This document shows, piece by piece, positions 1 through 64,000 of a DNA stretch of 64,000 nt. The position numbers and the translations under genes were made by a program. The notes under the pieces are model-generated. The model did no database searches. It saw only the letters and a list, made by a program, of their open reading frames with translations, and was not told the origin of the DNA. The stretch comes from Ancylobacter tetraedralis (lineage in GTDB: Bacteria > Pseudomonadota > Alphaproteobacteria > Rhizobiales > Xanthobacteraceae). The stretch is from contig NZ_JACICD010000004.1 in NCBI RefSeq assembly GCF_014195655.1, forward strand, positions 1 through 64,000, in the 5' to 3' direction. The stretch's first letter is position 1, and every line of letters starts with the position of its first letter.

Positions 1-1854
1 TTCGTGGGTAACAAGGCCTTCTCCGTCAACAAGTTGAAGGAGGAGATGACCACGACCGAGACCGACTGGCTGTCGTGGCTCAAGAACACCGACGTCTATG
101 ACGTCGACCGCATCAATTCGGACCAGGAACTGCTGCGCCGCTTCTACCTGAAGCACGGCTACGCCGATTTCCGCATCATCTCCGTGACCGCCGATCTCGA
201 TCGCGCGAAGAACGGCTTCATCCTGACCTATGTCATCGACGAGGGCCCGCAATATACGATCGGCTCGGTGGACGTCGTTTCCGGCATCAAGGATGTGGAT
301 CCGTCGACTATCCGCGCGGCGCTGCGGGTTCAGAAGGGTCAGGTCTACAACGCGGAGCTGGTCGAGAAGTCGGTCGAGAACGCGACGATCGAAGTGTCGA
401 AGGCCGGCTATGCCTTCGCCCAGGTTCGGCCGCGTGGCGATCGCAACGTGCAGAACCGCACCATCTCGCTGGTATTCGCCGTCGAGGAAGGGCCGCGCGT
501 CTATATCGAGCGCATCGAGATCCGCGGCAACACCCGCACCCGCGACTGGGTCATCCGGCGCGAGTTCGACATCGCCGAGGGCGATGCCTATAACCGCGTG
601 CTGATCGACCGGGCCGAGCGGCGGCTGCGCAATCTCGGCTACTTCAAGGACGTGAAGATCACCACCGAGCCCGGCACCGCGCCGGATCGCGTGATCCTGG
701 TGGTTCAGGTCGACGACCAGCCGACGGGTGACTTCTCGATCTCGGGTGGCTACTCGACCGACGACGGCCTCATCGGCGAAGTGGCGATCTCGGAGAAGAA
801 CTTCCTCGGCCGCGGCCAGTATGTGCGTCTGGCCGGCACGCTGGGCGAGAACACCCAGGGTGTCGATTTCAGCTTCACCGAGCCGTATTTCCTCGATTAC
901 CGCGTCGCCGCCGGCTTCGACCTCTATTACAAGGTGACCAGCGCGACGAGTTCGAGCCCCTATGACACGACCACGGGCGGCGGCACGCTGCGCGTATCGC
1001 TGCCGCTGACCGACGAGTTGACCCTGGGCCTGCGCTACAGCCTGTACCAGAAGGAAATCACGATCGACGCGGACACGATTGCCGACTACGGGACGCCGTC
1101 CTGGGCCCTGCGGGAGGTAAGTGGTGTTGCGTCCATCACCTCTTCCGTCGGCTACACGCTCACCTACAACATGCTCGACAACAACATCGATCCGACCAAC
1201 GGCTATCTGCTCGAACTGAAGCAGGATTTCGCCGGTCTCGGTGGTGACGTCGACTACGTCAAGAGCACCTTCGATTCGCGGTTCTACTTCCCGGTCTATG
1301 GAGACGTTGTGCTCATGCTCCGCGGTCAGGCAGGCAACATCACCTCGTGGGGTGGCGACGACTTGCGCATCCTCGACAACTTCTTCAAGGGTCCGGACAT
1401 CGTCCGCGGCTTCGCGTCCAATGGCATCGGTCCGCGCGACCTCGCCTCCGGCCTCGACGGGTCCGACCCGGATGCGCTGGGCGGTACCCTCTATTGGGGC
1501 ACTTCGGCCGAGATGCAGTTCCCGCTGACCTTCCTGCCGAAGGATCTGGGCATGAAGGGTGCGGTCTTCGCGGATGCCGGCTCGCTGTGGGGCTACGAGG
1601 GCGGGACGACCTTCACTAATGTATCCGGCTGGGAAGATAACCTGACGGACTGCTCCGCCATCGCGGGCTCGAAGACCAAGGGCTATGCGAATGTGTGTGT
1701 CGCCGACAGCGACTCCATCCGCTCCTCGGTCGGCGTCAGCCTGATCTGGAAGTCGCCTTTCGGCCCGCTGCGCTTTGACTATGCCTGGGTGCTCACGAAG
1801 GAAGACTACGACCAGACACAGTCTTTCCGTTTCAGCGGCGGCACGAAGTTCTGA
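1..1854 (+). CDS. bamA: Outer membrane protein assembly factor BamA, 5' truncated by the window
   Basis: This is the core subunit of the BAM complex, which folds and inserts beta-barrel proteins into the outer membrane. About 617 residues are visible, against a usual length near 780, because the gene starts before the window. The reading frame is open from base 1, beginning FVGNKAFS, which resembles the first strand of POTRA3. POTRA4 and POTRA5 follow (VYIERIEIRGNTRTRDW, then ERRLRNLGYFKDV, to about residue 245), then the barrel. The conserved VRGF of barrel loop 6 is near residue 467. The protein ends FRFSGGTKF, with the terminal aromatic residue expected of a BAM substrate and of BamA itself. 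In many alphaproteobacteria lpxD or an ompH/skp gene follows bamA; here an insertion-sequence remnant and a catabolic locus follow instead. The apparent start GTG at base 4 is not the real start. Confidence 0.97.
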   Translation, partial: FVGNKAFSVNKLKEEMTTTETDWLSWLKNTDVYDVDRINSDQELLRRFYLKHGYADFRIISVTADLDRAKNGFILTYVIDEGPQYTIGSVDVVSGIKDVDPSTIRAALRVQKGQVYNAELVEKSVENATIEVSKAGYAFAQVRPRGDRNVQNRTISLVFAVEEGPRVYIERIEIRGNTRTRDWVIRREFDIAEGDAYNRVLIDRAERRLRNLGYFKDVKITTEPGTAPDRVILVVQVDDQPTGDFSISGGYSTDDGLIGEVAISEKNFLGRGQYVRLAGTLGENTQGVDFSFTEPYFLDYRVAAGFDLYYKVTSATSSSPYDTTTGGGTLRVSLPLTDELTLGLRYSLYQKEITIDADTIADYGTPSWALREVSGVASITSSVGYTLTYNMLDNNIDPTNGYLLELKQDFAGLGGDVDYVKSTFDSRFYFPVYGDVVLMLRGQAGNITSWGGDDLRILDNFFKGPDIVRGFASNGIGPRDLASGLDGSDPDALGGTLYWGTSAEMQFPLTFLPKDLGMKGAVFADAGSLWGYEGGTTFTNVSGWEDNLTDCSAIAGSKTKGYANVCVADSDSIRSSVGVSLIWKSPFGPLRFDYAWVLTKEDYDQTQSFRFSGGTKF

Positions 1855-1939
1855 GCCGACCATGGGCGGCTGGCACAAGCGCGTGGCGAAACGCATGCCG
1901 GCTATGATGGAATTCAACAGCCCATTCGGCGGCGGCATG

Positions 1940-1962
1940 CGTTTCCCGCTTGGCGGGAAACG
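1940..1962 (+). terminator. Strong hairpin downstream of bamA
   Basis: A perfect 10-bp stem (CGTTTCCCGC / GCGGGAAACG) with the 3-nt loop TTG lies about 85 bases after the bamA stop codon. No T-run follows, so it is either a factor-assisted terminator or an RNA-stabilising stem. The surrounding 1855-2218 contains no convincing gene. Confidence 0.45.
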
Positions 1963-2218
1963 TGACCAAAACCATCCGTGGACTCAAGAATTGCTTATGG
2001 CCTGAGAAGGGTTCCGACATCCGTCTATCGCCACGGTGCGGCGAATTCTGGCTGCGCTTCATCGCCGTGATTTCTCATTTGCGGCGGGGGGCCAGCATCA
2101 TGGAAACAGGATGGCGCAGACGTTAAAGACAAACTCCTCAGGGACGCCGTAGTAGAGCCGACCCGGCTCGCATTGGCAGCCGCTCCACTCTGACCCGCCC
2201 CGGCTTTGCATCTCGTCG

Positions 2219-2478
2219 GGCTTCGTCTACGTCGCCACGCGACAAATGCACTGCACCGCATGTGCGCTGACGCGATCGACGCCCATGCCCGCCGCATCGT
2301 CGGCTGGCGGGCGAGCCGCACCGCGCATGCCGGCTTCGTGCTGGATGCGCTGGAGCCGGCCCTTCACGTGCGGCGGCCCGTGCATCGCGGCGGCCTGGTG
2401 CGCCATAGCGACCGCGGCTCGCAATATGTCAGCCTCCGCGACACCGAGCGCCGGGCCGAGCGAACACGGCCAGGATTG
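2219..2478 (+). pseudogene. IS3-family transposase (OrfB) remnant
   Basis: Two short pieces in different frames match the integrase core of IS3-family OrfB proteins. GFVYVAT is read from 2219. After a frameshift near 2240-2265, DAHARRIVGWRASRTAHAGF and then GGLVRHSDRGSQYVS continue to about 2478, where the similarity is lost. The second catalytic Asp region (HSDRGSQY) is intact, but the N-terminal half, the C-terminal Glu region and OrfA are absent. It is therefore a dead fragment. It sits between bamA and the unrelated acid-sugar locus and so probably marks an old rearrangement point. Confidence 0.8.
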
Positions 2479-2510
2479 AGCATGCTGTCCTCATTCCGCG
2501 GCGCGCGCGC

Positions 2511-3533
2511 TCAACTCACCGGATTGCGTGCCAGTCGAAGCGCGAAGTCGATGGCCTCGATCAGGCTTTCCTCCTTGGCGATGCCCTTCCCCGCAATATC
2601 GAAGGCGGTGCCATGATCGACGGAGGTGCGGATGATGGGCAGCCCGAGGGTGATGTTCACGCCGGAAAGCGCCTTCCACTCGCCGGTTTCCGGGTCGACA
2701 TCGAAGCCCAGAAGCTTCACCGGTATATGGCCCTGATCGTGATACATCGCGACCACGGCGTCGTAGCTGCGGCCGCGCAGCTTGACGAAGATCGTGTCGC
2801 CGGGCACCGGGCCGATCACCGTGATATCCGAGCCCTCATAGCTGGCGACGAGCGGGGCCGTCACGTCGATGTCTTCGCGGCCGAAGATGCCGCCTTCGCC
2901 GGCATGGGGGTTGAGGGCGGCGACGCCGATGCGCGGATGGCGGATGCCGAGCGAGCGCAGCATGCCCGCCGTCAGGTCGATGACGCGGCGCAGGCGCGCC
3001 GGCGTGAGTTTTGAGGGAACGTCCGCCAGCGCGACATGGGTCGAGAGATGGCTGACGCGAAAGTCGCCATGAGCCAGCATCATCACGGAATCCCGTGCCC
3101 CGGTGAGGTCGGCGAGCATGTCGGTGTGGCCCGAATAGGCGTAGCCGGCAAGATTCAGCGCCTCCTTGTTCAGCGGCGCGGTGACGATGCCGGCGACGGT
3201 GCCGGACTGGGCGAGGCGGACCGCCTTCTCTATGGCGAGATAGGCCAGCCGGCCGCCCTCCGCGCTCATGTGCCCGACGCGGATCGGTTCCCGTTCGGGG
3301 CCGGCCTCCAGGATGGCCAGGGCGAGAGGTTGCGCGGGGTCGGTGATTTCGGGGATCGGCGCTGCCGCCAGCATGGCCTCGGCCGACCGCAGGGCGGCCA
3401 CGCTGCCGATGACGACCAGCGATAATTCGCCCGCCTCCAGGCGGGGGGCGAGGTGGGTGCCGGCCTTGACGATGATTTCCGGCCCGATGCCGGCCGGGTC
3501 TCCCATGGTGATGGCAAGGCGCGGAGCAGCCAT
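2511..3533 (-). CDS. pdxA2: PdxA2-type 4-phospho-threonate/erythronate dehydrogenase
   Basis: This 340-residue member of the PdxA family should be an NAD-dependent, metal-dependent enzyme that oxidises and decarboxylates a 4-phosphorylated four-carbon acid, giving dihydroxyacetone phosphate and CO2. Family signatures are clear: AITMGDPAGIGPEI at the N-terminus, YSGHTDMLADLTG, NPHAGEGGIFGREDI, AMYHDQGHIPVK (metal-binding His) and RTSVDHGTAFDIAG near the C-terminus. The start at 3533 has GGAAGAGG about 9 bases upstream; an ATG at 3542 is too close to that site. The gene lies 69 bases after a DUF1537 kinase, the pairing documented for D-threonate and D-erythronate use. This argues for the catabolic PdxA2 role rather than pyridoxal phosphate synthesis (PdxA proper). 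Substrate stereochemistry cannot be read from the sequence. Confidence 0.85.
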   Translation of the reverse strand: MAAPRLAITMGDPAGIGPEIIVKAGTHLAPRLEAGELSLVVIGSVAALRSAEAMLAAAPIPEITDPAQPLALAILEAGPEREPIRVGHMSAEGGRLAYLAIEKAVRLAQSGTVAGIVTAPLNKEALNLAGYAYSGHTDMLADLTGARDSVMMLAHGDFRVSHLSTHVALADVPSKLTPARLRRVIDLTAGMLRSLGIRHPRIGVAALNPHAGEGGIFGREDIDVTAPLVASYEGSDITVIGPVPGDTIFVKLRGRSYDAVVAMYHDQGHIPVKLLGFDVDPETGEWKALSGVNITLGLPIIRTSVDHGTAFDIAGKGIAKEESLIEAIDFALRLARNPVS

Positions 3534-3602
3534 GAACGTCATCCTCTTCCCAGAATGCGCCATTCGATATCAAAATAGATCATAATCGCGCAATAAATAT
3601 CT

Positions 3603-4682
3603 TTATCGGCCGCTCGACGCCTCTTCGAACAGCTCGTGCAGCAGATCGGGACGCCCGAACGCACCGGATTTCGAGAGAACGCGGGCACCGTCGAAGCGCC
3701 CGGCGCGCAGGCGCGACATGGCCAGTCCGGGCTCCCGCGCGCCCTCCACCGCGAGACTGTCGGCGCCGATGGCATCGGCGACGTCGCGCAGTGTTTCGCC
3801 GCCCGCCACGAACAGGGTGCACGGTGACGGGCAACGGGCGAGCAGCCCGGAAAACCGTTCGGCAATGACGAGAGCGGCATCGGCGCGGGGGCCCTCGAAG
3901 GCCACGGTGACTATGCAGGACTGGCCTCGGGCGAGACGTTCGAGAACCCGGTCGATGTCGGACGGGCTTGCCGAGAGCCGGACATGCCGGCGTGGGTCCG
4001 GCGCCATGGCACGCTCGATCTGCGTTCGTGTCACCGGGTGGTTCGAGCCGATGAGCGCGAGCAAGGGCGCATCATGGCGCGGGCTCCCCGTGGGCGCGCT
4101 GGCCGGGACCGCCGGCGCTGGCCGGGCCCGGGCAAGCGCCGCCGCGAGGCCGCCGGTGCCGACCCAGAGCCGGGGACGGTGACCGGACATCTCGCGTGTG
4201 ACGATGGCGTCGAGATCCGCATCGCTCTCGGCATCATGCACGCCGATATCGGCATGGATGAGCCCCGCATCGCGCAGCGCCGCGTGAATCGCGCCACCGA
4301 GCGGCTCGGCCGCATCCGTCTTCCACTGGCGACCGTCCCGGGTGACGCGGCCCTGGAAGGGAAACGCCGGAGCGACGACGAGCCGCCGGCCTTCCGCCAT
4401 CACCGCGAGCGCGCCAAGTTCCGCCGCCCAGTTTCCGCGCATCAGGCTGTCGATCTTCTTGAAGGCCGGTTCGCCCGCGAGTAGCCAATCCGTGAACCGG
4501 CCCTGCCGGGCAACGGCCGTGTCGACATCGACCTCTCGCGTGGCGGCATCGATGGCCGCCATGGCCGGCAGGCCATGCTCGGCACGCCACAGCACCGGAA
4601 GGGGAGATAAGGGCGTGGCAAAGGCCGCGGCGCTGTCCAGCGCACCGGTCAGGTCATCGGCAAGGATGCGCACGCCCGGCAT
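3603..4682 (-). CDS. DUF1537 four-carbon acid sugar kinase (DtnK/OtnK family)
   Basis: This cytoplasmic kinase of about 359 residues phosphorylates an aldonic acid such as D-threonate or D-erythronate at C4. The N-terminal sugar-binding domain opens with VRILADDLTGALDSA and carries KKIDSLMRGNW, both typical of the family. The C-terminal nucleotide-binding domain has FVAGGETLRDVA and a terminal LSKSGAFGRPD. At about 360 aa it is shorter than the common 400-480 aa members, mainly in the linker. The start is chosen at ATG 4682, directly after the regulator's stop (4684-4686); a GTG at 4691 that overlaps this stop is possible. It is translationally coupled to the DeoR regulator upstream and followed by PdxA2. 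The regulator-kinase-dehydrogenase order supports acid-sugar catabolism. Confidence 0.85.
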   Translation of the reverse strand: MPGVRILADDLTGALDSAAAFATPLSPLPVLWRAEHGLPAMAAIDAATREVDVDTAVARQGRFTDWLLAGEPAFKKIDSLMRGNWAAELGALAVMAEGRRLVVAPAFPFQGRVTRDGRQWKTDAAEPLGGAIHAALRDAGLIHADIGVHDAESDADLDAIVTREMSGHRPRLWVGTGGLAAALARARPAPAVPASAPTGSPRHDAPLLALIGSNHPVTRTQIERAMAPDPRRHVRLSASPSDIDRVLERLARGQSCIVTVAFEGPRADAALVIAERFSGLLARCPSPCTLFVAGGETLRDVADAIGADSLAVEGAREPGLAMSRLRAGRFDGARVLSKSGAFGRPDLLHELFEEASSGR

Positions 4683-4683
4683 C

Positions 4684-5547
4684 TCAGTCACAAGGGCCGT
4701 CCTGCGGCTGCCGGGGCACGGGAATGACACGCACGGCGACATTCATTCCGGCCAGTTCCGCCAGCACGGCCAGATCGACGCCGTCATCCGTGACGATCTC
4801 CTGGACGTCCGAGACATCGCAAATGGTGCAGAAACTCGGGCTGGTGAATTTGGAGCTGTCGGCGAGCACGATGACGCGCCGGGCCGCCGCGATCATCGCC
4901 TGCTTCATCGTTGCCACCTCCAGGGACGTCTCCGTCAGCGTTCGGCCGGTAATGGCATGGGTCCCGAGCAGGGCGATGTCGGCGTGGAGGCTCCGCAGGA
5001 AATCCTCACCGGGGCGACCCACCAGCGTCAGCGAACCCTGCCGCACCGTGCCGCCGGGCACGACGAGGTGAATATTCGGCGCGCCGGCCAGTATCTGGGC
5101 GATGGCGAGGCTGTTGGTGACGGCGGTGAGGGGCAGGTGGCGGGTGACGACGGCGCGCGCCACGGCGAGCACCGTCGTGCTGGCGTCGAAAATGACGCTT
5201 TGCCCGGGCTGCAATTCATCAGCGACGGCGGCGGCGATCGCGTTTTTTTCCCGGCACCGTAATTGTGCGGCGATGGCGGCATCCGGTTCGAACGTGGCCC
5301 GCTCGGTGCTCTGGAGCAGGGCGCCGCCATGGGTGCGCTCCAGCGCGCCCTGTTTCACCAGATGCTCAAGGTCGCGCCGGATGGTCGATGGCGACGCGCC
5401 GATGGCATCGGCCAGTTCCTGGATGCCCGCCGCGCCCTCGCGCCTCAGGCGTTCGAGGATGAGCGCCCGGCGCTTGGCGGGAATCATGTCGACACGCCCG
5501 CGCGCCATCTCCTCGCCGCCGTCGCCCTGCCGTTCGCTCGTGGTCAT
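4684..5547 (-). CDS. DeoR-family transcriptional regulator
   Basis: A 287-residue repressor of sugar catabolism. The N-terminal winged helix-turn-helix includes KRRALILERLRREG, ELADAIGASPSTIRRDL and the DeoR fingerprint LERTHGGAL. The C-terminal DeoRC effector domain has the phosphosugar-sensing core (VIFDASTTVLAVAR, VTNSLAIAQIL, LLGTHAITGRTLTETSLEVA). The start at 5547 is supported by GAGGG six bases upstream; ATGs at 5508 and 5487 are weaker alternatives. It is the first gene of the minus-strand regulator-kinase-PdxA2 operon and is divergent from the importer at 6019. It probably represses its own operon and may act on the shared upstream region. The effector is likely a phosphorylated intermediate (inference). 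Confidence 0.88.
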   Translation of the reverse strand: MTTSERQGDGGEEMARGRVDMIPAKRRALILERLRREGAAGIQELADAIGASPSTIRRDLEHLVKQGALERTHGGALLQSTERATFEPDAAIAAQLRCREKNAIAAAVADELQPGQSVIFDASTTVLAVARAVVTRHLPLTAVTNSLAIAQILAGAPNIHLVVPGGTVRQGSLTLVGRPGEDFLRSLHADIALLGTHAITGRTLTETSLEVATMKQAMIAAARRVIVLADSSKFTSPSFCTICDVSDVQEIVTDDGVDLAVLAELAGMNVAVRVIPVPRQPQDGPCD

Positions 5548-6018
5548 GGAATCCCTCGGTACGACCATGGATGGGGGGTCGCTCCACGGTGTGGAATGAT
5601 CGATTATGAAACATTTTGACGTGAGATGGATTTTTCTTCCACAATTATTGCGGAGAGTTCAACGCTCGCAGCCATCCTGAAAACCGGCCGTGCCAGGGTC
5701 ATCTCCCGTTCGCGCGCGTCCACCTCGTGGAATCGCGCCACGATCCCGGCCCTGCGACCGGCGGCTCCTGCCGTGGGAAGAAAAGTGCCGCACGGGCCCC
5801 ATGCCGGCGAGGTCGGGGTGGGGGCATCAAATGTCCTGTGATTTTTCGTCTAATATTATCAATGGTTTGCGCGGATGTCGGGTGTGCTCACCTTCGCCCG
5901 AGCCACAAAACCGAGCGCGTGCGCTTGACCGAAATCAGAAAGATTGGCAACAATGGGAACGTTCTCAGAGAACGTTCCCGCAAGTGGAGCGGCTCCGGGC
6001 ACGTGGGAGGAAGAAAGA
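5548..6018. promoter_or_regulatory. Divergent control region between the DeoR operon and the ABC importer operon
   Basis: This 471-base stretch has no convincing gene; short open frames in it have no recognisable protein content. It must carry promoters for both directions. It contains an AT-rich patch (TCTAATATTATC near 5850) and ends with the double palindrome at 5955-5979. The importer ribosome-binding site GGGAGGAAG (6005-6013) lies at its right edge. Confidence 0.6.
5955..5979. promoter_or_regulatory. Double palindromic LacI-type operator
   Basis: A perfect inverted repeat, GGGAACGTTCT-CAG-AGAACGTTCCC. Each arm itself contains the self-complementary core GAACGTTC, so the site reads as two head-to-tail operators 12 bases apart. 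The AACGTT centre is typical of LacI-family sites. It lies 40 bases upstream of the importer ATG at 6019, and a LacI-family regulator is encoded in the same operon at 11099. A 13-base copy of one arm occurs at 12528-12540. Confidence 0.7.
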
Positions 6019-7629
6019 ATGACGGACGCCACAGGCCGCCCCGATATCGGGGAGCGGCAACCCTCGTTTCGTGAAATGCGTGCCTCGGGCGTCAGCAAGT
6101 CCTATGGCGCGACCGTCGCTCTTGAGCATGCCGACATTGCGCTCAGGGCCGGTGAGGTTCACGCGCTCCTCGGCGAGAACGGGGCTGGCAAATCCACTCT
6201 CGTGCGCATCTTCACTGGCGCGGTGATCCCCGATCGCGGCGAGATGCAGCTGCATGGCGAGACCTACGCGCCGCGCTCCATCCTCGAGGCGCGCCAGCGC
6301 GAGGTCGCCACCGCCTTTCAGGAACTGAGCCTCGTTCCCAATCTCACCGTGGCGCAGAACTTCCTGCTGCCGTCGCTGGCCCGGCCGGGGCGCCCGCTGA
6401 TTTCCGCCCGTCAGGTGATCGCTCGCGGTGCGGACATCCTGGAGCGTCATGCGCTCCGCCGCATCGACCCCGCCGCGCGTGTCGGCGACCTGCCGCTCGC
6501 CGAGCGCCAGCGCATCGAGATCGCCCGCGCCATCGAGAATGCCGGCCGTGTGCTGATCCTCGACGAGCCGACCGCCTCGCTTGCCGAAACCGACTGGCTG
6601 TTCGAGCAGATCGGCAAGGCGCGCGCGCGCGGCGTCGCCATTCTCTACATCTCGCACCGTCTTGCCGAGGTGCGGGAGATCTGCACATCGGCCACCGTGC
6701 TGCGCAATGGCCGCTCCATCGGCACGGTGGGCCTCGGCAGCGCCAGCGATGGCGACATTTTCGAGATGATGGTCGGCCACCGGGTCGAGCATGCGCGTCG
6801 GCCGGGGCGGGTGGCGGGCACGGCCAGCGCGCCGCGCCTCGCCGCCGAAGATCTGGCCGGACACGGGCTGCACGGTGTGAGCTTCCAACTCGGGGAAGGC
6901 GAGATTCTCGGCGTCGCCGCGCTGGAAGGGCAGGGGCAGCGCGGGCTGTTCCGCGTGCTGGCCGGGCTGGAGACGCCCACCGGCGGAGGGATCCGCGTCG
7001 ACGGCAAGGCGGCCGCCTATCGCACCCCGCGCGCGGCGCTGCGCTGCGGCTCCGGCATCAGCTATCTCCCCGAGGAGCGCAAGACCGAGGGCATCCTTGC
7101 GGGCCTGTCGGCGGCCACCAATGTGGTGCTGCCCTTTCTGCCGCGTGTCGGCCGGGCGGGCCTGATCGGCCGGCGCGACGAGGAGAGGGCGGCGCTGCCG
7201 GCGGCGCAGAACGTGGCGCTGAGCCCGCGCTATCTCGGCTTCGCCATTGGCGACCTGTCCGGCGGCAATCAGCAGAAGGCACTGATGGCGCGCACGCTGG
7301 CCACCGGCGCGCGCACCCTGCTGCTGTTCGACCCCACGCGCGGCGTCGATGTCGGCACAAAGGAATCCATCTATGCCGCCATCCGCGCCTTCGCCGAGGG
7401 CGGTGGCTCGGTGCTGTTCTATTCCTCGGAACTGCCGGAAATCGTCCAGCTGGCCGACCGCTGCCTGGTTCTCTATGGCGGACAGGTATTCGGCGAACTG
7501 GAAGGCGCCGACATCGCCGAGCAGAAGCTGGTGGCGGCGATGATCGGCCATGGCACGCGCCCGCCGGCCGGCCACTCGTCCGTCTCCTCCGCCGGTCCCG
7601 TTCACGCCGTCGCGGAGAGCGCCCGATGA
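6019..7629 (+). CDS. Ribose/galactose-type (CUT2) sugar ABC transporter, double ATP-binding protein
   Basis: A 536-residue peripheral ATPase that powers a monosaccharide-type importer. It has two fused nucleotide-binding domains. The first has Walker A GENGAGKST at residues 52-60 and Walker B VLILDEPTASL. The second has the signature LSGGNQQK and LLLFDPTRGVDVG but a degenerate Walker A, as is usual for RbsA/MglA relatives. The start at 6019 is set by a strong GGGAGGAAG 6 bases upstream; an earlier in-frame ATG at 5944 would place the operator inside the coding sequence and has no comparable site. It overlaps the following permease by 4 bases. Substrate is unknown; context points to a polyol, sugar or sugar acid. 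Confidence 0.93.
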   Translation: MTDATGRPDIGERQPSFREMRASGVSKSYGATVALEHADIALRAGEVHALLGENGAGKSTLVRIFTGAVIPDRGEMQLHGETYAPRSILEARQREVATAFQELSLVPNLTVAQNFLLPSLARPGRPLISARQVIARGADILERHALRRIDPAARVGDLPLAERQRIEIARAIENAGRVLILDEPTASLAETDWLFEQIGKARARGVAILYISHRLAEVREICTSATVLRNGRSIGTVGLGSASDGDIFEMMVGHRVEHARRPGRVAGTASAPRLAAEDLAGHGLHGVSFQLGEGEILGVAALEGQGQRGLFRVLAGLETPTGGGIRVDGKAAAYRTPRAALRCGSGISYLPEERKTEGILAGLSAATNVVLPFLPRVGRAGLIGRRDEERAALPAAQNVALSPRYLGFAIGDLSGGNQQKALMARTLATGARTLLLFDPTRGVDVGTKESIYAAIRAFAEGGGSVLFYSSELPEIVQLADRCLVLYGGQVFGELEGADIAEQKLVAAMIGHGTRPPAGHSSVSSAGPVHAVAESAR

Positions 7630-8636
7630 GCGATATCGCAACCACGTCCGCCGCCGCCCTTCCCGCCGCCCGCTCCGGCCCGGCCCCCCGTCACCGGCTC
7701 TGGCGTCTGACGCAGGGCGCCGGCCTGATCCTCGGGCTCTATGTGCTGCTCTACGCGCTCTACGCCTATCAGCAGCCGCGTGCTCTGGACGCCTATGCCA
7801 TCGCGGCGCTGATGAACAACACGGCACCGCTGGCGCTGGCCGCCGCCGGCCAGACGCTGGTGGTGCTGAGCCGGGGCTTCGACCTCTCGATCGCCGGCGT
7901 GATCTCGCTCTGCAATGTCGTGCTCGCCGTCTATCCCCTGGAGGGGCCGGGCGGGGCTCTGGTCTCGATGCTGCTCTGCCTCGCCATTGGCGGTGCCGTC
8001 GGGGCGGTGAATGGCTGGCTGGTGGCCTATCTTCGGCTCCAGTCCATCGCCGCCACGCTGGCGACAATGATCATCTGCCAGGGCATCGCGCTGGTGATCC
8101 TCAATGCGCCGGGCGGCTATGTCTCGGAATGGATCGCCGACGAGCTGACGGGGCGGCTGTGGGGCGCCGTGCCGGTCTCGGGGCTGGCTGTTGCGGCGGT
8201 AGTTGGGCTGTGGCTGCTGGTGCGGCGCACCGATTATGGTGTCGCACTCTATGCCATCGGCGCCGATGAGCCGGCCGCCGCGCTCTCCGGCGTCAATGTG
8301 CGGCGCACCCGCTTCCTCACCTTCGTCATGGCCGGCATGCTCTACGGCCTCGCCGGGCTGATGCTGAGCGCGCAGACGGCGACCGGCAATCCCAATTCCG
8401 GCGCGCCACTGCTGCTGCTCTCCTTCGCGGCGGTGGCGCTGGGCGGCACCTCGCTGAGCGGCGGACGTGGCGGATTGTTCGCCTCGGTAATGGGCGCGGC
8501 GACGCTCACCCTGTTGCAGAAGGTGCTGTTCTCCAGCGGCGTCTCCTCCTTCTACACCGGCCTGTTCCAGGGCGTGGTGCTGATCGTGGCGGTGGTCTTC
8601 AGCGGCCTGCTGACCCGCATCGGAGAGCGGAAATGA
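7626..8636 (+). CDS. CUT2 sugar ABC transporter permease, first subunit
   Basis: A 336-residue inner-membrane protein of the BPD_transp_2 (RbsC) family forming half of the import channel. After a Pro/Ala-rich N-terminus there are about 8-10 hydrophobic segments. The family motifs include AAAGQTLVVLSRGFDLSIAG near residues 75-95, YAIGADEPAAALSGVNV (the ATPase-coupling region) and AVALGGTSLSGGRGG. The start ATG overlaps the ATPase stop (ATGA-type coupling) and the 3' end overlaps the second permease in the same way. Two different permease genes imply a heterodimeric channel. Confidence 0.92.
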   Translation: MSDIATTSAAALPAARSGPAPRHRLWRLTQGAGLILGLYVLLYALYAYQQPRALDAYAIAALMNNTAPLALAAAGQTLVVLSRGFDLSIAGVISLCNVVLAVYPLEGPGGALVSMLLCLAIGGAVGAVNGWLVAYLRLQSIAATLATMIICQGIALVILNAPGGYVSEWIADELTGRLWGAVPVSGLAVAAVVGLWLLVRRTDYGVALYAIGADEPAAALSGVNVRRTRFLTFVMAGMLYGLAGLMLSAQTATGNPNSGAPLLLLSFAAVALGGTSLSGGRGGLFASVMGAATLTLLQKVLFSSGVSSFYTGLFQGVVLIVAVVFSGLLTRIGERK

Positions 8637-9658
8637 CAGTCATGAACGAGAACCCGACCTCGCAGGCCCGCTTCCAGCAGAGCGGCGACACGCGGCGCAG
8701 TGCCCGCATCAGCGCCGAGACCGTCAGCACCCTCGCGGTGGCCATCCTGTGCGTGGCGCTGCTTGTCGGCGCGCGCTTCATCAGCCCCTCGCTCGGCTCC
8801 TGGTCGCAGGTCGAGACGGTGCTGGTGCTGGGCTCCTTCCTGGTGGTGCTGTCCTTCGGGCAGGGGCTGGTGATCCTCACCGGCGGGCTCGATCTCTCGC
8901 TGCCGGCGGTGGCGACGCTGGGGGGCATTCTCGCCACCAACTGGGTCGGGGCGAGCGACCCCGGCGCCTGGTATCTGCTGCCGCTGGTGCTGCTGGTCTG
9001 CGGGTGCGTCGGCTTTCTCTCCGCCGCCGGCATCGTCTGGCTGAAGGTGCCGCCCTTCATCATGACGCTGGCCATGTCGATCATCGTGTCCTCGCTGCTG
9101 CTGGGCTACACCAAGGGCACCCCCCGTGGCGCGGCGCCCGACGCGGCAGTGGCGCTGATGAAGGGCCATCTGCTCGGCCTGCCTGCACCCGTGCTGTTCC
9201 TCGTCGCCTTCGTGCTGCTGGGCTGGCTGTTCCAGAGCCGCTCGATCTATGGGCGCTATCTCTATGCCATCGGCACCAATGTGGAGGCCGCCCGCATTGC
9301 CGGCGCCCCGGTCACGGCGATGCGTATCCTGCCCTATGTGATCAGCGCGGTGAGCGCCGGTTTCGCCGGCCTGATGCTGGTCGGCTATTCCAGCGGCGCC
9401 ACGCTGCGCATGGGCGACAGCTACCTCTTGCCTTCCATCGCCGCGGTGGTGATCGGCGGCTCCTCGATCCTCGGCGGGCGCGGCACGTTTCTCGGCACGG
9501 TGGGCGGGGCGATCCTGCTGACCACGCTCGGCACCATCATCTCCGCCATCGGCCTCGAATTCGGCCTGCGCACCATTATCGAGGGGGCGATCGTTCTCAC
9601 CGCGCTGCTGCTGCTGCGCGAGGAGCTTTTCCAGAAACTCGGCTCGCTCTGGCGTTGA
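8633..9658 (+). CDS. CUT2 sugar ABC transporter permease, second subunit
   Basis: This is the partner of the preceding permease: 341 residues with the same family layout. It has the substrate-path motif GQGLVILTGGLDLSLPAVA, the coupling segment YAIGTNVEAARIAGAPV and AVVIGGSSILGGRGTFLGT, with multiple hydrophobic helices. The start ATG overlaps the previous stop by 4 bases. It differs enough from the first permease to be an old paralogue rather than a recent duplicate. The binding-protein gene follows after 56 bases with a strong AGGAGG site, consistent with higher expression of the periplasmic component. Confidence 0.92.
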   Translation: MTVMNENPTSQARFQQSGDTRRSARISAETVSTLAVAILCVALLVGARFISPSLGSWSQVETVLVLGSFLVVLSFGQGLVILTGGLDLSLPAVATLGGILATNWVGASDPGAWYLLPLVLLVCGCVGFLSAAGIVWLKVPPFIMTLAMSIIVSSLLLGYTKGTPRGAAPDAAVALMKGHLLGLPAPVLFLVAFVLLGWLFQSRSIYGRYLYAIGTNVEAARIAGAPVTAMRILPYVISAVSAGFAGLMLVGYSSGATLRMGDSYLLPSIAAVVIGGSSILGGRGTFLGTVGGAILLTTLGTIISAIGLEFGLRTIIEGAIVLTALLLLREELFQKLGSLWR

Positions 9659-9714
9659 GCCCGGGCGAGCGAGACGAACCACAAGAACAACGCACATCTC
9701 AGGAGGAAACGACG

Positions 9715-10938
9715 ATGATATCGACGCTGCTCAAGACCGCGACCGCTGCCCTGCTGCTCGGCGCGGCCTGCCTGGGGGCCATCCAGCCCGCCGAGGCCGG
9801 GGCCCCCAAGGACGGCAAGAAGTACAAGATCTACCTGAGCCTCAGCTATTCGGGAAATGCCTGGCAGTCCGAGGCGGCCAATATCGTCAAGGCGCTGGCG
9901 GCCACCCCGCCCTATAACGACCTGGTCGAGCTGAAGGAGGTCATCTCCGGCGCCGATCCGCAGGCGCAGATCTCCGCCTATGAGAGCATGATCGACTCCG
10001 GCGCCGACGGCATTGTCAGCTTCCCGATCTCCGCCACCGCGCTCAACCGCACCATCAAGCGCGGCTGCGAGCAGGGCGTGCTGTTCTTCATGTACGACGC
10101 CACCGTGACCGAGAACTGCGCCTACAATGTCAGCTATCTCTCCTCCGGCTTCGGCGAGAACTCGGCGCAGGCTCTGGTGAACGCGCTCAATGGCAAGGGC
10201 AAGATCTTCCTGTCACGCGGCGTGCCCGGCAACTCGGTCGACCAGCGCCACACCGACGGCGCCAAGCACATCTTCGCCAAATATCCCGGCATCGAGGTGG
10301 TGTCCGAATATTACTCGTTCTGGGACGACCGCACGACCCAGCAGGAAACCGCCAAGGCGCTCGCCGCGCATCCCGACGTCCAGGGCATCTGGGCGCAGGC
10401 GGGCGAATATGGCGCCATCCAGGCGCTGCTCGACAAGGGCGGAAATCTCGTGCCGCTCACCGGCGAGAACTCCAACGGCTTCCGCCTCGCCCTCGCCGAT
10501 CCGGCCATGCAGGCCAAGGGGCTGACCGGCGTCTCGGCCGGCTCGCCGCCGGCGCAGTCGGGCTATGCCTTCAAGCTGATGATGGAAATCCTCACCGGCA
10601 AGCGCGAGCTCAAGCCCACCAATATCGAATACCCGCTGCCGTGGGTTCCCGCCGACAAGGTGAAGGTCTGCTCGGGCGACACGTTCGAGAATGGCTGCAA
10701 CGTCTTCCCGAAGGACCGCGTGCCGTCCTCCTTCGTCACCGAGGTGCTCAATCCCGTGCTGCTGCCGGAGGTGAACATCGACTCCGCCCTGAACGGCACG
10801 CCGGTGAAGGGCGCGACGATCCAGCCGCTGCCGGCCGAGATCGTCAAGGCGGCCAATGAGCCGGGCATCAATTGCGCCCGCTGCGAGGCCGCCAAGGACC
10901 AGTACAAGCTCACCAAGGTGCAATCGACGGTGAAGTGA
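9715..10938 (+). CDS. Periplasmic sugar-binding protein of the CUT2 importer
   Basis: A 407-residue type I periplasmic-binding protein that captures the substrate for the importer. It has a signal peptide (about residues 1-27, ending QPAEAGA) followed by the mature start DGKKYKIYLSLSYSGNAWQ. Central motifs such as YESMIDSGADGIVSFPIS and LVPLTGENSNGFRLA are of the ribose-binding-protein type. The C-terminal part (GDTFENGCNVFP and NEPGINCARCEAAK) is longer than in RbsB and contains four cysteines that could form disulfides in the periplasm. The start at 9715 follows AGGAGG at 9701-9706. It belongs to the operon from 6019 and is followed by a hairpin. Confidence 0.92.
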   Translation: MISTLLKTATAALLLGAACLGAIQPAEAGAPKDGKKYKIYLSLSYSGNAWQSEAANIVKALAATPPYNDLVELKEVISGADPQAQISAYESMIDSGADGIVSFPISATALNRTIKRGCEQGVLFFMYDATVTENCAYNVSYLSSGFGENSAQALVNALNGKGKIFLSRGVPGNSVDQRHTDGAKHIFAKYPGIEVVSEYYSFWDDRTTQQETAKALAAHPDVQGIWAQAGEYGAIQALLDKGGNLVPLTGENSNGFRLALADPAMQAKGLTGVSAGSPPAQSGYAFKLMMEILTGKRELKPTNIEYPLPWVPADKVKVCSGDTFENGCNVFPKDRVPSSFVTEVLNPVLLPEVNIDSALNGTPVKGATIQPLPAEIVKAANEPGINCARCEAAKDQYKLTKVQSTVK

Positions 10939-10961
10939 GGCGGCGCGAGCCGACACGACCT

Positions 10962-10991
10962 GCCGCCCGGCGCTCTTCGGTGCCGGGCGGC
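10962..10991 (+). terminator. GC-rich hairpin between the importer and the LacI gene
   Basis: A perfect 10-bp stem (GCCGCCCGGC / GCCGGGCGGC) encloses a 10-base loop, 23 bases after the binding-protein stop. There is no T-run. It could partly terminate or protect the importer mRNA and so lower expression of the downstream regulator and enzymes. A further 10-base palindrome, TATCGCGATA, lies at 11009-11018. Confidence 0.5.
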
Positions 10992-11098
10992 CCGATGCCC
11001 GGTCGGGGTATCGCGATATCCCGGCTGCGAACGAATCTGCTTTCCTCCCGCAACGGACCCGACAGCACCGCCGGCGGTGGCGAGACAGGAGACAGGCC

Positions 11099-12142
11099 TT
11101 GAGCGACGCGCAACGAGACAAGGGACGCCGGGTGACCGTGAAGGATCTTGCCCGCGATCTCGGCATGTCCGTCTCGACGGTCTCGCGGGCCTTCTACCCG
11201 GACGCGGTCGTCGCCTCGCAGACGCGCCGGCTGGTGCTGGAACGCGCCGCCGCGCTCGGCTATCGTCCCAATCCCTTCGCCCAGAGCCTGATCACCAAGA
11301 AGACCCAGATCGTGGGCATGGTCGTCTCCGACCTGACCAACCCGTTCTACCCCGAAGTCATGACCGAGATGACGGCGATGCTGCAGGAGGCGGGCATGAA
11401 TGTCATGCTCGCCGCGGCCAACCAGCCGGAGAAGATCGACGATGCGGTCGACCTGCTGCTGACCTACCAGCCCGACCTCGTCATCGTGCTCGCTGCCAAC
11501 ATGGCCTCGCACGCCCGCGAGAAATGCGAGGGCGCCGGGGCGCCGTGCATCTTCTTCAACCGCCTGTCCGCCGACGGCCTCGGTTTTGGCGTGACCTGCG
11601 ACAACGAAGCCGGCGGCCGGCTGGTGGCCGATCACCTCATCGCGAGCGGCCACAAGCACCTCGCCTATATCTCGGCCTTTCCCGGCGCCTCCACCAATGT
11701 GGAGCGGCACCGGGGCTTCTGCCGGCGGGCGGAGGAGCGCGGCTTCGAGCGCCCGATCGTGATCGAGGCCGGCCGCTTCAGCTACGAGGCCGGCTATGCC
11801 GCCGGACTTGAGGCGGAGAGGGCCGGGCGCCCGATTGATGGCGTGTTCTGCGCCAATGACATCGTCGCCATCGGCTTCATCGCCGGGGTGCAGGAAAGCG
11901 GCCGGCTCCGCGTGCCGGACGACCTCTCGGTGGTCGGCTTCGACGACATCACCATGGCGGGCTGGCCCTCTCACCAACTGACGACGGTGGCACAGCCGCT
12001 GGACGGGATGATGGCGGCGACCGTCCGTCTCGCCCGCGATCTGGCCGTCGATCGCCAGAAGGATCCGCACATCCTGCGGCTGCCGCCGGGACGGCTGATC
12101 GAGCGCCACACGACGCGCCGGCGCGATGGAGAAACGGCATGA
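11099..12142 (+). CDS. LacI-family transcriptional regulator
   Basis: A 347-residue repressor. The N-terminal LacI helix-turn-helix reads VTVKDLARDLGMSVSTVSRAF with the hinge RLVLERAAALGYRPNPFAQSL. A type I periplasmic-binding-like effector domain follows (IVGMVVSDLTNPFYPEV, FCANDIVAIGFIAGVQ, VVGFDDITMAGWPSHQLTTV). The likely start is TTG at 11099 with AGGAG eight bases upstream; an in-frame GTG at 11132 would remove only a few N-terminal residues. It lies between transport and enzyme genes and overlaps the next gene by 4 bases. The AACGTT palindromes at 5955-5979 are its most plausible target; the inducer is probably the imported compound (inference). Confidence 0.9.
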   Translation: MSDAQRDKGRRVTVKDLARDLGMSVSTVSRAFYPDAVVASQTRRLVLERAAALGYRPNPFAQSLITKKTQIVGMVVSDLTNPFYPEVMTEMTAMLQEAGMNVMLAAANQPEKIDDAVDLLLTYQPDLVIVLAANMASHAREKCEGAGAPCIFFNRLSADGLGFGVTCDNEAGGRLVADHLIASGHKHLAYISAFPGASTNVERHRGFCRRAEERGFERPIVIEAGRFSYEAGYAAGLEAERAGRPIDGVFCANDIVAIGFIAGVQESGRLRVPDDLSVVGFDDITMAGWPSHQLTTVAQPLDGMMAATVRLARDLAVDRQKDPHILRLPPGRLIERHTTRRRDGETA

Positions 12143-12693
12143 CGCTGCAGCGACACACTCTTTTCGATCGCCTGACCACCGTGCACCGCCCGGACTGCGC
12201 GCTGTTCGCCGATGGTCCGCTGCCGGCGCAGGTCATGGGCCCGGACGATCTCGCCCTGAGGCTTGGTTCGGAAACGAGCGGCCGCTACGCCGACGCCTGC
12301 CGTCCGGTCTTCGAGGATCTGCGCCGCGTCGTCGGGCAGCTGGCCGGGCTGATGATCCTGGCGCAGCTCACCGCCTCCTCGGACGTCTCCAGCCTCGCCG
12401 AACTGGAGAGCTGCCGGCAGCGCTGGACCGCGGCGGGCGAGCGGATCGCGGCGCTCACCGCCCCCGACGCGCTCGCCCCGCATCGCGAGCAGATCGTGGC
12501 CGCGCACGCTTTTTCCGGCCTTGCGCTGGGAACGTTCTCTGAGCTTCGCCCGCGCGGCGATAACGAGGCCGCCTTCGACGTCATCTCCCGCCATGTGCGG
12601 CGGGCCTACGCCCATCTGAGCGCGGCCACCGCCGAGAAAGCAGGGCTCGCCATGGTGGATCTCTCCCATGCCTGTTGCTCCTGCGGGCGCTGA
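12139..12693 (+). CDS. Uncharacterised 184-residue protein
   Basis: I do not recognise this protein. It starts with an ATG overlapping the LacI stop by 4 bases, so translation is coupled and the gene is very likely real. It is predicted mainly helical, with several Ala/Leu/Arg-rich helices (VFEDLRRVVGQLAGLMILAQ and similar), no signal peptide, no transmembrane segment and no known catalytic motif. It ends in a cysteine cluster, HACCSCGR, which might bind metal. Its position between the regulator and the first catabolic enzyme suggests a role specific to this pathway, for example as an enzyme subunit or accessory factor. The gene contains a copy of the operator half-site at 12528-12540. Confidence 0.7.
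   Translation: MTLQRHTLFDRLTTVHRPDCALFADGPLPAQVMGPDDLALRLGSETSGRYADACRPVFEDLRRVVGQLAGLMILAQLTASSDVSSLAELESCRQRWTAAGERIAALTAPDALAPHREQIVAAHAFSGLALGTFSELRPRGDNEAAFDVISRHVRRAYAHLSAATAEKAGLAMVDLSHACCSCGR
12528..12540. promoter_or_regulatory. Internal copy of the AACGTT operator arm
   Basis: GGGAACGTTCTCT repeats the left arm of the 5955-5979 operator base for base (GGGAACGTTCTC). It lies inside the 184-residue gene, about 200 bases before the hydrolase gene. It may be an auxiliary LacI-type site for looping or for an internal promoter, or a chance match, since it encodes a normal Leu-Gly-Thr-Phe-Ser stretch. Confidence 0.4.
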
Positions 12694-12737
12694 ACCGCCG
12701 GATCTAAGAACAAAGCCGAAAAGGAAGGAAACGAGCC

Positions 12738-13628
12738 ATGTCCGACTATTCGATCTGGGTGTGCGAATATTCCTACGTCAAGAACTATCACAAGAGCGGC
12801 GTGCTCTACGGCGCGCATAACCAGGGTTTCGTGAAGCTTCCCTACTGCTATGTCGTCATCAAGGGCCGCGATCACATCGCCATGGTCGATGTCGGCTACA
12901 ACGACAAGGATTACGGCAAGGTTCTGGGCGATCGCTTCGGCGTGGAGAACTGGCGCAGCCCCACCACGGTTCTGGCCGAAATCGGCGTGAAGCCGGAAGA
13001 GGTCGATACCTGCTTCATTACCCACGCGCATTTCGACCATTTCGGCAATGTCGAGGACTTCCCGAACGCGAAGTTCTACATCCAGGAGCGCGAGATCGCG
13101 AAATGGGTCTGGGCGATGTCGCTGCCCGACCGGCTGCGCTGGATGATGGTGGCGGTCGATCCCGGCGACATCGTGCGCGGCGCCGATCTCGCCCGGCAGA
13201 AGCGTCTCGTCACGGTCAACGGTGCCGTGAGCGACGTGCTGCCCGGCATCGACCTCCACGCCGCCGATGACAGCCACACCTGGGGCTCGATGTGGGTGAC
13301 GGTGCGCAATGATGGGCAGGCCCAGTCGCAGGACACCTGGGTGCTCGCGGGCGACCTCGTCTATGTCTTCGACAACATCCACGGGCCCGGCGCGGCCGTG
13401 GACGAGAAGGAAGTCTACACGCCGGTCGGCCTCGCGGTCGGCAGCCAGACCAATCTGGTGCTCGCCACCGAGGCGATGATGAAGCAGGTGGGCTACGATT
13501 CCCACCGCGTCATCCCGGTGCATGAGGAGCGGCTGCGCGACACCTTCCCCTCCCGCATCACCAAGGACGGCCTGCGCATCACCGAGATCTGCCTTGCCGA
13601 TGGCGAGAGCTCGAAGGTGTCGGCATGA
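12738..13628 (+). CDS. Metallo-beta-lactamase-fold hydrolase (N-acyl-homoserine-lactonase-like)
   Basis: A 296-residue zinc hydrolase. The dinuclear zinc motif HAHFDH is at residues 96-101, with a further His in DDSHTWGS, the bridging Asp in VLAGDLVYV and the final His in VIPVHEERL. It most resembles the AttM/AiiA lactonase branch, which opens lactone rings. No luxI or luxR gene is nearby, and the gene sits in a catabolic operon. Hydrolysis of a sugar lactone formed by one of the adjacent dehydrogenases is therefore more plausible than quorum quenching (inference). It has no signal peptide, so it acts in the cytoplasm. The ribosome-binding site is GGAAGG, about 12 bases upstream. It overlaps the next gene by 4 bases. 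Confidence 0.8.
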   Translation: MSDYSIWVCEYSYVKNYHKSGVLYGAHNQGFVKLPYCYVVIKGRDHIAMVDVGYNDKDYGKVLGDRFGVENWRSPTTVLAEIGVKPEEVDTCFITHAHFDHFGNVEDFPNAKFYIQEREIAKWVWAMSLPDRLRWMMVAVDPGDIVRGADLARQKRLVTVNGAVSDVLPGIDLHAADDSHTWGSMWVTVRNDGQAQSQDTWVLAGDLVYVFDNIHGPGAAVDEKEVYTPVGLAVGSQTNLVLATEAMMKQVGYDSHRVIPVHEERLRDTFPSRITKDGLRITEICLADGESSKVSA

Positions 13629-14581
13629 CGCGCCCGGCACCTGACACGGCCCACCCTGTCGCCATTGTCGGCGCCGGTCTGGTCGGCTCCGGCTGGGCGC
13701 TGGTCTTTGCCCGCGCCGGATTGCGGGTGCAGGTCTACGACCCCGTTGCCGAAGTGCGCGCCGGCATCCTGCCCTGGGCGCGGGAGAGTGCGTCCGCGCT
13801 GGCCGCAGTTGGCCTGATCGAGGATGTCGAGGCGGTCATGGCGCGGCTGCATGTGGTCGACACGCTGGAGGCGGCGCTGGACGGCGCCACCTATATCCAG
13901 GAATCGGTGTTCGAGCGGGTGGATGTGAAGAGCGAGATCTCCCGCGCCATCGATGCCGTCATGGCACCCAATGCCATTGTCGGTTCGTCCTCCTCCGGCA
14001 TTCCCGCTTCGCGCTTCACGCAGGACTGCGCCCATCGTGGGCGCTTCCTCATCGCTCATCCGGTCAACCCGCCGCATCTCGTCCCGGTGGTCGAACTGGT
14101 GCCCGCGCCGTGGACCGAGGCCGAGGCGCTGGCCGGCGCGCGCGAGTTGATGCAGGCGGTCGGGCAGGTGCCGGTAACGCTCTCCCGCGAGATTGACGGC
14201 TTCATCCTGAACCGCCTGCAGGGCGCGCTGCTGAACGAGGCCTGGGCGCTTTATGATGAGGGCTATGCCGGCCTCGCCGACATTGACGCGACCATCGCCC
14301 ACGGGCTCGGCCTGCGCTGGGCCTTCATGGGACCGTTCGAGACCATCGACCTGAACGCGCCCGGCGGCATTGTCGACTACGCCGCCCGGCTCGGGGGCAT
14401 GTACCACGCCATGGCCCAGAGCCGCACGCCGCGCGCCTGGCCGGAAGAGACGATCCGCCGGGCCGGCGAGGAGCGCCGCGAGGCGCTTCCGGAAGCGGAA
14501 CTCGCGGCCCGTCGCGCCTGGCGCGACCGCGCACTCACCGGCATTGCCGCCTTCAAGAAGGCCGGCGGCCTCGCTCCCTAG
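13625..14581 (+). CDS. 3-hydroxyacyl-CoA dehydrogenase-family oxidoreductase (gulonate/carnitine dehydrogenase-like)
   Basis: A 318-residue NAD-dependent dehydrogenase. The N-terminal Rossmann motif is [14 protein letters not shown]. The family loop [12 protein letters not shown] and the catalytic His in [15 protein letters not shown] are present, followed by the C-terminal helical domain starting [17 protein letters not shown]. The length and single C-terminal domain match the lambda-crystallin/L-gulonate 3-dehydrogenase and carnitine dehydrogenase branch rather than FadB. In this operon it probably oxidises the beta-hydroxyl of a sugar acid (inference). Its start overlaps the hydrolase stop by 4 bases. 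Confidence 0.82.
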
Positions 14582-14634
14582 CCCATCCGGCTCTTCTCGC
14601 TTTCGAGACACACGTAAACGTAAGGACCAGCACC

Positions 14635-15945
14635 ATGGCCGTAACCCATCTGAAGCGCGGCAAGCCCTCCGAGGAGCGCTCGCAGGACGACCGCAAGGTT
14701 CGCGAAACGGTCGAGACCATCCTTGCCGACATCGAGCAGCGCGGCGACGCGGCGGTGCGCGAGCTGTCGGAGAAGTTCGATCGCTATTCGCCGCCGGCCT
14801 TCCGTCTGACCCCGGGCGAGATCGAGGCGCTGATGGCGCGGGTTTCGACGCGGGACATGGAAGACATTCGCTTCGCGCAGGCGCAGGTGCGCAATTTTGC
14901 GCAGGCCCAGCGCAATTCGATGACCGATATCGAGATCGAGACGCTGCCCGGCGTCATCCTCGGCCACAAGAACATCCCGGTGCAATCGGTCGGCTGCTAT
15001 GTGCCGGGCGGCAAGTTCCCGATGGTCGCCTCGGCCCATATGTCGGTGCTGACCGCCGCGGTCGCCGGCGTGCCGCGCATCGCCGCCGCCACCCCGCCCT
15101 TCAAGGGCGAGCCGAACCCGGCGGTGATCGCCGCCATGCATCTGGGCGGCGCGCATGAGATCTATGTGATGGGCGGTATCCAGGCCGTCGGCGCGCTGGC
15201 GATCGGGACGGAAACCATCGCCCCCGTCGACATGCTGGTCGGGCCGGGCAATGCCTATGTCGCCGAAGCCAAGCGCCAGCTCTATGGCCGCGTCGGCATC
15301 GACCTGTTCGCCGGCCCGACCGAGACCATGGTGATCGCCGACGACACGGTGGATGGCGAGATCTGCGCCACCGACCTGCTCGGGCAGGCCGAGCATGGCT
15401 ACAACTCGCCCGCCGTGCTCGTCACCAATAGCCGCCGCCTCGCCGAGGACACGCTGGCCGAGATCGACCGTCTGCTGGCGCTGCTGCCGACCGCCGACAC
15501 GGCGACGAAATCCTGGGCCGATTACGGCGAGGTGATCCTGTGCGACAGCCATGAGGAGATGCTCGCCGTCGCCAACGACATCGCCTCCGAGCATGTGCAG
15601 GTGATGACCGACCGCGACGACTGGTATCTCGCCAACATGCACTCCTATGGCGCGCTGTTCCTCGGGGCCCGCACCAATGTCGCCAATGGCGACAAGGTGA
15701 TCGGCACCAACCACACGCTGCCGACCCACAAGGCCGGGCGCTACACGGGCGGCCTCTGGGTGGGCAAGTTCCTCAAGACGCACAGCTACCAGAGGATCAC
15801 CACCGACGAGGCGGCGGCGATGATCGGCGCCTATGGCTCGCGGCTGTGCCTGCTGGAAGGCTTCGTCGGCCATGCCGAGCAGTGCAATGTGCGCGTGCGC
15901 CGCTATGGCCACAAGAACGTGCCCTATGGCGAGGCGGCGGAATGA
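14635..15945 (+). CDS. HpsN-like / histidinol dehydrogenase-family alcohol dehydrogenase
   Basis: A 436-residue NAD- and zinc-dependent four-electron dehydrogenase of the histidinol dehydrogenase fold. The zinc-site Gln and His are in [14 protein letters not shown], the catalytic Glu-His pair in [14 protein letters not shown], and the C-terminal metal His near [12 protein letters not shown]. The N-terminus ([15 protein letters not shown]) and the lack of his genes nearby place it in the catabolic HpsN-type branch, whose founding member oxidises (R)-2,3-dihydroxypropane-1-sulfonate to sulfolactate. It should convert a primary alcohol to a carboxylate in two steps. It is followed by an SDR (4-base overlap) and then a zinc alcohol dehydrogenase, which is the hpsN-hpsO-hpsP enzyme order as I recall it. 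The substrate is not decided by sequence. Confidence 0.8.
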
Positions 15946-16703
15946 GCGCCGCCGCGCCCTCGTTCCGGCTTGATGGAAAACGGGTCCTGGTGACAGGCGC
16001 GGGGCGGGGCATAGGCCTCGCCATCGCGCAGTCCTGTGCCGCCTCGGGCGCGGAGGTCACGCTCTGCGCCCGCTCGGCGGGCGAGATCGGCGCGGCGGCC
16101 GAGGACCTGCGGGATCAGGGCCTCAAGGCCGAGGTGTTGCCGGCCGACGTCACCGATGTGGAGGGGTTCGCCGCGCTCGTCGCGGCGCGCCCTGCCTTCG
16201 ACGTGTTCGTCAACAATGCCGGCACGAACCGGCCGAAGCCCCTCGCGCAGGTGACGGTGGAGGATTACGACGCCGTGCTGGGGCTGAACCTGCGCAGCGC
16301 CGTGTTCGCGGCCAAGGCCGTCACCGCCCGGATGATCGAGGCGGGGCGCGGCGGCTCGGTGATCAACATGTCGTCGCAGATGGGCCATGTCGGGGCGGCC
16401 AACCGCACGCTCTACTGCGCCTCGAAATGGGGCATCGAGGGCTTCACCAAGGCGCTGGCGGTGGAACTTGCGCCGCACCGCATCCGCGTCAACACCATAT
16501 GCCCGACCTTTGTCGAGACGCCGATGACGGAGCCCTATTTCCGCGACCCGGTGTTCCGCGCGGAGGTGCTGGCGAAGATCCCGCTGGGCCGCATAGGGCA
16601 GGTGGAGGAGGTGGCGGCGGCGGCGGTGTTCCTCGCCAGCGATTGCGCGTCGCTCATGACAGGCAGCGCGCTGATGCTGGATGGAGGGTGGACGGCGCTG
16701 TGA
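15942..16703 (+). CDS. Short-chain dehydrogenase/reductase (SDR)
   Basis: A 253-residue classical SDR. It has the NAD(P)-binding [12 protein letters not shown] near residue 17, [11 protein letters not shown], the catalytic Ser in INMSSQMGH and the YxxxK of YCASKWG. A C-terminal [12 protein letters not shown] completes the fold. The start ATG at 15942 overlaps the HpsN-like stop. It is likely to interconvert a secondary alcohol and ketone of the pathway substrate, for example to epimerise the centre that the HpsN-like enzyme needs. After it comes a 354-base gap, the first large break in this operon. Confidence 0.88.
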
Positions 16704-17057
16704 GCCGTGCGGATCGTCCCGCCGCGATCCATGCCCATCGCCTGACATAGACACCGGGGCGCCAGAACAACCCGGGCACCGGTTCTCTCCCGGGGGCACC
16801 CTTCCGGAACGCGGTCGGCCGGCGCGGGTGCCGGCTGGCCCGCCTTTGCTCCTAAGGCCAAGGCGTTCCAGGGCAGGCCAAGGCGTCCCAGGGCTCGTGC
16901 CGGCCGAGTGAGGGGCTCGCGGCGCCGCTGGTATTCTTAGGTGACGAGGCCCTTGCCGGCGCGCGGGCGGCATGCTCCGATGTGATCACATTCGCCTTGG
17001 CCGTGCCGCGCAGATGCCGGCACGCCGGGGCAGCCGGATCCCGAGGGTGCGCGCATC
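16704..17057. other. Gene-free gap before the zinc alcohol dehydrogenase
   Basis: This 354-base region contains no supported gene. It has a short inverted repeat (GCCGGC, near 16818-16837), the 20-base tandem duplication at 16856-16895 and, just before 17058, only a weak ribosome-binding site. A separate promoter for the following gene could lie here, but none is recognisable. Confidence 0.5.
16856..16895. repeat. Two tandem copies of a 20-base unit
   Basis: GGCCAAGGCGTTCCAGGGCA is followed directly by a copy differing at 2 of 20 positions (T to C, and A to T at the end). It lies in the gap before the zinc alcohol dehydrogenase. Function unknown; slippage duplication is the simplest explanation. 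Confidence 0.7.
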
Positions 17058-18098
17058 ATGAAAGCCGTTGTCTATGAAGCCTTCGGACAGGCCCCGGAAA
17101 TCCGGGTCGTTCCCGATCCTACGCCGGAGCCGCATGGCGTGGTGGTCAAGGTCGAAGCGACGGGCGTCTGCCGCAGCGACTGGCACGGCTGGGTGGGGCA
17201 TGATCCCGACATCCGCCTGCCGCATGTGCCCGGCCATGAACTGGCCGGCACCATCGTCGCGGTGGGGCGCCGCGTCATCCGCTTCCGTGTGGGCGACCGG
17301 GTGACGGTGCCCTTCGTGGCCGGCTGCGGCGCGTGCCCGCAATGCCATGCCGGCCATCAGCAGGTGTGCGACCACCAGTTCCAGCCCGGCTTCACCCATT
17401 GGGGGTCGTTCGCCGAGTATGTCCGGCTCGACCAGGCCGACCTCAATCTGGTGCGTCTGCCGGAAGAGATCGATTTCGTCACCGCCGCCACGCTGGGTTG
17501 CCGGTTCGTCACCTCGTTCCGCGCGGTGGTGGACCAGGGACGCACCACGGCCGGCCAGTGGGTGGCGGTGCATGGCTGCGGCGGTGTCGGCCTGTCGGCG
17601 ATCATGATCGCCGCATCGCTGGGTGCCAATGTCGTGGCGGTGGATATTTCCGACGAGAAGCTGGCGTTCGCCCGCGAGATGGGCGCGCAAGTCGTCATCA
17701 ACGCCGCGCGGGTCGGCGATGTGGCGGCGGCGGTGATGGACGTCACCCAGGGCGGCGCGCATGTCTCGCTCGACGCGCTGGGACACCCGCAGACCTGTTT
17801 CAACTCGGTGGCGAACCTGCGCAAACGCGGGCGACACATCCAGGTCGGCCTGCTGCTCGCCGATCAGGCCGCCCCGCCCATTCCCATGGCGCAGGTGATC
17901 GCCAGGGAACTGGAGATCCTCGGCAGCCACGGCATGCAGGCGCATCGCTATGGCGACATGCTGGCGATGATCCGCGCCGGCACCTTGACGCCGCAGCGCC
18001 TCATCGGCCGGCGGATCACGCTGGAGGAATCGATCGCCGCGCTGACCACGATGGACCGTTTCGACGGCACGGGCGTCACGGTCGTCGACCGCTTCTGA
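17058..18098 (+). CDS. Zinc-dependent alcohol dehydrogenase (MDR family)
   Basis: A 346-residue medium-chain dehydrogenase. Catalytic zinc ligands are in [10 protein letters not shown] and GHELAG. The structural-zinc cysteines are complete in [15 protein letters not shown] (four Cys). The NAD-binding loop is [11 protein letters not shown]. The usual N-terminal GroES-like and C-terminal Rossmann domains are both present. It reads in the same direction as the HpsN-like and SDR genes, and would complete a three-dehydrogenase set for handling both stereoisomers of a polyol-type substrate (inference). It converges on the aminotransferase gene at 18120 with a gap of only 21 bases. Confidence 0.9.
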
Positions 18099-18119
18099 GC
18101 GCGCGTCCTGCCGCCAGGT

Positions 18120-19208
18120 TCAGGCGCGCGGCGGGAGATCGGAGAGCGCGGCCTCGGTGTCGGCGGGCACCCCGGCCTGGCGCAGCGCCGCCCCCAATGC
18201 CTCGATGCCGCGCGCGACGGCTATCGGCGTGGCGCGCGGGCCGGTGTGGTTGAGGCGGATCAGATGCTCCGTGCCGGGGCCGATGCAGGCGGTGATCTCC
18301 ACTTCGGCGGGGAGGGCGGCGAGCAGCGCGGCCCGATCGAGGCCCTCGGGCAGCACCGCCGCGGTGACGAGGTTCGAGGGCGCGCCGTGCGCGGGCCAAA
18401 GCGCCAGCCCGAGCCGTTCCAAGGCCCGGCGGGTCGCCGCCGCCGCAACAGCGTGGCGCTCGATGACCGCCGTCAGCCCCTCGCGCTCGATCCGGTCCAG
18501 CGCGGCGGCGAATGCGTGCCATTCCAGCGGCGCGGGCATGCCGGGCAGCGGCCCGCGTCCGGTGTCCAGCCAGCCCTGCTTGAGATCGATGAGCGAGAGG
18601 ATCGAGCCGGTGGGCGCCTCCGGCCGCTCGGCCAGCGCCCAGGCGCGCGGGGTGAGCGATATCGCGGAGAGGCCGGCCGGTCCGCCCAGCGCCTTTTGCG
18701 GGCCGATGACGGCGACGTCGATGCCGAGCGCATCGATATCGAGCGCATGGCCGCCGGCGGAGGCCACCGCGTCCACCACCGTGACGATATCGCGCGCGCG
18801 GGCGAGCGCGAGGATGTCCGGCAACGGGTTGAGGATGCCGCTGGCCGATTCCGCGTGGACCAGCGAGAGCAGCGCGGTTTGCGGGTGGCGGTCAAGCGCG
18901 CCGGCGACGGCTTCCGCCTTGATCGGCTCGCCCGGTTCGGCGGTGAGGTCCACCACTTCGGCGCCGGCCCGGCGCAGCCAGCCGCCGACCATCCCGCCAT
19001 AGGGGCTGGTGATGATGTTGAGCACGGGCAGGCCCGGTCGGGCGAGGCTCGCCGCCACCGCCTCCAGCGCCACCACGGCTTCGGCCTGCACGAACACGAT
19101 ATCGGCCTTGGTGCCGAGCAGGCTGGCCAGCCGATCGGCGATCCGGGCATAGCCGTGCGGCGGGAAAGGGGGCGGATCGAGCAGCAGCGACCAGTCGGGC
19201 GGGGTCAT
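18120..19208 (-). CDS. Class V pyridoxal-phosphate aminotransferase
   Basis: A 362-residue fold-type I PLP enzyme of the alanine-glyoxylate/serine-glyoxylate aminotransferase branch. The PLP-binding Lys is in VIGPQKALGGPAG, the cofactor Asp region is VVDAVASAGGHALDID, and the phosphate-binding side is around SPYGGMVGGW. It has no signal peptide and acts in the cytoplasm. Its ATG overlaps the stop of the adjacent ABC ATPase by 4 bases, so it is the last gene of the peptide-type importer operon. It therefore probably transaminates the imported amino compound or its breakdown product. Confidence 0.85.
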   Translation of the reverse strand: MTPPDWSLLLDPPPFPPHGYARIADRLASLLGTKADIVFVQAEAVVALEAVAASLARPGLPVLNIITSPYGGMVGGWLRRAGAEVVDLTAEPGEPIKAEAVAGALDRHPQTALLSLVHAESASGILNPLPDILALARARDIVTVVDAVASAGGHALDIDALGIDVAVIGPQKALGGPAGLSAISLTPRAWALAERPEAPTGSILSLIDLKQGWLDTGRGPLPGMPAPLEWHAFAAALDRIEREGLTAVIERHAVAAAATRRALERLGLALWPAHGAPSNLVTAAVLPEGLDRAALLAALPAEVEITACIGPGTEHLIRLNHTGPRATPIAVARGIEALGAALRQAGVPADTEAALSDLPPRA

Positions 19209-19990
19209 CCTTGTTTCTCCCTGACGAGATGGGGCACGGCGGCAATGAGCGCGCGCGCCGCCGCGCTCTCGGGCGCGCGCACGATGCGTGCCGCCGGGCC
19301 GCTCTCCACGATCCGCCCGGCTTCCATCACCGCGATACGGTGGGACACGGCGCGGACGGCGGCCAGATCATGCGAGATGAAGATGTAGGCGAGGCCGCTC
19401 GCGCGTTGCAGCTCGACCAGCAGTTCGAGGATATGCGCGCGCACCGCCACGTCGAGCGCCGAGACGGCCTCGTCCAGCACGATGAGGTCCGGCTTCAGCG
19501 CCAGCGCGCGCGCGATGGCAACGCGCTGGCGCTGGCCGCCGGACAGATCGAGGATCGAACGGCCGGCATGCTCTGGCGCAAGGCCGACGCGCGTGAGCAA
19601 ACGCGCCACTTCCTCGCGCCAGGCGGCGCGCGGGGCGAGGGCGTGGATGCGCAACGGATCGGTCAGCACGCTGCCGACCGTCGCGCGCGGGTTGAAGGCG
19701 GCGAGCGGGTCCTGGAACACCATCTGCAGATGCCGGCGCGCGGCGCGCAGCGGTGCGCCGTTCAGCCCCAGCCAGTCCTGCCCGCGAAAGCGGATGCTGC
19801 CGCCCTCGGGCGCGATGAGGTGCACCAGTACCCGGGCGAGGGTCGACTTGCCGTAGCCGGAGGCGCCGACCAGGCCCAGCGTCTCGCCGGGGGCGAGGCT
19901 GAGCGACACGTCGTCCAGCGCGACGACGCGCCGTCCCCCGCTGTGGAACGACTTGGTGAGGCCCACGACCTCCAGCAGTGGCGCGGTCAT
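19205..19990 (-). CDS. Dipeptide/oligopeptide-type ABC transporter ATP-binding protein (DppF-like)
   Basis: A 261-residue ATPase. Walker A reads GASGYGKST (Tyr where Ser is usual; the catalytic GKST is intact), the signature is LSGGQRQRVAIARAL and Walker B is LIVLDEAVSALDV, followed by the switch His in FISHDLAAVR. It is the shorter, DppF-like partner; most DppF proteins run to about 320 aa with a C-terminal oligopeptide-transporter extension, which is short here. The start ATG at 19990 overlaps the preceding ATPase stop by 4 bases. Five genes, from the binding protein to this one, form the importer. Confidence 0.9.
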   Translation of the reverse strand: MTAPLLEVVGLTKSFHSGGRRVVALDDVSLSLAPGETLGLVGASGYGKSTLARVLVHLIAPEGGSIRFRGQDWLGLNGAPLRAARRHLQMVFQDPLAAFNPRATVGSVLTDPLRIHALAPRAAWREEVARLLTRVGLAPEHAGRSILDLSGGQRQRVAIARALALKPDLIVLDEAVSALDVAVRAHILELLVELQRASGLAYIFISHDLAAVRAVSHRIAVMEAGRIVESGPAARIVRAPESAAARALIAAVPHLVREKQG

Positions 19991-20790
19991 GGCGCCGCCT
20001 CGCCGATGAGCGGTGGGGTGTCGAGGTCGATATGCGCGTCGAGCAGCCGTCTCGCCTCGGCGCTGATCGGCCGCTGCAGAATGTCCCCAGCCCGCCCGGC
20101 CTCGACCAGCCGTCCCGCACCCATCACCGCGATGCGATCGGCCAGTTGGGCGGCGAGCGCCATGTCGTGGGTGACGAAGATCAGCGTCATGCCTCGGTCG
20201 CGCGTCAGCGCATCGAGCAGCGCGACGATGGCCGCCTGCACCGTGGTGTCGAGCGCGGAGGTCACCTCGTCGGCGATGAGAATGGCGGGTCCGGCAGCGA
20301 TGGCGGCGGCGATGGCGACACGCTGGCGCTGGCCGCCCGAGAGCTGGTGCGGATAGGCGGCGAGCAGCCGGCCGGGGTCCGGCAACTGCACCTGCGCCAG
20401 CAGGTCGGCGGCGTGGGCGCGCGCCGCGCGCGCGCTCAGGCCCAGATGGCGGCGGGCGCCCTCGGTCACCTGCTCGCCGATGGTGAGCACCGGGTTGAGA
20501 CTCTGGCCCGGATCCTGGAACACATAGCCCAGATCCCGGCCGGGGTGGGGGCGCCGGCCCGATGCCGGCCAGTCGAGCGTGCCGGTGAGCGCGGCGCCCG
20601 CCGGCAGCAGCCCGGCAATGGCGCGCGCCAGCGTCGATTTGCCCGAGCCGCTCTCGCCGATAATGGCGAGTCGCTCGCCGGCGGCGATGTCGAAATCGAT
20701 CGGGCCGAGCGCCGGCTGCGCGCTGCCGGCATAGCGCACGCCGAGGCCGCGCAGCCGGCAGAGCGAGGCATCGGCGCGGGGTGGAATCAC
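19987..20790 (-). CDS. Dipeptide/oligopeptide-type ABC transporter ATP-binding protein (DppD-like)
   Basis: A 267-residue ATPase paired with the one that follows. Walker A is GESGSGKST, the signature is LSGGQRQRVAIAAAI and Walker B is ILIADEVTSALDT with the switch region FVTHDMALAAQ. The start is taken as GTG at 20790, because this gives GTGA overlap with the permease stop (20787-20789) and fits the tight coupling throughout the operon. The N-terminus then reads VIPPRADASLCRLRGLGV. Confidence 0.88.
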   Translation of the reverse strand: MIPPRADASLCRLRGLGVRYAGSAQPALGPIDFDIAAGERLAIIGESGSGKSTLARAIAGLLPAGAALTGTLDWPASGRRPHPGRDLGYVFQDPGQSLNPVLTIGEQVTEGARRHLGLSARAARAHAADLLAQVQLPDPGRLLAAYPHQLSGGQRQRVAIAAAIAAGPAILIADEVTSALDTTVQAAIVALLDALTRDRGMTLIFVTHDMALAAQLADRIAVMGAGRLVEAGRAGDILQRPISAEARRLLDAHIDLDTPPLIGEAAP

Positions 20791-21620
20791 GGCGTCGTCC
20801 TCCCGCGCCTTTCCAGCGCATCGCCGATGCCTTCGCTGACGAGATAGATGCCGAGCACGGTGATGACCAGCGCCAGCCCCGGCAGAAGCGAGAGCGCGGG
20901 CGCGGTGCGCAGCAGGTTGCGCCCCTCGGCGATCATCGTGCCCCAGGTGACGATGTTGGGATCGCCGAGCCCGAGGAAGGACAAAGCGGCCTCGATCAGC
21001 ACCGCCGCCGCCACGATCAGCGCGGCAATGGCGAGCGCGGGCGTCAGCGCATTGGGCAGGATCTCCCGGAAGGCGATCTCCGCCGGATGCATGCCGATCA
21101 CCCGGGCCGCCGCCACGAAGTCGCGTTCGCGCAGCGACAGCACCTGTGCCCGCACCAGCCGCGCCGGCTCGGTCCAGGCGCCGAGCGCGATGGCGATCAC
21201 CACCGTGCCGATGGAGGGGCCGAGCGTGGAGACGAAGGCGAGCGCCAGGAGGAAGCGCGGCACCACCTGGAAGGCATCGGTGACGCGCATCAGCGCCTCG
21301 TCCACCAGCCCGCCGGCAAAGCCCGCCACCGTTCCCACCACCGAGCCGATCGCCAGCGCCGCGACCATCGCCGCCAGCCCGACGGCGAGCGAGGCGCGCG
21401 CGCCATGGATCAGCCCGGCGAGCATATCGCGCCCCAGCCGGTCGGTGCCGAGCGGCAGCCGCGCGTCGGTGAAGGGCGGCAGAAGCGCCGGGCCAGCAAT
21501 GGCGAGCGGGTCGCGCGGGGCCAGCCATGGCGCGGCGATGGCGCCGAGCGCGATGGTCGCAATGATGAGGAGGCCGGCCATGCCGGCGCCCGAGCGCAGG
21601 TAGCGGCGCAGAAAGGCCAT
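20787..21620 (-). CDS. Dipeptide/oligopeptide-type ABC transporter permease (DppC-like)
   Basis: A 277-residue inner-membrane channel subunit of the BPD_transp_1 family. It has an N-terminal hydrophobic helix (GLLIIATIALGAIAAPWLA), the DppC hallmark PLGTDRLGRDMLAGLIHGAR, and the cytoplasmic EAA loop EIAFREILPNALTPALAIAA, which contacts the ATPases. About six transmembrane segments are visible. The start overlaps the DppB-like stop and the end overlaps the DppD-like start. Confidence 0.92.
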   Translation of the reverse strand: MAFLRRYLRSGAGMAGLLIIATIALGAIAAPWLAPRDPLAIAGPALLPPFTDARLPLGTDRLGRDMLAGLIHGARASLAVGLAAMVAALAIGSVVGTVAGFAGGLVDEALMRVTDAFQVVPRFLLALAFVSTLGPSIGTVVIAIALGAWTEPARLVRAQVLSLRERDFVAAARVIGMHPAEIAFREILPNALTPALAIAALIVAAAVLIEAALSFLGLGDPNIVTWGTMIAEGRNLLRTAPALSLLPGLALVITVLGIYLVSEGIGDALERRGRTTP

Positions 21621-22606
21621 CAGCTCGCGTGCCCCGCGCCGATGCGCGGGTCGAGCCACGCATAGAGAAGATCGACGGCGAGGTTGATGGCGATCACCAT
21701 CACCGCGCTCACCAGGATGATGCCGGCCAAGAGCGGCCCGTCGCGCCCGGCCACCGCTTCGCTGGCCAGCCGCCCGAAGCCGGGAATGGCGAAGACGCTC
21801 TCGATGACGACGGACCCGCCCAGCATGGCGGCAGCCTGAAGGCCGAGCATGGTAACGAGCGGCAGCAGCGCGTTGCGCGCCACGTGCCGCCACACGATGC
21901 GTCGCCGCGACAGCCCCTTGGCCTGCGCGAAGGTCACAAAATCCAGCCGCCAGACCTCCGCCATGGCCGAGCGCATGACGCGCAGGAACAGCGCGAGATA
22001 GATGAAGCCGAGCGCCGCCACCGGCAGCACGAGATGACGGGCGATGTCGGCCGCCCGCGCCAGCCCGGTCTTGCCGGAGGCGATGGTCTCGATGCCGGAG
22101 CCCGGCAGCCAGCGCAGGTCCACCGCGAAGAACAGCACCAGCACCAGCCCGAGCCAGAAGCCCGGTATGGCATAAAGCGCGAGCGAGCCCACCGAGAGCA
22201 GCCGGTCGGTGAGGCTGCCGGGCCGCGCCCCGGCCGCCACGCCGAGCAGCGAGCCGAGCCCGAAGGACAGCGCCAGCGCCGCGCCCATCAGCATGAGCGT
22301 GTTCGGCAGGCGCTCGGCGATCAGCGCGCCGACCGGCCGGTCGAAGGCCAACGACCAGCCGAGATCGAGATGGGCCAGCGCGGCGAGATAGATCCACAGC
22401 CGGGCGAGAACGGATTGGTCGAGGCCGTAATGTTGGCGCATCTGCGCGACGAGGTTCGCATCGCCGCCGCCGCTGGAAACGAGATAGGCATCGACCGCGT
22501 CGCCCGAGGCCAGTTCCAGCAGCAGGAAGGTGGCGAGCACAAGGATCAGCAGCACCGGGACGGCCGCCAGCGCGCGTCGGCGCACGAGAACCCAACTGCG
22601 TGTCAC
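21620..22606 (-). CDS. Dipeptide/oligopeptide-type ABC transporter permease (DppB-like)
   Basis: A 328-residue inner-membrane channel subunit. The N-terminal helix VLLILVLATFLLLELASGDA precedes a periplasmic segment with HYGLDQSVLARLW and LDLGWSLAFDRPV, both typical of DppB-type permeases. The coupling loop is IVWRHVARNALLPLVTMLG. About six transmembrane segments are present. It lies 52 bases after the binding-protein gene and overlaps the next permease. Confidence 0.92.
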   Translation of the reverse strand: MTRSWVLVRRRALAAVPVLLILVLATFLLLELASGDAVDAYLVSSGGGDANLVAQMRQHYGLDQSVLARLWIYLAALAHLDLGWSLAFDRPVGALIAERLPNTLMLMGAALALSFGLGSLLGVAAGARPGSLTDRLLSVGSLALYAIPGFWLGLVLVLFFAVDLRWLPGSGIETIASGKTGLARAADIARHLVLPVAALGFIYLALFLRVMRSAMAEVWRLDFVTFAQAKGLSRRRIVWRHVARNALLPLVTMLGLQAAAMLGGSVVIESVFAIPGFGRLASEAVAGRDGPLLAGIILVSAVMVIAINLAVDLLYAWLDPRIGAGHAS

Positions 22607-22658
22607 CCCGACGCCCCGTCTGCCGCCGCGCCCGCCTGTCCGCCTGTCTGCCCGTGCC

Positions 22659-24260
22659 TCACCCCTTCAGCGCCGTGTCCGACCAGTTGGAAACGGCCCA
22701 GCGCGGGTTGCTGGCGACATTCTCCACCGTGTCGCGTGCCACCGTGATGAAGCCCCACTCGGCGACGTTGATCAATGGCAGGTCGGCCGCCACCAGCTTC
22801 TGGAAGGTCTTGTAGAGCTGGGTGCGGGCGCCGGTATCCACCGTGCGCGCCGCCTGGGCGATCACCGCGTCGATCTCGGCGCTCACAAAGCCGCCCTGGT
22901 TGGAGAAGGGCACGCCGGCCGGCAGGCCCGACTTGACCAGGATGGTGGTGGAGATGGCGGGATCGCCGCGGAACACCGGCGGCGCCACCGCGAGGTCGAA
23001 GGCGTGGTCGGTGTAGACCGCCTTGATATGGGCGGCGGCGTCATTGTTGACGAGCTGCGCGTCGATGCCGATGGCGGCCAGCGCCTGCTTGAGATAATCG
23101 CCGAACTGCCGCGTCTCGTTGAAATAGGGTGCCGGCAGCAGCTTCAGCGAAAAGCGCACGCCATTGGCGCCGCGCGCATAGCCGGCTTCGTCCAGCAGGG
23201 CGTTGGCGCGTGCGACATCGAACGGATAGGTCTCGACATCGGCCGTGTAGAACTCGCTGGCATTCTTCGGCACCGGCCCGGTCGAGGCGGTGGCGTAGCC
23301 GAGGAAGATGGTGTCGACGACATATGTGCGGTCGATCGCGTGGGCGATGGCCTGGCGCACCTTGAGGTCGGCCAGTTCCTTGCGCCGGTGGTTGATCTCG
23401 ACCACGAGCTGGTAGGTCAGCCCCTCATAGCCCTCAGGGATCACCTTGATGCCCGGCACCTTGGCGATGCGGGCGAGATCGGCCAGCGGCACGGCGGAGA
23501 AGGCGGCGAGCTGGATCTCGTCCGCCTCCAGCGCGGCGCCCGCGCCCGCCCGGTCGGGCAGCACGCGGAACACGATCTCCTCCAGCGCCGGCTTGCCGGT
23601 GTCCCAATAGGCGTCGTTGCGGGTGAGCCGGTAATACTGGCCGGGCTTGTATTCGGCGAACTTGTAGGGACCGGTGCCGACCAGCTGCACATTGGCCGGG
23701 TTGGTGGCGATGTCGGTGCCCTCATAGAGGTGCCTGGGCAACACGGCGGTTACCGCCGGCAGCGCGTTGCGGATCAGCTGGATGGGCGTTGGCTGGCTGA
23801 AGCGGAACACGGCGGTGAGCGGGTCCGGCGTGTCCACCGCCGTCAGGTCGGCGAAGATGGTACGGCCGAGATTCTGCAGCGGCTTCCATACCTGAAGCGC
23901 GGAGAAGGCGACGTCGGCCGAGGTGAAGGGCTTGCCGTCATGCCAGGTGACGCCGGGGCGCAAATGGAAGGTGACGGAAAGCCCGTCGCTCGATCCTTCC
24001 CAGGAGAGCGCCAGACGCGGCGCCAGACCGTTCTCGCCGGTATAGGAGGCTTCCGCCAGCGGCTCGATCACCTTGCTGGCCACGAAGAACACGCCGTTCG
24101 AGGCGACGATGGCGGGGTTGAGGTTCTTCGGCTCGGAATCGGCGGCGACGACCAGCCGGCCGCCTCCCGCCGCGTGAGCCCGCAGGCCGAGTGCGGCCAG
24201 ACCCGCCAGCGCGGCGGTGCCTTGCAGAAGGAGGCGGCGTGAAACGGTCAAAACAGCCAT
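22659..24260 (-). CDS. Periplasmic peptide/opine/nickel-type solute-binding protein (SBP family 5)
   Basis: A 533-residue binding protein that delivers substrate to the adjacent importer. The N-terminus, VSRRLLLQGTAALAGLAALG, carries a twin-arginine motif (SRRLLLQ) and an Ala-X-Ala cleavage region (LRAHAAG), so it is probably exported folded by the Tat route. Family 5 motifs include the WHDGKPFTSADVAFS region and LNPAIVASNGVFF. It is the first gene of the importer operon. The neighbouring sulfatase and aminotransferase suggest that the substrate may be a modified amino compound rather than a plain peptide (inference). Confidence 0.9.
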   Translation of the reverse strand: MAVLTVSRRLLLQGTAALAGLAALGLRAHAAGGGRLVVAADSEPKNLNPAIVASNGVFFVASKVIEPLAEASYTGENGLAPRLALSWEGSSDGLSVTFHLRPGVTWHDGKPFTSADVAFSALQVWKPLQNLGRTIFADLTAVDTPDPLTAVFRFSQPTPIQLIRNALPAVTAVLPRHLYEGTDIATNPANVQLVGTGPYKFAEYKPGQYYRLTRNDAYWDTGKPALEEIVFRVLPDRAGAGAALEADEIQLAAFSAVPLADLARIAKVPGIKVIPEGYEGLTYQLVVEINHRRKELADLKVRQAIAHAIDRTYVVDTIFLGYATASTGPVPKNASEFYTADVETYPFDVARANALLDEAGYARGANGVRFSLKLLPAPYFNETRQFGDYLKQALAAIGIDAQLVNNDAAAHIKAVYTDHAFDLAVAPPVFRGDPAISTTILVKSGLPAGVPFSNQGGFVSAEIDAVIAQAARTVDTGARTQLYKTFQKLVAADLPLINVAEWGFITVARDTVENVASNPRWAVSNWSDTALKG

Positions 24261-24482
24261 GACGTGCTCGGATGCGGTCGCTCGTGACAGACGCGCCGAC
24301 GATCCGTCCCCTGGTCAGATGTCGTATGGACCAAGATGAGACACCGAAGTCGCGTCACTTTCAATAGGATTTATACTATTTTTGTAGGTTTTCGCTGCGC
24401 GAGCGCAGAAATGGCGCAAGCATTCATGACGCTGGGTAAGATGCCGGCGTCGGTCGTCGCCCCGCCGCCCGATGCCGCTGTG

Positions 24483-26006
24483 TTACTCCCCGCGGGGATA
24501 GCGGCGGTCGTCTTCCAGATTGTTGAGATCGAGGTGGTTGCGCATGTACTGCTCGGAGGCCTTCTGCAGTGGCTGGAAATCCCAGGGGTAATAGGCGCCG
24601 TTGCGCAGGGCGGGGTAGACCACGTGTCGACGCGCCTGGCTGGCGCGCACCTCGGCGTCGAAGCGGGCGAGGTCCCATTTCTCCGCCGCGAGCGCCTTCA
24701 GCCGGGCCTCGACCTCGGCAAGCGCAGGATCGCCGGCGCGGTTGACGCGCTCCAGCGGGTCGGCCTCGAGATCGAACAGCAGGGCGGGATCGGAGGCGCT
24801 GACGGCGTATTTCCACGCCCCGTCGCGCAGCGCGACCAGCGGCTCGCGCGAGCCTTCGGCCGCATATTCCATATAGACCGGCCCCCGCGTGCCACCACTG
24901 GCAAGCGAGACGACCGACTCGCCGTCGGTCCACGGGCGGATCTCGGCGAGGTCGATGCCGGCCAGTTCGGCGAGGGTGGGGGTGAGGTCGAGCGTCGAGA
25001 CCGGCGTGTCGATGCGGCCGGTGGAAAGGCCCGGCGCGGATATCATGAAGGGCACGCGGGCCGAGCCCTCGAAGAAGCTCATCTTGAACCACATGCCGCG
25101 CTCGCCCAGCATGTCGCCATGGTCGGAGAGGAAGACGACGATGGTGTCGTCGGCCAGCCGCAGCCGCTCCAGCAGGGCGAGAAGGCTTCCGATCTTCTCG
25201 TCGAGATAGGAGATATTGGCGAAATAGGCCTGCCGCGAGCGCCGCACCTGATCGCGGGTGATCGCGTAGTCGGCCGCGTTGCACGCCTCGAGCAGGCGCA
25301 CCGAATGCGGATCGAGCTCGCGTGCGAGAATTGCCGGCACGGCGGGATCAAGCTCGGGCGCGCCGTCATAGAGATCGAAGAAGCGGCGGCGCGCGACATA
25401 GGGGTCGTGCGGGTGGGTGAAGCTGACGGTGAGCGCCCACGGTCGCGGATTTGGCTCGCGCGCGATGTCATAGAGCTTGCGCTCGGCCTGGAAGGCGACC
25501 TCGTCGTCATAGTCGAGCTGGTTGGTGATCTCGGCGACGCCCGCGCCGGTGACGGAGCCGAGATTGTGGTACCACCAGTCGATGCGCTCGCCCGGCTTGC
25601 GATAATCCGGCGTCCAGCCGAAATCGGCGGGGTAGATATCCGTGGTCAGGCGCTGCTCGAAGCCGTGCAACTGGTCGGGGCCGACGAAGTGCATCTTGCC
25701 CGACAGGCAGGTGGCATAGCCGGCGCGGCGCAGATGATGGGCGAAGGTCGGGATGTCGGAGGCGAACTCGGCGGCATTGTCATAGACGCGGGTGCGCGAG
25801 GGCAATTGCCCGCTCATGATCGAGGCGCGCGCCGGGGCGCAGAGCGGGCTCGGCGTATAGGCCTGCGCGAAGCGGGCCGAGCGCGCGGCCAGCGCCTTCA
25901 GATGCGGCGCCTTGAGGAAATCGGCCGGCCCATCCGGGAAGAATGTTCCGTTCAGCTGGTCGACGACGAAGATCAGGATGTTGGGACGTGTCGTCGATGG
26001 TGACAT
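24483..26006 (-). CDS. Sulfatase, choline-sulfatase-like
   Basis: A 507-residue type I sulfatase that hydrolyses sulfate esters. The formylglycine-forming motif is CAPARASIMSG (C-x-P-x-R), near residue 55. The N-terminal metal site is NILIFVVDQLNG, and the C-terminal half has FLSDHGDMLGERGMWFKMSFFEG (metal Asp/His and Lys). The strings GKMHFVGPDQLHGFE and YMEYAAEGS, as well as the cytoplasmic (signal-less) start, fit the BetC choline-sulfatase group. No betA, betB or betI gene is in the window. The start is ATG 26006, supported by AGG nine bases upstream. It lies 222 bases upstream of the SBP5 gene in the same direction, so the importer may bring in its sulfated substrate. Confidence 0.82.
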   Translation of the reverse strand: MSPSTTRPNILIFVVDQLNGTFFPDGPADFLKAPHLKALAARSARFAQAYTPSPLCAPARASIMSGQLPSRTRVYDNAAEFASDIPTFAHHLRRAGYATCLSGKMHFVGPDQLHGFEQRLTTDIYPADFGWTPDYRKPGERIDWWYHNLGSVTGAGVAEITNQLDYDDEVAFQAERKLYDIAREPNPRPWALTVSFTHPHDPYVARRRFFDLYDGAPELDPAVPAILARELDPHSVRLLEACNAADYAITRDQVRRSRQAYFANISYLDEKIGSLLALLERLRLADDTIVVFLSDHGDMLGERGMWFKMSFFEGSARVPFMISAPGLSTGRIDTPVSTLDLTPTLAELAGIDLAEIRPWTDGESVVSLASGGTRGPVYMEYAAEGSREPLVALRDGAWKYAVSASDPALLFDLEADPLERVNRAGDPALAEVEARLKALAAEKWDLARFDAEVRASQARRHVVYPALRNGAYYPWDFQPLQKASEQYMRNHLDLNNLEDDRRYPRGE

Positions 26007-26098
26007 GGAACGTAACCTGGAACGCCTGTGCCGGAAATGCGGCCGACGTCGGCAGGGCGGGCGACGGCGGCGGAAGGATGCCCATCGTACAGTCATCC

Positions 26099-26137
26099 CC
26101 CGCCGGGGAAAGGTGAATGTCCGCCTTCCCCGGCGGG
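26099..26137. terminator. Hairpin with T-run between dhaL and the sulfatase gene
   Basis: A perfect 12-bp stem (CCCGCCGGGGAA / TTCCCCGGCGGG) with a 15-base loop, followed on the plus strand by TTTT. It lies just downstream of the dhaL stop (minus strand) and separates the two minus-strand units. The T-run orientation would favour plus-strand termination, but the stem itself is symmetrical. The core GCCGGGGAA stem recurs at 30572-30600. Confidence 0.6.
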
Positions 26138-26165
26138 TTTTGCGCGACCTGATGATCGCGCGCCG

Positions 26166-26804
26166 TCAGCCGGTGGCCACCTCGCTCATCGTCTTGACCA
26201 GCAGCACACCGACCGTGGCGCCGGCATCCTGCAGGCCGCGGGTCTTCTCCTGGAAGGCGGCCGCCTTGCCGTGCTGGGCCACCAGGGTCTTGGTGCGCTC
26301 CAGCGCCGCCTCGGCCTCTTCCGCCGCCGCCGCCAAAGCCGGGGCCAGCGCGGCGCCGGAAGCGGCCTGCGCTTCCAGCACGCGCGCGACCGGATCCAGC
26401 ACGTCGAGAATGGTCTTGTCGCCGACCTTCGCCTTGCCGCGCTCGGCGATGCCGGTGGTGTAGGCGCGCCAGAAGGCGGCCAGTTCCGGCGTGCCGATCG
26501 CGTCCTTGCCCTCCAGCGCCTTGGCGCCGCGCAGGAAGCCGGTGGCGGTGAGCGTGCCCATGGTGGAGGGCGCGGTCTTCGCCATGGTGGCGCCGGCGCT
26601 GCGCAGCAGCTTGGTGAGCCCCGCCGCCGGCCCTTCCGCCGCCACCGCGTCATAGGCGGCGGCGAAGGACTTCGCCATGGTGATGCCGAGATCGCTGTCG
26701 CCGACCTTGCCGTCGAGCGCGATCAAAAATTCGCGCTGCGCGGCGAACATGTCGCGCCAGGCGCGGATGAGGTCGATGAGGTCCTCGGCGCGGATCGCGT
26801 CCAT
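26166..26804 (-). CDS. dhaL: Dihydroxyacetone kinase subunit DhaL (or ketotetrose kinase subunit)
   Basis: A 212-residue ADP/ATP-binding subunit of a two-component dihydroxyacetone-type kinase. The Mg-binding Asp cluster is GKVGDSDLGITMA, the nucleotide loop is GATMAKTAPSTMGTL, and the terminal helices include GDKTILDVLDPVA and TRGLQDAGATVGVLLV. The start is ATG 26804, with AGGAG about 8 bases upstream and 11 bases after the dhaK stop. It follows dhaK in the operon. Related DhaK-DhaL pairs phosphorylate erythrulose in erythritol and threitol pathways; the adjacent sugar-type importer fits that better than triose metabolism (inference). Confidence 0.88.
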   Translation of the reverse strand: MDAIRAEDLIDLIRAWRDMFAAQREFLIALDGKVGDSDLGITMAKSFAAAYDAVAAEGPAAGLTKLLRSAGATMAKTAPSTMGTLTATGFLRGAKALEGKDAIGTPELAAFWRAYTTGIAERGKAKVGDKTILDVLDPVARVLEAQAASGAALAPALAAAAEEAEAALERTKTLVAQHGKAAAFQEKTRGLQDAGATVGVLLVKTMSEVATG

Positions 26805-26815
26805 GGGGTGTCTCC

Positions 26816-27817
26816 TCACGCCTTGTAATGGGCGAAGAACGGCGTGTTCGCCGGGGCGGCGATCAGCGGATCCAGCTCGGTGTCGAGCTTCAAGACCGAG
26901 ATCGAGGCGCCGGCCATTTCCATGGCGGTGGCGAACTCGCCGATCCAGACATATTTCACCCTGGCGCCCTTTTCCTCGAACAGCTGCGAGACGCGGCGGA
27001 ACAGGATGTAGAGCTCTTCCTTCGGCGTGCCGCCGAGGCCGTTTACCAGCACCGCGAATTCGTCGCCGCTGCCCGCCGGCAACTCGGCGAAGACACGGGC
27101 CATCATCTGGTCGACCACCGCGTCGGCGGGGGCGAGCCTGGTGCGGCCGATGCCGGGCTCGCCATGGATGCCCATGCCGATTTCCATCTCGTCCGCGCCC
27201 ACCTCGAAGGTGGCATGGCCGACTTCCGGTACCACGCAGCTGGACAGCGCGACGCCGATGGTGCGCACATTCGCTCGCGCCTTGTCGGCGAGGCGCGTCA
27301 CCTCGTCGAGCGAAAGCCCGTTCGCCGCCGCCGCGCCGGCCGCCTTGTAGACGAAGAAGATGCCGGCGACGCCGCGCCTTTTGTGCTCCTCGCCGACCAC
27401 CGAGGAGGCGACGTCGTCATTGCCGACGACCTGCTTCACCGTGATGCCGTCAAGGTCGGCCAGCTCGGCGGCCATGTCGAAATTGATGATGTCGCCAGTG
27501 TAGTTGCCATAGATGTAGAGCACGCCGGCGCCCTGATCGATGGCCTTGGTCACTTCGTACATCTGCTCGGCGCTGGGCGACTGGAACACGCCGCCGACGG
27601 CGCAGCCATCGAGCATGTTGTCGCCGACATAGCCGAGGAACAGCGGCAGGTGTCCCGAGCCCCCGCCCGTGGCGATGCCGACCTTGCCCGCCTTGCGGCT
27701 GGCGACGACGAGGCAGCGCCGGTCGTCGTTCACATAGGTCACCTGCGGATGCGCCCGGTAGATGCCGTCCAGCATCTCGTCGACGAAGTTCGCCGGATCG
27801 TTGAGAAACTTCTTCAT
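26816..27817 (-). CDS. dhaK: Dihydroxyacetone kinase subunit DhaK (or ketotetrose kinase subunit)
   Basis: A 333-residue substrate-binding subunit. The conserved GIATGGGSGHLPLFLGYVG near residue 48 and the covalent-binding His region MGIHGEPGIGR near residue 210 are both present, with EVGHATFEVGADEMEIG before it. In this family the ketose carbonyl is held covalently by the His. The start is ATG 27817, with AGGAC six bases upstream. No EI/HPr-like DhaM subunit is encoded nearby, so the pair probably uses ATP, as in Citrobacter-type kinases split into two chains. The operon places it after a complete ribose-type importer. Confidence 0.9.
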   Translation of the reverse strand: MKKFLNDPANFVDEMLDGIYRAHPQVTYVNDDRRCLVVASRKAGKVGIATGGGSGHLPLFLGYVGDNMLDGCAVGGVFQSPSAEQMYEVTKAIDQGAGVLYIYGNYTGDIINFDMAAELADLDGITVKQVVGNDDVASSVVGEEHKRRGVAGIFFVYKAAGAAAANGLSLDEVTRLADKARANVRTIGVALSSCVVPEVGHATFEVGADEMEIGMGIHGEPGIGRTRLAPADAVVDQMMARVFAELPAGSGDEFAVLVNGLGGTPKEELYILFRRVSQLFEEKGARVKYVWIGEFATAMEMAGASISVLKLDTELDPLIAAPANTPFFAHYKA

Positions 27818-27869
27818 TGTCCTGTTAACTCCCAAAGCTCGTTACCCAACGGCGCGTTGACCCGACGGC

Positions 27870-28901
27870 TCAGCTTTTCTTCTGCGCGGTCACGAAGAAG
27901 GCGGCGGCGAGCAGGATGAAGCTGCCGACCACGACGCGCTGCCAGGTGGATGGAATGCCGACCATGACCAGCACGCTGTTGACCACCACCACCAGCAGCA
28001 CGCCCAAGAGCGTGCCCAGCACCGAGCCGGTTCCCCCGGTGATGCGCGCCCCGCCCAGCACCACGGCGGCGATGACGTTGATCTCGCTGCCGACGAGGTC
28101 GAACGGGTTCGACTGCCGGTTGGCGCAGGTGTGGATGATGCCCGCCAGCCCCGCGAGGCCGCCGGCATAGGCGAACAGGAAGATGTGGATGGTCCTGAGG
28201 CTGTAGCCGAGGCGCTCGGCCACATTGGCATTGCCGCCCACCGCGAAAATGGCGCGGCCCATCAGGGTGCGGTTCAGCATCCACCACGTCCCCAGCGCGG
28301 CCGCCGGCAGCACGAGGAAATAGAAGGGCAGGGTGATGGTGCGCCCGTCCGCCGCGTCGAACTGTACCAGCGGCAGGCGCCCGAATGCGCCCATGTTCGG
28401 CGGCAGCGACATGATCCAAACCGTGCCGATGAAGGCGAGCAGGATGCCGCGAAACAGATATTGCGTGCCGATGGTGACGATCAGCGAGGGCACCTTCAGG
28501 TGATGCACCAGCAGGCCGTTGACGACCCCGAGCAGCGCACCGCCAGCCACCGCCGCCACCAGCACCAGCGCGATCGGCGCGTCGGGCCAGTGGTTCTTCA
28601 CGAGAAGCGTCAGCGAGTACATGGTGAAGGCGGCGATGGCGGTGAACGACACGTCGATGCCGCCCGCCGCCAGGATGATGAACACCCCGAGCGCGAACAG
28701 CCCCATCACCACGCTCGCCCGGCCGATATCGACCAGCGAGGACGGCTGCAGGAAGGCCGGGTTGATGAGGGAGACGGCGACGCAGATCGCCAGCAGCAGC
28801 GCGAAGGTGATGATTTCCGGCCGTCGGCGCACCAGCGCCATGAAGGCGTTCGGCCGGCCCGCGGGTGCGGCGGCGCTGTCGTGGAGATGGGTGGCGCTCA
28901 T
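27870..28901 (-). CDS. CUT2 sugar ABC transporter permease
   Basis: A 343-residue RbsC-type membrane protein. Key segments are FALGVFIILAAGGIDVSFTA, the coupling loop FAVGGNANVAERLGYSL and AVVLGGARITGGTGSVLGT. It has about 8-10 hydrophobic helices and ends with an Ala/Phe-rich helix and QKKS. Its start overlaps the ATPase stop by 4 bases. It is one of two permeases (the other at 31692-32687) of the second sugar importer. Confidence 0.92.
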   Translation of the reverse strand: MSATHLHDSAAAPAGRPNAFMALVRRRPEIITFALLLAICVAVSLINPAFLQPSSLVDIGRASVVMGLFALGVFIILAAGGIDVSFTAIAAFTMYSLTLLVKNHWPDAPIALVLVAAVAGGALLGVVNGLLVHHLKVPSLIVTIGTQYLFRGILLAFIGTVWIMSLPPNMGAFGRLPLVQFDAADGRTITLPFYFLVLPAAALGTWWMLNRTLMGRAIFAVGGNANVAERLGYSLRTIHIFLFAYAGGLAGLAGIIHTCANRQSNPFDLVGSEINVIAAVVLGGARITGGTGSVLGTLLGVLLVVVVNSVLVMVGIPSTWQRVVVGSFILLAAAFFVTAQKKS

Positions 28902-30517
28902 GGGCGGGACTCCGTCGCGACGGCAGGCCGCGTCTGGGCGGCGGATGCGGGTTTGGCGGCGAGCATCGCCCGGTAGAGAAGGTCCTCGTCCGCCGCCCGC
29001 GCGTCATGTTCGGCGACGATGCGCCCGCCGTTCATCACCAGGATGCGGTCGCAGTTCTGCAAGAGTTCCGGCAGGTCGTCGCTGACGATGACGAGGCCCA
29101 TGCCCTGTTCGGCGAGCAGCTGGATCACCCGGTAGATGGTGTCCTTGGAACCGACATCGACGCCGACCGTGGGACCGTGCAGCACGAGCAGCTTCGGCCG
29201 GATGGACAGCCAGCGGCCGATCAGCACGCGCTGCTGGTTGCCGCCCGACAGCGCGCCGACCGGCAGGTCGAGGTTCCGGGTGTTGAGCCGCATGTCCTGC
29301 GAAAGCGTGTCGGCGAGGGCGCGGCCCTTCGCCTGGTCGACGATGCCGAAGGCGTTGGCGAGCTGGCGCACGACGAGGGCGATCTCGTTCTCCAGGATCG
29401 ACTTGTCGAGGAACAGGCCTTCCGCCAGCCGGTCCTCCGGCACATAGCCGATGCCGAGCCGGATCGCCTGCGCGGGATGGCGGATACGCTCCACCCGGCC
29501 CTCGACGGCGATGCTGCCGTCCACCGCCGGCATCACGCCGGCAATGGCCATGGCGAGTTCGTTGCGCCCGGAATCGGCCAGGCCGGTGATGCCGACGATC
29601 TCGCCCCGGTGCACGGTGAAACTGACGTCGCGCAGGTAAGGCGGGCGGGAGAGGCCGCGGACCGCGATCAGCTCCTCCGTCCCCGCCGTGCCGGTGCGGT
29701 AGCGTTCGGCGTCGATCCGGCGGCCGGTCATCAATTCGGCCAGCTGCTGCTTCGTGTAGTCGGCGAGCGGACCCTGCGCCACGCACTGGCCGTCGCGGAA
29801 GACGATGGCGTGGCCGCCGATACGGTAGCACTCGTCGAGCTTGTGGGTGACGAACAGCACCGCCACGCCTTCCGAGCGCAGGCGCTCGACCACGGTGATG
29901 AGGTTGTCCACCTCGCGGCGGGTGAGCGAGGTGGTCGGCTCGTCCATGATCACCATCTTCGCCCGGGTGGCGATGGCGCGGGCGATGGCGATGAGCTGGC
30001 GCTGCGCCAGCGGCAGGTCCGAGACCACGGTGGAGAGGAAGGCGCGGTCGGCCGGCAGTCCGACGGCTTTCAGCGCCGTGGCCGCCGTCTCGCGCAGGCG
30101 GGCGCGATCGAACAGGCGGGCCAGCCGGCCGCCATGGGCGACCAGCTGCTCGCTGAGCGCGACATTCTCCGCCACGGTGAGGTTGGGCAGCAGCGAGAGG
30201 TCCTGATAAACGGTCTCGATGCCCGCGCTGAGCGACTGGATCGCGGTGAGCGAGCGGTGGCTCGTGCCCTCCAGGATGATCTCGCCTTCGTCCGGCGCGT
30301 GCGCGCCGGACATGATCTTGATGACGGTGCTTTTGCCGCAGCCATTCTCGCCGAGCAGGTGATAGGCCTCGCCGGGCCGGATGGTGAAGCCGACCCCGCG
30401 CAGCGCGTGCACGCCGCCGAAACGCTTGTGAATGCCGCGCAGCTCCAGGAACGGGCGTGCGGGCGTGGTCGCGGCGCTGGCGGCAGACGTGGCCGGGGCG
30501 ATGGAGGCGTGGGACAC
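28898..30517 (-). CDS. CUT2 sugar ABC transporter, double ATP-binding protein
   Basis: A 539-residue fused ATPase. The first domain has Walker A GENGCGKSTVIK, signature-region DLPLAQRQLIAIARAIA and Walker B MVIMDEPTTSL. The second half has LSGGNQQRVLIGRWL and LLVLHGPTVGVDVGSK, in which His-Gly replaces the usual Asp-Glu, so the second site is probably not hydrolytic. An Ala/Thr-rich tail of about 25 residues precedes the first domain. It overlaps the permease at its 3' end and follows the binding protein after a strong hairpin. Confidence 0.92.
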   Translation of the reverse strand: MSHASIAPATSAASAATTPARPFLELRGIHKRFGGVHALRGVGFTIRPGEAYHLLGENGCGKSTVIKIMSGAHAPDEGEIILEGTSHRSLTAIQSLSAGIETVYQDLSLLPNLTVAENVALSEQLVAHGGRLARLFDRARLRETAATALKAVGLPADRAFLSTVVSDLPLAQRQLIAIARAIATRAKMVIMDEPTTSLTRREVDNLITVVERLRSEGVAVLFVTHKLDECYRIGGHAIVFRDGQCVAQGPLADYTKQQLAELMTGRRIDAERYRTGTAGTEELIAVRGLSRPPYLRDVSFTVHRGEIVGITGLADSGRNELAMAIAGVMPAVDGSIAVEGRVERIRHPAQAIRLGIGYVPEDRLAEGLFLDKSILENEIALVVRQLANAFGIVDQAKGRALADTLSQDMRLNTRNLDLPVGALSGGNQQRVLIGRWLSIRPKLLVLHGPTVGVDVGSKDTIYRVIQLLAEQGMGLVIVSDDLPELLQNCDRILVMNGGRIVAEHDARAADEDLLYRAMLAAKPASAAQTRPAVATESRP

Positions 30518-30571
30518 GGGGTTTTCCTGACACCGGAGGCGGCGCGCGCCGGCAAGGGCGCGGGCAGGAGC

Positions 30572-30600
30572 GCCGGGGAACGACGATGGTGTTCCCCGGC
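30572..30600. terminator. Intercistronic hairpin after the binding-protein gene
   Basis: A perfect 10-bp stem (GCCGGGGAAC / GTTCCCCGGC) with a 9-base loop lies between the binding-protein gene (30620-31633) and the ATPase gene on the minus strand. Stems at this place in import operons commonly stabilise the binding-protein mRNA or partly end transcription. On the plus strand TTTT follows at 30601. The stem core is the same as in the hairpin at 26099-26137. Confidence 0.55.
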
Positions 30601-30619
30601 TTTTGCGGCTATCGGGCGA

Positions 30620-31633
30620 TCAGAAGAGGAATTCCTTGTAGTTGGCCTTGTCGGCGATCACCATGCCGTTGCCGACGATGAGCACGCCCACGCCCGGCCC
30701 CTTGGTGACCTTCACCTTCTCGTAGCCGGGCACGCCGAGATTGGCGCCGTCCTCGATCTTCTTGCCGGCGATCAGGCTCTTGGCGACCGAGTTCATCGCC
30801 ATGCCAGCCTTCTGCGGATCCCAGAAGCCGATGGCGGTGATGGCGCCGGACTCCAGCAGATCCTGCGAGGGGTTGGGCAGGCCGGTGCCGACCAGGCACA
30901 CCTTGCCCGAGAGGCCCGCTTCGTCGATGGCACGGCCGACGCCCAGCACATCATTGCCGGCCGAGGTCTGGAAGCCCTTGATGTCGGGGTGCTTGCGCAG
31001 GATTTCCTTGGCCTTCTCATAGGTGCCGTTGGCGTCGTCGAACGATTCGTTGTTCGCGTCGACCAGCGCCATGTCGGGGTGCTTGGACTTGGCGTTGGCT
31101 TCGCCCGCGCCGACCCACTGCATGTGCGTGCGGCTGCCGAGCGAGCCGACGAAGGTGGTCCACTTGCCCTTGCCGCCCATGCAGGTGGCGAGGCGCTCGT
31201 TGAGGGCGCGGCCGTAATCGGCGTTGTCGAACGCCTCGACGTCGGCGTTGGTGTTCTTCTGGTTGTCCGCCTCATGGGTCACGACGATGATGCCGCGATC
31301 CATGGCGCGCTTGAGCGTGCCCTCCAACACGGACGGGTCCATCGGCACCACGGCGAGCCCGTTCACGCCCTTGGCGATGAGATCGGTGACGATCTGCAAC
31401 TGCTGGGCGGCGTCGGCGGTGGCCGGGCCATACTGGGTGGCGACGACGTCCGGATTGTCTTTCTGGAACTGCTTGACGCCGGTTTCCATGCGGTCGAACC
31501 ACGGAATGCCGCTGATCTTCACCACGGTGGCGATGACCGGCTTGTTCTGGGCCATCAGCGCGCCGGCGGAGCCGGCGATGAGGGCCGCAGCCAGGGTCGA
31601 GCCGAGCAGAACCTTCTTGGAAAGGGTTCCCAT
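30620..31633 (-). CDS. Periplasmic sugar-binding protein of the second CUT2 importer
   Basis: A 337-residue type I periplasmic-binding protein. The signal peptide MGTLSKKVLLGSTLAAALIA ends near ALMAQ. The mature protein begins KPVIATVVKISGIPWFDRME, as in ribose- and rhamnose-type binding proteins. Later segments include GVNGLAVVPMDPSVLEGTLK and AGNDVLGVGRAIDEAGL. The start at 31633 has GGAGGAAACG directly upstream; an earlier ATG at 31657 has no such site. The sequence around DRGIIVVTHEADNQ resembles the autoinducer-2/erythritol/xylitol-type group more than RbsB, but the substrate is not fixed by sequence. Confidence 0.9.
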   Translation of the reverse strand: MGTLSKKVLLGSTLAAALIAGSAGALMAQNKPVIATVVKISGIPWFDRMETGVKQFQKDNPDVVATQYGPATADAAQQLQIVTDLIAKGVNGLAVVPMDPSVLEGTLKRAMDRGIIVVTHEADNQKNTNADVEAFDNADYGRALNERLATCMGGKGKWTTFVGSLGSRTHMQWVGAGEANAKSKHPDMALVDANNESFDDANGTYEKAKEILRKHPDIKGFQTSAGNDVLGVGRAIDEAGLSGKVCLVGTGLPNPSQDLLESGAITAIGFWDPQKAGMAMNSVAKSLIAGKKIEDGANLGVPGYEKVKVTKGPGVGVLIVGNGMVIADKANYKEFLF

Positions 31634-31691
31634 CGTTTCCTCCATTGTTGTTGTCACCCTCAGGACCAGTTTCGATGCGTGAGGGCGCGCA

Positions 31692-32687
31692 TCACACGAG
31701 CTTGGTGCTCTTGTTGGGAATGAGGAAGCCGACCACGTTGTAGCGGCCGACCGCCAGGAAGGTCAGGAGCAGCGCCCCCCACGCGAAATCGCGCACGAAG
31801 TTGGAGAGCCCGCCGAAATTCAGCATGCTGGACATGAGCTGCAGCGCGATCGCCGCCAGCACCACGCAGACCACCCGGCCATAGCCGCCCTCGGGGCGAA
31901 CGCCGGCCATGACGGCGATGAGGATGGCGATCAGCAGGTAGGACGTGCCGTAATCCCACTTCACGTTGACGTTGCGGGCGGCGATGATGATGCCGGCGAG
32001 GCCGGAGAGCAGGCCGCTCGTCGCATAGGTGGTGATCAGCACGCCCGTCCGGGGAAAGCCGGCATAGGTGGCGGCCTTCGGGTTGGTGCCCATCAGCATC
32101 AGCCACAGGCCGAACGGGGTGAATTTCAGCAGCGCGGCGACCAGCGCGGCGACGCCGATGAAGATGAGGAAGCTGATCGGCACGCCGAGGAACAGGCCGT
32201 TGCCGATCTGCGCCAGCAGGTCCGGGCTGCCCACTGCCACCGCGCGCCCGTCGGAGGCCACGACAGCAAGGCCGGTGAACAGCATCTGCGTGCCCAGCGT
32301 GCACAGGATGGGCGTGATGTTGAGGCGGCTGATCAGCAGCCCGTTGACCGTGCCGCCGATGAGGCCGACCAGCAGTGCCCCGATGATGAAGGCCAGCGAA
32401 TAGGCGCTGGACGGATCGGCGCTCGACAGGAACTTGCCGGCCACGACCGCCGCGACCACGCCCGACAGGTTGGCCAGCGCGATTCCGGAGAGGTCGATGC
32501 CGCCATTGCCGGCGCACATGGCCAGCATCACGCCGATGGCGAGGAAGCCGATTTCCGGCAATTGCCCGGCCATGGACTGGAGATTGAACGGGGCGAGGAA
32601 CGAGCCGCCGGAAATGGCCGCGCCAAGGCCCAGCACCGCCACGTTGATGACGATGAGCAGGACCAGCTGTCCGCCGGTATTCCGCAT
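31692..32687 (-). CDS. CUT2 sugar ABC transporter permease, first gene of the operon
   Basis: A 331-residue RbsC-type membrane protein. It has ISGGSFLAPFNLQSMAGQ near the N-terminus, GVMLAMCAGNGGIDLSGIAL in the substrate path and MGTNPKAATYAGF as the coupling loop. It is the promoter-proximal gene of the minus-strand import/kinase operon (permease, binding protein, ATPase, second permease, dhaK, dhaL). Two TTTASTAAA operator elements lie 27-55 bases upstream of its start, which is where a repressor would act. Confidence 0.92.
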   Translation of the reverse strand: MRNTGGQLVLLIVINVAVLGLGAAISGGSFLAPFNLQSMAGQLPEIGFLAIGVMLAMCAGNGGIDLSGIALANLSGVVAAVVAGKFLSSADPSSAYSLAFIIGALLVGLIGGTVNGLLISRLNITPILCTLGTQMLFTGLAVVASDGRAVAVGSPDLLAQIGNGLFLGVPISFLIFIGVAALVAALLKFTPFGLWLMLMGTNPKAATYAGFPRTGVLITTYATSGLLSGLAGIIIAARNVNVKWDYGTSYLLIAILIAVMAGVRPEGGYGRVVCVVLAAIALQLMSSMLNFGGLSNFVRDFAWGALLLTFLAVGRYNVVGFLIPNKSTKLV

Positions 32688-32713
32688 GGTCTCCTCCCGA
32701 GCCTGGTTCGTTT

Positions 32714-32742
32714 TTTAGTAAATTCTGACCAGCTTTACTAAA
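32714..32742. promoter_or_regulatory. Paired TTTASTAAA operators upstream of the importer/kinase operon
   Basis: TTTAGTAAA (32714-32722) and its exact reverse complement TTTACTAAA (32734-32742) are separated by 11 bases. Each is itself a pseudo-palindrome. They sit just upstream of the minus-strand operon start at 32687. A third, fuller copy lies before the divergent LacI gene. The spacing (20 bases centre to centre, about two helical turns) suits two repressor dimers on one face of the DNA. Confidence 0.7.
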
Positions 32743-32888
32743 TGCGTAGCAAAGCCTTTGGCAGGGTGCAAGCGGCAGCGTGGTCGGTTTCGCGCGTGTC
32801 GTGCCAGGGAGGAGGGGCGGCAACGGGCGCGCGCCTGACCAAATGCACGCCATGCCCCGCGACGGCGTCGGGATCGCGTGACGGTTGG

Positions 32889-32906
32889 TTTCTGGTATAC
32901 CAGAAA
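32889..32906. promoter_or_regulatory. Perfect 18-bp palindrome with TGGTATACCA core
   Basis: TTTCTGGTATACCAGAAA equals its own reverse complement. TGGTATACCA cores are typical of FadR-type (FCD) GntR regulators. No GntR-family gene is present in this window, so the site may bring the divergent promoter region under a regulator encoded elsewhere. Confidence 0.6.
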
Positions 32907-33125
32907 TCCTTATTTTATATGCATTGCAGCAAAGTTCTCTGTTGCCGTCCATCGCTCCGGCCCGTGCCGAGGCGCGCGCCGCGTGCGTCGGCTGCTCAAC
33001 ATACGGACGCTGCCGGCCCAATTATTGGGCGCCATCCAGGCGGTCTCACTATCCTCGCATGGCTCGGTGGCAAGGCAGTTGCAACGTCACGCTTTTTGCC
33101 TTAACCGTCGGAAAGAGAGCCTGAA

Positions 33126-33138
33126 TGTTTACTAAACA
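33126..33138. promoter_or_regulatory. TGTTTACTAAACA operator before the LacI gene
   Basis: TGTTTACTAAACA is a 13-base palindrome except for its central base. It contains TTTACTAAA, identical to the element at 32734-32742. It lies 48 bases upstream of the LacI-family ATG at 33187, suggesting autorepression. Confidence 0.65.
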
Positions 33139-33186
33139 AAAATCGCCCTTGGGCGGCTATAACGGCTCCAGGAAGCGCTTCGCGTC

Positions 33187-34275
33187 ATGAAAGCAAGGAA
33201 GTCTTTCACCATCAGGGACATAGCCGGAGCGGCGGGAGTTTCCCCGGCGACGGTGTCGTTGGTGCTGAACGGCAAGGGCGAGATTTCCGGCCTCACCCGT
33301 GCCCGCGTGCTGGAGGCGGCCGCCCGGCTCAACTATGCCCCGCGCATCGTCCGCACCCGCACGGAAGCGACCGGCACGATCCGCTTTCTCAAGATCGCCA
33401 AGCACGGCCATACGGTGAACCGCGACCACAGCGTGTTCGTCTCCGACTATATTGACGGCATGTCGGCCGAGGCGACGCGGCGCGGCTTCACGCTGGAGGT
33501 GGTCAGCCATGAGTGGCAGAGCATCATCGCGGTCGCTGACACGCTGGCGGTGGCGCCGGTGAGCGGTGTCATCGCGCTCGGCACCGAACTGTCCGAGGTC
33601 GACATAAGGGTGCTGCAGGGCGTCGGTCTGCCGACCGTGTTCATCGACACGTTCTACGACGTGGTCGAGGCCAATTTCGTCAACATGAACAATGAGGATG
33701 CGGTGTATCAGGTGCTGGCGCGGCTGCGCCAGCAGGGGTTCTCGCGCATCGGCTTCGTGGCGAGCCATGTCGACACCACGAATTTCCGCCTGCGGCAGGA
33801 GGCGTTCCACCGCAACATGGCGCGGCTCGGCCTCGAGGTCGATCCGGCGCATATCCTCTCGGTGGAATCGACCCATGACGGCGCCCATGCCGACACGGTG
33901 AAGGCGCTGGCCGAGGGCATCGATCTCGCCGATTGCTATTTCTGCACCAACGATGTCATCGCTTACGGCTTCATCAAGGCCCTGCGCGAGTTCAACATCG
34001 CCATTCCCGACGATGTCGGGGTGGTCGGCTTCGACAATCTGCCGCTCTCCTCCACCATGGAGCCGGCGCTGACCACGATCGACGTCTCCAAGCGCAAGAT
34101 CGGCAATCTCGCCGTCACCGTGCTCGACGACCTCATCAATGCCGCCGAGCCGCCGCCGCCGGTGAAGATCCTGGTCGGCGCCCGCCTCGTCACCCGCATG
34201 AGCGACCGCGGGCCGGCCGAGCCGCGTCCGGCGCCGCGATCGGTCCGCCGGCGCGGCGTCGCCGAAACCGCCTGA
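33187..34275 (+). CDS. LacI-family transcriptional regulator of the sugar/kinase locus
   Basis: A 362-residue repressor. The helix-turn-helix is FTIRDIAGAAGVSPATVSLVLNG, followed by the hinge helix RARVLEAAARLNYAPR. The effector domain ends with CYFCTNDVIAYGFIKALREF and VGVVGFDNLPLSSTMEPALT. A basic, proline-rich tail (about 25 residues) extends beyond the fold. It is divergent from the importer/kinase operon, with TTTASTAAA operators on both sides of the intergenic region. It starts a plus-strand unit with the racemase-fold and aldo/keto reductase genes and so probably controls both units. Confidence 0.92.
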   Translation: MKARKSFTIRDIAGAAGVSPATVSLVLNGKGEISGLTRARVLEAAARLNYAPRIVRTRTEATGTIRFLKIAKHGHTVNRDHSVFVSDYIDGMSAEATRRGFTLEVVSHEWQSIIAVADTLAVAPVSGVIALGTELSEVDIRVLQGVGLPTVFIDTFYDVVEANFVNMNNEDAVYQVLARLRQQGFSRIGFVASHVDTTNFRLRQEAFHRNMARLGLEVDPAHILSVESTHDGAHADTVKALAEGIDLADCYFCTNDVIAYGFIKALREFNIAIPDDVGVVGFDNLPLSSTMEPALTTIDVSKRKIGNLAVTVLDDLINAAEPPPPVKILVGARLVTRMSDRGPAEPRPAPRSVRRRGVAETA

Positions 34276-34284
34276 GGAGACGTC

Positions 34285-34947
34285 ATGCCCCGGATCGCCC
34301 TCATCCACACGGTGCCCGCGCTGGTGCAGCGCTTCCGTCCGCTGGTCGAGGAGGCGCTGCCCGCCTGGGAGCGCGTTCACCGGGTCGATGAAAGCCTCCT
34401 GGCGGATACGATCCGCGAGGGCCGGCTGACGGAGGCGACCGAGGCCCGGCTCGCCGCGCATGTGCGCGACGCGGCCGGTTCGGCCGATGCCGTGCTCGTC
34501 ACCTGTTCGACGCTCGGCGAGGCGGTCGACCGGCTGCGGCCGCACAGTCCCGTGCCGCTGTTCCGCATCGACCGCGGCATGGCCGAGGCGGCGGTTCGGC
34601 AGGGGTCCCGCATCGGCGTGCTGGCGACGCTCCCCACCACGCTGGGGCCCACGCTGCGGCTGATCCGGGACACCGCGCTGGCGCAGGGGCGCGAGATCAC
34701 GGTGTTGGAGCGGCTGTGCGAGGGCGCTTTCGCCGAACTCGCGCAGGGCCGCCGCGATGTGCATGACGCGATGATCCGCGCGGCGTTCGATGAGGTGGCG
34801 CCGCAGGTCGATGTCGTGGTGCTGGCGCAGGCCTCCATGGCCAGCGCCCTCGACGCCGCGTCCGATGGGCCGGTTCGCGTGCTCACCAGCCCTGAACTCG
34901 GCATCGCCGCAATTGCCGTCGCGCTCGGCGCACGAGACGAGGCCTGA
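34285..34947 (+). CDS. Asp/Glu-racemase-fold protein lacking the second catalytic Cys
   Basis: A 220-residue member of the Asp/Glu/hydantoin racemase superfamily. The first catalytic Cys region is clear (AVLVTCSTLGEAVD, near residue 74). The second, normally a Cys in a GCT-like motif, reads VVLAQASMASAL here, with Ala-Ser in its place. A two-base racemase mechanism is therefore unlikely; a one-base isomerase, decarboxylase or hydrolase role is possible. It lies 9 bases after the LacI stop with GGAGA as ribosome-binding site, and before an aldo/keto reductase, so it is probably part of the sugar pathway. I cannot name its reaction. Confidence 0.75.
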   Translation: MPRIALIHTVPALVQRFRPLVEEALPAWERVHRVDESLLADTIREGRLTEATEARLAAHVRDAAGSADAVLVTCSTLGEAVDRLRPHSPVPLFRIDRGMAEAAVRQGSRIGVLATLPTTLGPTLRLIRDTALAQGREITVLERLCEGAFAELAQGRRDVHDAMIRAAFDEVAPQVDVVVLAQASMASALDAASDGPVRVLTSPELGIAAIAVALGARDEA

Positions 34948-34989
34948 ACGGCCGCGCGACACATCCGCCATCTCAGGGAGACGCCTTCG

Positions 34990-36051
34990 ATGAAATACCG
35001 CACGCTCGGCCGCTCGGGCCTCAAGGTTTCGGCGCTCAGCATGGGCACGTTTTCGTTCGGCGGCGTCGGTGATTTCGCCAAGGTCGCCAATCACGGCGTG
35101 AACGAGGCGCGCCGGCTGGTGGATGTGTGTCTCGATGGCGGCATCAATGTCATCGACACCGCCAACATGTATTCGCTCGGCCGCTCGGAGGAGATTGTCG
35201 GCGAGGTGCTGGAGGGGCGGCGCGAGCGGGTGCTGATCTCGTCGAAGGCGCGCATGCGCATCGGGGAGGGACCCAATGACGAGGGCACCTCGCGCTATCA
35301 CCTCATCCGCGAATGCGAGAACAGCCTGAAGCGCCTGCGCACCGATCATATCGACATCTATTTCCTGCACGAATGGGACGGTCTCACCACGATCGAGGAA
35401 ACGCTTTCCGCGCTCGACGCGCTGATGCGGCAGGGCAAGATCCGCTATATCGGCTGCTCCAACTATTCCGGCTGGCACGTGATGAAGGCGCTCGGCATCG
35501 CCGAGGCGAAGAACCTGCCGCGCTTCGTCACCCAGCAGATCCACTACACGCTGGAGGCGCGCGAGGCGGAATACGAGTTGCTGCCCATCGCCATCGACCA
35601 GGGCGTGGGGGTGATGGTGTGGAGCCCGCTGGCTGCCGGCCTGCTCTCCGGCGCCTTCGGGCGCGACAAGTTCCCGGCGGATTCGCGCCAGGCCGCCGGC
35701 TGGACCGAGCCGCCGATCCGCGACCGCGAGCGGCTATGGGCCATCGTCGACGTGCTGAACGACATCGCGTCCGCGCACGGCGTCACTGCCGCGCAGGTAT
35801 CCATCGCCTGGACCCTGTCGCGCCCGGGCATCGCCTCGCTGGTGGTGGGCGGCACGCAGGAGAGCCATTTCCAGGACAATATCGCCGCCGTCGCTCTCGA
35901 ACTGACGGCCGAGGAGCTGGAGCGGCTGAATCAGGTGAGCCGGCCGCCCTATCTCTACCCCTACTGGCACCAGCACAATTTCGCCCGCGACCGCTTCAGT
36001 GCCGGTGACTGGGCGCTGCACGCGAGCTTCGAGGATCTCGGCAAGGTCTGA
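34990..36051 (+). CDS. Aldo/keto reductase (KCNAB-like subfamily)
   Basis: A 353-residue NADPH-dependent oxidoreductase with a TIM-barrel fold. The catalytic tetrad is visible: Asp and Tyr in IDTANMYSLGRSEE, Lys in LISSKARM, and His in YFLHEWDGL. The N-terminus MKYRTLGRSGLKVSALSMG is standard, and the C-terminal cofactor region is SLVVGGTQESHFQDN. The ribosome-binding site is GGGAG, about 11 bases upstream. It is the last gene of the LacI unit and would interconvert an aldose or ketose and its alcohol in the pathway served by the nearby importer and DhaKL kinase (inference). Confidence 0.9.
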   Translation: MKYRTLGRSGLKVSALSMGTFSFGGVGDFAKVANHGVNEARRLVDVCLDGGINVIDTANMYSLGRSEEIVGEVLEGRRERVLISSKARMRIGEGPNDEGTSRYHLIRECENSLKRLRTDHIDIYFLHEWDGLTTIEETLSALDALMRQGKIRYIGCSNYSGWHVMKALGIAEAKNLPRFVTQQIHYTLEAREAEYELLPIAIDQGVGVMVWSPLAAGLLSGAFGRDKFPADSRQAAGWTEPPIRDRERLWAIVDVLNDIASAHGVTAAQVSIAWTLSRPGIASLVVGGTQESHFQDNIAAVALELTAEELERLNQVSRPPYLYPYWHQHNFARDRFSAGDWALHASFEDLGKV

Positions 36052-36565
36052 TCGGCGCCGGGCTCACCGTCGGCGGGAGTGCCGCCCGGCCGCGATGCCG
36101 CTTTGGCGTCGGCGTCATCACGATACCGCCGTGCAGCGGCACTTCCCGGCTACCATGTGTCGATAGGCGGGGCGGGGCGTTCCGCGGGCCGGTTGGAGTG
36201 AGTGATGGGGATGCGTGCGGGCGGCTCGCGGATGAGGATTGCGCGGCCGGTCTGCGTTCCCGGGGCTTCGGGTCAGTCGCCGCGACGGGTTCCGAAGCCT
36301 CGTCTCTCCACGGACGCAAGCGATGCGCCGGGGTGGCGCATGTCGGGCGAGACCAAGCCTTGAGAAGGCCTCGGCCGGCCTCGCTGCGTCCGGCGGACCG
36401 AGAGAGCGGTCCATGCCAGCGATCTGCGCAGAGTGCGGCCGGATAAGGCGGGCTCCCCATCGGAGCCGGTTTCATGACCGACCATTTTAAAAGCAGCGTC
36501 CAGCGTTATCCGGTGTTCGCGGTTCACCGTGCTAATGCTATTGTGAGACGTGTTTCGAGTGTCTG
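36052..36565. other. Gene-free gap upstream of the signalling locus
   Basis: In these 514 bases I see no supported gene; short open frames on both strands have no recognisable protein content. The last 100 bases become AT-richer (ATTTTAAAAG near 36484 and TGCTAATGCTATTG near 36532) and probably hold the promoter of the REC-PAS-GGDEF-EAL gene. Confidence 0.5.
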
Positions 36566-38752
36566 ATGGCGCAAGAACTGATGCCCACAATACTGATCAT
36601 CGATGATAGCTCGACCAATAGGCGCATCTATTCGAGGCTTGCCCGGCAGCTTGAATCAAATGTCAACGTCCGCTCGTTTGAAAACCCGACGAAGGCGCTC
36701 GATTGGCTGACAGAGCACACCGCCGATCTGATCATTACCGACTACAAGATGCCGATGATGTCCGGCGCGGCGTTGATTACCGCCATCCGCGCCAATTCGC
36801 TCAACCGGGACGTGCCGATCATCGTCGTCACGGCCTATAGCGATCAGCAGTATCGGCTTACCTCTCTAGAGGCGGGAGCCACGGATTTCCTGCTCAGCCC
36901 GGTGGATCACGTCGAGTTCCTTGCCCGCGCGCGCAACCTCCTGAAGCTGCGGACGCAGCAGCTGCAGATCCTGCGGCGCGCGGATTTTCTGGAGAGCACG
37001 CTCAGCGCCAAGGAGCAGCTGCTGCGGGAGAGCCGGGAGGCGCTGGCGCAGGTTATCGATACCGTACCGGCCATGATCAGCGCGACGGACCGCGAAGGGC
37101 GCTGCGTGTTCGTGAACGCCCATCAGGCCGCGTTCATCGGCAAGCTGCCGGGCGATCTGGTCGGCCAGCCCATCGAGGTGCTGCTAGGCGAGGAGCGGGC
37201 GCATATCAGCCGTCGCCTCGACCAGCTGGTCGTGATGACCGGCCGCGCCATCCCCTCCCGCGAGGAGGAGGTGCAGGCCCCCAATGGCGATGTCCGCATC
37301 TATCTCACCAGCAAGGCGCCGCTCTATGACGGGAGCGGCGATATTGCCAGCGTCCTGACGACCTCCATCGACATCACCGAGCGGCGCCATGCCGAAAAGC
37401 GCCTGCAACATATTGCCAGCCACGATTCGCTCACGGGCCTGCCCAACCGCATGATGCTGCGCGACCACCTGCGCCGCGAACTGGCGCGCGGGCGACGTGG
37501 CGACCAGCATTTCGCGCTGCATTTCATCGACCTCGACCGCTTCAAGGCCATCAACGACGCGCACGGCCATCACCGGGGCGACGAGTTGCTCCAGCGCGTC
37601 GCGCGGGCGCTCACCGGGCTGGTCGGCAGCACGCATATCGTCGCGCGGCTGGGCGGCGACGAATTCGCCATCCTGCAGCCCGATATTGACGGCCCCGAGG
37701 ATGCCGAGCGGCTGGCGCAGGCGATTCTTCACCTGCTCAACAGCGACGAGGACAGCCTGGAGGCGCTCAAGATCGGCGCCAGCATCGGCGTCACGCTCGC
37801 GCCGCTGGACGGAACCGACCCGGACGAACTGCTGAAGAACTCGGACCAGGCGATGTATCTGGCCAAGTCGCTCGGTGGAGGCACCTGGCGGTTCTTCGCC
37901 GCCGACATGCGCCCGCGCGCGAGCCAGACCGCGCAGTTGCAGGCGGAGATGCGCGGCGCGCTGACGCGGCGCGAATTCGTTCTGTTCTACCAGCCGCAGA
38001 TCGACCTGCGCAGCAACAAGGTAGTGGGGGGCGAGGCGCTGCTGCGCTGGCAGCACCCGCAGCACGGCCTCTTGATGCCGGCCTCCTTCCTCGGCCTGGC
38101 GGAGGAAAGCGGCCTGATCGTGCCCATCAACGAATGGGCATTGAACGAAGCCTGCCGGCAGGGCGCGCTATGGGAGGCGGAGGGCCTTGGCGAACTTCGC
38201 ATCGCGGTGAACCTCTCGCCCATCCAGTTCCGCCGGCAGGGCGTGGAAAGCCTCGTCAAGGACGCGCTGCGCACCACCGGCTTCCGCCCGACATCGCTGG
38301 AATTGGAAGTGACGGAAGGCATCCTGCTGGGCCATGACGAGCAGATCGTCACGCAGATGCATGTGCTGCGCTCGCTGGGCGTGACCCTCTCGGTCGACGA
38401 TTTCGGCACCGGCTACTCCTCCCTCAGCTATATCCGCCGCTTTCCCCTGCACCGGCTGAAGATCGACCGCTCCTTCGTGCAGGATCTCGGCAGCGATCCC
38501 AGCGCGCTGGCCATCGTGCGCACCATCATCGATCTCGGCCATATCCTTCATCTGCAGGTGCTGGCGGAGGGCGTGGAGGAGGAATCGCAGCTGGCGCTGC
38601 TGCGTTCGGAAGGGTGCGACGAGGTGCAGGGCTATTATTTCAGCCGGCCCATTCCAGCCGACGCCTTCGCCACCTGGGTGAGCGAGCACGAGCGGGCGAA
38701 CGCCGACGTCGCGTCGAGGCCGACGGAGAGCGAACATGCGGGCCCGGGCTAG
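36566..38752 (+). CDS. Response regulator with REC-PAS-GGDEF-EAL domains
   Basis: A 728-residue cytoplasmic protein that should make and degrade cyclic-di-GMP. The receiver domain (about 6-125) has phosphoacceptor Asp59 in LIITDYKMP. It resembles the RpfG receiver (DFLLSPVDHVEFLARARNLL), with Ser in place of the usual Lys. A short coiled linker precedes PAS (about 160-270). The GGDEF domain has intact RLGGDEFAIL (363-367) and no RxxD inhibitory site before it. The EAL domain has GGEALLRW (490-492), DDFGTGYSSL and LKIDRSFV, so both activities look possible. The next gene, an RpfC-like kinase, overlaps it by 17 bases and is the obvious phosphodonor. In Xanthomonas the partner at this position is the HD-GYP protein RpfG. 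Confidence 0.93.
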   Translation: MAQELMPTILIIDDSSTNRRIYSRLARQLESNVNVRSFENPTKALDWLTEHTADLIITDYKMPMMSGAALITAIRANSLNRDVPIIVVTAYSDQQYRLTSLEAGATDFLLSPVDHVEFLARARNLLKLRTQQLQILRRADFLESTLSAKEQLLRESREALAQVIDTVPAMISATDREGRCVFVNAHQAAFIGKLPGDLVGQPIEVLLGEERAHISRRLDQLVVMTGRAIPSREEEVQAPNGDVRIYLTSKAPLYDGSGDIASVLTTSIDITERRHAEKRLQHIASHDSLTGLPNRMMLRDHLRRELARGRRGDQHFALHFIDLDRFKAINDAHGHHRGDELLQRVARALTGLVGSTHIVARLGGDEFAILQPDIDGPEDAERLAQAILHLLNSDEDSLEALKIGASIGVTLAPLDGTDPDELLKNSDQAMYLAKSLGGGTWRFFAADMRPRASQTAQLQAEMRGALTRREFVLFYQPQIDLRSNKVVGGEALLRWQHPQHGLLMPASFLGLAEESGLIVPINEWALNEACRQGALWEAEGLGELRIAVNLSPIQFRRQGVESLVKDALRTTGFRPTSLELEVTEGILLGHDEQIVTQMHVLRSLGVTLSVDDFGTGYSSLSYIRRFPLHRLKIDRSFVQDLGSDPSALAIVRTIIDLGHILHLQVLAEGVEEESQLALLRSEGCDEVQGYYFSRPIPADAFATWVSEHERANADVASRPTESEHAGPG

Positions 38753-41234
38753 GGCGCTTCAGGCTCTCGGCGTGCCCTTCCGCTGGATGGCGGCGCGGCT
38801 GCGCGGCCGCCCTGACAGCGAACACGAGATGAGCTTCAACCGGCTCGTCTTCTCGCTCATCATCGTCCTCGTTCTGGTGGTGAACCGCAGCAGCAGCGAT
38901 CTCGGCTACGCGCTGAACGTGATGGCGCTGTACATCCCGCTCGCGCTGGGCGTGCTCGGCCATATCCTGCTCTATCCCGGCGTGTCGCGCGCGCGGCGGA
39001 TCTTCGCGCTGCTGCTCGATTGCGGGTTCCTGTCCTGGCAGCTGCACCTGGGCGGGGAGGTGGCCGCGCTGTTCTTTCCGATCTACCTCTGGGTGATCTT
39101 CGGCAACGGCTTCCGCTTCGGCCTCACCTCGCTGGCCATCGCCATTCCGGTGGCGACGATCTGTTTCGGCATCGTCGTGCTGACCACGCCATTCTGGTAC
39201 GAGCGCTGGCACCTGTCGCTGGGGCTGCTGATCGGCCTCGTCATCCTGCCGGCCTATGCCGGCACGTTGATCCGCAAGCTCTCGCAGGCGACGCAGGCGG
39301 CGGAGGAGGCCAGCCAGGCGAAGAGCCTGTTCCTCGCCAGCGTGAGCCACGAACTGCGCACGCCGCTCACCGCCATCGTCGGCATGACCGGCCTGCTGCG
39401 GGCCAGCCCGCTGATTGCCGAGCAGCGCGAGATGGTCGAGACGGTGGATGTCGCCAGCCGCTCGCTGCAATCGCTGATCAACAGCTTGCTCGACCTCTCG
39501 CGCATCGAGGCCGGGCGCATGCCGGTGTCGGACGAGCCGTTCGATCTCGTCGCACTGCTGGTCGATTCGCGCCGGCTGGTGGAAGCGCAGGTGCGCGAGC
39601 GGGGGCTGAGCTTCGACATTCACGTGACCCCCCGCACGCCGCTGCGCCTCTCCGGCAGCCGCCAGCATCTGCACGAGATCCTGGTCAACCTGGTCGGCAA
39701 TGCGGTGAAGTTCACCCGCGAGGGCGGCGTGACGATCGCGGTGGATGGCGAGCCGGCCGACGATGGCCGCGTGCGGCTCACCATCGAGGTCACCGACACC
39801 GGCATCGGCATCGCGCCGCAGGACCAGGAGCGCATCTTCGAGGATTTCACCCAGGCCGATGCCAGCATCCTGAACCGCTTCGGCGGTACGGGGCTCGGCC
39901 TTGCCATCGCGCGGCGGCTGGTGGAACTGCTGGGCGGCTCCATCGCGGTGGAGAGTGCGCTCGGGGAGGGCAGCACGTTCCGCTTCGACATGACCCTCGC
40001 AGCGCTTGCCGAGGATGAGCGGGCCGATGAGACCGTGTGGCGCGAGCGGGGTGTGGTGCTGGTCTGCCGCGACCCCGCGTCGCTGGCGGAACTGATGACC
40101 ACGCTGTCCGCGCTGGGCATCCGGCCGATGATCGCCGATCCGCGGCAGGGGCCGGCGCGGATGTTTCCGCCGCAGGCCGCCGGCGCCATCCGCCTGCTGT
40201 TCGAGCCCCACACCCGCAACCTGCCGCTTCTATCGGCCGTCACGGGTGGCTCGACGCCGAAAGTGCTGATGATCCAGCCGGGCGCCGCGCCGACGCTGCC
40301 GCCGCTGGCCGTGCGCCAGCGCTGCGCCAGCCTCATATCGGCGCGTCCGAGCCTGGAGGAGATGCGCCACGCCCTCAGCCTCGCCGCCCGGCTCGCGGCG
40401 CCGGCGACGGGTCCGATCGCCCCCGTGCGTCCGGCGCGGCCGAGCCGGGCGCGCCGCGTGCTGCTGGCAGACGACAACCGCATCAACCAGAAGGTGTTCT
40501 CACGCATCCTCGAAGCGGCCGGTCACGCGGTGCTGGTGGCCGAAACCGGCGATCAGGCGCTCGACCTGCTGGAGGACAAGGCGGACCAGATCGACATCGT
40601 GCTGATGGATTTCAACATGCCCGATACGGACGGGCTGGAAGCCACCAAGCTCTACCGCATGATGGCGACCGGGGGGCGGCGGCTGCCGATCGTCGGCCTG
40701 ACGGCGGATGCGACGGCGCTCATGGACAATCGCTGGCGGGATGCCGGCATGGACGAGTGCCTGATCAAGCCGGTCGAGCCGGCCGCGCTGCTGGCCGCGG
40801 TGGACCGCATCGCGCGCGACGATCCCGGCCGTCCGGCCCGTCTGCTCCCACGGCCGACGCTGGTTCATTCGGACACGCCGCCCAGCCTGGACGAGAAGGC
40901 GGTGGAGAGCCTCAGCCGGCTCGGCGGCGCGGAATTCGTCACTGAATTGATGGAAGACTATCTCGCCGATGCCGAGATCATGCTCGATCGGCTGACCCGG
41001 AGCGCGACCAGGGGCGACCTGACGGCCTTCCGCACCGATGCCCATGCGCTGCAGAGCAGTTCAGCCAATATCGGCGCTCTCGCGCTCGGCCGGATCTGCG
41101 CGCCGTGGCGGGATCTGCGGGGGGAGGAATTGCGGGAGGGCGCGCCCGAATTCGCGCGGGTCGCCAAGGCGGAACTGAAGCGCACGCAGAAGGCCATGCG
41201 CGCCTATTCGGCGCGCGAGGCCGGCTTGGGCTGA
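38736..41234 (+). CDS. RpfC-like hybrid sensor histidine kinase (DSF receptor candidate)
   Basis: An 832-residue membrane kinase. About five hydrophobic helices span residues 36-178 and include the RpfC-type string YLWVIFGNGFRFGL. HisKA follows with phospho-His205 (FLASVSHELRTP). The ATPase domain has NAVKFT, DTGIGIA and GTGLGLAIA. The receiver has Asp625 in VLMDFNMPD, and the C-terminal Hpt domain has His770 in DAHALQSSSANIG, where Gln replaces the usual Lys-Gly. This is the complete phosphorelay architecture of RpfC, the receptor for diffusible signal factor. It overlaps the GGDEF/EAL regulator gene and converges on the rpfF homologue. GGAGAG precedes the start. Confidence 0.9.
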   Translation: MRARARALQALGVPFRWMAARLRGRPDSEHEMSFNRLVFSLIIVLVLVVNRSSSDLGYALNVMALYIPLALGVLGHILLYPGVSRARRIFALLLDCGFLSWQLHLGGEVAALFFPIYLWVIFGNGFRFGLTSLAIAIPVATICFGIVVLTTPFWYERWHLSLGLLIGLVILPAYAGTLIRKLSQATQAAEEASQAKSLFLASVSHELRTPLTAIVGMTGLLRASPLIAEQREMVETVDVASRSLQSLINSLLDLSRIEAGRMPVSDEPFDLVALLVDSRRLVEAQVRERGLSFDIHVTPRTPLRLSGSRQHLHEILVNLVGNAVKFTREGGVTIAVDGEPADDGRVRLTIEVTDTGIGIAPQDQERIFEDFTQADASILNRFGGTGLGLAIARRLVELLGGSIAVESALGEGSTFRFDMTLAALAEDERADETVWRERGVVLVCRDPASLAELMTTLSALGIRPMIADPRQGPARMFPPQAAGAIRLLFEPHTRNLPLLSAVTGGSTPKVLMIQPGAAPTLPPLAVRQRCASLISARPSLEEMRHALSLAARLAAPATGPIAPVRPARPSRARRVLLADDNRINQKVFSRILEAAGHAVLVAETGDQALDLLEDKADQIDIVLMDFNMPDTDGLEATKLYRMMATGGRRLPIVGLTADATALMDNRWRDAGMDECLIKPVEPAALLAAVDRIARDDPGRPARLLPRPTLVHSDTPPSLDEKAVESLSRLGGAEFVTELMEDYLADAEIMLDRLTRSATRGDLTAFRTDAHALQSSSANIGALALGRICAPWRDLRGEELREGAPEFARVAKAELKRTQKAMRAYSAREAGLG

Positions 41235-41249
41235 CCGCGTCCGCGGGCA

Positions 41250-41277
41250 GGCGATGCGCCCGCCCGGGCGCATCGCC
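41250..41277. terminator. Bidirectional hairpin between convergent kinase and rpfF genes
   Basis: GGCGATGCGCCCG and its exact reverse complement flank 2 bases, giving a stem of about 12 bp with a tight loop. It lies between the two convergent stop codons (41234 and 41286) and can serve both directions. There is no long T-run. Confidence 0.65.
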
Positions 41278-41285
41278 ACGCGTGA

Positions 41286-42251
41286 TCATTCAGCGGCCAC
41301 GAGGACAGGGGAGGCCTGAAGGCCGGCGAGCCGCTTGTTCTGCGCCGCGCAGAGCCGGTCCATCTTGCGCAGGTCCGCCTCGGTCAGGTTCAGCGCCGCC
41401 TCGGCCCAGATGTCGACCACGTCGATCAGCTCCGCCAGCGTCACCGGGTTGACGCGCCGGCGCGCGCGATAGACCGCCTGGTGGGCGTTCTGCTTGCGGT
41501 TGTGGCGAGCGATGTAATCCACCACGGCCTGCTGGCCCTGGCCATCCTCCGCCAGCACGTCGACCACGCCCATCTCGTGCAGTTCCTCGGCCGTGTGGAT
41601 GCGGCCGGAGAGGATGAGCGCCTCCGCCTTGGCGCGGTCCATGCGCCGCGACAGGAAGCTGTAGGCGCCCATGCCGGGGAACATGTTGAACAGGATTTCC
41701 GGCAGGCCCATCTTGGCGCTGCGCTCGGCGACGATGAGGTCGAAGGACAGCGCGTGCTCGAAGCCCCCGCCCAGCGCATCACCCTGCACCAGCGCCATGG
41801 TCACGACCGGCGAATCGAAGGCGACCGCGTTGCGGTGGATCGCTTCCACGGCGACATGGCCATAATGGCGCATGGCGTCGAGGTCACCGCCGCGGATGCG
41901 CTGCGCGAAATGCCCGAGATCGCCGCCCAGATTGTAGATGCCCGGCACGGCCGAGGCCATGACGAACCAGGAGAAGGGCGCGGCGGCCGCGCTGGGCAGG
42001 GCGGCGAAGGTGTCCCGGATCGAGAACTGCATCCGGCTAATGTCGCTCATCAGCTCATGCGTGTAGGACGGCTTGCCCACCGGATCCATGAAGCACCAGC
42101 AGGTCGAATTGAGCGTGTCGACATCGATGCGCAGATTGTCATAGGCGACATCGGCGATCGTCTTTGCCGCCTGGGTCTGCAGGAGGCTGGCGGCGTCGGC
42201 GGTCAGCTTGGTGCGGACGGCGGCTTCATTGTTGATACGGACCATGGTCAT
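41286..42251 (-). CDS. rpfF: RpfF-type DSF synthase (crotonase family)
   Basis: A 321-residue bifunctional thioesterase/dehydratase that makes cis-2-unsaturated fatty acid signals (diffusible signal factor) from 3-hydroxyacyl-ACP. The RpfF hallmarks are GIYNLGGDLGHF (oxyanion region), ALGGGFEHALSFD and MGLPEILFNMFPGMGAYSF. The two catalytic glutamates are present at residues 165 and 185, with the same 20-residue spacing as Glu141 and Glu161 of Xanthomonas RpfF. The longer length and N-terminal extension also match RpfF rather than ordinary enoyl-CoA hydratases. The start at 42251 has GGAG nine bases upstream. It converges on the RpfC-like kinase gene. Confidence 0.92.
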   Translation of the reverse strand: MTMVRINNEAAVRTKLTADAASLLQTQAAKTIADVAYDNLRIDVDTLNSTCWCFMDPVGKPSYTHELMSDISRMQFSIRDTFAALPSAAAAPFSWFVMASAVPGIYNLGGDLGHFAQRIRGGDLDAMRHYGHVAVEAIHRNAVAFDSPVVTMALVQGDALGGGFEHALSFDLIVAERSAKMGLPEILFNMFPGMGAYSFLSRRMDRAKAEALILSGRIHTAEELHEMGVVDVLAEDGQGQQAVVDYIARHNRKQNAHQAVYRARRRVNPVTLAELIDVVDIWAEAALNLTEADLRKMDRLCAAQNKRLAGLQASPVLVAAE

Positions 42252-43086
42252 CGTGTTTCTCCAGTCAGGGGGTGGGGCTGTCTTGAAGGCCTGCTGCGCG
42301 GCCTATGCTGCGCGGGCAGTTCCCAGCACATTAAGCTCAGAACGCAAGGCACGAGCTAAAAAGGTAACGGCGTCAGTGATGCAAAAGGCTGCGACAAAGG
42401 TGTAATTGCGCGGCCGAAAGTATGACGGCGCAATGCCGGGCCTCATCGCGGCCGATGCGGCCTGATATGCAATGGCGATGCCGGCAAACGGTATTTCGGT
42501 GAGTTAAAAAAGCTTGTTTGCCGTTCCCGGGGATAGAACGGCAAGGGCAATCCGCTCCGCCGCCGGCTTTCGGCACTGCTGACGGTGCGTTTGGCTCGAT
42601 GCGAGGGCGCTGACAGGCGTCCGCGGCAGATTCGCCGACGAACAAAAATTCGTGACCATGCGTCACAAGCGACGCTGCCCAGGCATTCGGCAGCCCGGGA
42701 ACCGTACGCGCGACATGCGGGGCACGATATGGGTACAGTCGCGCTGACGTCCACGTCGCGGCGAATGGGCTGAAACTACAAGCAAAACGCCGATGAATTG
42801 AAAATTTATTAGGTGGCTATTTTTTAGGACCCACGACTTTCGTTCCGCTGTGCGGGCGCCCTCGGCGCGCGGTTCGGGTCTCTGGCCATCATCGGTGCGT
42901 TGGGGAGGGGGCGCGAATTCGGCGCGAGCATTTCGTGCCGGGCAAGTCCCCAACGCAGATCTTACGCGTTTTAAACGTCCCTCGGTTTGTAGATGCTTAT
43001 TTTATAATAAGTTCGCCGAACGCCGCTTCGATGGAGTGGTGGGGGGCCTGTGTTTTGACGCACCGTCTCCATTGACGCAGGCCGTG
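42252..43086. other. Gene-free region upstream of rpfF
   Basis: These 835 bases hold the rpfF promoter and no convincing gene. An AT-richer patch lies at about 42770-42840 (AAAATTTATTAGG, then ATTTTTTAGG). A short stem, CTTATT-TTAT-AATAAG, lies near 42997-43012. Composition changes here from the GC-rich backbone towards the island to the right. Confidence 0.5.
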
Positions 43087-43260
43087 ATGGCACGGGATTA
43101 TGTGGATGATCTTCGCTTGACGGTTCTGCAAGCGGTGGGCCACGGCGCATCGGAGTGAGCCGCGGCGGCGCGGTTCGGGATCGGTGTGGCGACCGCCTCG
43201 CCTTGTCCCGACTGGCACGGCAGGTCGGTGAGCGTACGGCGCGGCGGCGGTGCCGCTCCT
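43087..43260 (+). pseudogene. IS630-family transposase N-terminal remnant
   Basis: From ATG 43087 the frame reads MARDYVDDLRLTVLQAVGHG, then a TGA stop at 43156, then AAAARFGIGVATA in the same frame. This is the usual N-terminal helix-turn-helix of IS630-family transposases, broken by a stop codon. After about 43200 the frame is lost, and no DDE core follows. It is a decayed fragment at the left edge of a cluster of insertion-sequence remains. Confidence 0.6.
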
Positions 43261-43388
43261 GCGCGGCGAGTGCTGCCTGGACGACGTGCCACACGCTAAT
43301 GCAGAGAGCCAACGTCACGGGCGCGCTTCGTCGATGACGGCGCGATGAACGGTGTCGTTGGCCTGCTGGCGGCTCTGTGGACACGAGG

Positions 43389-44244
43389 TTAAGCCAAGTC
43401 AGCTCGCTCCTCGAACTCGACGGGGCTGAGATGGCCCAATGTCGAGTGCTTGCGCCGGCGATTGTAGAAGCGCTCGACGTAGTCGAGCACGTCCGCCCTC
43501 GCGTCCTCTCTCGTTCGGTAGGCCTTGCGGGCTGTCCGCTCGGTTTTCAGCGACGAGAAGAAGCTCTTCATGGCCGCATTGTCCCAGATGTTGCCGGCCG
43601 GCTCTTGGAACAGGTGATGCCGTGGTCGGCCATCCGGCGCTGGATCGGCTCGCTGGCATATTGGCTGCCCTGGCCGGAATGGTGCATCAGGCTATCCGGC
43701 TTGCCGCGTCGCCAGATCGCCATGAGAAGAGCATCGGTGACGAGCTGGGCCTCTCTGCCTTCATCGCCCAGCCGACGACACGGCGGGAGAACAGGTCGAC
43801 GACGGCGGCCACGTCGAGCCAGCCCTCCGTGGTCCAGATATAGGTGAAGTCCGCCACCCATTTCTGGTTCGGAGCCGAGGCCTCGAAGGCGCGGTCGAGC
43901 AGATGGTCCGACGCGGCGGCCCGCACGCCGACATCCTTCGGCAGCCCACGACGGCGCGGCCGGGCGCGCAACCCATCCTCCCGCATGAACCGTTGGACCC
44001 GATGCAGCCGGCAGGAGAGCCCTTCCGCCAGTACATCGTGCCAGATGCGTCGTGCGCCATAGGTCCGATCGCTGCTCTTGAAGCTGCCGTTGATCGTCGT
44101 CGCGAGCCCGTCATCGTGCCGGCTATGCGCGCTGGGACTGCGATTGAGCCAGGCATGAAAGCCCGACCGCGAGACATCCAGAGCGTTGCATAGCCATGCC
44201 ACCGGCCAGATATTCGGGTGCTTCGCGATGAAGGCGAACCTCAT
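43389..44244 (-). pseudogene. IS3-family transposase OrfB, frameshifted
   Basis: Three frame segments together cover almost a full OrfB. MRFAFIAKHPNIWPVAWLC to RVVGWAM runs from 44244 to about 43760 and includes the first catalytic Asp region WVADFTYIWTTEGW. The second, with AQLVTDALLMAIWRRG and HHSGQGSQYASEP, runs to about 43600. The last, MKSFFSSLKTERTARKAYR to LSPVEFEERADLA, ends at 43389 with the catalytic Glu region. Two frameshifts separate them, and the second catalytic Asp (normally HSDQG) is Gly. OrfA is missing. The element is inactive and is abutted on its upstream side by the IS30 remnant. Confidence 0.88.
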
Positions 44245-44277
44245 GTCGCTTCCCTCGCGAAGAAGGCCTCGGTGGGT

Positions 44278-45122
44278 TCAACCGGTCAGGGCAACGGCTC
44301 CGTTGAGGGTATCAGCTGGGGTCCTGTAGCCAAGCGTCTTTCGGGGCCGAGTGTTCAGGCTGAGAGCAACATCATCCAGGTGGTCCTGGGTCAGGCTTGA
44401 CAGGTCCATGCCGCGCGGGGAGTACTGGCGCAGGAGGCCGTTGGTGTTCTCGTTGCTGCCCCGTTGCCAAGGACTTTGCGGATCGCAGGAGTGGACTGCG
44501 ACATCCGTCGCCAGGGTGAACCTGCGGTGATAGGCCCGCTCGGTTCCACGGTCCCAGGTCAGGGAGGCCATCAGGCCCTCTGACAGCCGGCGGACTCGAC
44601 GCACGAGGGCATCGACGACGCTTTCGCTGTCCTTGCCGGCGACACGCACGAGCATGACGAACCGGGACCGGCGCTCGACGAGCGTGGCGATGTGGCTGTT
44701 GCGGGCGCCGCTCAGAAGATCGCCCTCCCAGTGGCCGGGCACGGCGCGATCCTCGATCTCGGCCGGGCGCTCCCGCATCGAGACGGCGCCGATGATCTGG
44801 CCCCGCGTCTGGCCAGCGGCGGTGGCCATCTTGCCGCGTCGCATGACGCGGCGGCTGCGCAGACGTGCCAGCAGTTCCTTCTTCAGCACGCCGCGGGCCT
44901 GGACGAAGAGGCTTCGATAGATGGTCTCGTGAGACAGCTGCATCTCCCTCCTGCCGGGATGAGTAGCCTTCAGCCAGCCAGACTCCGGCTGCTGCGCCGG
45001 TTCTCGAGCCTGTCGGCCACCAGAGCACAAAGCTCGGGATCGCTCGCCAGCCGGCAGGGTTTGGGCCGCAAAGCCTGCATCGAGGCCTGCTCCTCGGCCA
45101 GTGAGGGCCGATACCGGCGCGC
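44278..45122 (-). pseudogene. IS30-family transposase, 5' truncated and frameshifted
   Basis: The C-terminal 230 or so residues are in one frame (from about 44985 to 44278): WLKATHPGRREMQLSHETIYR, then VPGHWEGDLLSG, SLTWDRGTERAYHRRF and NENTNGLLRQYSPRG, so the three DDE residues are present. The preceding segment RRYRPSLAEEQ to ENRRSSRSLAG lies in another frame (45122 to about 44970), implying a one-base indel. The N-terminal helix-turn-helix is missing: at 45122-45124 the sequence switches directly to an IS5-type segment. The product would not be functional as written. Confidence 0.85.
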
Positions 45123-45123
45123 A

Positions 45124-45306
45124 CCAGCGGCCATAGCGCTCTCGCCGGTCGCCCCAATGGGCACCGGAGCGCAGAATTCACAGACAACCGTTCACAAACA
45201 CGCGGTTATCGGAGCCTGTCCGGCCCGGATCTGTGGCCTTGCCTCACAACCGCGGCGCAATTTTCGTCCGTTGGGCGTCGCTCAACTCGTATCGCTTCGC
45301 GGCCAT
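45124..45306 (-). pseudogene. IS5-family transposase N-terminal remnant
   Basis: Reading from ATG 45306, MAAKRYELSDAQRTKIAPRL is followed by TGA, then GKATDPGRTGSDNRVFVNGC, a second TGA (45178-45180) and ILRSGAHWGDRRERYGRW. This is the normal order of IS5-family N-termini with two nonsense mutations. Similarity stops at 45124, where IS30-type sequence begins. It probably marks an insertion or deletion that joined the two elements. Confidence 0.75.
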
Positions 45307-45391
45307 CACAGGGCCCGTGCTCCCAAAATACGGGACCCTATGAATCAGCATGCTCCACACGGGCGAATCCCGAATGTCGATCGCCCCGAGG

Positions 45392-46711
45392 CTAGCTGTC
45401 GAGGATCGCGGTCAAGGATGTAGGCTCGATGCGGTAATCCGAGAATTTGCGGTAGGACGGATCATATCTCGTGCACTCGCCCTCCAGTATTTGTACATCC
45501 AGACCAATTTCCTCCAATATATGAGTCAGAGTGGGAAGATTTTCCAAGAACGGATGATTCATAATCAAGAGTTTGGTTCCTGGTCGAGCGTGCACAGCCA
45601 TCAGCAAGGCTGAACCATCGGGGCCCACGATATAGTCAGCGATGCGAATGAGTGAAAGCTGCCGCTCGAAGCTGTGCTCTTCAGGATAGACGATCTCGAA
45701 CCCCCGCGATTTGCAGATATCCGTAATTTCCTCGTGGTTGATCAGTCGTCTGTGCAGCGAGGGTTTTCGGGCGAGATACAAGCGAGATCCGCCGAAAGGT
45801 ATAGTTGGAAGAGTTCCAGCGATATCGCGAAACAGGTCGGCGACGAAATCCGCTGGCGGGGAGATATGGTTGAGGCCAATGGGTGTACCCGGCTTCGGCA
45901 GTATAGGGACGAAACCCAACGTGCTGACGACCCACAATTTATGGACCCTGACCGACGAAAAGCCGGCAACTTCGATAATCGGATGACGCCCCTGGGTATA
46001 GGATGCCATCGCTTCACGCTGCTGCGGCGGAAGATCTGCATCGATTAGAATGGGTATGCCGTCTGGCGCTCCAATTTTCTTAAAAATAAGATATTTGGGA
46101 ATATATTCAGAGATCCAGTGCCCGAAGGCAAATGAAGTGCATCCGAGCAAGCTTATTGCTTCACTTATCTCTGGAGCGTCGTCGCCTGCCCCGACTACCA
46201 CAGCCTCGTCATCAGTGTGGGCGAATATAATGGGGTCAAATCTGAAATCGACGGGCCAGTCCTTAAGTTCGTCGTCAAAATAATCAACGACTACCGAATT
46301 GCCGATCCGGATCATGCCTGACCGGCCCGTCACAAGCGCATCAGACAGGGTCGCACAAAAAATTTGCCGCTGCGGAACCCGAACGTCCGGCTGCCGGCCC
46401 ACTCCCCAGACCAAGGGCATGCGGACAGTATGAGAACCGCGCGGCCAAACCTGCTGAAAGAATGTCTCCGACGCACTTGCTTGCTCATAAAGGGAGCGAA
46501 GCGCCATGGTTCGTCCGAGGTTTGGTTGCCCCAGAAGGGCCTCGCCAAACCGGTCGGCGACCCCCAGGGCTGCGTCTTTTTCCAGATACTCAAGCTTGAT
46601 ATTAAAAAAGCCACCGGCTGCTGCCGGAGCATAAGGGTAAATATTAGATGTTGCTATCCGTTCTCGAATTTCTGTCGATTTTGAATCAATCATCAGTGCC
46701 TCGAAAATCAT
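45392..46711 (-). CDS. GT61-family (DUF563) glycosyltransferase
   Basis: A 439-residue predicted glycosyltransferase for surface polysaccharide. The N-terminal half is poorly conserved. The C-terminal half has family 61 features: GHWISEYIPKYLIFKKIG, then SRLYLARKPSLHRRLINHEEI, ADYIVGPDGSALLMAVHARPG, and the ending DYRIEPTSL. It has no signal peptide and no membrane segment, so it acts in the cytoplasm on activated sugars. Base composition is clearly lower in GC than the left half of the window, which suggests acquisition. It is the last of three minus-strand glycan genes and lies next to insertion-sequence remnants. The donor and acceptor are unknown. Confidence 0.82.
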   Translation of the reverse strand: MIFEALMIDSKSTEIRERIATSNIYPYAPAAAGGFFNIKLEYLEKDAALGVADRFGEALLGQPNLGRTMALRSLYEQASASETFFQQVWPRGSHTVRMPLVWGVGRQPDVRVPQRQIFCATLSDALVTGRSGMIRIGNSVVVDYFDDELKDWPVDFRFDPIIFAHTDDEAVVVGAGDDAPEISEAISLLGCTSFAFGHWISEYIPKYLIFKKIGAPDGIPILIDADLPPQQREAMASYTQGRHPIIEVAGFSSVRVHKLWVVSTLGFVPILPKPGTPIGLNHISPPADFVADLFRDIAGTLPTIPFGGSRLYLARKPSLHRRLINHEEITDICKSRGFEIVYPEEHSFERQLSLIRIADYIVGPDGSALLMAVHARPGTKLLIMNHPFLENLPTLTHILEEIGLDVQILEGECTRYDPSYRKFSDYRIEPTSLTAILDS

Positions 46712-46741
46712 AAATTTTTCGATATTTTATACAAAACTCAT

Positions 46742-47755
46742 CTAGTCCAAAAACTCATGATCAATTGTTTGCTGCCGGGTGTCGTTCGCAGGATATTTAT
46801 AATACCTTGTTAGTGCTTCAGGTATAAAAAGAAGTTTAGGCCGAAAATACATGATGCGCCTTATGAAATTCCAGTCGCCCGGTTCATCCAGTCTATAGGC
46901 GTATACGTTTGCGGGCAGTTTCGAAAAGAAGCGATGATAGAAAATCATACCCAGGCCGACTTGCCCGAGTTCGAGTTTTCCGTTGCCCCATTCCAACCAG
47001 GAGGTGTCCATCTGCTGATACCAGAACTTGTGCCAGACAAAATCCGCCTCATTCTGCTGAGCTGCCGCCAGAACGATCTCGATACGACGCTGATCGAATG
47101 TATCGTCTTCGTCGAGGTGGGTCACAAATTGCCCCTTCACTCGCGAGCGCCCCAGATTGCCGGCGTGGCTACCGGCGACGAGCCAGCGCTCCTTGCCTGG
47201 CGGGGGGTAAGGCATTCGACGGTCGAGGTTATAGAACTCGATCCGGGGATCCCCCACTTTCGCGAGCCGCTCGGCGGTATCATCGGTGCAATGGTCGCCT
47301 GAGACGATAATCTGAAGGTTGCGATAGCTCTGTTCGCGCAAGGATGTGATGCAGCGATCAATCAGAAGGCTCGAGCGATTATAAGTGGTTACGCAGACTG
47401 AGACGAGCGGCTCGGGGTCGGTAAAAGCCCTCCGATACTCCTCGGTTCGCCTCGCCTGATGGAACTCGTCGCGAAGCGACGCTAGGCCTTCCAGTTCCGC
47501 CAGCGCATAGTCCACGCGTCGGGCCTCTCGCTGAAGCGCAACGCGTAACTCATAGATCTCGGTATGAAGCGCTGCAACACGCTCAGATGTTGCGTACTGT
47601 GCTTCAATACGGCGTACCATCGCGTCAAGATGCGATAACTGGTCCGCTAAATAAGCAGTGCGATCAGGCTCTTCGCCCTCCTGACCTGCCAGGCGATCTC
47701 GATTTTCCGAATTTTCGGAATTATTGTCAGGATCGATGTCTATACTCACTGGCAT
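46742..47755 (-). CDS. GT2-family glycosyltransferase with N-terminal coiled coil
   Basis: A 337-residue protein. Residues about 30-105 form a charged heptad-like region (LSHLDAMVRRIEAQYATSER and onward), probably a coiled coil for oligomerisation or for contact with partner enzymes. The GT-A domain starts at PLVSVCVTTYNRSSLLIDRC and has HLDEDDTFDQRRIE, the metal-binding Asp motif. The length and the lack of membrane helices indicate a cytoplasmic sugar transferase. It lies 30 bases upstream of the GT61 gene in the same direction and is probably co-transcribed. The substrate is unknown. Confidence 0.85.
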   Translation of the reverse strand: MPVSIDIDPDNNSENSENRDRLAGQEGEEPDRTAYLADQLSHLDAMVRRIEAQYATSERVAALHTEIYELRVALQREARRVDYALAELEGLASLRDEFHQARRTEEYRRAFTDPEPLVSVCVTTYNRSSLLIDRCITSLREQSYRNLQIIVSGDHCTDDTAERLAKVGDPRIEFYNLDRRMPYPPPGKERWLVAGSHAGNLGRSRVKGQFVTHLDEDDTFDQRRIEIVLAAAQQNEADFVWHKFWYQQMDTSWLEWGNGKLELGQVGLGMIFYHRFFSKLPANVYAYRLDEPGDWNFIRRIMYFRPKLLFIPEALTRYYKYPANDTRQQTIDHEFLD

Positions 47756-48072
47756 TGCTCACTTAGTTTTACTTGCGAGTCCTGCTCGCGCTCTCCTTGG
47801 CACTGGGACCATACAGAAGCCGGTGACCCGCGTCGAGCAATCAGGAAATTCGTCCAACAGCGGACCTCGGTACGCGCCCAGGTGCGCGGCGCCGATTGGC
47901 TCAGATTTGCTCCTCCCGGCCGCCCACGCTGCCGGGAGGAGGACTGTGATCTGCGCCGATAGATCGTGCCAGCCTCGCCGAGGAAGACGCCTCCGATCAA
48001 ACTCGCCCCTCGCCATTGGGTCGAACCTTGGCAGGATCGATGCTGGGCGAGAGGTGATCTACCTCGACCGGA
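47756..48072. other. Gene-free spacer between glycan genes
   Basis: These 317 bases contain no supported gene. They probably carry the promoter or leader of the GT2 gene; no clear operator or terminator was seen. Confidence 0.45.
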
Positions 48073-51000
48073 CTACGATCTGGCGTCAAGTTCTCCCCTT
48101 GAATGGTGGCGGGTCGCTGCCCGCAAAGCGTCCAGGAAACCCGCCTTGGCACTTTGCTCCGAGAAGCGCTCACGCACCACTTTGAGGCCGTTGTCGGACA
48201 GTCGCCGCAACAGATCATCGTCGTTGAACAACTGCAGGACATGATCCGCCAGCTGTGACGTCGTCGTGCCGATCATGGCTTCGGCGCCGTGCAGAAGTTC
48301 GATCCCTTCATTGCCGACCGGCGTCGTAACGACGGGAACCCCCGCCTCGAGGCTGGCAACCACCTTGCCCTTTACGCCTGCGCCGTACCGCAGTGGGCTC
48401 AGCGACAGCCGTGCTCGCGCATAGTAAAAACTAATATCCGGAACATGCCCGGGCACTTCCACAAGGGGGCCTGCCAGCTGCATCACTTCTGGCGGAGGAT
48501 TGCTGCCAACGATCATGACCTTGGCGTCAGGGATCTGCTGCCACACCAGCGGCATTATCTCCCCGACCAGCCAAAGCGCAGCGTCGACATTGGGGGCGTG
48601 ACTGAACCCACCGACGAACAGGATGCCGCGCCGGCTGCCCAAATCGGCCACTGAAGCTTTCGTATCCTGTTTATAGAAATAGGGCTGAAGGACCTTGACG
48701 ACGGCATGAGGTACGAGTTTCGCGATGACATCCGCTTCGGCCAGGCTCGGCGTTGTCACGCAGTCCACCTGCTGGAACAGGCGTATCTCGGTCTCGCGGA
48801 GCGACTCGGCCATCTCCAGCGCCTCCGGATGGCGGAAAAGCTCATAGCGTCGCATCTCCCGCAGGAAATGCAGGTCATGCGTGTAATACACAATAGGTGC
48901 CCGACTTAGCCGCCGGATCGGCTCGATGTATTTGGGGGCGACATTCGGACGAGCAACCCAAACCCAATCCAGCCATAGTCCTGCCTGTTCGAGCCATCCT
49001 TCGAAGTCGGGGAGATCGTAGAGCACCTCCACGCCCAGCTGTTGCAGATGTCCGACATAGGGCTCAATCGCGACTCGCACGTCCGGTATGAATATGACCT
49101 TGAAGCCTTCGTTGAGCAGAAGGTTTATGTATTGGAAGGTCGTCAGTGCTCCCGCATGCTTATCGTATTGGGGAACAAAATCGTCGATTATAAGTATCGT
49201 TCCAGACCGGGGCTGACGCTCTCTCGCTCGAAAGATGCTCCTTTGATCCACGGCGTGCAGTGCCAGGCGCTCGGACCAGCGGGCACAAAACTTCTCGTGA
49301 TTTATCACCGACTGGCGGTTGCGGACTTCCGGCCCATAGGACTCGCTGCCGAGGTGATAGAGCGCGCTCGCCGGTTGATAGACAATCTTGTAGCCATGGT
49401 CCGCAAAGACAAAGGCAAGATCAAATTCTTCGTAGAAGGCTGGTGCAAAATCATCGCGAAGCGGTCCCAGTTCGTCAAACAGATCCTTGCGAACCAAGAA
49501 GCAGGCGCCGGTCACGACATCGACTTCACGGACATAGTTGTATTTGGCGTCGAACGGATCGTCGCCTCGGCCGTAAGGATAACCCCAGCCGTTCTGAAAT
49601 ATGACCCCGCCGGCTTCCTGGATCGTCCCATCGGCATTGAGAAGCTTGGCCCCAACCATGCCGACTTTCTCGTCGCGACGCGCAACGTCGACCAAATTGT
49701 TCAGCCAGCCTTCCCGAACCAGCGTATCGTTGTTCAGGAAAACGATATACTTTCCTCTGGCATGCTTGGCTGCCGAATTGCAGTTCCGAATGAAGCCGAG
49801 ATTCTCGGGCTGGCTAAGCACGGTTATCCCCTGTGCCTCCGCGAGATGCGGATCTGTGGGGTCGGTTGGGCAGTCGTCTGCGACGATGATCTCATAACTG
49901 ACAATATTGATAGTATCCTGCATTATCGAGTGCAGGCAACGCAACGTATCAACGTGATGTTTATAGACAGGAATGATGATCGTTACTTCGGGGTCGAGGC
50001 ATTTCTCGAATTGCAAGGCATGAGGCAGGAGAGGTGGCGTTGACGCCGCCCACGGCGTGGCGGGCCGGCCATCCAGGTAGCCAAAGCGAAGGTAATGTTC
50101 GTGTGGGTCAAGGTCGCTCGCCGCGGCATCTTCATAGGCGCGCCTATACCAATGCGGATCGAAGCCTTCCGCGAGGTATGCCCTGCGCCCGGCCACGGCC
50201 AAATCCGGGGCGTCGTGGGGCGCCTCTTCCCTGTCTGGCGGACGGGTAACTCGCCCCTCTTTGGCTCCGTACTCCAAATAGTGAACCAGCGGATTGATGC
50301 CTGAGGCCCTCACATCCGGATATTGGTCCAAATAATATTGTGTTTTAAAGTTCGGATGGGGGTCTCTGCCCTCCTTCGCACCCCAGCGGAGGTAATGAAG
50401 CAGGGGGGGCACGTTGGATGCACGGACGTCGGGATATTGATCGAGGTACCATGCCACATCGAAGAGCGAGGGCGGCTCAAGCAGTCGGGACGCAAGCGCC
50501 TTGGAGTCTCGCCTGGCTGCGGGCATGCGTGCGCTGGCAGCAATTCCGGACTTGAGACGGCCTAGTATCACCTGAAGCCAGTTGCGACGCCTCGTTTCTG
50601 CCGCTAAAGGGCGAATTTCGGCTATCAGCGTCAGGAGGTCGAGCACCCGCATCTTATCTACACGAGCCTGCTCATTGAGCTCCTCGTGCAACCCTCTTAC
50701 CTGCGTCTTGAGTTCGTCGTTCAGCTCCCGTGCCTGCTTCCAAAGGGAGCCACGAGCGTGGTCCGCTGCCTTTTGGAGGTATTGGATTTCGGCCTTGTTG
50801 CGCTCAATCTCCCTCTCGAGGCGTTCTATCCCATCGCTCTGGATCGCGTCATTCACCGAACGATAATCGATGTAAACACTGTGCCCCCTTGGCTCAATAG
50901 GAGCGTTGGACGCCACCGCAATCAGATAAGGTGCTCGCGATAATCCTTGTGACGCTTCCAGGTAATCCATATTTCGGCGCTCGAAAGTCAGTGCGCCGGA

Positions 51001-51603
51001 GGTGTCTCCATCGACAGCAAAAATTGCCGATCCAATCATCGGCCGTTGCTGAAGAAATTGATGACAGGAAAAGCGACTGGCTATCAGTTTGGTAAATTCA
51101 TCCTTGGTAAGTTCGTTTACATGGTGCGGATTGACCCACGCTCCCGCGGAGTAGACATCGCGATCGGGAGAGCTGACGATAAAGATACCGTCCGCACTCA
51201 ATATTCTCTGGACTTCCGAGATAAATATCTCATGTTCGAGCAGATGCTCGATGGTCTCGAACGAGACGACGACGTCGACCTCGCCGTCACCAATCGGCAG
51301 CGCGCGCGCATCCCCCAACGCGAACCTTAGATTAGGGCGGACAAAGGATCTGCTAGCATGCAGCACGGCGTCGGGAGAAATTTCGATGCCGACGACGCTT
51401 TCTGCAACCTGTGCGAGAAGTGCGCTGCCGTATCCTTCTCCAGAAGCGACATCCACTACTTTTTTACCGCGACAATACTCCCGCGCCAAGCAATATCGGT
51501 GTACATGTTCGAACTCGATCTGTCCCGAGGTAGCAGAAGTCATCCGCTCGCCGGTAAAATCAAGTGGCACATCACTCTGCTCGTACCGAAAAATCTCTCC
51601 CAC
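48073..51603 (-). CDS. Giant fusion: methyltransferase, coiled coil, triple repeat, GT2 and GT4 domains
   Basis: A 1176-residue multidomain enzyme. Residues about 15-200 are a class I SAM methyltransferase (VVDVASGEGYGSALLAQ, then SFETIEHLLEHE). Residues 255-320 form a coiled coil. Residues 381-516 carry three copies of a 35-45-residue repeat, the first two nearly identical (WYLDQYPDVRASNVPPLLHY and YYLDQYPDVRASGINPLVHY, each followed by a GAKEGR motif). A GT2 domain spans about 538-790 (VTIIIPVYKHHVDTLRCLHS, FLNNDTLVREGWL). A GT4-type domain covers about 805-1150 (GILFVGGFSHAPNVDAALWL, RLSLSPLRYGAGVKGK). It probably adds two sugars and a terminal methyl group to a surface glycan, acting on the cytoplasmic side. 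It is lower in GC than the backbone. Confidence 0.9.
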   Translation of the reverse strand: MGEIFRYEQSDVPLDFTGERMTSATSGQIEFEHVHRYCLAREYCRGKKVVDVASGEGYGSALLAQVAESVVGIEISPDAVLHASRSFVRPNLRFALGDARALPIGDGEVDVVVSFETIEHLLEHEIFISEVQRILSADGIFIVSSPDRDVYSAGAWVNPHHVNELTKDEFTKLIASRFSCHQFLQQRPMIGSAIFAVDGDTSGALTFERRNMDYLEASQGLSRAPYLIAVASNAPIEPRGHSVYIDYRSVNDAIQSDGIERLEREIERNKAEIQYLQKAADHARGSLWKQARELNDELKTQVRGLHEELNEQARVDKMRVLDLLTLIAEIRPLAAETRRRNWLQVILGRLKSGIAASARMPAARRDSKALASRLLEPPSLFDVAWYLDQYPDVRASNVPPLLHYLRWGAKEGRDPHPNFKTQYYLDQYPDVRASGINPLVHYLEYGAKEGRVTRPPDREEAPHDAPDLAVAGRRAYLAEGFDPHWYRRAYEDAAASDLDPHEHYLRFGYLDGRPATPWAASTPPLLPHALQFEKCLDPEVTIIIPVYKHHVDTLRCLHSIMQDTINIVSYEIIVADDCPTDPTDPHLAEAQGITVLSQPENLGFIRNCNSAAKHARGKYIVFLNNDTLVREGWLNNLVDVARRDEKVGMVGAKLLNADGTIQEAGGVIFQNGWGYPYGRGDDPFDAKYNYVREVDVVTGACFLVRKDLFDELGPLRDDFAPAFYEEFDLAFVFADHGYKIVYQPASALYHLGSESYGPEVRNRQSVINHEKFCARWSERLALHAVDQRSIFRARERQPRSGTILIIDDFVPQYDKHAGALTTFQYINLLLNEGFKVIFIPDVRVAIEPYVGHLQQLGVEVLYDLPDFEGWLEQAGLWLDWVWVARPNVAPKYIEPIRRLSRAPIVYYTHDLHFLREMRRYELFRHPEALEMAESLRETEIRLFQQVDCVTTPSLAEADVIAKLVPHAVVKVLQPYFYKQDTKASVADLGSRRGILFVGGFSHAPNVDAALWLVGEIMPLVWQQIPDAKVMIVGSNPPPEVMQLAGPLVEVPGHVPDISFYYARARLSLSPLRYGAGVKGKVVASLEAGVPVVTTPVGNEGIELLHGAEAMIGTTTSQLADHVLQLFNDDDLLRRLSDNGLKVVRERFSEQSAKAGFLDALRAATRHHSRGELDARS
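50060..50463 (-). repeat. Three-unit internal protein repeat in the giant glycosyltransferase
   Basis: This stretch encodes residues 381-516 of the fusion protein. Each unit has the pattern FD-x-WYL-x-QYPDVR, about 12 residues, HYL-x-x-G-x-x-EGR. Units one and two are close to identical and the third (FDPHWYRRAYEDAAAS) is diverged. This linker-like repeat is known between domains of large bacterial glycosyltransferases; its function is not established. Confidence 0.8.
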
Positions 51604-52571
51604 GCGCCAAGCCCCCCCCGACTTAAGCTAACCACTATCTAAGCTGAGCCGCATCGCAAAAAATATCGACACGGCCGCAGCCGGTAAGCCCTTCCACCCT
51701 CACTAGCTCAGGCCATTTCCGAGCGCAACACACGGCCCCGCGCGCGGAGATAGCTAGCGGCCCTTGGCGGGCTGTCGCAGGGCCCGTACGCCTGTTATCA
51801 GCCTCGTTCTTGACGGCTATTGCCTGATCGCTTCTGCGTCGCCAATTCCTTTGAGGCCGTGTCCGCGTGCTAGTTCAGGCGTCACGCAGCTCCCTGCCTA
51901 CGGGCCTACGGGTCACGCGAGGCGGCACATTCGCGAGTTCGCGGCGGTCTGCATGTCTCGGTGCGTGTACCGCCGGTTCGGGCCGTGCCACCGGTTTGCG
52001 CTTCGCGGCTCATCTCCGGGATGTCCGCCGGTAAGCGTGAGCACGATTGGACGGCCCCCGGTATCCACCGGATTCCGATATCCATCCGTGGGGTGACAGT
52101 CGTTTTGAGCCGCCGTGCATCTTTCCAGGCACACTCGGCTTGCCTTTTGTGCCGCCTGTCGACCCGCTGGCGATGCCATCCCGTTCCGCGCGTGGGTCCG
52201 ATCGGGAGCGGCGAAGAACTCGGCCGCTTTTGTGGGGGCGGGGGGGCTCATCCGTCGCGCGCTGTGGTTCCCGCCTCAGCCGGCGGATCGGGGGGGGGCG
52301 GTCGCCGTCGCGGGCCGCAGCCTCGGGGATGTTTTAAAGCGCGGGGCTACCGTTCGCCGCGAGAGCTGATCGCGCCGTTGAGGCTGGCAGGAAATTCTCG
52401 GCATTTAGGAGGAAACAACGGGGGCTTGACAACTCTGCTGTGCCCGTAAAACGTGTCTGCCTTGGATCTTTCTAGCCCCGAGAGAAGAGGGCGGGCCTTT
52501 TCGGATGCTTTAGGTGTCGCGCGTGTCGTGATGTCATGTTTGGATCGTTGTACTCATGCAGTAGTTAGTTG
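51604..52571. other. Gene-free divergent region with G-rich tracts
   Basis: These 968 bases separate the divergent giant glycosyltransferase and WbqC-like genes. Open frames here lack recognisable protein content. Guanine runs occur near 52237-52248 and 52289-52298 on the plus strand. A TTGACA hexamer at 52426 lies about 140 bases upstream of the WbqC-like start; the nearest -10-like sequence (TAAAAC at 52447) is weakly spaced. Confidence 0.5.
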
Positions 52572-53237
52572 ATGACCAAAATCGCAATTATGCAGCCCTA
52601 TTTTCTCCCCTACGCGGGTTATTTTCGGCTATTGAACGGCGTTGATTGCTTCGTGGTGTTGGATACCGTTCAGTACTCAAATAGGGGCTGGATCAACCGA
52701 AATCAATTGATCTCCGTTGACGGTGCTGTGCGTTGGATAAACGCTCCTTTCTCTCAGCCGTCCCGCGGTACGCCTATCAGCGAAGTGCAGCTGTTGCCGG
52801 ACGCCGAAGTTGTGATGCAGGAGCGCATGCGGCGTTTTTCCGCCTGCACCCATCCAACACCCGAACTGCATTCCCTTGTCGAAGCGATGGCTTTGCCTCA
52901 GCTGTCGGCTGTCGATTATCTTGTCGGATTGCTCGATATTTCCGCAAAAATCCTGAAGTTGAATACGCCAGTTATTCGGGCGTCGTCGTTGGATATCGAC
53001 CCGACGCTTAGGGCGAGTCAGAGGATTCTAGGTATTTGTAAGCATCTGAATGCAGAAATCTATATAAATGCTCCGGGAGGAGCTGAGCTCTACGATTGGG
53101 AGGAGTTCTCCCGGCACGGAATTGACCTTCGAATTCTGCCTGCCTATGCGGGTTCGAATCTGAGTGTTCTTCAGTGCATTTATGACATTGGTGGCGCGCG
53201 AACGCGTGCCGAAATCGATTGCAATATGGGTGCGTAG
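52572..53237 (+). CDS. WbqC-like family protein
   Basis: A 221-residue protein of the WbqC-like family, whose members are found in lipopolysaccharide and other glycan gene clusters; the reaction is not established. The family pattern is plain: IAIMQPYFLPYAGYFRLLNG, FVVLDTVQYSNRGWINRNQL, and the C-terminal YINAPGGAELYDWEEFSRHG. An ATG at 52572 is preferred over the TTG one codon earlier. It opens the plus-strand cluster with aminotransferase, carrier protein, methyltransferase, oxidoreductase and ligase genes. Base composition is near 50 percent GC by eye, unlike the backbone. Confidence 0.85.
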   Translation: MTKIAIMQPYFLPYAGYFRLLNGVDCFVVLDTVQYSNRGWINRNQLISVDGAVRWINAPFSQPSRGTPISEVQLLPDAEVVMQERMRRFSACTHPTPELHSLVEAMALPQLSAVDYLVGLLDISAKILKLNTPVIRASSLDIDPTLRASQRILGICKHLNAEIYINAPGGAELYDWEEFSRHGIDLRILPAYAGSNLSVLQCIYDIGGARTRAEIDCNMGA

Positions 53238-53548
53238 GCGATAGCGACATGTCACTCGACCCCTTGCGGAGGAGGGGGAGGGGGGGGGGGCTAGTGGTGT
53301 TTTTTGTAGCGCGGCGCACGTTTTGTTTCCCAAGGATGCTCATTGTATCTTTGGGAGTGGGGCGGACCGGCAAACTGTGAGTTTTTGGGCGGCCTATGTC
53401 ATCGACCGTAACTGTGATGCCAACCGTGAGGCGAAGATTGTCGTCCCTTCGATAGTCGCCGCGCTCGGGGGTGGATATCGCACGGACGCGTGGCATAGCC
53501 AACACTAACCTCCCCTAAAACGAACAGCCCCCACCCCCTTGTGATGTT
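53238..53548. other. Spacer with a run of eleven G
   Basis: No supported gene lies in these 311 bases. An uninterrupted run of 11 G at 53280-53290 follows GGAGGAGGGGGA. Such a tract could form a quadruplex, vary in length by slippage, or be a sequencing or assembly artefact. It lies about 260 bases upstream of the aminotransferase start. Confidence 0.6.
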
Positions 53549-54751
53549 ATGTGGGTCATTGCTAGGTTAGGGTGCGGCATGCAGTATGCGGTTGGTGATC
53601 GCGCTTCCAAGGCGCAGCCCTTGGGGCGAGAGGGGGCTAAGCCAAGAATCTGGGAGGCCCAGAGGGGCATCCGCTTCCCCTTTGTCAGGCCGCGATTGCC
53701 GGAGCTTTCCGAGGTCGACAAGTTCTTTGAAGTCTCAAGGCAAGCCGGATTTTATTCGAATTTCGGACCGGTATCGATAGCCTTCGAAGAGGATCTCGAA
53801 GCGGCGTTTTTCCCGCGCACAGGAGCTGTCGCCTGCGCCAACTGCACGGTTGGTATTTCTGCGGCGCTGATCGCCGCGCGCGTGCGTGGCCCGGTACTGG
53901 TATCGGCATTCACATTTCCCGCGACGCTCGCGGCCATTCGGGCTGCCGGCCTTGAGCCGATCATCTGCGATGTCGATGCCAAGACCGGCGTGCTGGACTA
54001 TGATGCGGCCTCCACCACGTTGGGCCGGATGAAATGCGGCGCCATCGTCGCCGGCCGTCCCTACGGGATTTGGTCCGACATCGGGCACCTGGGTGATCTG
54101 GCCCGACAATGGAATGTCCCGCTGATCCTCGATAATGCGGCTGGCCTCGGCGTTGGGCGGCATGTCGTGGAGCGATACTCCGTCGAGGAGGCGTTTGAGG
54201 TCTTCTCGCTTCATGCGACCAAGCCTTTCAGCGTCGGCGAAGGTGGGGTCGTTGTCGGCCCTCGGGCATTCGAGAACGACATTCGGTCAGCGCTCAATTT
54301 CGGCCTGTGGTCTGCCGGCACGGTCGAGATAGGAAGCGGCTTCAACGGCAAGATGGATGAGTTGACGGCCTCCATGGCGCGGGCCGTGTTCGCTGGACTG
54401 GCGGTCCGTGTGGACGAGCGTCAGTCATCTGCGCGGCATTTCAATCGCCTGGCGCAGGCCGCGGGGCTTCAGACATTTTGCGCGGTCGGTGAGGAGGAGT
54501 CCTCACCTTGGCAGTGCTTTCCCGTCACGCTGCCGTCCCACCTCAGCGTTGAAGAGGTGGTGGCAAAGTGCCATGCGGCGGGCTTGCAGATCCGGCGCTA
54601 TTATTATCCGCTGGTTGGCGAGGTGTGCTCCAACGCGCCCGTGGCGGGCGTGCTGTCCGACCGCACAGTCTGTCTTCCGGTCTATGACGGCGTTGAAGCC
54701 GGTGTGGTCGACGAAGTCTGGGGCATATTTTGCGACAGTCTCGCGCATTGA
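53549..54751 (+). CDS. DegT/DnrJ/EryC1-type aminotransferase
   Basis: A PLP enzyme of up to 400 residues in the family that transfers an amino group to keto-sugars. The cofactor Lys is in VFSLHATKPFSVGEGGVVV and the Asp region is PLILDNAAGLGVGR. The segment VLVSAFTFPATLAAIRAAGLEPI is typical, although the usual GTSAL motif is replaced by ANCTVGISAAL. The start is uncertain: ATG 53549 or ATG 53579; the first 35-40 residues are not family sequence, so a later start is also possible. It should supply an amino sugar for the glycan, or an amine for the carrier-protein pathway downstream. Confidence 0.85.
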   Translation: MWVIARLGCGMQYAVGDRASKAQPLGREGAKPRIWEAQRGIRFPFVRPRLPELSEVDKFFEVSRQAGFYSNFGPVSIAFEEDLEAAFFPRTGAVACANCTVGISAALIAARVRGPVLVSAFTFPATLAAIRAAGLEPIICDVDAKTGVLDYDAASTTLGRMKCGAIVAGRPYGIWSDIGHLGDLARQWNVPLILDNAAGLGVGRHVVERYSVEEAFEVFSLHATKPFSVGEGGVVVGPRAFENDIRSALNFGLWSAGTVEIGSGFNGKMDELTASMARAVFAGLAVRVDERQSSARHFNRLAQAAGLQTFCAVGEEESSPWQCFPVTLPSHLSVEEVVAKCHAAGLQIRRYYYPLVGEVCSNAPVAGVLSDRTVCLPVYDGVEAGVVDEVWGIFCDSLAH

Positions 54752-54872
54752 GTGCAGTCGGCACCCATGGGGTTGACGCGCCTGCATCGGATGGGCAGGC
54801 GCTCGACGTGGCAGGAATCCAGATCTTGGCCGGCCAAGCGGCGATCGACGCGCCTATTGGAGGCTTGGCTTG

Positions 54873-55163
54873 ATGAATTTCGATGCAGGAGTAGTTGAAG
54901 CGATGGACGTGATACCGCAATTGCGAAAATTCCTTGAGACGGAGTCGGCGGCCGCCTCCAGCGCCTCCACCGTTCTCCCGGATGATGATTTGCTTGAGCT
55001 GGGATTGATCGACTCCCTCACTCTCCTGAAGCTTGTGTCATTTCTCGAGCAATCGTTCGGAATTTCCGTATTCGACGAAGATTTGATAAAAGAGAATTTT
55101 AGTACAATGAATAATATACAAATTTTCATAACGAATAAAATTGAAAATAAAGGCCAGTCTTGA
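54873..55163 (+). CDS. Stand-alone acyl carrier protein
   Basis: A 96-residue carrier protein. The phosphopantetheine-attachment Ser48 is in LLELGLIDSLTLLKLV, and the four-helix pattern ends GISVFDEDLIKENFSTMNNI. The start ATG 54873 has GGAGG about 9 bases upstream. It differs from the fatty-acid AcpP and is dedicated to this cluster. The AMP-forming ligase at 57464 is the likely enzyme that loads it, and the methyltransferase, FAD enzyme or acetyltransferase may act on the bound group (inference). The 3' end is very AT-rich. Confidence 0.88.
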   Translation: MNFDAGVVEAMDVIPQLRKFLETESAAASSASTVLPDDDLLELGLIDSLTLLKLVSFLEQSFGISVFDEDLIKENFSTMNNIQIFITNKIENKGQS

Positions 55164-55167
55164 GGCT

Positions 55168-56220
55168 ATGGGAGCTCGCCCTGTGGGAAATGACAGCGCC
55201 TCGTCGGCAATCGATCCGTTGATCGCGATCAAGTTGGCGAATTTGAGTCATGGAATTGTCCATACGCAGCTCCTATATGCCGCTATCAAGCTGAATATTC
55301 CGGATCTTCTTGCTGATGCGCCAAGGACGGTCTCCGAGCTCGCGGTTTCGACGGGTACTGCCGAGCCGAGGCTGTATCGCGTGCTGAGAGCTCTCTCTGC
55401 GTTGGGGCTGGTGACGGAGATTGAGCCGCGCCTTTTCGAGCTTCGTCCTCTTGGTGCGGCCTTGCGCGCGCGCGAGTCTGCCTCGCAGCGCGATTTCGCC
55501 CTTATGATGGGCAGCCCTTGGCATGCCGGCGCCTGGGCTCAGATACTCAGCAGCGTCGATGTTCCGACATCCGCCTTCGAAAAAGTCTTCTCTGAGGACG
55601 TGTTCAGTTATCTTGAGAAATTTCCGGACGAGCGCGATGTCTTCGACCGTGCCATGGCCTTCACGTCGAGTGCCCATGCCGAAGCGATAGCCTTGGCGAT
55701 CCGTGTCGACACCAAAGCGACGCTGGTCGATGTGGCCGGTGGAACGGGACTGCTCTTGCGAGAGCTTCTGGAAAGAAATCCAGAACTGGAAGGTGTTTTG
55801 TTCGAGCGGCCGGAGGTTGTGGAGAAAGCAACATCCTATCTTTCGTCAGCGGGGATGGGGGAGCGGTGTCGCGTCGTTTCTGGCGACTTCTTCAAGTCTG
55901 TACCCAGCGGCGGAGATATATATATGTTGAAATATATCATCCACGATTGGAGCGATGAAGACGCGGGCATCATACTTCGGAATTGCCGGACGGCGATGAA
56001 GGATGATGGAAAGTTGATACTTCTTGAAGTTGTGCAGCCGGACAGGAACCCGTCTTTCTCGGAGGTCTGGTCGGACATTGAGATGATGGTCGTATTACCC
56101 GGCGGGCGTGAGCGCACGCGGGCTGAATTTGGCGACCTGCTGGCGACCTCCGGCTTCGAGCTTGTGGATGTGCGGCGGACCCGGTCGGAATTGAGCGTCA
56201 TCGAAGCGTTGCCTCGATGA
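55168..56220 (+). CDS. SAM-dependent O-methyltransferase (acetylserotonin/caffeate-type family)
   Basis: A 350-residue small-molecule methyltransferase. The N-terminal dimerisation winged helix includes LLYAAIKLNIPDLLADAPR and EPRLYRVLRALSALGLV. The SAM site is LVDVAGGTGLLLRELLERNP. The catalytic His region is YIIHDWSDEDAGIILRNCR, and LILLEVVQPDRN follows. The start is ATG 55168, four bases after the carrier-protein stop; a TTG at 55141 inside that gene is less likely. This family methylates hydroxyl groups of aromatic or polyketide compounds, which hints that the cluster makes an aromatic or enol-containing group. Confidence 0.9.
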   Translation: MGARPVGNDSASSAIDPLIAIKLANLSHGIVHTQLLYAAIKLNIPDLLADAPRTVSELAVSTGTAEPRLYRVLRALSALGLVTEIEPRLFELRPLGAALRARESASQRDFALMMGSPWHAGAWAQILSSVDVPTSAFEKVFSEDVFSYLEKFPDERDVFDRAMAFTSSAHAEAIALAIRVDTKATLVDVAGGTGLLLRELLERNPELEGVLFERPEVVEKATSYLSSAGMGERCRVVSGDFFKSVPSGGDIYMLKYIIHDWSDEDAGIILRNCRTAMKDDGKLILLEVVQPDRNPSFSEVWSDIEMMVVLPGGRERTRAEFGDLLATSGFELVDVRRTRSELSVIEALPR

Positions 56221-56300
56221 CAGGCCGCCACCCATCGACAAGCCAATGTGCGGCGTCGCTCAGGAGCGGACGGCCGGCGCGCTAAAGTGGGATCGGGTTG

Positions 56301-57467
56301 GTGCTGCGGGAATATGTGGATGTCGTTATCGTCGGCGCCGGTGCTGGTGGTATATCAGCAGCAATATCGGCTGCGCGTGCCAACGCATCGGTTGCCCTTC
56401 TGGACACGCGTCCGGAGGTGGGCGGCATTGTCACGCACGCCTTGATCCATACGATAGCCGGCCTGTACGACGCGTTCGGCGGATGGATGAACGAGGGGCT
56501 ACCCGTCGAACTTGTCGAGAGGGTGCTGCTGCGGGACGCCGATACCAAGAAGCGGAAAATCGGCAAGGCCTGGGTTCTAAGCGCATCGCCCTGGACCTAT
56601 CGCCAAGTCGTTGAGGCATGGGTAGCTGAGGAGCCGGGTATCCGTGCCTTTCTCGGTGTCAATGATCTGAAGGTAACGACGGACGGGGGGGCAATCTCTT
56701 CCGTGACCTTTCGTCAGGGTGGATCGTCGCGCGTTCTGCAAACGCGCGCGCTGATCGATAGCAGTGGTCACGCGAACGCCGTCAGGTCCATAGATCCGGA
56801 CCTTCTCTACGAGGATCCGATCCCGGCGCTCGAGGGGCTGATATTCCGCGTCCGTGGGATCCGGTCTGCTGACTTGGCTTTCCCTCGTGGTTTGGCGCTC
56901 CGGAGGGCAATCGCTCAGGCCGTTGTCGAGGGACAACTGCCGCAAGAATGCTCCGGTGCGTGGATCGACATGGGGGTGCGGGAGGATGAAGCCTATATCA
57001 AGCTCTCCGTCGCCCCGGTGCGGAACGAACTCGCGCCTCGCGCAACCCCGGACCAGATAGCCGAAGCCATGCACCGTTTTCTGGCAAAGCGCTTCGTTGC
57101 CCCGAGGCCGGCTGCAATTCAGGCGGGCGAGATTACGCGGCGCAGTGGGGCGCGGGCAAAGGGCGAGTATCAATTGACGGGTGGTGATGTGCGGGGGCTC
57201 GCGCGGTTTCCAGATGCGGCCTGCAAATGCGCCTGGCCGATCGAGCATTGGACGTCCGAGAGGGGGTTGGAGTTGGAATATCTCGAGGACGACGGATATT
57301 ATGAGATTCCTCAGCGGGCACTGCGAGTCGCCGGGGTAAAGAATCTTGCGGTCGCGGGCATGTGCCTTTCATCGGATCGTGTAGCGCAGGCTTCCGCGCG
57401 GGTTTCCGGCTGTTGCTGGGCGATGGGTGAAGCCGCTGGGAGCATGGCGGTCGGGTGGCTCAAATGA
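56301..57467 (+). CDS. FAD-dependent oxidoreductase
   Basis: A 388-residue flavoprotein. The dinucleotide-binding motif VDVVIVGAGAGGISAAISAA is at the N-terminus, followed by DTRPEVGGIVTH. The second FAD region is near the C-terminus: VKNLAVAGMCLSSDRVAQAS, then GCCWAMGEAAGSMA. The fold matches the FAD_oxidored/geranylgeranyl-reductase-like group rather than acyl-CoA dehydrogenases. The start is uncertain (GTG 56301 or TTG 56298; both follow GGGAT-like sequence). Its stop overlaps the ligase start. It may oxidise or reduce the carrier-bound group (inference). Confidence 0.82.
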   Translation: MLREYVDVVIVGAGAGGISAAISAARANASVALLDTRPEVGGIVTHALIHTIAGLYDAFGGWMNEGLPVELVERVLLRDADTKKRKIGKAWVLSASPWTYRQVVEAWVAEEPGIRAFLGVNDLKVTTDGGAISSVTFRQGGSSRVLQTRALIDSSGHANAVRSIDPDLLYEDPIPALEGLIFRVRGIRSADLAFPRGLALRRAIAQAVVEGQLPQECSGAWIDMGVREDEAYIKLSVAPVRNELAPRATPDQIAEAMHRFLAKRFVAPRPAAIQAGEITRRSGARAKGEYQLTGGDVRGLARFPDAACKCAWPIEHWTSERGLELEYLEDDGYYEIPQRALRVAGVKNLAVAGMCLSSDRVAQASARVSGCCWAMGEAAGSMAVGWLK

Positions 57468-58942
57468 CTGGCGACGTTGATCTGTTCGAGGTGTTTTCGG
57501 CAACCGTGGCTCGGCAGCCGAACAGGACAGCCTGTCTTGAGTTCGGAAAAGCGACGCCGTGCACCTATCTGATGTTGCTGGGCAAAATTGAAGAAGCGGC
57601 AGCGTCGCTTCGGGAGGCCGGCATGCAGCCCGGCGCTTGCGTGGGGCTGCACTGCCCCAGCGGCCTGTCCTATATCGTATGGGCTTATGCCATATGGCGG
57701 TGCGGCGGCACCATCGTGCCGATTGCAACCGAGTTGGCCAAGGATGAAAAGCTGGAGATCTGCACGACGATCCGGTTGAACGGCGTCATAACGCTGACAA
57801 GGGATCTGCCGATCTTTGATGGCCTGTTAAGGGCTTGCGACGCTCAATTTTCTGGAGAGGTCGCCTATATCCCGATTGACGGAGAAGCGCCGCGCCCCGC
57901 TGGCTTCTCCGCATTGCGTCCTGCTTTCATCCGCTTCACCTCTGGAACAACTGCCAGTTCCAAGGGTGTTGTTCTGTCTCATTCCACAGTTTTTCAGCGC
58001 ATTCTTGCCGCGAATGACGTCCTCAACATCGGGCCGGACGACAGGGTGCTGTGGCTCCTCTCGATGTCTTACCATTTTACGGTATCGATTGTTGCCTATC
58101 TATCGTTCGGGGCTACCATTATCCTGTGCAAGGACCATTTTGGCTCGACAATGGTGGAAGCCGCATCGGAGGGGGGCGCCACCTTCATATATGGCTCGCC
58201 GCAGCATTACCGAGCCATGGCGAGCGACGCGAGTGGTCGGCTGTTCGGGCAGGCCCGTTTGGCCATCTCGACCGCAACCGCGTTGAGGAATGATGTTGCC
58301 CAGGCCTTTTTCCGCCGCTTCGGGCTCCCCTTAAGTCAGGCCTACGGGATTATTGAAATAGGTCTGCCATGCATCAATCTGGCTGGCGAGGAGGCCAAGC
58401 CGGGTTCGGTGGGCAGGCCTTTGCCAGCCTTCGACATTCGATTGACGGAGATCCTGCCGGGAGGGCCCAAGGCGATCTCGGTCCGAGGATCTGGCATGCT
58501 GGATGCCTATTATATCCCGTGGCGCCCGCAAGCCGAGATCATGCCGGATGGCTGGTTCTATACGGGGGATTTGGGTGAGTTCGACGCGGACGGCTTTCTG
58601 AGCATTGTCGGCCGAGCGAAGGAAATGATCAGCGTTGCCGGAATGAAGCTTTTTCCTCAGGAGGTGGAAGCCGTGCTGGAGACGCATTCGCGGGTCCAGG
58701 AGGCCTATGTCTACGCCGAGCCACACGACCGGCTGGGCGAGATTCCCTGCGCCCTGGTGCTGGCCGTTCCGGGGCAGGCCCATGCGGAAGAGGCGGAGCT
58801 TCGTTCTTATTGCGCGAAGCATCTGACCTCCTACAAGGTGCCGGAGAAGATAAGATACGTCGCCGAGTTGCCGAAAACAGCCAGTGGCAAACTAAAGCGA
58901 AACTCGGCGCTGCCTGTTGGTGCCACAGGGCCCGCTGCGTAA
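57464..58942 (+). CDS. AMP-forming acyl/aryl ligase (ANL superfamily)
   Basis: A 492-residue adenylate-forming enzyme that activates a carboxylic acid with ATP and passes it to CoA or a carrier protein. Motif A3 is RFTSGTTASSKGVVLSH (about 157-173), A5 is AYGIIEIG, A7 is YTGDLGEFDADG, A8 is FLSIVGRAKEMIS, and the A10 Lys is in KTASGKLKRNS. It lacks a fused carrier domain, so the separate carrier protein at 54873 is the natural partner. The start ATG 57464 overlaps the FAD gene stop by 4 bases; an in-frame ATG at 57455 is also possible. Substrate identity cannot be read from the sequence. It converges on the acetyltransferase gene with a gap of 13 bases. Confidence 0.9.
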   Translation: MTGDVDLFEVFSATVARQPNRTACLEFGKATPCTYLMLLGKIEEAAASLREAGMQPGACVGLHCPSGLSYIVWAYAIWRCGGTIVPIATELAKDEKLEICTTIRLNGVITLTRDLPIFDGLLRACDAQFSGEVAYIPIDGEAPRPAGFSALRPAFIRFTSGTTASSKGVVLSHSTVFQRILAANDVLNIGPDDRVLWLLSMSYHFTVSIVAYLSFGATIILCKDHFGSTMVEAASEGGATFIYGSPQHYRAMASDASGRLFGQARLAISTATALRNDVAQAFFRRFGLPLSQAYGIIEIGLPCINLAGEEAKPGSVGRPLPAFDIRLTEILPGGPKAISVRGSGMLDAYYIPWRPQAEIMPDGWFYTGDLGEFDADGFLSIVGRAKEMISVAGMKLFPQEVEAVLETHSRVQEAYVYAEPHDRLGEIPCALVLAVPGQAHAEEAELRSYCAKHLTSYKVPEKIRYVAELPKTASGKLKRNSALPVGATGPAA

Positions 58943-58955
58943 GAAAACGCAGTCT

Positions 58956-59666
58956 TTAATCCCGACTTGGAATCTGGGCTGTCTTAGTATCTTCCGACCA
59001 CGTTAAGAGGCGGCCGAGTTCATCGCTAGATTTCGCAAGCCGCTTGGTTGGTGCCTCAATATAAACTCCCCGCTCGGAAGCGTTGTTGGTGATTAGTGAG
59101 CGCGCGCCCAAAATGCATCTTTGTCCAATCGTTACTCCATCTGTAATTGTGGCATTGGCGCCAATGACACACCAGTCTCCAACCTTCACGTCGCCTAGAA
59201 TTTTAGCGCCGGCGGAAATGAAGCAATGGTCGCCGATCACCGAGTGGTGACCAACAAAACATGTTGGCCCGATAACGCAGTTATTTCCGATCTTGGCATA
59301 TGGTTGAATCACGGCGCCTTCACATATGCACGTGTTCTCGCCAATTTCGACGCCCGGCCAGACGGTCGCTTTTGAACTCAAGTAGGAGACCAGCTGGTAT
59401 CCCTTCGACTTCGCTTCCCTATATTTTGCTTCGCGAAATTCGTTTATTCCGCGATAGCCCAGCAGCACTGACACTGCATATTCCGTTGGTGGGAACCTGT
59501 TCTCTAGGTCTTCGAAGGCGACAACAGGTAGGTCGCAGAAGTGCGTCTGCCTTATAAAGGCTCGGTCAACAGCAAACCCTGCTACCTGATGGGGTGAATC
59601 GTTTGTGAGATACGCGTAATTCAGAGCTGAAATATTGGAAACCCCGAATATAATAACGTTGGCCAT
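58956..59666 (-). CDS. Hexapeptide-repeat sugar acyltransferase (NeuD/PglD-like)
   Basis: A 236-residue left-handed beta-helix acyltransferase. The N-terminal Rossmann-like domain (MANVIIFGVSNISALNYAYL) binds the nucleotide sugar in NeuD/PglD relatives. From about residue 95 the hexapeptide repeats run through VWPGVEIGENTCICEG, GPTCFVGHHSVIGDH (with the catalytic His) and DWCVIGANATITDGVTIG. It would add an acyl group to an amino or hydroxyl group of a sugar. With the DegT aminotransferase nearby it suggests an N-acylated amino sugar. It converges on the ligase gene. Confidence 0.85.
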   Translation of the reverse strand: MANVIIFGVSNISALNYAYLTNDSPHQVAGFAVDRAFIRQTHFCDLPVVAFEDLENRFPPTEYAVSVLLGYRGINEFREAKYREAKSKGYQLVSYLSSKATVWPGVEIGENTCICEGAVIQPYAKIGNNCVIGPTCFVGHHSVIGDHCFISAGAKILGDVKVGDWCVIGANATITDGVTIGQRCILGARSLITNNASERGVYIEAPTKRLAKSSDELGRLLTWSEDTKTAQIPSRD

Positions 59667-60336
59667 ATTTTTTCCCTCTTATTATTTGTCCGGCGCTTGA
59701 AATCGCTCGTTGATTCGGTTTGTGAGCCTTTGCGTGGATAATCCACAATCGTCTGACCAGACAAGACGCTGAAAACTCGCTTGCGAGCGGCGGCTGCGCA
59801 GCTGACTCGACCTCTTGCTCGTGAATGGTCGGTATCCAAAGTGATCCTGGCCGATCATCAGCGCAATGCACGTGGTCGGAGCCCCTTTCCTGAACCGCCG
59901 GGAGCCGGAGCCGTCCGCCTGCTTTACATCGGTGGGGTTGGTTGTGCGGTCGGAGATCTTCAGGGAGGTGGGCGCTTGGGGCCGATGGCCCCGTACGGCC
60001 GATCCTGAATGCAGCATCCGAGCCAAGCCGGCACTTTTCCGGCTCCCCTTGCAAGCGTCAGAGCCTGTTTGGAGAATGGGTGGTTGGGATTTCCTGTGGG
60101 TGGCTGCGTAATTCACACTTTGGATGTGAATACGACAAAAGCACAATTGGATGGCCAGCGACGCCCGCAAGGCCGGGCGCTTTCCCTCTGATCTGGCGGA
60201 CGAGGAGCGTCGCTTCCGAAATCCTTGCCTCCGGTACACCGGACGGCGCGCTCTGCGCGGCGGCAACGTGGGCGGGGCCTGTTCGTCGTCTCGCCTGTCA
60301 TATCAAAGTCGAGACGTCACGGATCGCAGGATGGCC
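59667..60336. other. Mostly gene-free region with a possible glycosyltransferase relic
   Basis: In these 670 bases no intact gene is supported. The plus-strand frame 59866-60111 reads GAPFLNRREPEPSACFTSVG and then LVVRSEIFREVGAWGRW, which faintly resembles the acceptor side of GT2 enzymes (the usual LVRREVFERVGGFDE type). It is too short and isolated to call; treat it as a possible pseudogene fragment. Confidence 0.35.
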
Positions 60337-60540
60337 TCACCCTCGCGGCATGAACCCGCGAATGGCGGATCCCACCAGCCATGGAATGATGAAGGCCGCC
60401 ACCACAGTGAGAAGTATACGCGGCCAGCAGCCAAGTGCGAGATTGTCCGCTGATGAAGTAAGAATAAGATATAAGGCAGTAGCGGCCGCAGAGAGAAGAG
60501 ATATTCTAAAAAAACCGATACGAACTGTACGCCTCTTCAT
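60337..60540 (-). CDS. Small two-helix membrane protein, unknown function
   Basis: A 67-residue open frame. It begins with a basic stretch MKRRTVRIGFFR, then two hydrophobic segments (ISLLSAAATALYLILTS and ILLTVVAAFIIPWLVGSAI) separated by a short loop, and ends RGFMPRG. The pattern is of a small inner-membrane protein with both ends in the cytoplasm. AAGGGACG lies about 6 bases before the ATG at 60540, a plausible ribosome-binding site. I recognise no family, and no partner gene is close. Confidence 0.5.
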   Translation of the reverse strand: MKRRTVRIGFFRISLLSAAATALYLILTSSADNLALGCWPRILLTVVAAFIIPWLVGSAIRGFMPRG

Positions 60541-60685
60541 CGAGTACGTCCCTTTGTCAACTAAGCGGTAGGCCCTAAACATCAAAATCGGTACATTGTG
60601 CGGTCGATAATGTGGCTCTCGTCAGATGTAATCGTCCTTTGTCGTTCGTCTTGATATCGGTGGTGGTTCCGATGAGTGGGAGGCT

Positions 60686-60719
60686 GCCGGCCGATGTTTC
60701 AAAGGTAACATCGGCCGGC
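60686..60719. terminator. Long perfect hairpin in an intergenic region
   Basis: GCCGGCCGATGTT and its exact reverse complement AACATCGGCCGGC flank an 8-base loop, giving a 13-bp stem. No T-run follows on either strand. It lies between the small membrane gene and the lrp-like gene in a stretch without firm genes, so it could be a terminator, a stabilising stem or a protein-binding site. Confidence 0.55.
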
Positions 60720-61058
60720 GGAGAGTCGAGTCCGGGCCCGGCCAGAGGTCCGCTGATTTCCGTGGGGAAGTACTCTGTCGGGGGCGCTTCCCGTGTGAAG
60801 TGCGACACACCTTATACATAAATCTCGCGTGTTATTTCCGGTGACAGCGGATGAATCGCCAGCAAGTTCTTTGGCGCGATCCCTCGTTGGGGACGATCGG
60901 GGGCGTCACTCGATTCGGGAATTCTGGGGCTGTCGGGTGGGGCCGCACTGTTCGATCCGGCACTCCAGGCATGCTACGCCCACTTCAGCGTCACCTCGCA
61001 CGAGGCGACGCACAGATGCAGCCGCCCGGTTCCTCCTGACCCCTCGTCGTCTCCGGCC

Positions 61059-61520
61059 CTACCGCGCCCGCCGCCGCGCGCCGAGCACGTTGCGGATGGA
61101 AAAGCTGGAATGGATGCGCAGCACGCCGGGCAGGGTGGAGAGAATCTCGGTGTGGATGCGCTCGAAATCGCCGGGGGTCTCCACCTCGACGCGCAGCAGG
61201 TAATCCGAGCCGCCGGTCATGAGGTAGCATTCCTGAATTTCGGGATGGCGGCGCACGGCGGCCTCGAAGCGGTTGAGATAATCCTCGGTCTGCCGTTCCA
61301 GCGTGATGTTGATGATCACCGCCATGCCGGCCTCGCGCGCGGCGTGGTCGATCAGGGCGGTGTAGCCGCGAATGACACCGCTATGTTCCATCAGCTTGAT
61401 GCGGCGCAGGCAGGTGGAGGCGGAGAGCCCGACCTCCTCGGCGATCTTCGCTGTGCTCATGCGGGCGTCGAGGCGCAGCAGGCGCAGGATGTTGCGGTCC
61501 GTGGCGTCGAGCGCGCTCAT
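61059..61520 (-). CDS. Lrp/AsnC-family transcriptional regulator
   Basis: A 153-residue regulator. The helix-turn-helix covers LDATDRNILRLLRLDARMST and EEVGLSASTCLRRIKLMEHS, followed by VIRGYTALID. The C-terminal RAM domain (GMAVIINITLERQ, ECYLMTGGSDYLLRVEV) binds an amino acid and forms the oligomer. The start is ATG 61520; the open frame extends further upstream without family sequence. It is divergent from dadX-dadA, the usual place for the alanine-responsive activator of D-alanine catabolism (DadR/BkdR type; inference from position). Confidence 0.9.
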   Translation of the reverse strand: MSALDATDRNILRLLRLDARMSTAKIAEEVGLSASTCLRRIKLMEHSGVIRGYTALIDHAAREAGMAVIINITLERQTEDYLNRFEAAVRRHPEIQECYLMTGGSDYLLRVEVETPGDFERIHTEILSTLPGVLRIHSSFSIRNVLGARRRAR

Positions 61521-61654
61521 GGTGCTTCTTTCGAAAAGTTCATCGATCCGTCCATAAAATAGTATCGAATGACGGATCCATGCGCAAATCGACCGGAATT
61601 TGCGCGATTCACGCATTACAATCTGTACCCGTTCGGAGGCTGCGAGGACGGGTG

Positions 61655-62776
61655 ATGTTCGGCGAGATTTCAAGCGAGCAACTGGCGGTCGACGCGGCGC
61701 CGGGAATTCTGACCATCGATCTCGGCGCCCTGGCCGCGAATTACCGGGCGCTGCAGGCGCGGGTTGGCGCGGCGCGGGTGGCGGGCGTGGTCAAGGCGGA
61801 TGCCTATGGCCTCGGCGCGCTGCGCGTCGCTCCCGCGCTTTATGCGGCGGGCTGCCGCGATTTCTTCGTCGCCCATCTTTCCGAAGCGCGGGTGCTGCGC
61901 CCGGCGCTGGGGCCGGATGCGCGGCTCTACGTGCTCAACGGCTTGCAGCCCGGTGCCGAACCGGCGGCGGCGGAGGCCGGCATCGTGCCCGTGCTGAACA
62001 GCCTGGAGCAGATCGAGCGCTGGTCGCGGCTGGCCGGCGCGCAGCGTCGCACGCTGCCCGCGCTCCTCCAGTTCGACACCGGCATGTCGCGCCTTGGCCT
62101 CGCGCCGGACGAGGTGGAGGCGCTGATCGCCGCGCCGGCCCGGCTGGAGGGCGTGCGGGTGCTCCATGTCATGAGCCACCTCGCCAGCGCCGACGAGCCG
62201 GACAATGCGCAGAATGCCGCGCAACTGGTCGAGATGCAGCGATTCGCGCGCGCCTTTCCCGGCGTGGAGATGTGCTTCGCCAATTCCGGCGGCGTGTTCC
62301 TCGGGCCGGACTATCACGGCACGCTGGTGCGTCCGGGCATCGCGCTCTATGGCGGCGCGCCGGTCGCGGGCATCGCCAACCCGATGGCGCCGGTGGTGCG
62401 GCTGGAGGTGCGGGTGATCCAAACCCGCGCCGTGCCGGCCGGCGCCCGCGTCGGTTATGGCGGGGCGCATGTGACCGTGGGTGAGCGCCGGCTCGCCACC
62501 ATCGCCGCCGGCTATGCCGATGGTGTGCCGCGCCATCTCAGCGATCGCGGTGCCGCCTATCTCGGTGCCACGCGCCTGCCCATGGTCGGCCGGGTGTCGA
62601 TGGACAGCTTGACGCTCGATGTCACCGAACTGCCGCCGGGTACGCTCAGGCTGGGCAGCCTGGTGGAGCTGATCGGCCCGCACCAGACACTGGAGGATAT
62701 GGCGAGCGCCGCCGGCACCATCGCCTACGAGATCCTGACCCGCCTTGGGACGCGCTATCATCGCGTCTACCGCTGA
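61655..62776 (+). CDS. dadX: Alanine racemase, catabolic type
   Basis: A 373-residue PLP enzyme interconverting L- and D-alanine. The PLP Lys is in [16 protein letters not shown] near residue 48, the opposing catalytic Tyr is in [14 protein letters not shown], and the dimer/active-site motif [15 protein letters not shown] is near the C-terminus. The start is ATG 61655, with GAGG seven bases upstream. It lies 65 bases before dadA, so it should feed D-alanine to that enzyme rather than serve only cell-wall synthesis. The Lrp-type regulator is divergent from it. Confidence 0.93.
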
Positions 62777-62841
62777 ACTCGCCCGCCGCCGCTCCTGCTG
62801 CCCGCCGCCGAACGTCGCAAGAAGAGAACCAGAGGCCTTCC

Positions 62842-64000
62842 ATGAAAGTCGTCATCCTGGGCGCCGGCGTGATCGGCGTCACCTCGGCCTATTACCTCGC
62901 CAAGGCCGGCCACGAGGTCACGGTGCTGGAGCGTCAGCCGGGCCCGGCGCTGGAGACCAGCTTCGCCAATGCCGGCGAGGTCTCGCCCGGCTATTCCTCG
63001 CCCTGGGCGGCGCCCGGCATTCCGCAGAAGGCGCTGAAATGGCTGTTCATGAAGCACGCGCCGCTCATCATCCAGCCGATGGCGGACCTCGCCACCTGGC
63101 GCTGGATGCTGGCCATGCTCGCCAATTGCACGGCGGCCCGCTACGCGGTGAACAAGGGCCGCATGGTCCGCATCGCCGAATATAGCCGCGACTGCCTGAT
63201 CGCCCTGCGCGCCGAGACCGGCATCGCCTATGACGAGCGCACCCAGGGCACGCTGGAAGTGTTCCGCACGCAGAAGCAGCTCGACAATATCGGCAAGGAC
63301 ATCGAGGTGCTGAAGAAGGACGGCGTGCCGTTCGAGGTGCTCGACCGTGCCGGCTGTGTCGCCGCCGAGCCAGGCCTTGCGCGTTCGGCGCCGAAGATCG
63401 TCGGCGGCCTGCGCCTGCCGGGCGACGAGACCGGCGACTGCTTCCTCTTCACCCAGGCGCTGTCGAAGCTGGCCGAGGGGCTGGGCGTTACCTTCCGCTA
63501 TGGGGTCGATATCCGCCGCATCAAGCATTCGGCCGGCCGGGTTCTCGCCGTCGAGACGGGGCAAGGCGACGTGCGCGCGGATGCCTATGTCGCCGCGCTT
63601 GGCAGCTATGCCCCGGCGCTGCTGGCCCCGCTCGGGCTGCGCCTGCCGATCTACCCGGTGAAGGGCTATTCCATCACCGTGCCGATCGTCGATGAGGCGC
63701 GCGCGCCGGTCTCCACCGTGATGGACGAGGCGCACAAGGTGGCCATCACCCGGCTCGGCGACCGCATCCGCGTGGGTGGCATGGCGGAGATCGCCGGCTT
63801 CAACTTCGATCTGCCGCTGGCGCGGCGCGCCACGCTGGAACATTCGGTCGAAGACCTGTTCGGCGGGGCGGGCGACCAGAGCCGGGCGACCTTCTGGACC
63901 GGGCTGCGGCCGATGACGCCGGACGGCACGCCGATCATCGGGGCGACGCGCTATCCCAACCTGTTCCTCAACGGTGGCCATGGCACGCTGGGCTGGACCA
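62842..64000 (+). CDS. dadA: D-amino-acid dehydrogenase small subunit, 3' truncated by the window
   Basis: 386 codons are visible of an expected 415-435. The N-terminal FAD site is [20 protein letters not shown], followed by [22 protein letters not shown], the DadA hallmark. Further family segments are [33 protein letters not shown] and the flavin-binding [14 protein letters not shown] near the end. The enzyme oxidises D-alanine and other D-amino acids to keto acids at the inner membrane and passes electrons to the respiratory chain. AGAGG about 6 bases upstream supports the start. It is read with dadX; the frame is still open at the window end. Confidence 0.93.

Follow-up and report, generated by a model that had tools for sequence, protein, structure and literature searches.

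What do a stand-alone acyl carrier protein (ACP) and an AMP-forming ligase contribute to a group of amino-sugar genes? The question arises from a seven-gene set in Ancylobacter tetraedralis (GCF_014195655.1, contig NZ_JACICD010000004.1, positions 1-64,000, forward strand); this stretch of 64,000 nucleotides is referred to here as the window. The original prediction held that an unusual methylated acyl group is made on the ACP and transferred to an amino sugar, or else that the cluster makes a small signal or natural product, and it recognised no described pathway with this gene set. The amino-sugar scheme is plausible from the gene content and the glycan setting, and the set is probably an acyl ("R-group") cassette that can be exchanged, lying in an island of cell-surface glycan genes; its supposed lack of precedent does not stand, as precedents exist in three bacteria.

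The Seven Genes and Their Setting

All seven genes predicted at 52572-59666 are intact where they had been placed, their translations contain no internal stops, and profiles match each of the families that had been named for them (WbqC, DegT, ACP, O-methyltransferase, FAD oxidoreductase, ligase and NeuD):

52572..53237, + strand: WbqC-family protein, 221 aa (PF08889, E 2.5e-34)
53549..54751, + strand: DegT/DnrJ/EryC1/StrS sugar aminotransferase, 400 aa, start uncertain (PF01041, E 4.3e-46)
54873..55163, + strand: stand-alone ACP, 96 aa (PP-binding, PF00550)
55168..56220, + strand: O-methyltransferase (OMT), 350 aa (Methyltransf_2, PF00891, E 2.5e-39)
56298..57467, + strand: FAD-dependent oxidoreductase, 389 aa (FAD_oxidored, PF12831, E 7.6e-52)
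57464..58942, + strand: AMP-forming ligase, 492 aa (AMP-binding, PF00501, E 2.8e-45, with PF13193)
58956..59666, - strand: NeuD/PglD/VioB-type hexapeptide acyltransferase, 236 aa (NeuD_NnaD, TIGR03570)

Position 2 of the codons is the GC minimum in 7/7 genes, as in coding frames. The coordinates bear out that the OMT gene starts exactly 4 bases past the end of the ACP gene and that the ligase and FAD genes overlap by 4 bases. Three points were absent from the original prediction: the WbqC and DegT genes lie 311 bases apart, a gap of 121 bases follows between DegT and the ACP gene (both on the plus strand), and the NeuD-like gene runs convergently to the other six. Spacing is operon-like, but the NeuD-like gene, being convergent on the minus strand, is not part of the operon.

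The glycan setting that had been proposed is supported by a low-GC island (0.583 vs 0.679 and 0.686 outside) with glycosyltransferases around the cassette:

46742..47755, - strand: GT2 glycosyltransferase (profile match)
48073..51603, - strand: methyltransferase-GT2-GT4 protein, 1176 aa

Transposase remnants lie at 43.7-45.0 kb, and the seven-gene set is flanked on both sides by about 0.9-1.4 kb containing no convincing gene.

Likely Amino-Sugar Genes and a Candidate Transferase

Lys225 of the DegT protein (codon at 54221) sits in an ATKP motif and is what we take to be the PLP lysine. The best NCBIfam match of this protein is DesI, far under its cut-off. A dTDP-glucose 4,6-dehydratase is above its cut-off in 27/30 genomes of the genus, the source genome included. 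The NeuD-like protein scores 166.3 bits against TIGR03570 (cut-off 160.8), and among solved structures it is nearest to sugar N-acyltransferases (UDP-N-acetylbacillosamine N-acetyltransferase, VioB and perosamine N-acetyltransferase), followed by LpxD and LpxA. A pairing of amino-sugar formation with an N-acyltransferase, as first proposed, is likely given the DegT family and DesI match and the sugar N-acyltransferases nearest to the NeuD-like protein, which is a candidate for the transfer step. The strand of the NeuD-like gene, its missing PglD_N match (present in the sister protein of locus L066) and the 121-base gap between DegT and ACP are counted against the R-group reading.

For the WbqC protein, a search of solved structures gave nothing at E<=1, and no function was found for it in the literature; its structure prediction from a single sequence (mean pLDDT 37.8) is too poor for use.

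The Putative Acyl-Making Enzymes

The ACP matches PF00550 with E 7.2e-6 and 26.6 bits (cut-off 20.8), and the serine of its DSL motif is S48 (codon at 55014-55016). Assignment to a named NCBIfam carrier was rejected, as six matches, among them the cispentacin ACP AmcB, are all far under cut-off. The nearest solved structures of the OMT are bacterial small-molecule methyltransferases. The FAD enzyme was modelled from a two-row alignment, and the prediction is likewise too poor (mean pLDDT 44.8).

The ligase carries YGIIEIGLP at residues 294-302. In its clade GIIExGLP replaces the usual YGxTE motif: seven ligases with this signature form one clade (SH-aLRT 100 in a tree of 43 rows, made by a quick method), and the motif occurs in 7/7 clade members and 0/36 other rows. 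The best models and structures for the ligase are mostly acyl-CoA and aryl-CoA ligases, although linear gramicidin synthase is among them too. An amino-acid adenylation domain was rejected on this basis, and also because the aspartate usual in such domains is, on our reading, probably missing.

These assignments suggest a route in which the ligase would adenylate a free carboxylic acid and load it onto the ACP, the FAD oxidoreductase would change how oxidised that acid is, whether free or bound, and a hydroxyl would be methylated by the OMT. The acid may be an aromatic hydroxy acid, which is a weak guess. By its family, DegT would yield an amino sugar in nucleotide-activated form, for which a 4-amino-4,6-dideoxyhexose is the likeliest identity. 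Transfer of the acyl group to the amino group would then fall to the hexapeptide acyltransferase or, with lower probability, to WbqC, and the glycosyltransferases of the island would incorporate the sugar into LPS, exopolysaccharide or glycoprotein.

Relation to Described Systems

That no described pathway resembles this cassette was too strong a statement, judging from the available portions of reports on Pseudomonas viosamine, Vibrio cholerae O1 tetronate and Flavobacterium R-group genes. The viosamine island of Pseudomonas syringae pv. tabaci 6605 comprises vioA, vioM, vioT, vioS, vioB, vioR and acp, and makes an N-acylated, O-methylated 4-amino-4,6-dideoxy sugar. Like the window, it unites an aminotransferase, a VioB-type acyltransferase, a free ACP and a methyltransferase in one glycan island, with the acyl group attributed, in the text available, to a 3-oxoacyl-ACP synthase III and a 3-oxoacyl-ACP reductase (PMC3927599). 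In the window, by contrast, the acyl group is attributed to the ligase and FAD oxidoreductase, and the methyltransferase is of the PF00891 family. Features of the viosamine type are seen here in a DegT-family aminotransferase beside a free ACP and a VioB/PglD/NeuD-type acyltransferase in the locus. A viosamine island proper was rejected, as the seven proteins include neither a synthase III nor a reductase.

In an O-antigen locus of V. cholerae O1, the ACP RfbK and the AMP-forming ligase RfbL/WbeL supply tetronate, which is destined for the amino group of perosamine (PMC12208996; PMC3441752). As in the window, a stand-alone ACP and an AMP-forming ligase share a glycan locus with an aminotransferase; the portions of these sources available mention no FAD oxidoreductase or PF00891 methyltransferase. 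The O-polysaccharide genes wfpC-G of Flavobacterium psychrophilum include a dedicated ACP predicted to feed a PglD homologue, and the R-group genes vary between strains having the same locus. Unlike the window, this system makes 3,5-dihydroxyhexanoyl by ketoacyl-ACP synthases and a reductase, with no ligase mentioned in the sections available (PMC6519341). ACPs, CoA ligases and DegT proteins are also reported, in partial accounts, among enterobacterial flagellin islands, not necessarily in one island.

A different likeness is offered by aryl-polyene clusters, where, in the parts of the reports available, an AMP-forming ligase puts hydroxybenzoate on a free ACP as starter (ApeH; ArcT). Such clusters share with the window an AMP-forming ligase, a free ACP and a methyltransferase, but differ in having ketosynthases, LolA and an exporter and in lacking amino-sugar genes (PMC8253772; PMC3949708). 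Of ten proteins scanned from 45.4 to 59.7 kb, none is a ketosynthase, LolA or an RND/MMPL exporter.

ACP-fed N-acyl amino sugars are thus known as a general idea; what looks new is the presumed acyl-making set of ligase, FAD oxidoreductase and aromatic-type OMT. Precisely this combination of enzymes was not found in open-licence literature, by word searches that can miss relevant work, and the term "methoxybenzoyl" did not occur in a small set of open-licence papers. Surface glycans vary via exchangeable acyl genes, and the cases described, as far as the sources available extend, use ketosynthases or a simple hydroxy acid. If true, the ligase-FAD-OMT route would show that glycan diversity can draw on a natural-product type module; it would also provide a new set of enzymes for making acyl-ACPs, and the diagnostic ligase motif would help to find others.

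Distribution of the Cassette and Competing Explanations

The four loci compared from sister species share a core of DegT, GT2 and the methyltransferase domain. The island GT2 matches a protein encoded near DegT at 49-56% in 3/4 sister loci, and the methyltransferase part of the 1176-aa protein matches proteins in 4/4 (34-44%). The ACP, OMT, FAD enzyme and ligase were not found in these four loci. They are an add-on to the core, rare in the genomes sampled, where 4-10 first-look candidates were scored per genome and each group was covered in part.

Outside the genus, the ACP, FAD enzyme and ligase recur as a unit in another phylum. A Planctomycetia MAG (L074) has ACP-FAD-ligase in the window's order (ligase 48%, FAD enzyme 43%), and sampling of Planctomycetota gave two more divergent cases, ACP-X-FAD-ligase (L092) and ACP-X-FAD-(151-aa ORF)-ligase (L127). 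The order of ACP, FAD enzyme and ligase is thus found elsewhere, while the OMT is missing from all three. An ACP and a PF12831 enzyme lie upstream of a GIIExGLP ligase in the window and in all three modules alike. The modules differ from the window in having a condensation-like protein, missing among the window's cassette genes, instead of the OMT. No description of this module was found in the literature searched. Three of the seven clade ligases have no visible partners (L124 and L125 lack both ACP and FAD enzyme, and in L126 neither is visible). These three ligases, and the Planctomycetota modules with a condensation-like protein and no DegT or NeuD relatives found, are further observations counted against the R-group reading.

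The same distribution could mean that ACP-OMT-FAD-ligase came into the island as a module of its own, for a small molecule or a lipid, while DegT and the NeuD-like protein make only an ordinary N-acetylated amino sugar. Consistent with such independence, no DegT or NeuD-like relatives were found by tblastn in the stretches examined around the Planctomycetota modules, polyketide or aryl-polyene-type genes adjoin the module in L092 and L127, a NeuD-like match stands near DegT with no cassette in 3/4 sister loci, and the NeuD-like gene here is convergent. Against it, the cassette lies downstream of DegT on the same strand, between DegT and the NeuD-like gene. The four cassette genes also include no condensation-like or other obvious off-loading enzyme; a partner is therefore needed, for which the hexapeptide enzyme is the nearest candidate. 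Such a module is a serious contender, if a rather unlikely one.

An R-group cassette remains the preferred reading, and a bolder version of it takes the ACP, FAD oxidoreductase and GIIExGLP ligase as a starter-unit module from aryl-polyene-like pathways for outer-membrane lipids. Having moved between phyla and swapped the condensation-like protein for an aromatic-type OMT, the module would now decorate an amino sugar of a surface glycan, the acyl group being O-methylated aromatic or dehydrogenated; we hold this history to be improbable. We know of no such substituent in bacterial glycans. Still more improbable is decay of a foreign insertion, with a cassette that has no present function: the transposase remnants, low GC and gene-poor flanks would fit, but the seven frames are open throughout, their GC by codon position is coding-like and their core motifs are intact.

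Searches With Individual Proteins

In a plasmid collection searched by tblastn, no near relative was found of DegT (426 records, 29-31% among the matches listed), the OMT (157 records, best 42.6%) or the FAD enzyme (7 records, 24-38%). Around the Microvirga match of the OMT, tblastn detected no other cassette gene. Neither the FAD enzyme nor the ligase has a relative in viral contigs. The ligase matched 3362 plasmid records, each with its best place below 60% (29-32% among the matches listed), and the neighbourhoods of two of these matches, H23 and H15, resemble catabolic operons.

A Rare, Intact ACP-Ligase Cassette in a Low-GC Island

The cassette examined here, made up of genes for an acyl carrier protein (ACP), an O-methyltransferase (OMT), an FAD enzyme and an AMP-forming ligase, is real, intact and rare. 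Together with its neighbors in the window, it is arranged as follows.

43687-45030, minus strand, two integrase-core (rve) ORFs close to the island's left end
46742-47755, GT2 glycosyltransferase, in the island
48073-51603, 1176-aa methyltransferase-GT2-GT4 fusion, in the island
52572-53237, plus strand, WbqC-like protein
53549-54751, plus strand, DegT-type aminotransferase
54873-55163, plus strand, ACP
55168-56220, plus strand, OMT (Methyltransf_2, PF00891)
56298-57467, plus strand, FAD enzyme (PF12831)
57464-58942, plus strand, AMP-forming ligase
58956-59666, minus strand, NeuD-like hexapeptide enzyme

Checked translations confirmed that the seven genes from WbqC to NeuD are intact where the original prediction had placed them, with the 4-base gap between ACP and OMT and the 4-base overlap of the FAD and ligase genes that it had described. 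The other gaps are 77 bases (OMT-FAD), 121 (DegT-ACP) and 311 (WbqC-DegT), and the convergent NeuD-like gene lies 13 bases past the ligase end. Family assignments are strong for all seven proteins, the weakest being the ACP (PF00550, 7.2e-6, above the gathering score), in which the serine of the DSL motif is present. Codon position 2 has the lowest GC in each of the seven genes.

Because few candidates were scored per genome, copies may go undetected in the following counts: the ligase was found at E<=1e-50 in 1 of 385 class genomes (its own) and at E<=1e-45 in 44 of 248 family genomes, its own included (best other 8.9e-57, 33% identity), and the FAD enzyme at E<=1e-30 in 1 of 398 phylum genomes (its own) and at E<=0.001 in 178 of 249 order genomes (best other 1.2e-23, 32% identity).

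The GC content of 42.3-61 kb, limits that we chose, is 0.583 versus 0.679 before and 0.686 after. This stretch also contains a GT61 gene, and to its right lie an Lrp-type regulator and an alanine racemase. The 1176-aa fusion nearly equals VioT of the viosamine island (1173 aa) in length.

A Shared Core and the Likely Amino Sugar

When the genus was searched at the DNA level with 52500-59700, 5 of 30 genomes matched, including the source genome; in the other four, each match falls inside the DegT gene. Within 20 kb around these four DegT genes (51-61% by tblastn), a NeuD-like match of 27-30% was found at three sister loci, and no ACP, OMT, FAD enzyme, ligase or WbqC relative at E<=1e-3 at any. 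The GT2 enzyme has a 49-56% relative near DegT at three of the four (L067, L068, L069). All four have a relative of the 1176-aa protein's methyltransferase part, at 34-44%. Since the sister loci have relatives of DegT, GT2 and the methyltransferase without those of the four cassette genes, the former three are the common core and ACP-OMT-FAD-ligase is an add-on. DegT, GT2 and methyltransferase (46742-54751 and sister loci L066-L069) mark a variable surface-glycan locus in several species of the genus.

The sugar would most likely be a 4-amino-4,6-dideoxyhexose, because the best NCBIfam match of DegT is DesI, at a score far under the DesI cut-off. Among solved structures, a putative PLP-dependent aminotransferase (3ju7) outscores 2po3. 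A dTDP-glucose 4,6-dehydratase above the family cut-off is encoded in 27 of 30 genus genomes, among them the source genome, where it is on a different contig from the window. It lies about 15 kb from DegT in G637 and G642, about 20 kb away in G634, and on a different contig in G647.

A Related Module in Planctomycetota

The original prediction had proposed looking for the same gene order in other genomes, and ACP, FAD enzyme and ligase, without the OMT, recur in this order: ACP-FAD-ligase at L074, ACP-X-FAD-ligase at L092 and ACP-X-FAD-(151-aa ORF)-ligase at L127, all Planctomycetota loci. A genome-collection scan with the single ligase returned five loci, four with weak relatives (23-25%) and the fifth L074, from a Planctomycetia MAG. 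L074 encodes a PhyH dioxygenase, an ACP, an FAD enzyme (43%), a ligase (48%) and a Condensation-domain protein (29.6 bits, slightly below the cut-off of 30.6), with a second ACP on the opposite strand. The PhyH-type gene (L074 2127-3083) is immediately upstream of the ACP; a 28.5% relative (L093 7149-7847) sits beside the FAD gene of L093, a locus without a ligase relative.

When 294 genomes of this phylum were searched with an FAD profile, 12 scored at E<=1e-30, among them the L074 genome. Neighborhoods, some of them clipped by contig ends, were examined around 12 further FAD places in 11 genomes (one has two), and only at G1267 (L092) were relatives of ligase and ACP present. The genes here run in the order ACP, protein with no Pfam match, FAD enzyme and ligase; the second of these resembles the L074 condensation-like protein (30% over 174 aa, E 3e-10). 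Beside the module are LolA, an MMPL-family exporter, a tryptophan-halogenase-like enzyme, a lipid A acyltransferase-like protein, Omp85, a second ACP and a second ligase.

A three-ligase profile found 21 of 199 genomes of the phylum at E<=1e-70, and above a gap from 1e-96 to 1e-80 stand six genomes, four of them new (L124-L127). L127 encodes an ACP, then a condensation-like protein (24-26% to its L092 counterpart, without Pfam match), a PF12831 protein, the 151-aa ORF and a ligase, and after these another ligase, a ketosynthase and an ACP-like ORF. Its FAD protein is distant from that of the window (33% over 75 aa) and absent from the matches listed for the 294-genome search at E<=1e-30. L125 (6.8-kb contig) carries a ketosynthase, LolA and MMPL, with no FAD or ACP relative; L126 carries LolA on a contig that stops just upstream of the ligase; and at L124 (18 kb) FAD, ACP, ketosynthase, LolA and MMPL were all unmatched by tblastn. 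At L092 with L105, L127 8345-17196, L125 and L126, ACP, condensation-like protein, PF12831 enzyme and GIIExGLP ligase stand beside polyketide/aryl-polyene-type genes (ketosynthase, LolA, MMPL exporter, halogenase-like enzyme), the full set not being in every cluster.

The ligases of the window, L074, L092 and L124-L127 form one side of a branch with SH-aLRT 100, in a quick-method tree of 43 rows (41 different) with several long branches elsewhere; 3 of 19 family loci (L056, L062, L064) and 6 of the 21 genomes from the three-ligase search (no locus) have no row. All seven read G(I/L)IE(I/V/A)GLP, as does none of the other 36 rows, which mostly have YGxTE or YGxSE, a few another letter, and L003 none by that pattern. 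In the window ligase the motif falls within residues 294-302 (YGIIEIGLP), where the clade has Ile versus the Thr/Ser of YGxTE in most adenylate-forming enzymes compared. The window ligase is probably active, as TSGTT, YTGDLG and TASGK are kept.

Proposed Mechanism and Known Systems

The nearest solved relatives of the ligase, namely oxalate-, feruloyl-, malonyl- and fatty-acyl-CoA ligases, do not point to a single substrate. Those of the OMT are bacterial small-molecule methyltransferases, e.g., CalO6, MmcR and AlpH, ranked under an unnamed methyltransferase (6c5b); many such enzymes act on aromatic hydroxyls. No condensation-like gene is present in the window cassette, and the nearest candidate transferase in the window would be the hexapeptide enzyme. 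Among its solved relatives are UDP-N-acetylbacillosamine N-acetyltransferase, VioB and perosamine N-acetyltransferase, as well as LpxD and LpxA. LpxD uses acyl-ACP, and the same use is stated in the name of the LpxA structure match. Our main inference is that the off-loading enzyme may have been swapped, a condensation-like protein serving in Planctomycetota versus the hexapeptide enzyme in the window. Against this swap count the convergent orientation of the NeuD-like gene and its product's lack of a PglD_N match, which is present in the sister protein of L066.

The original prediction, a methylated acyl group made on the ACP and placed on an amino sugar, is plausible in outline, but its statement that no described pathway is recognizable was too strong given the precedents (PMC3927599, PMC3441752, PMC12208996, PMC6519341). 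No description of the exact enzyme set was found in the open-licence papers searched. The logic of the cassette is already known, because the following cases have been described, and its enzyme set is new relative to those found. In the viosamine island, vioM deletion cost the flagellin glycan a methyl group and vioR deletion cost it modified viosamine (PMC3927599). For tetronate on perosamine in Vibrio cholerae O1, the ligase is WbeL/RfbL, and attachment of tetronate to CoA or the carrier RfbK is putative (PMC3441752, PMC12208996). A dedicated ACP is predicted to hand the R group to a PglD homologue in F. psychrophilum, in which R-group genes differ among strains (PMC6519341), and enterobacterial flagellin islands are reported to include ACPs, CaiC ligases and DegT (PMC4875605). 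Without CoA, the aryl-polyene ligase ApeH attaches 4-hydroxybenzoate to an ACP (PMC8253772), and ArcT was active with 3-hydroxybenzoate (PMC3949708).
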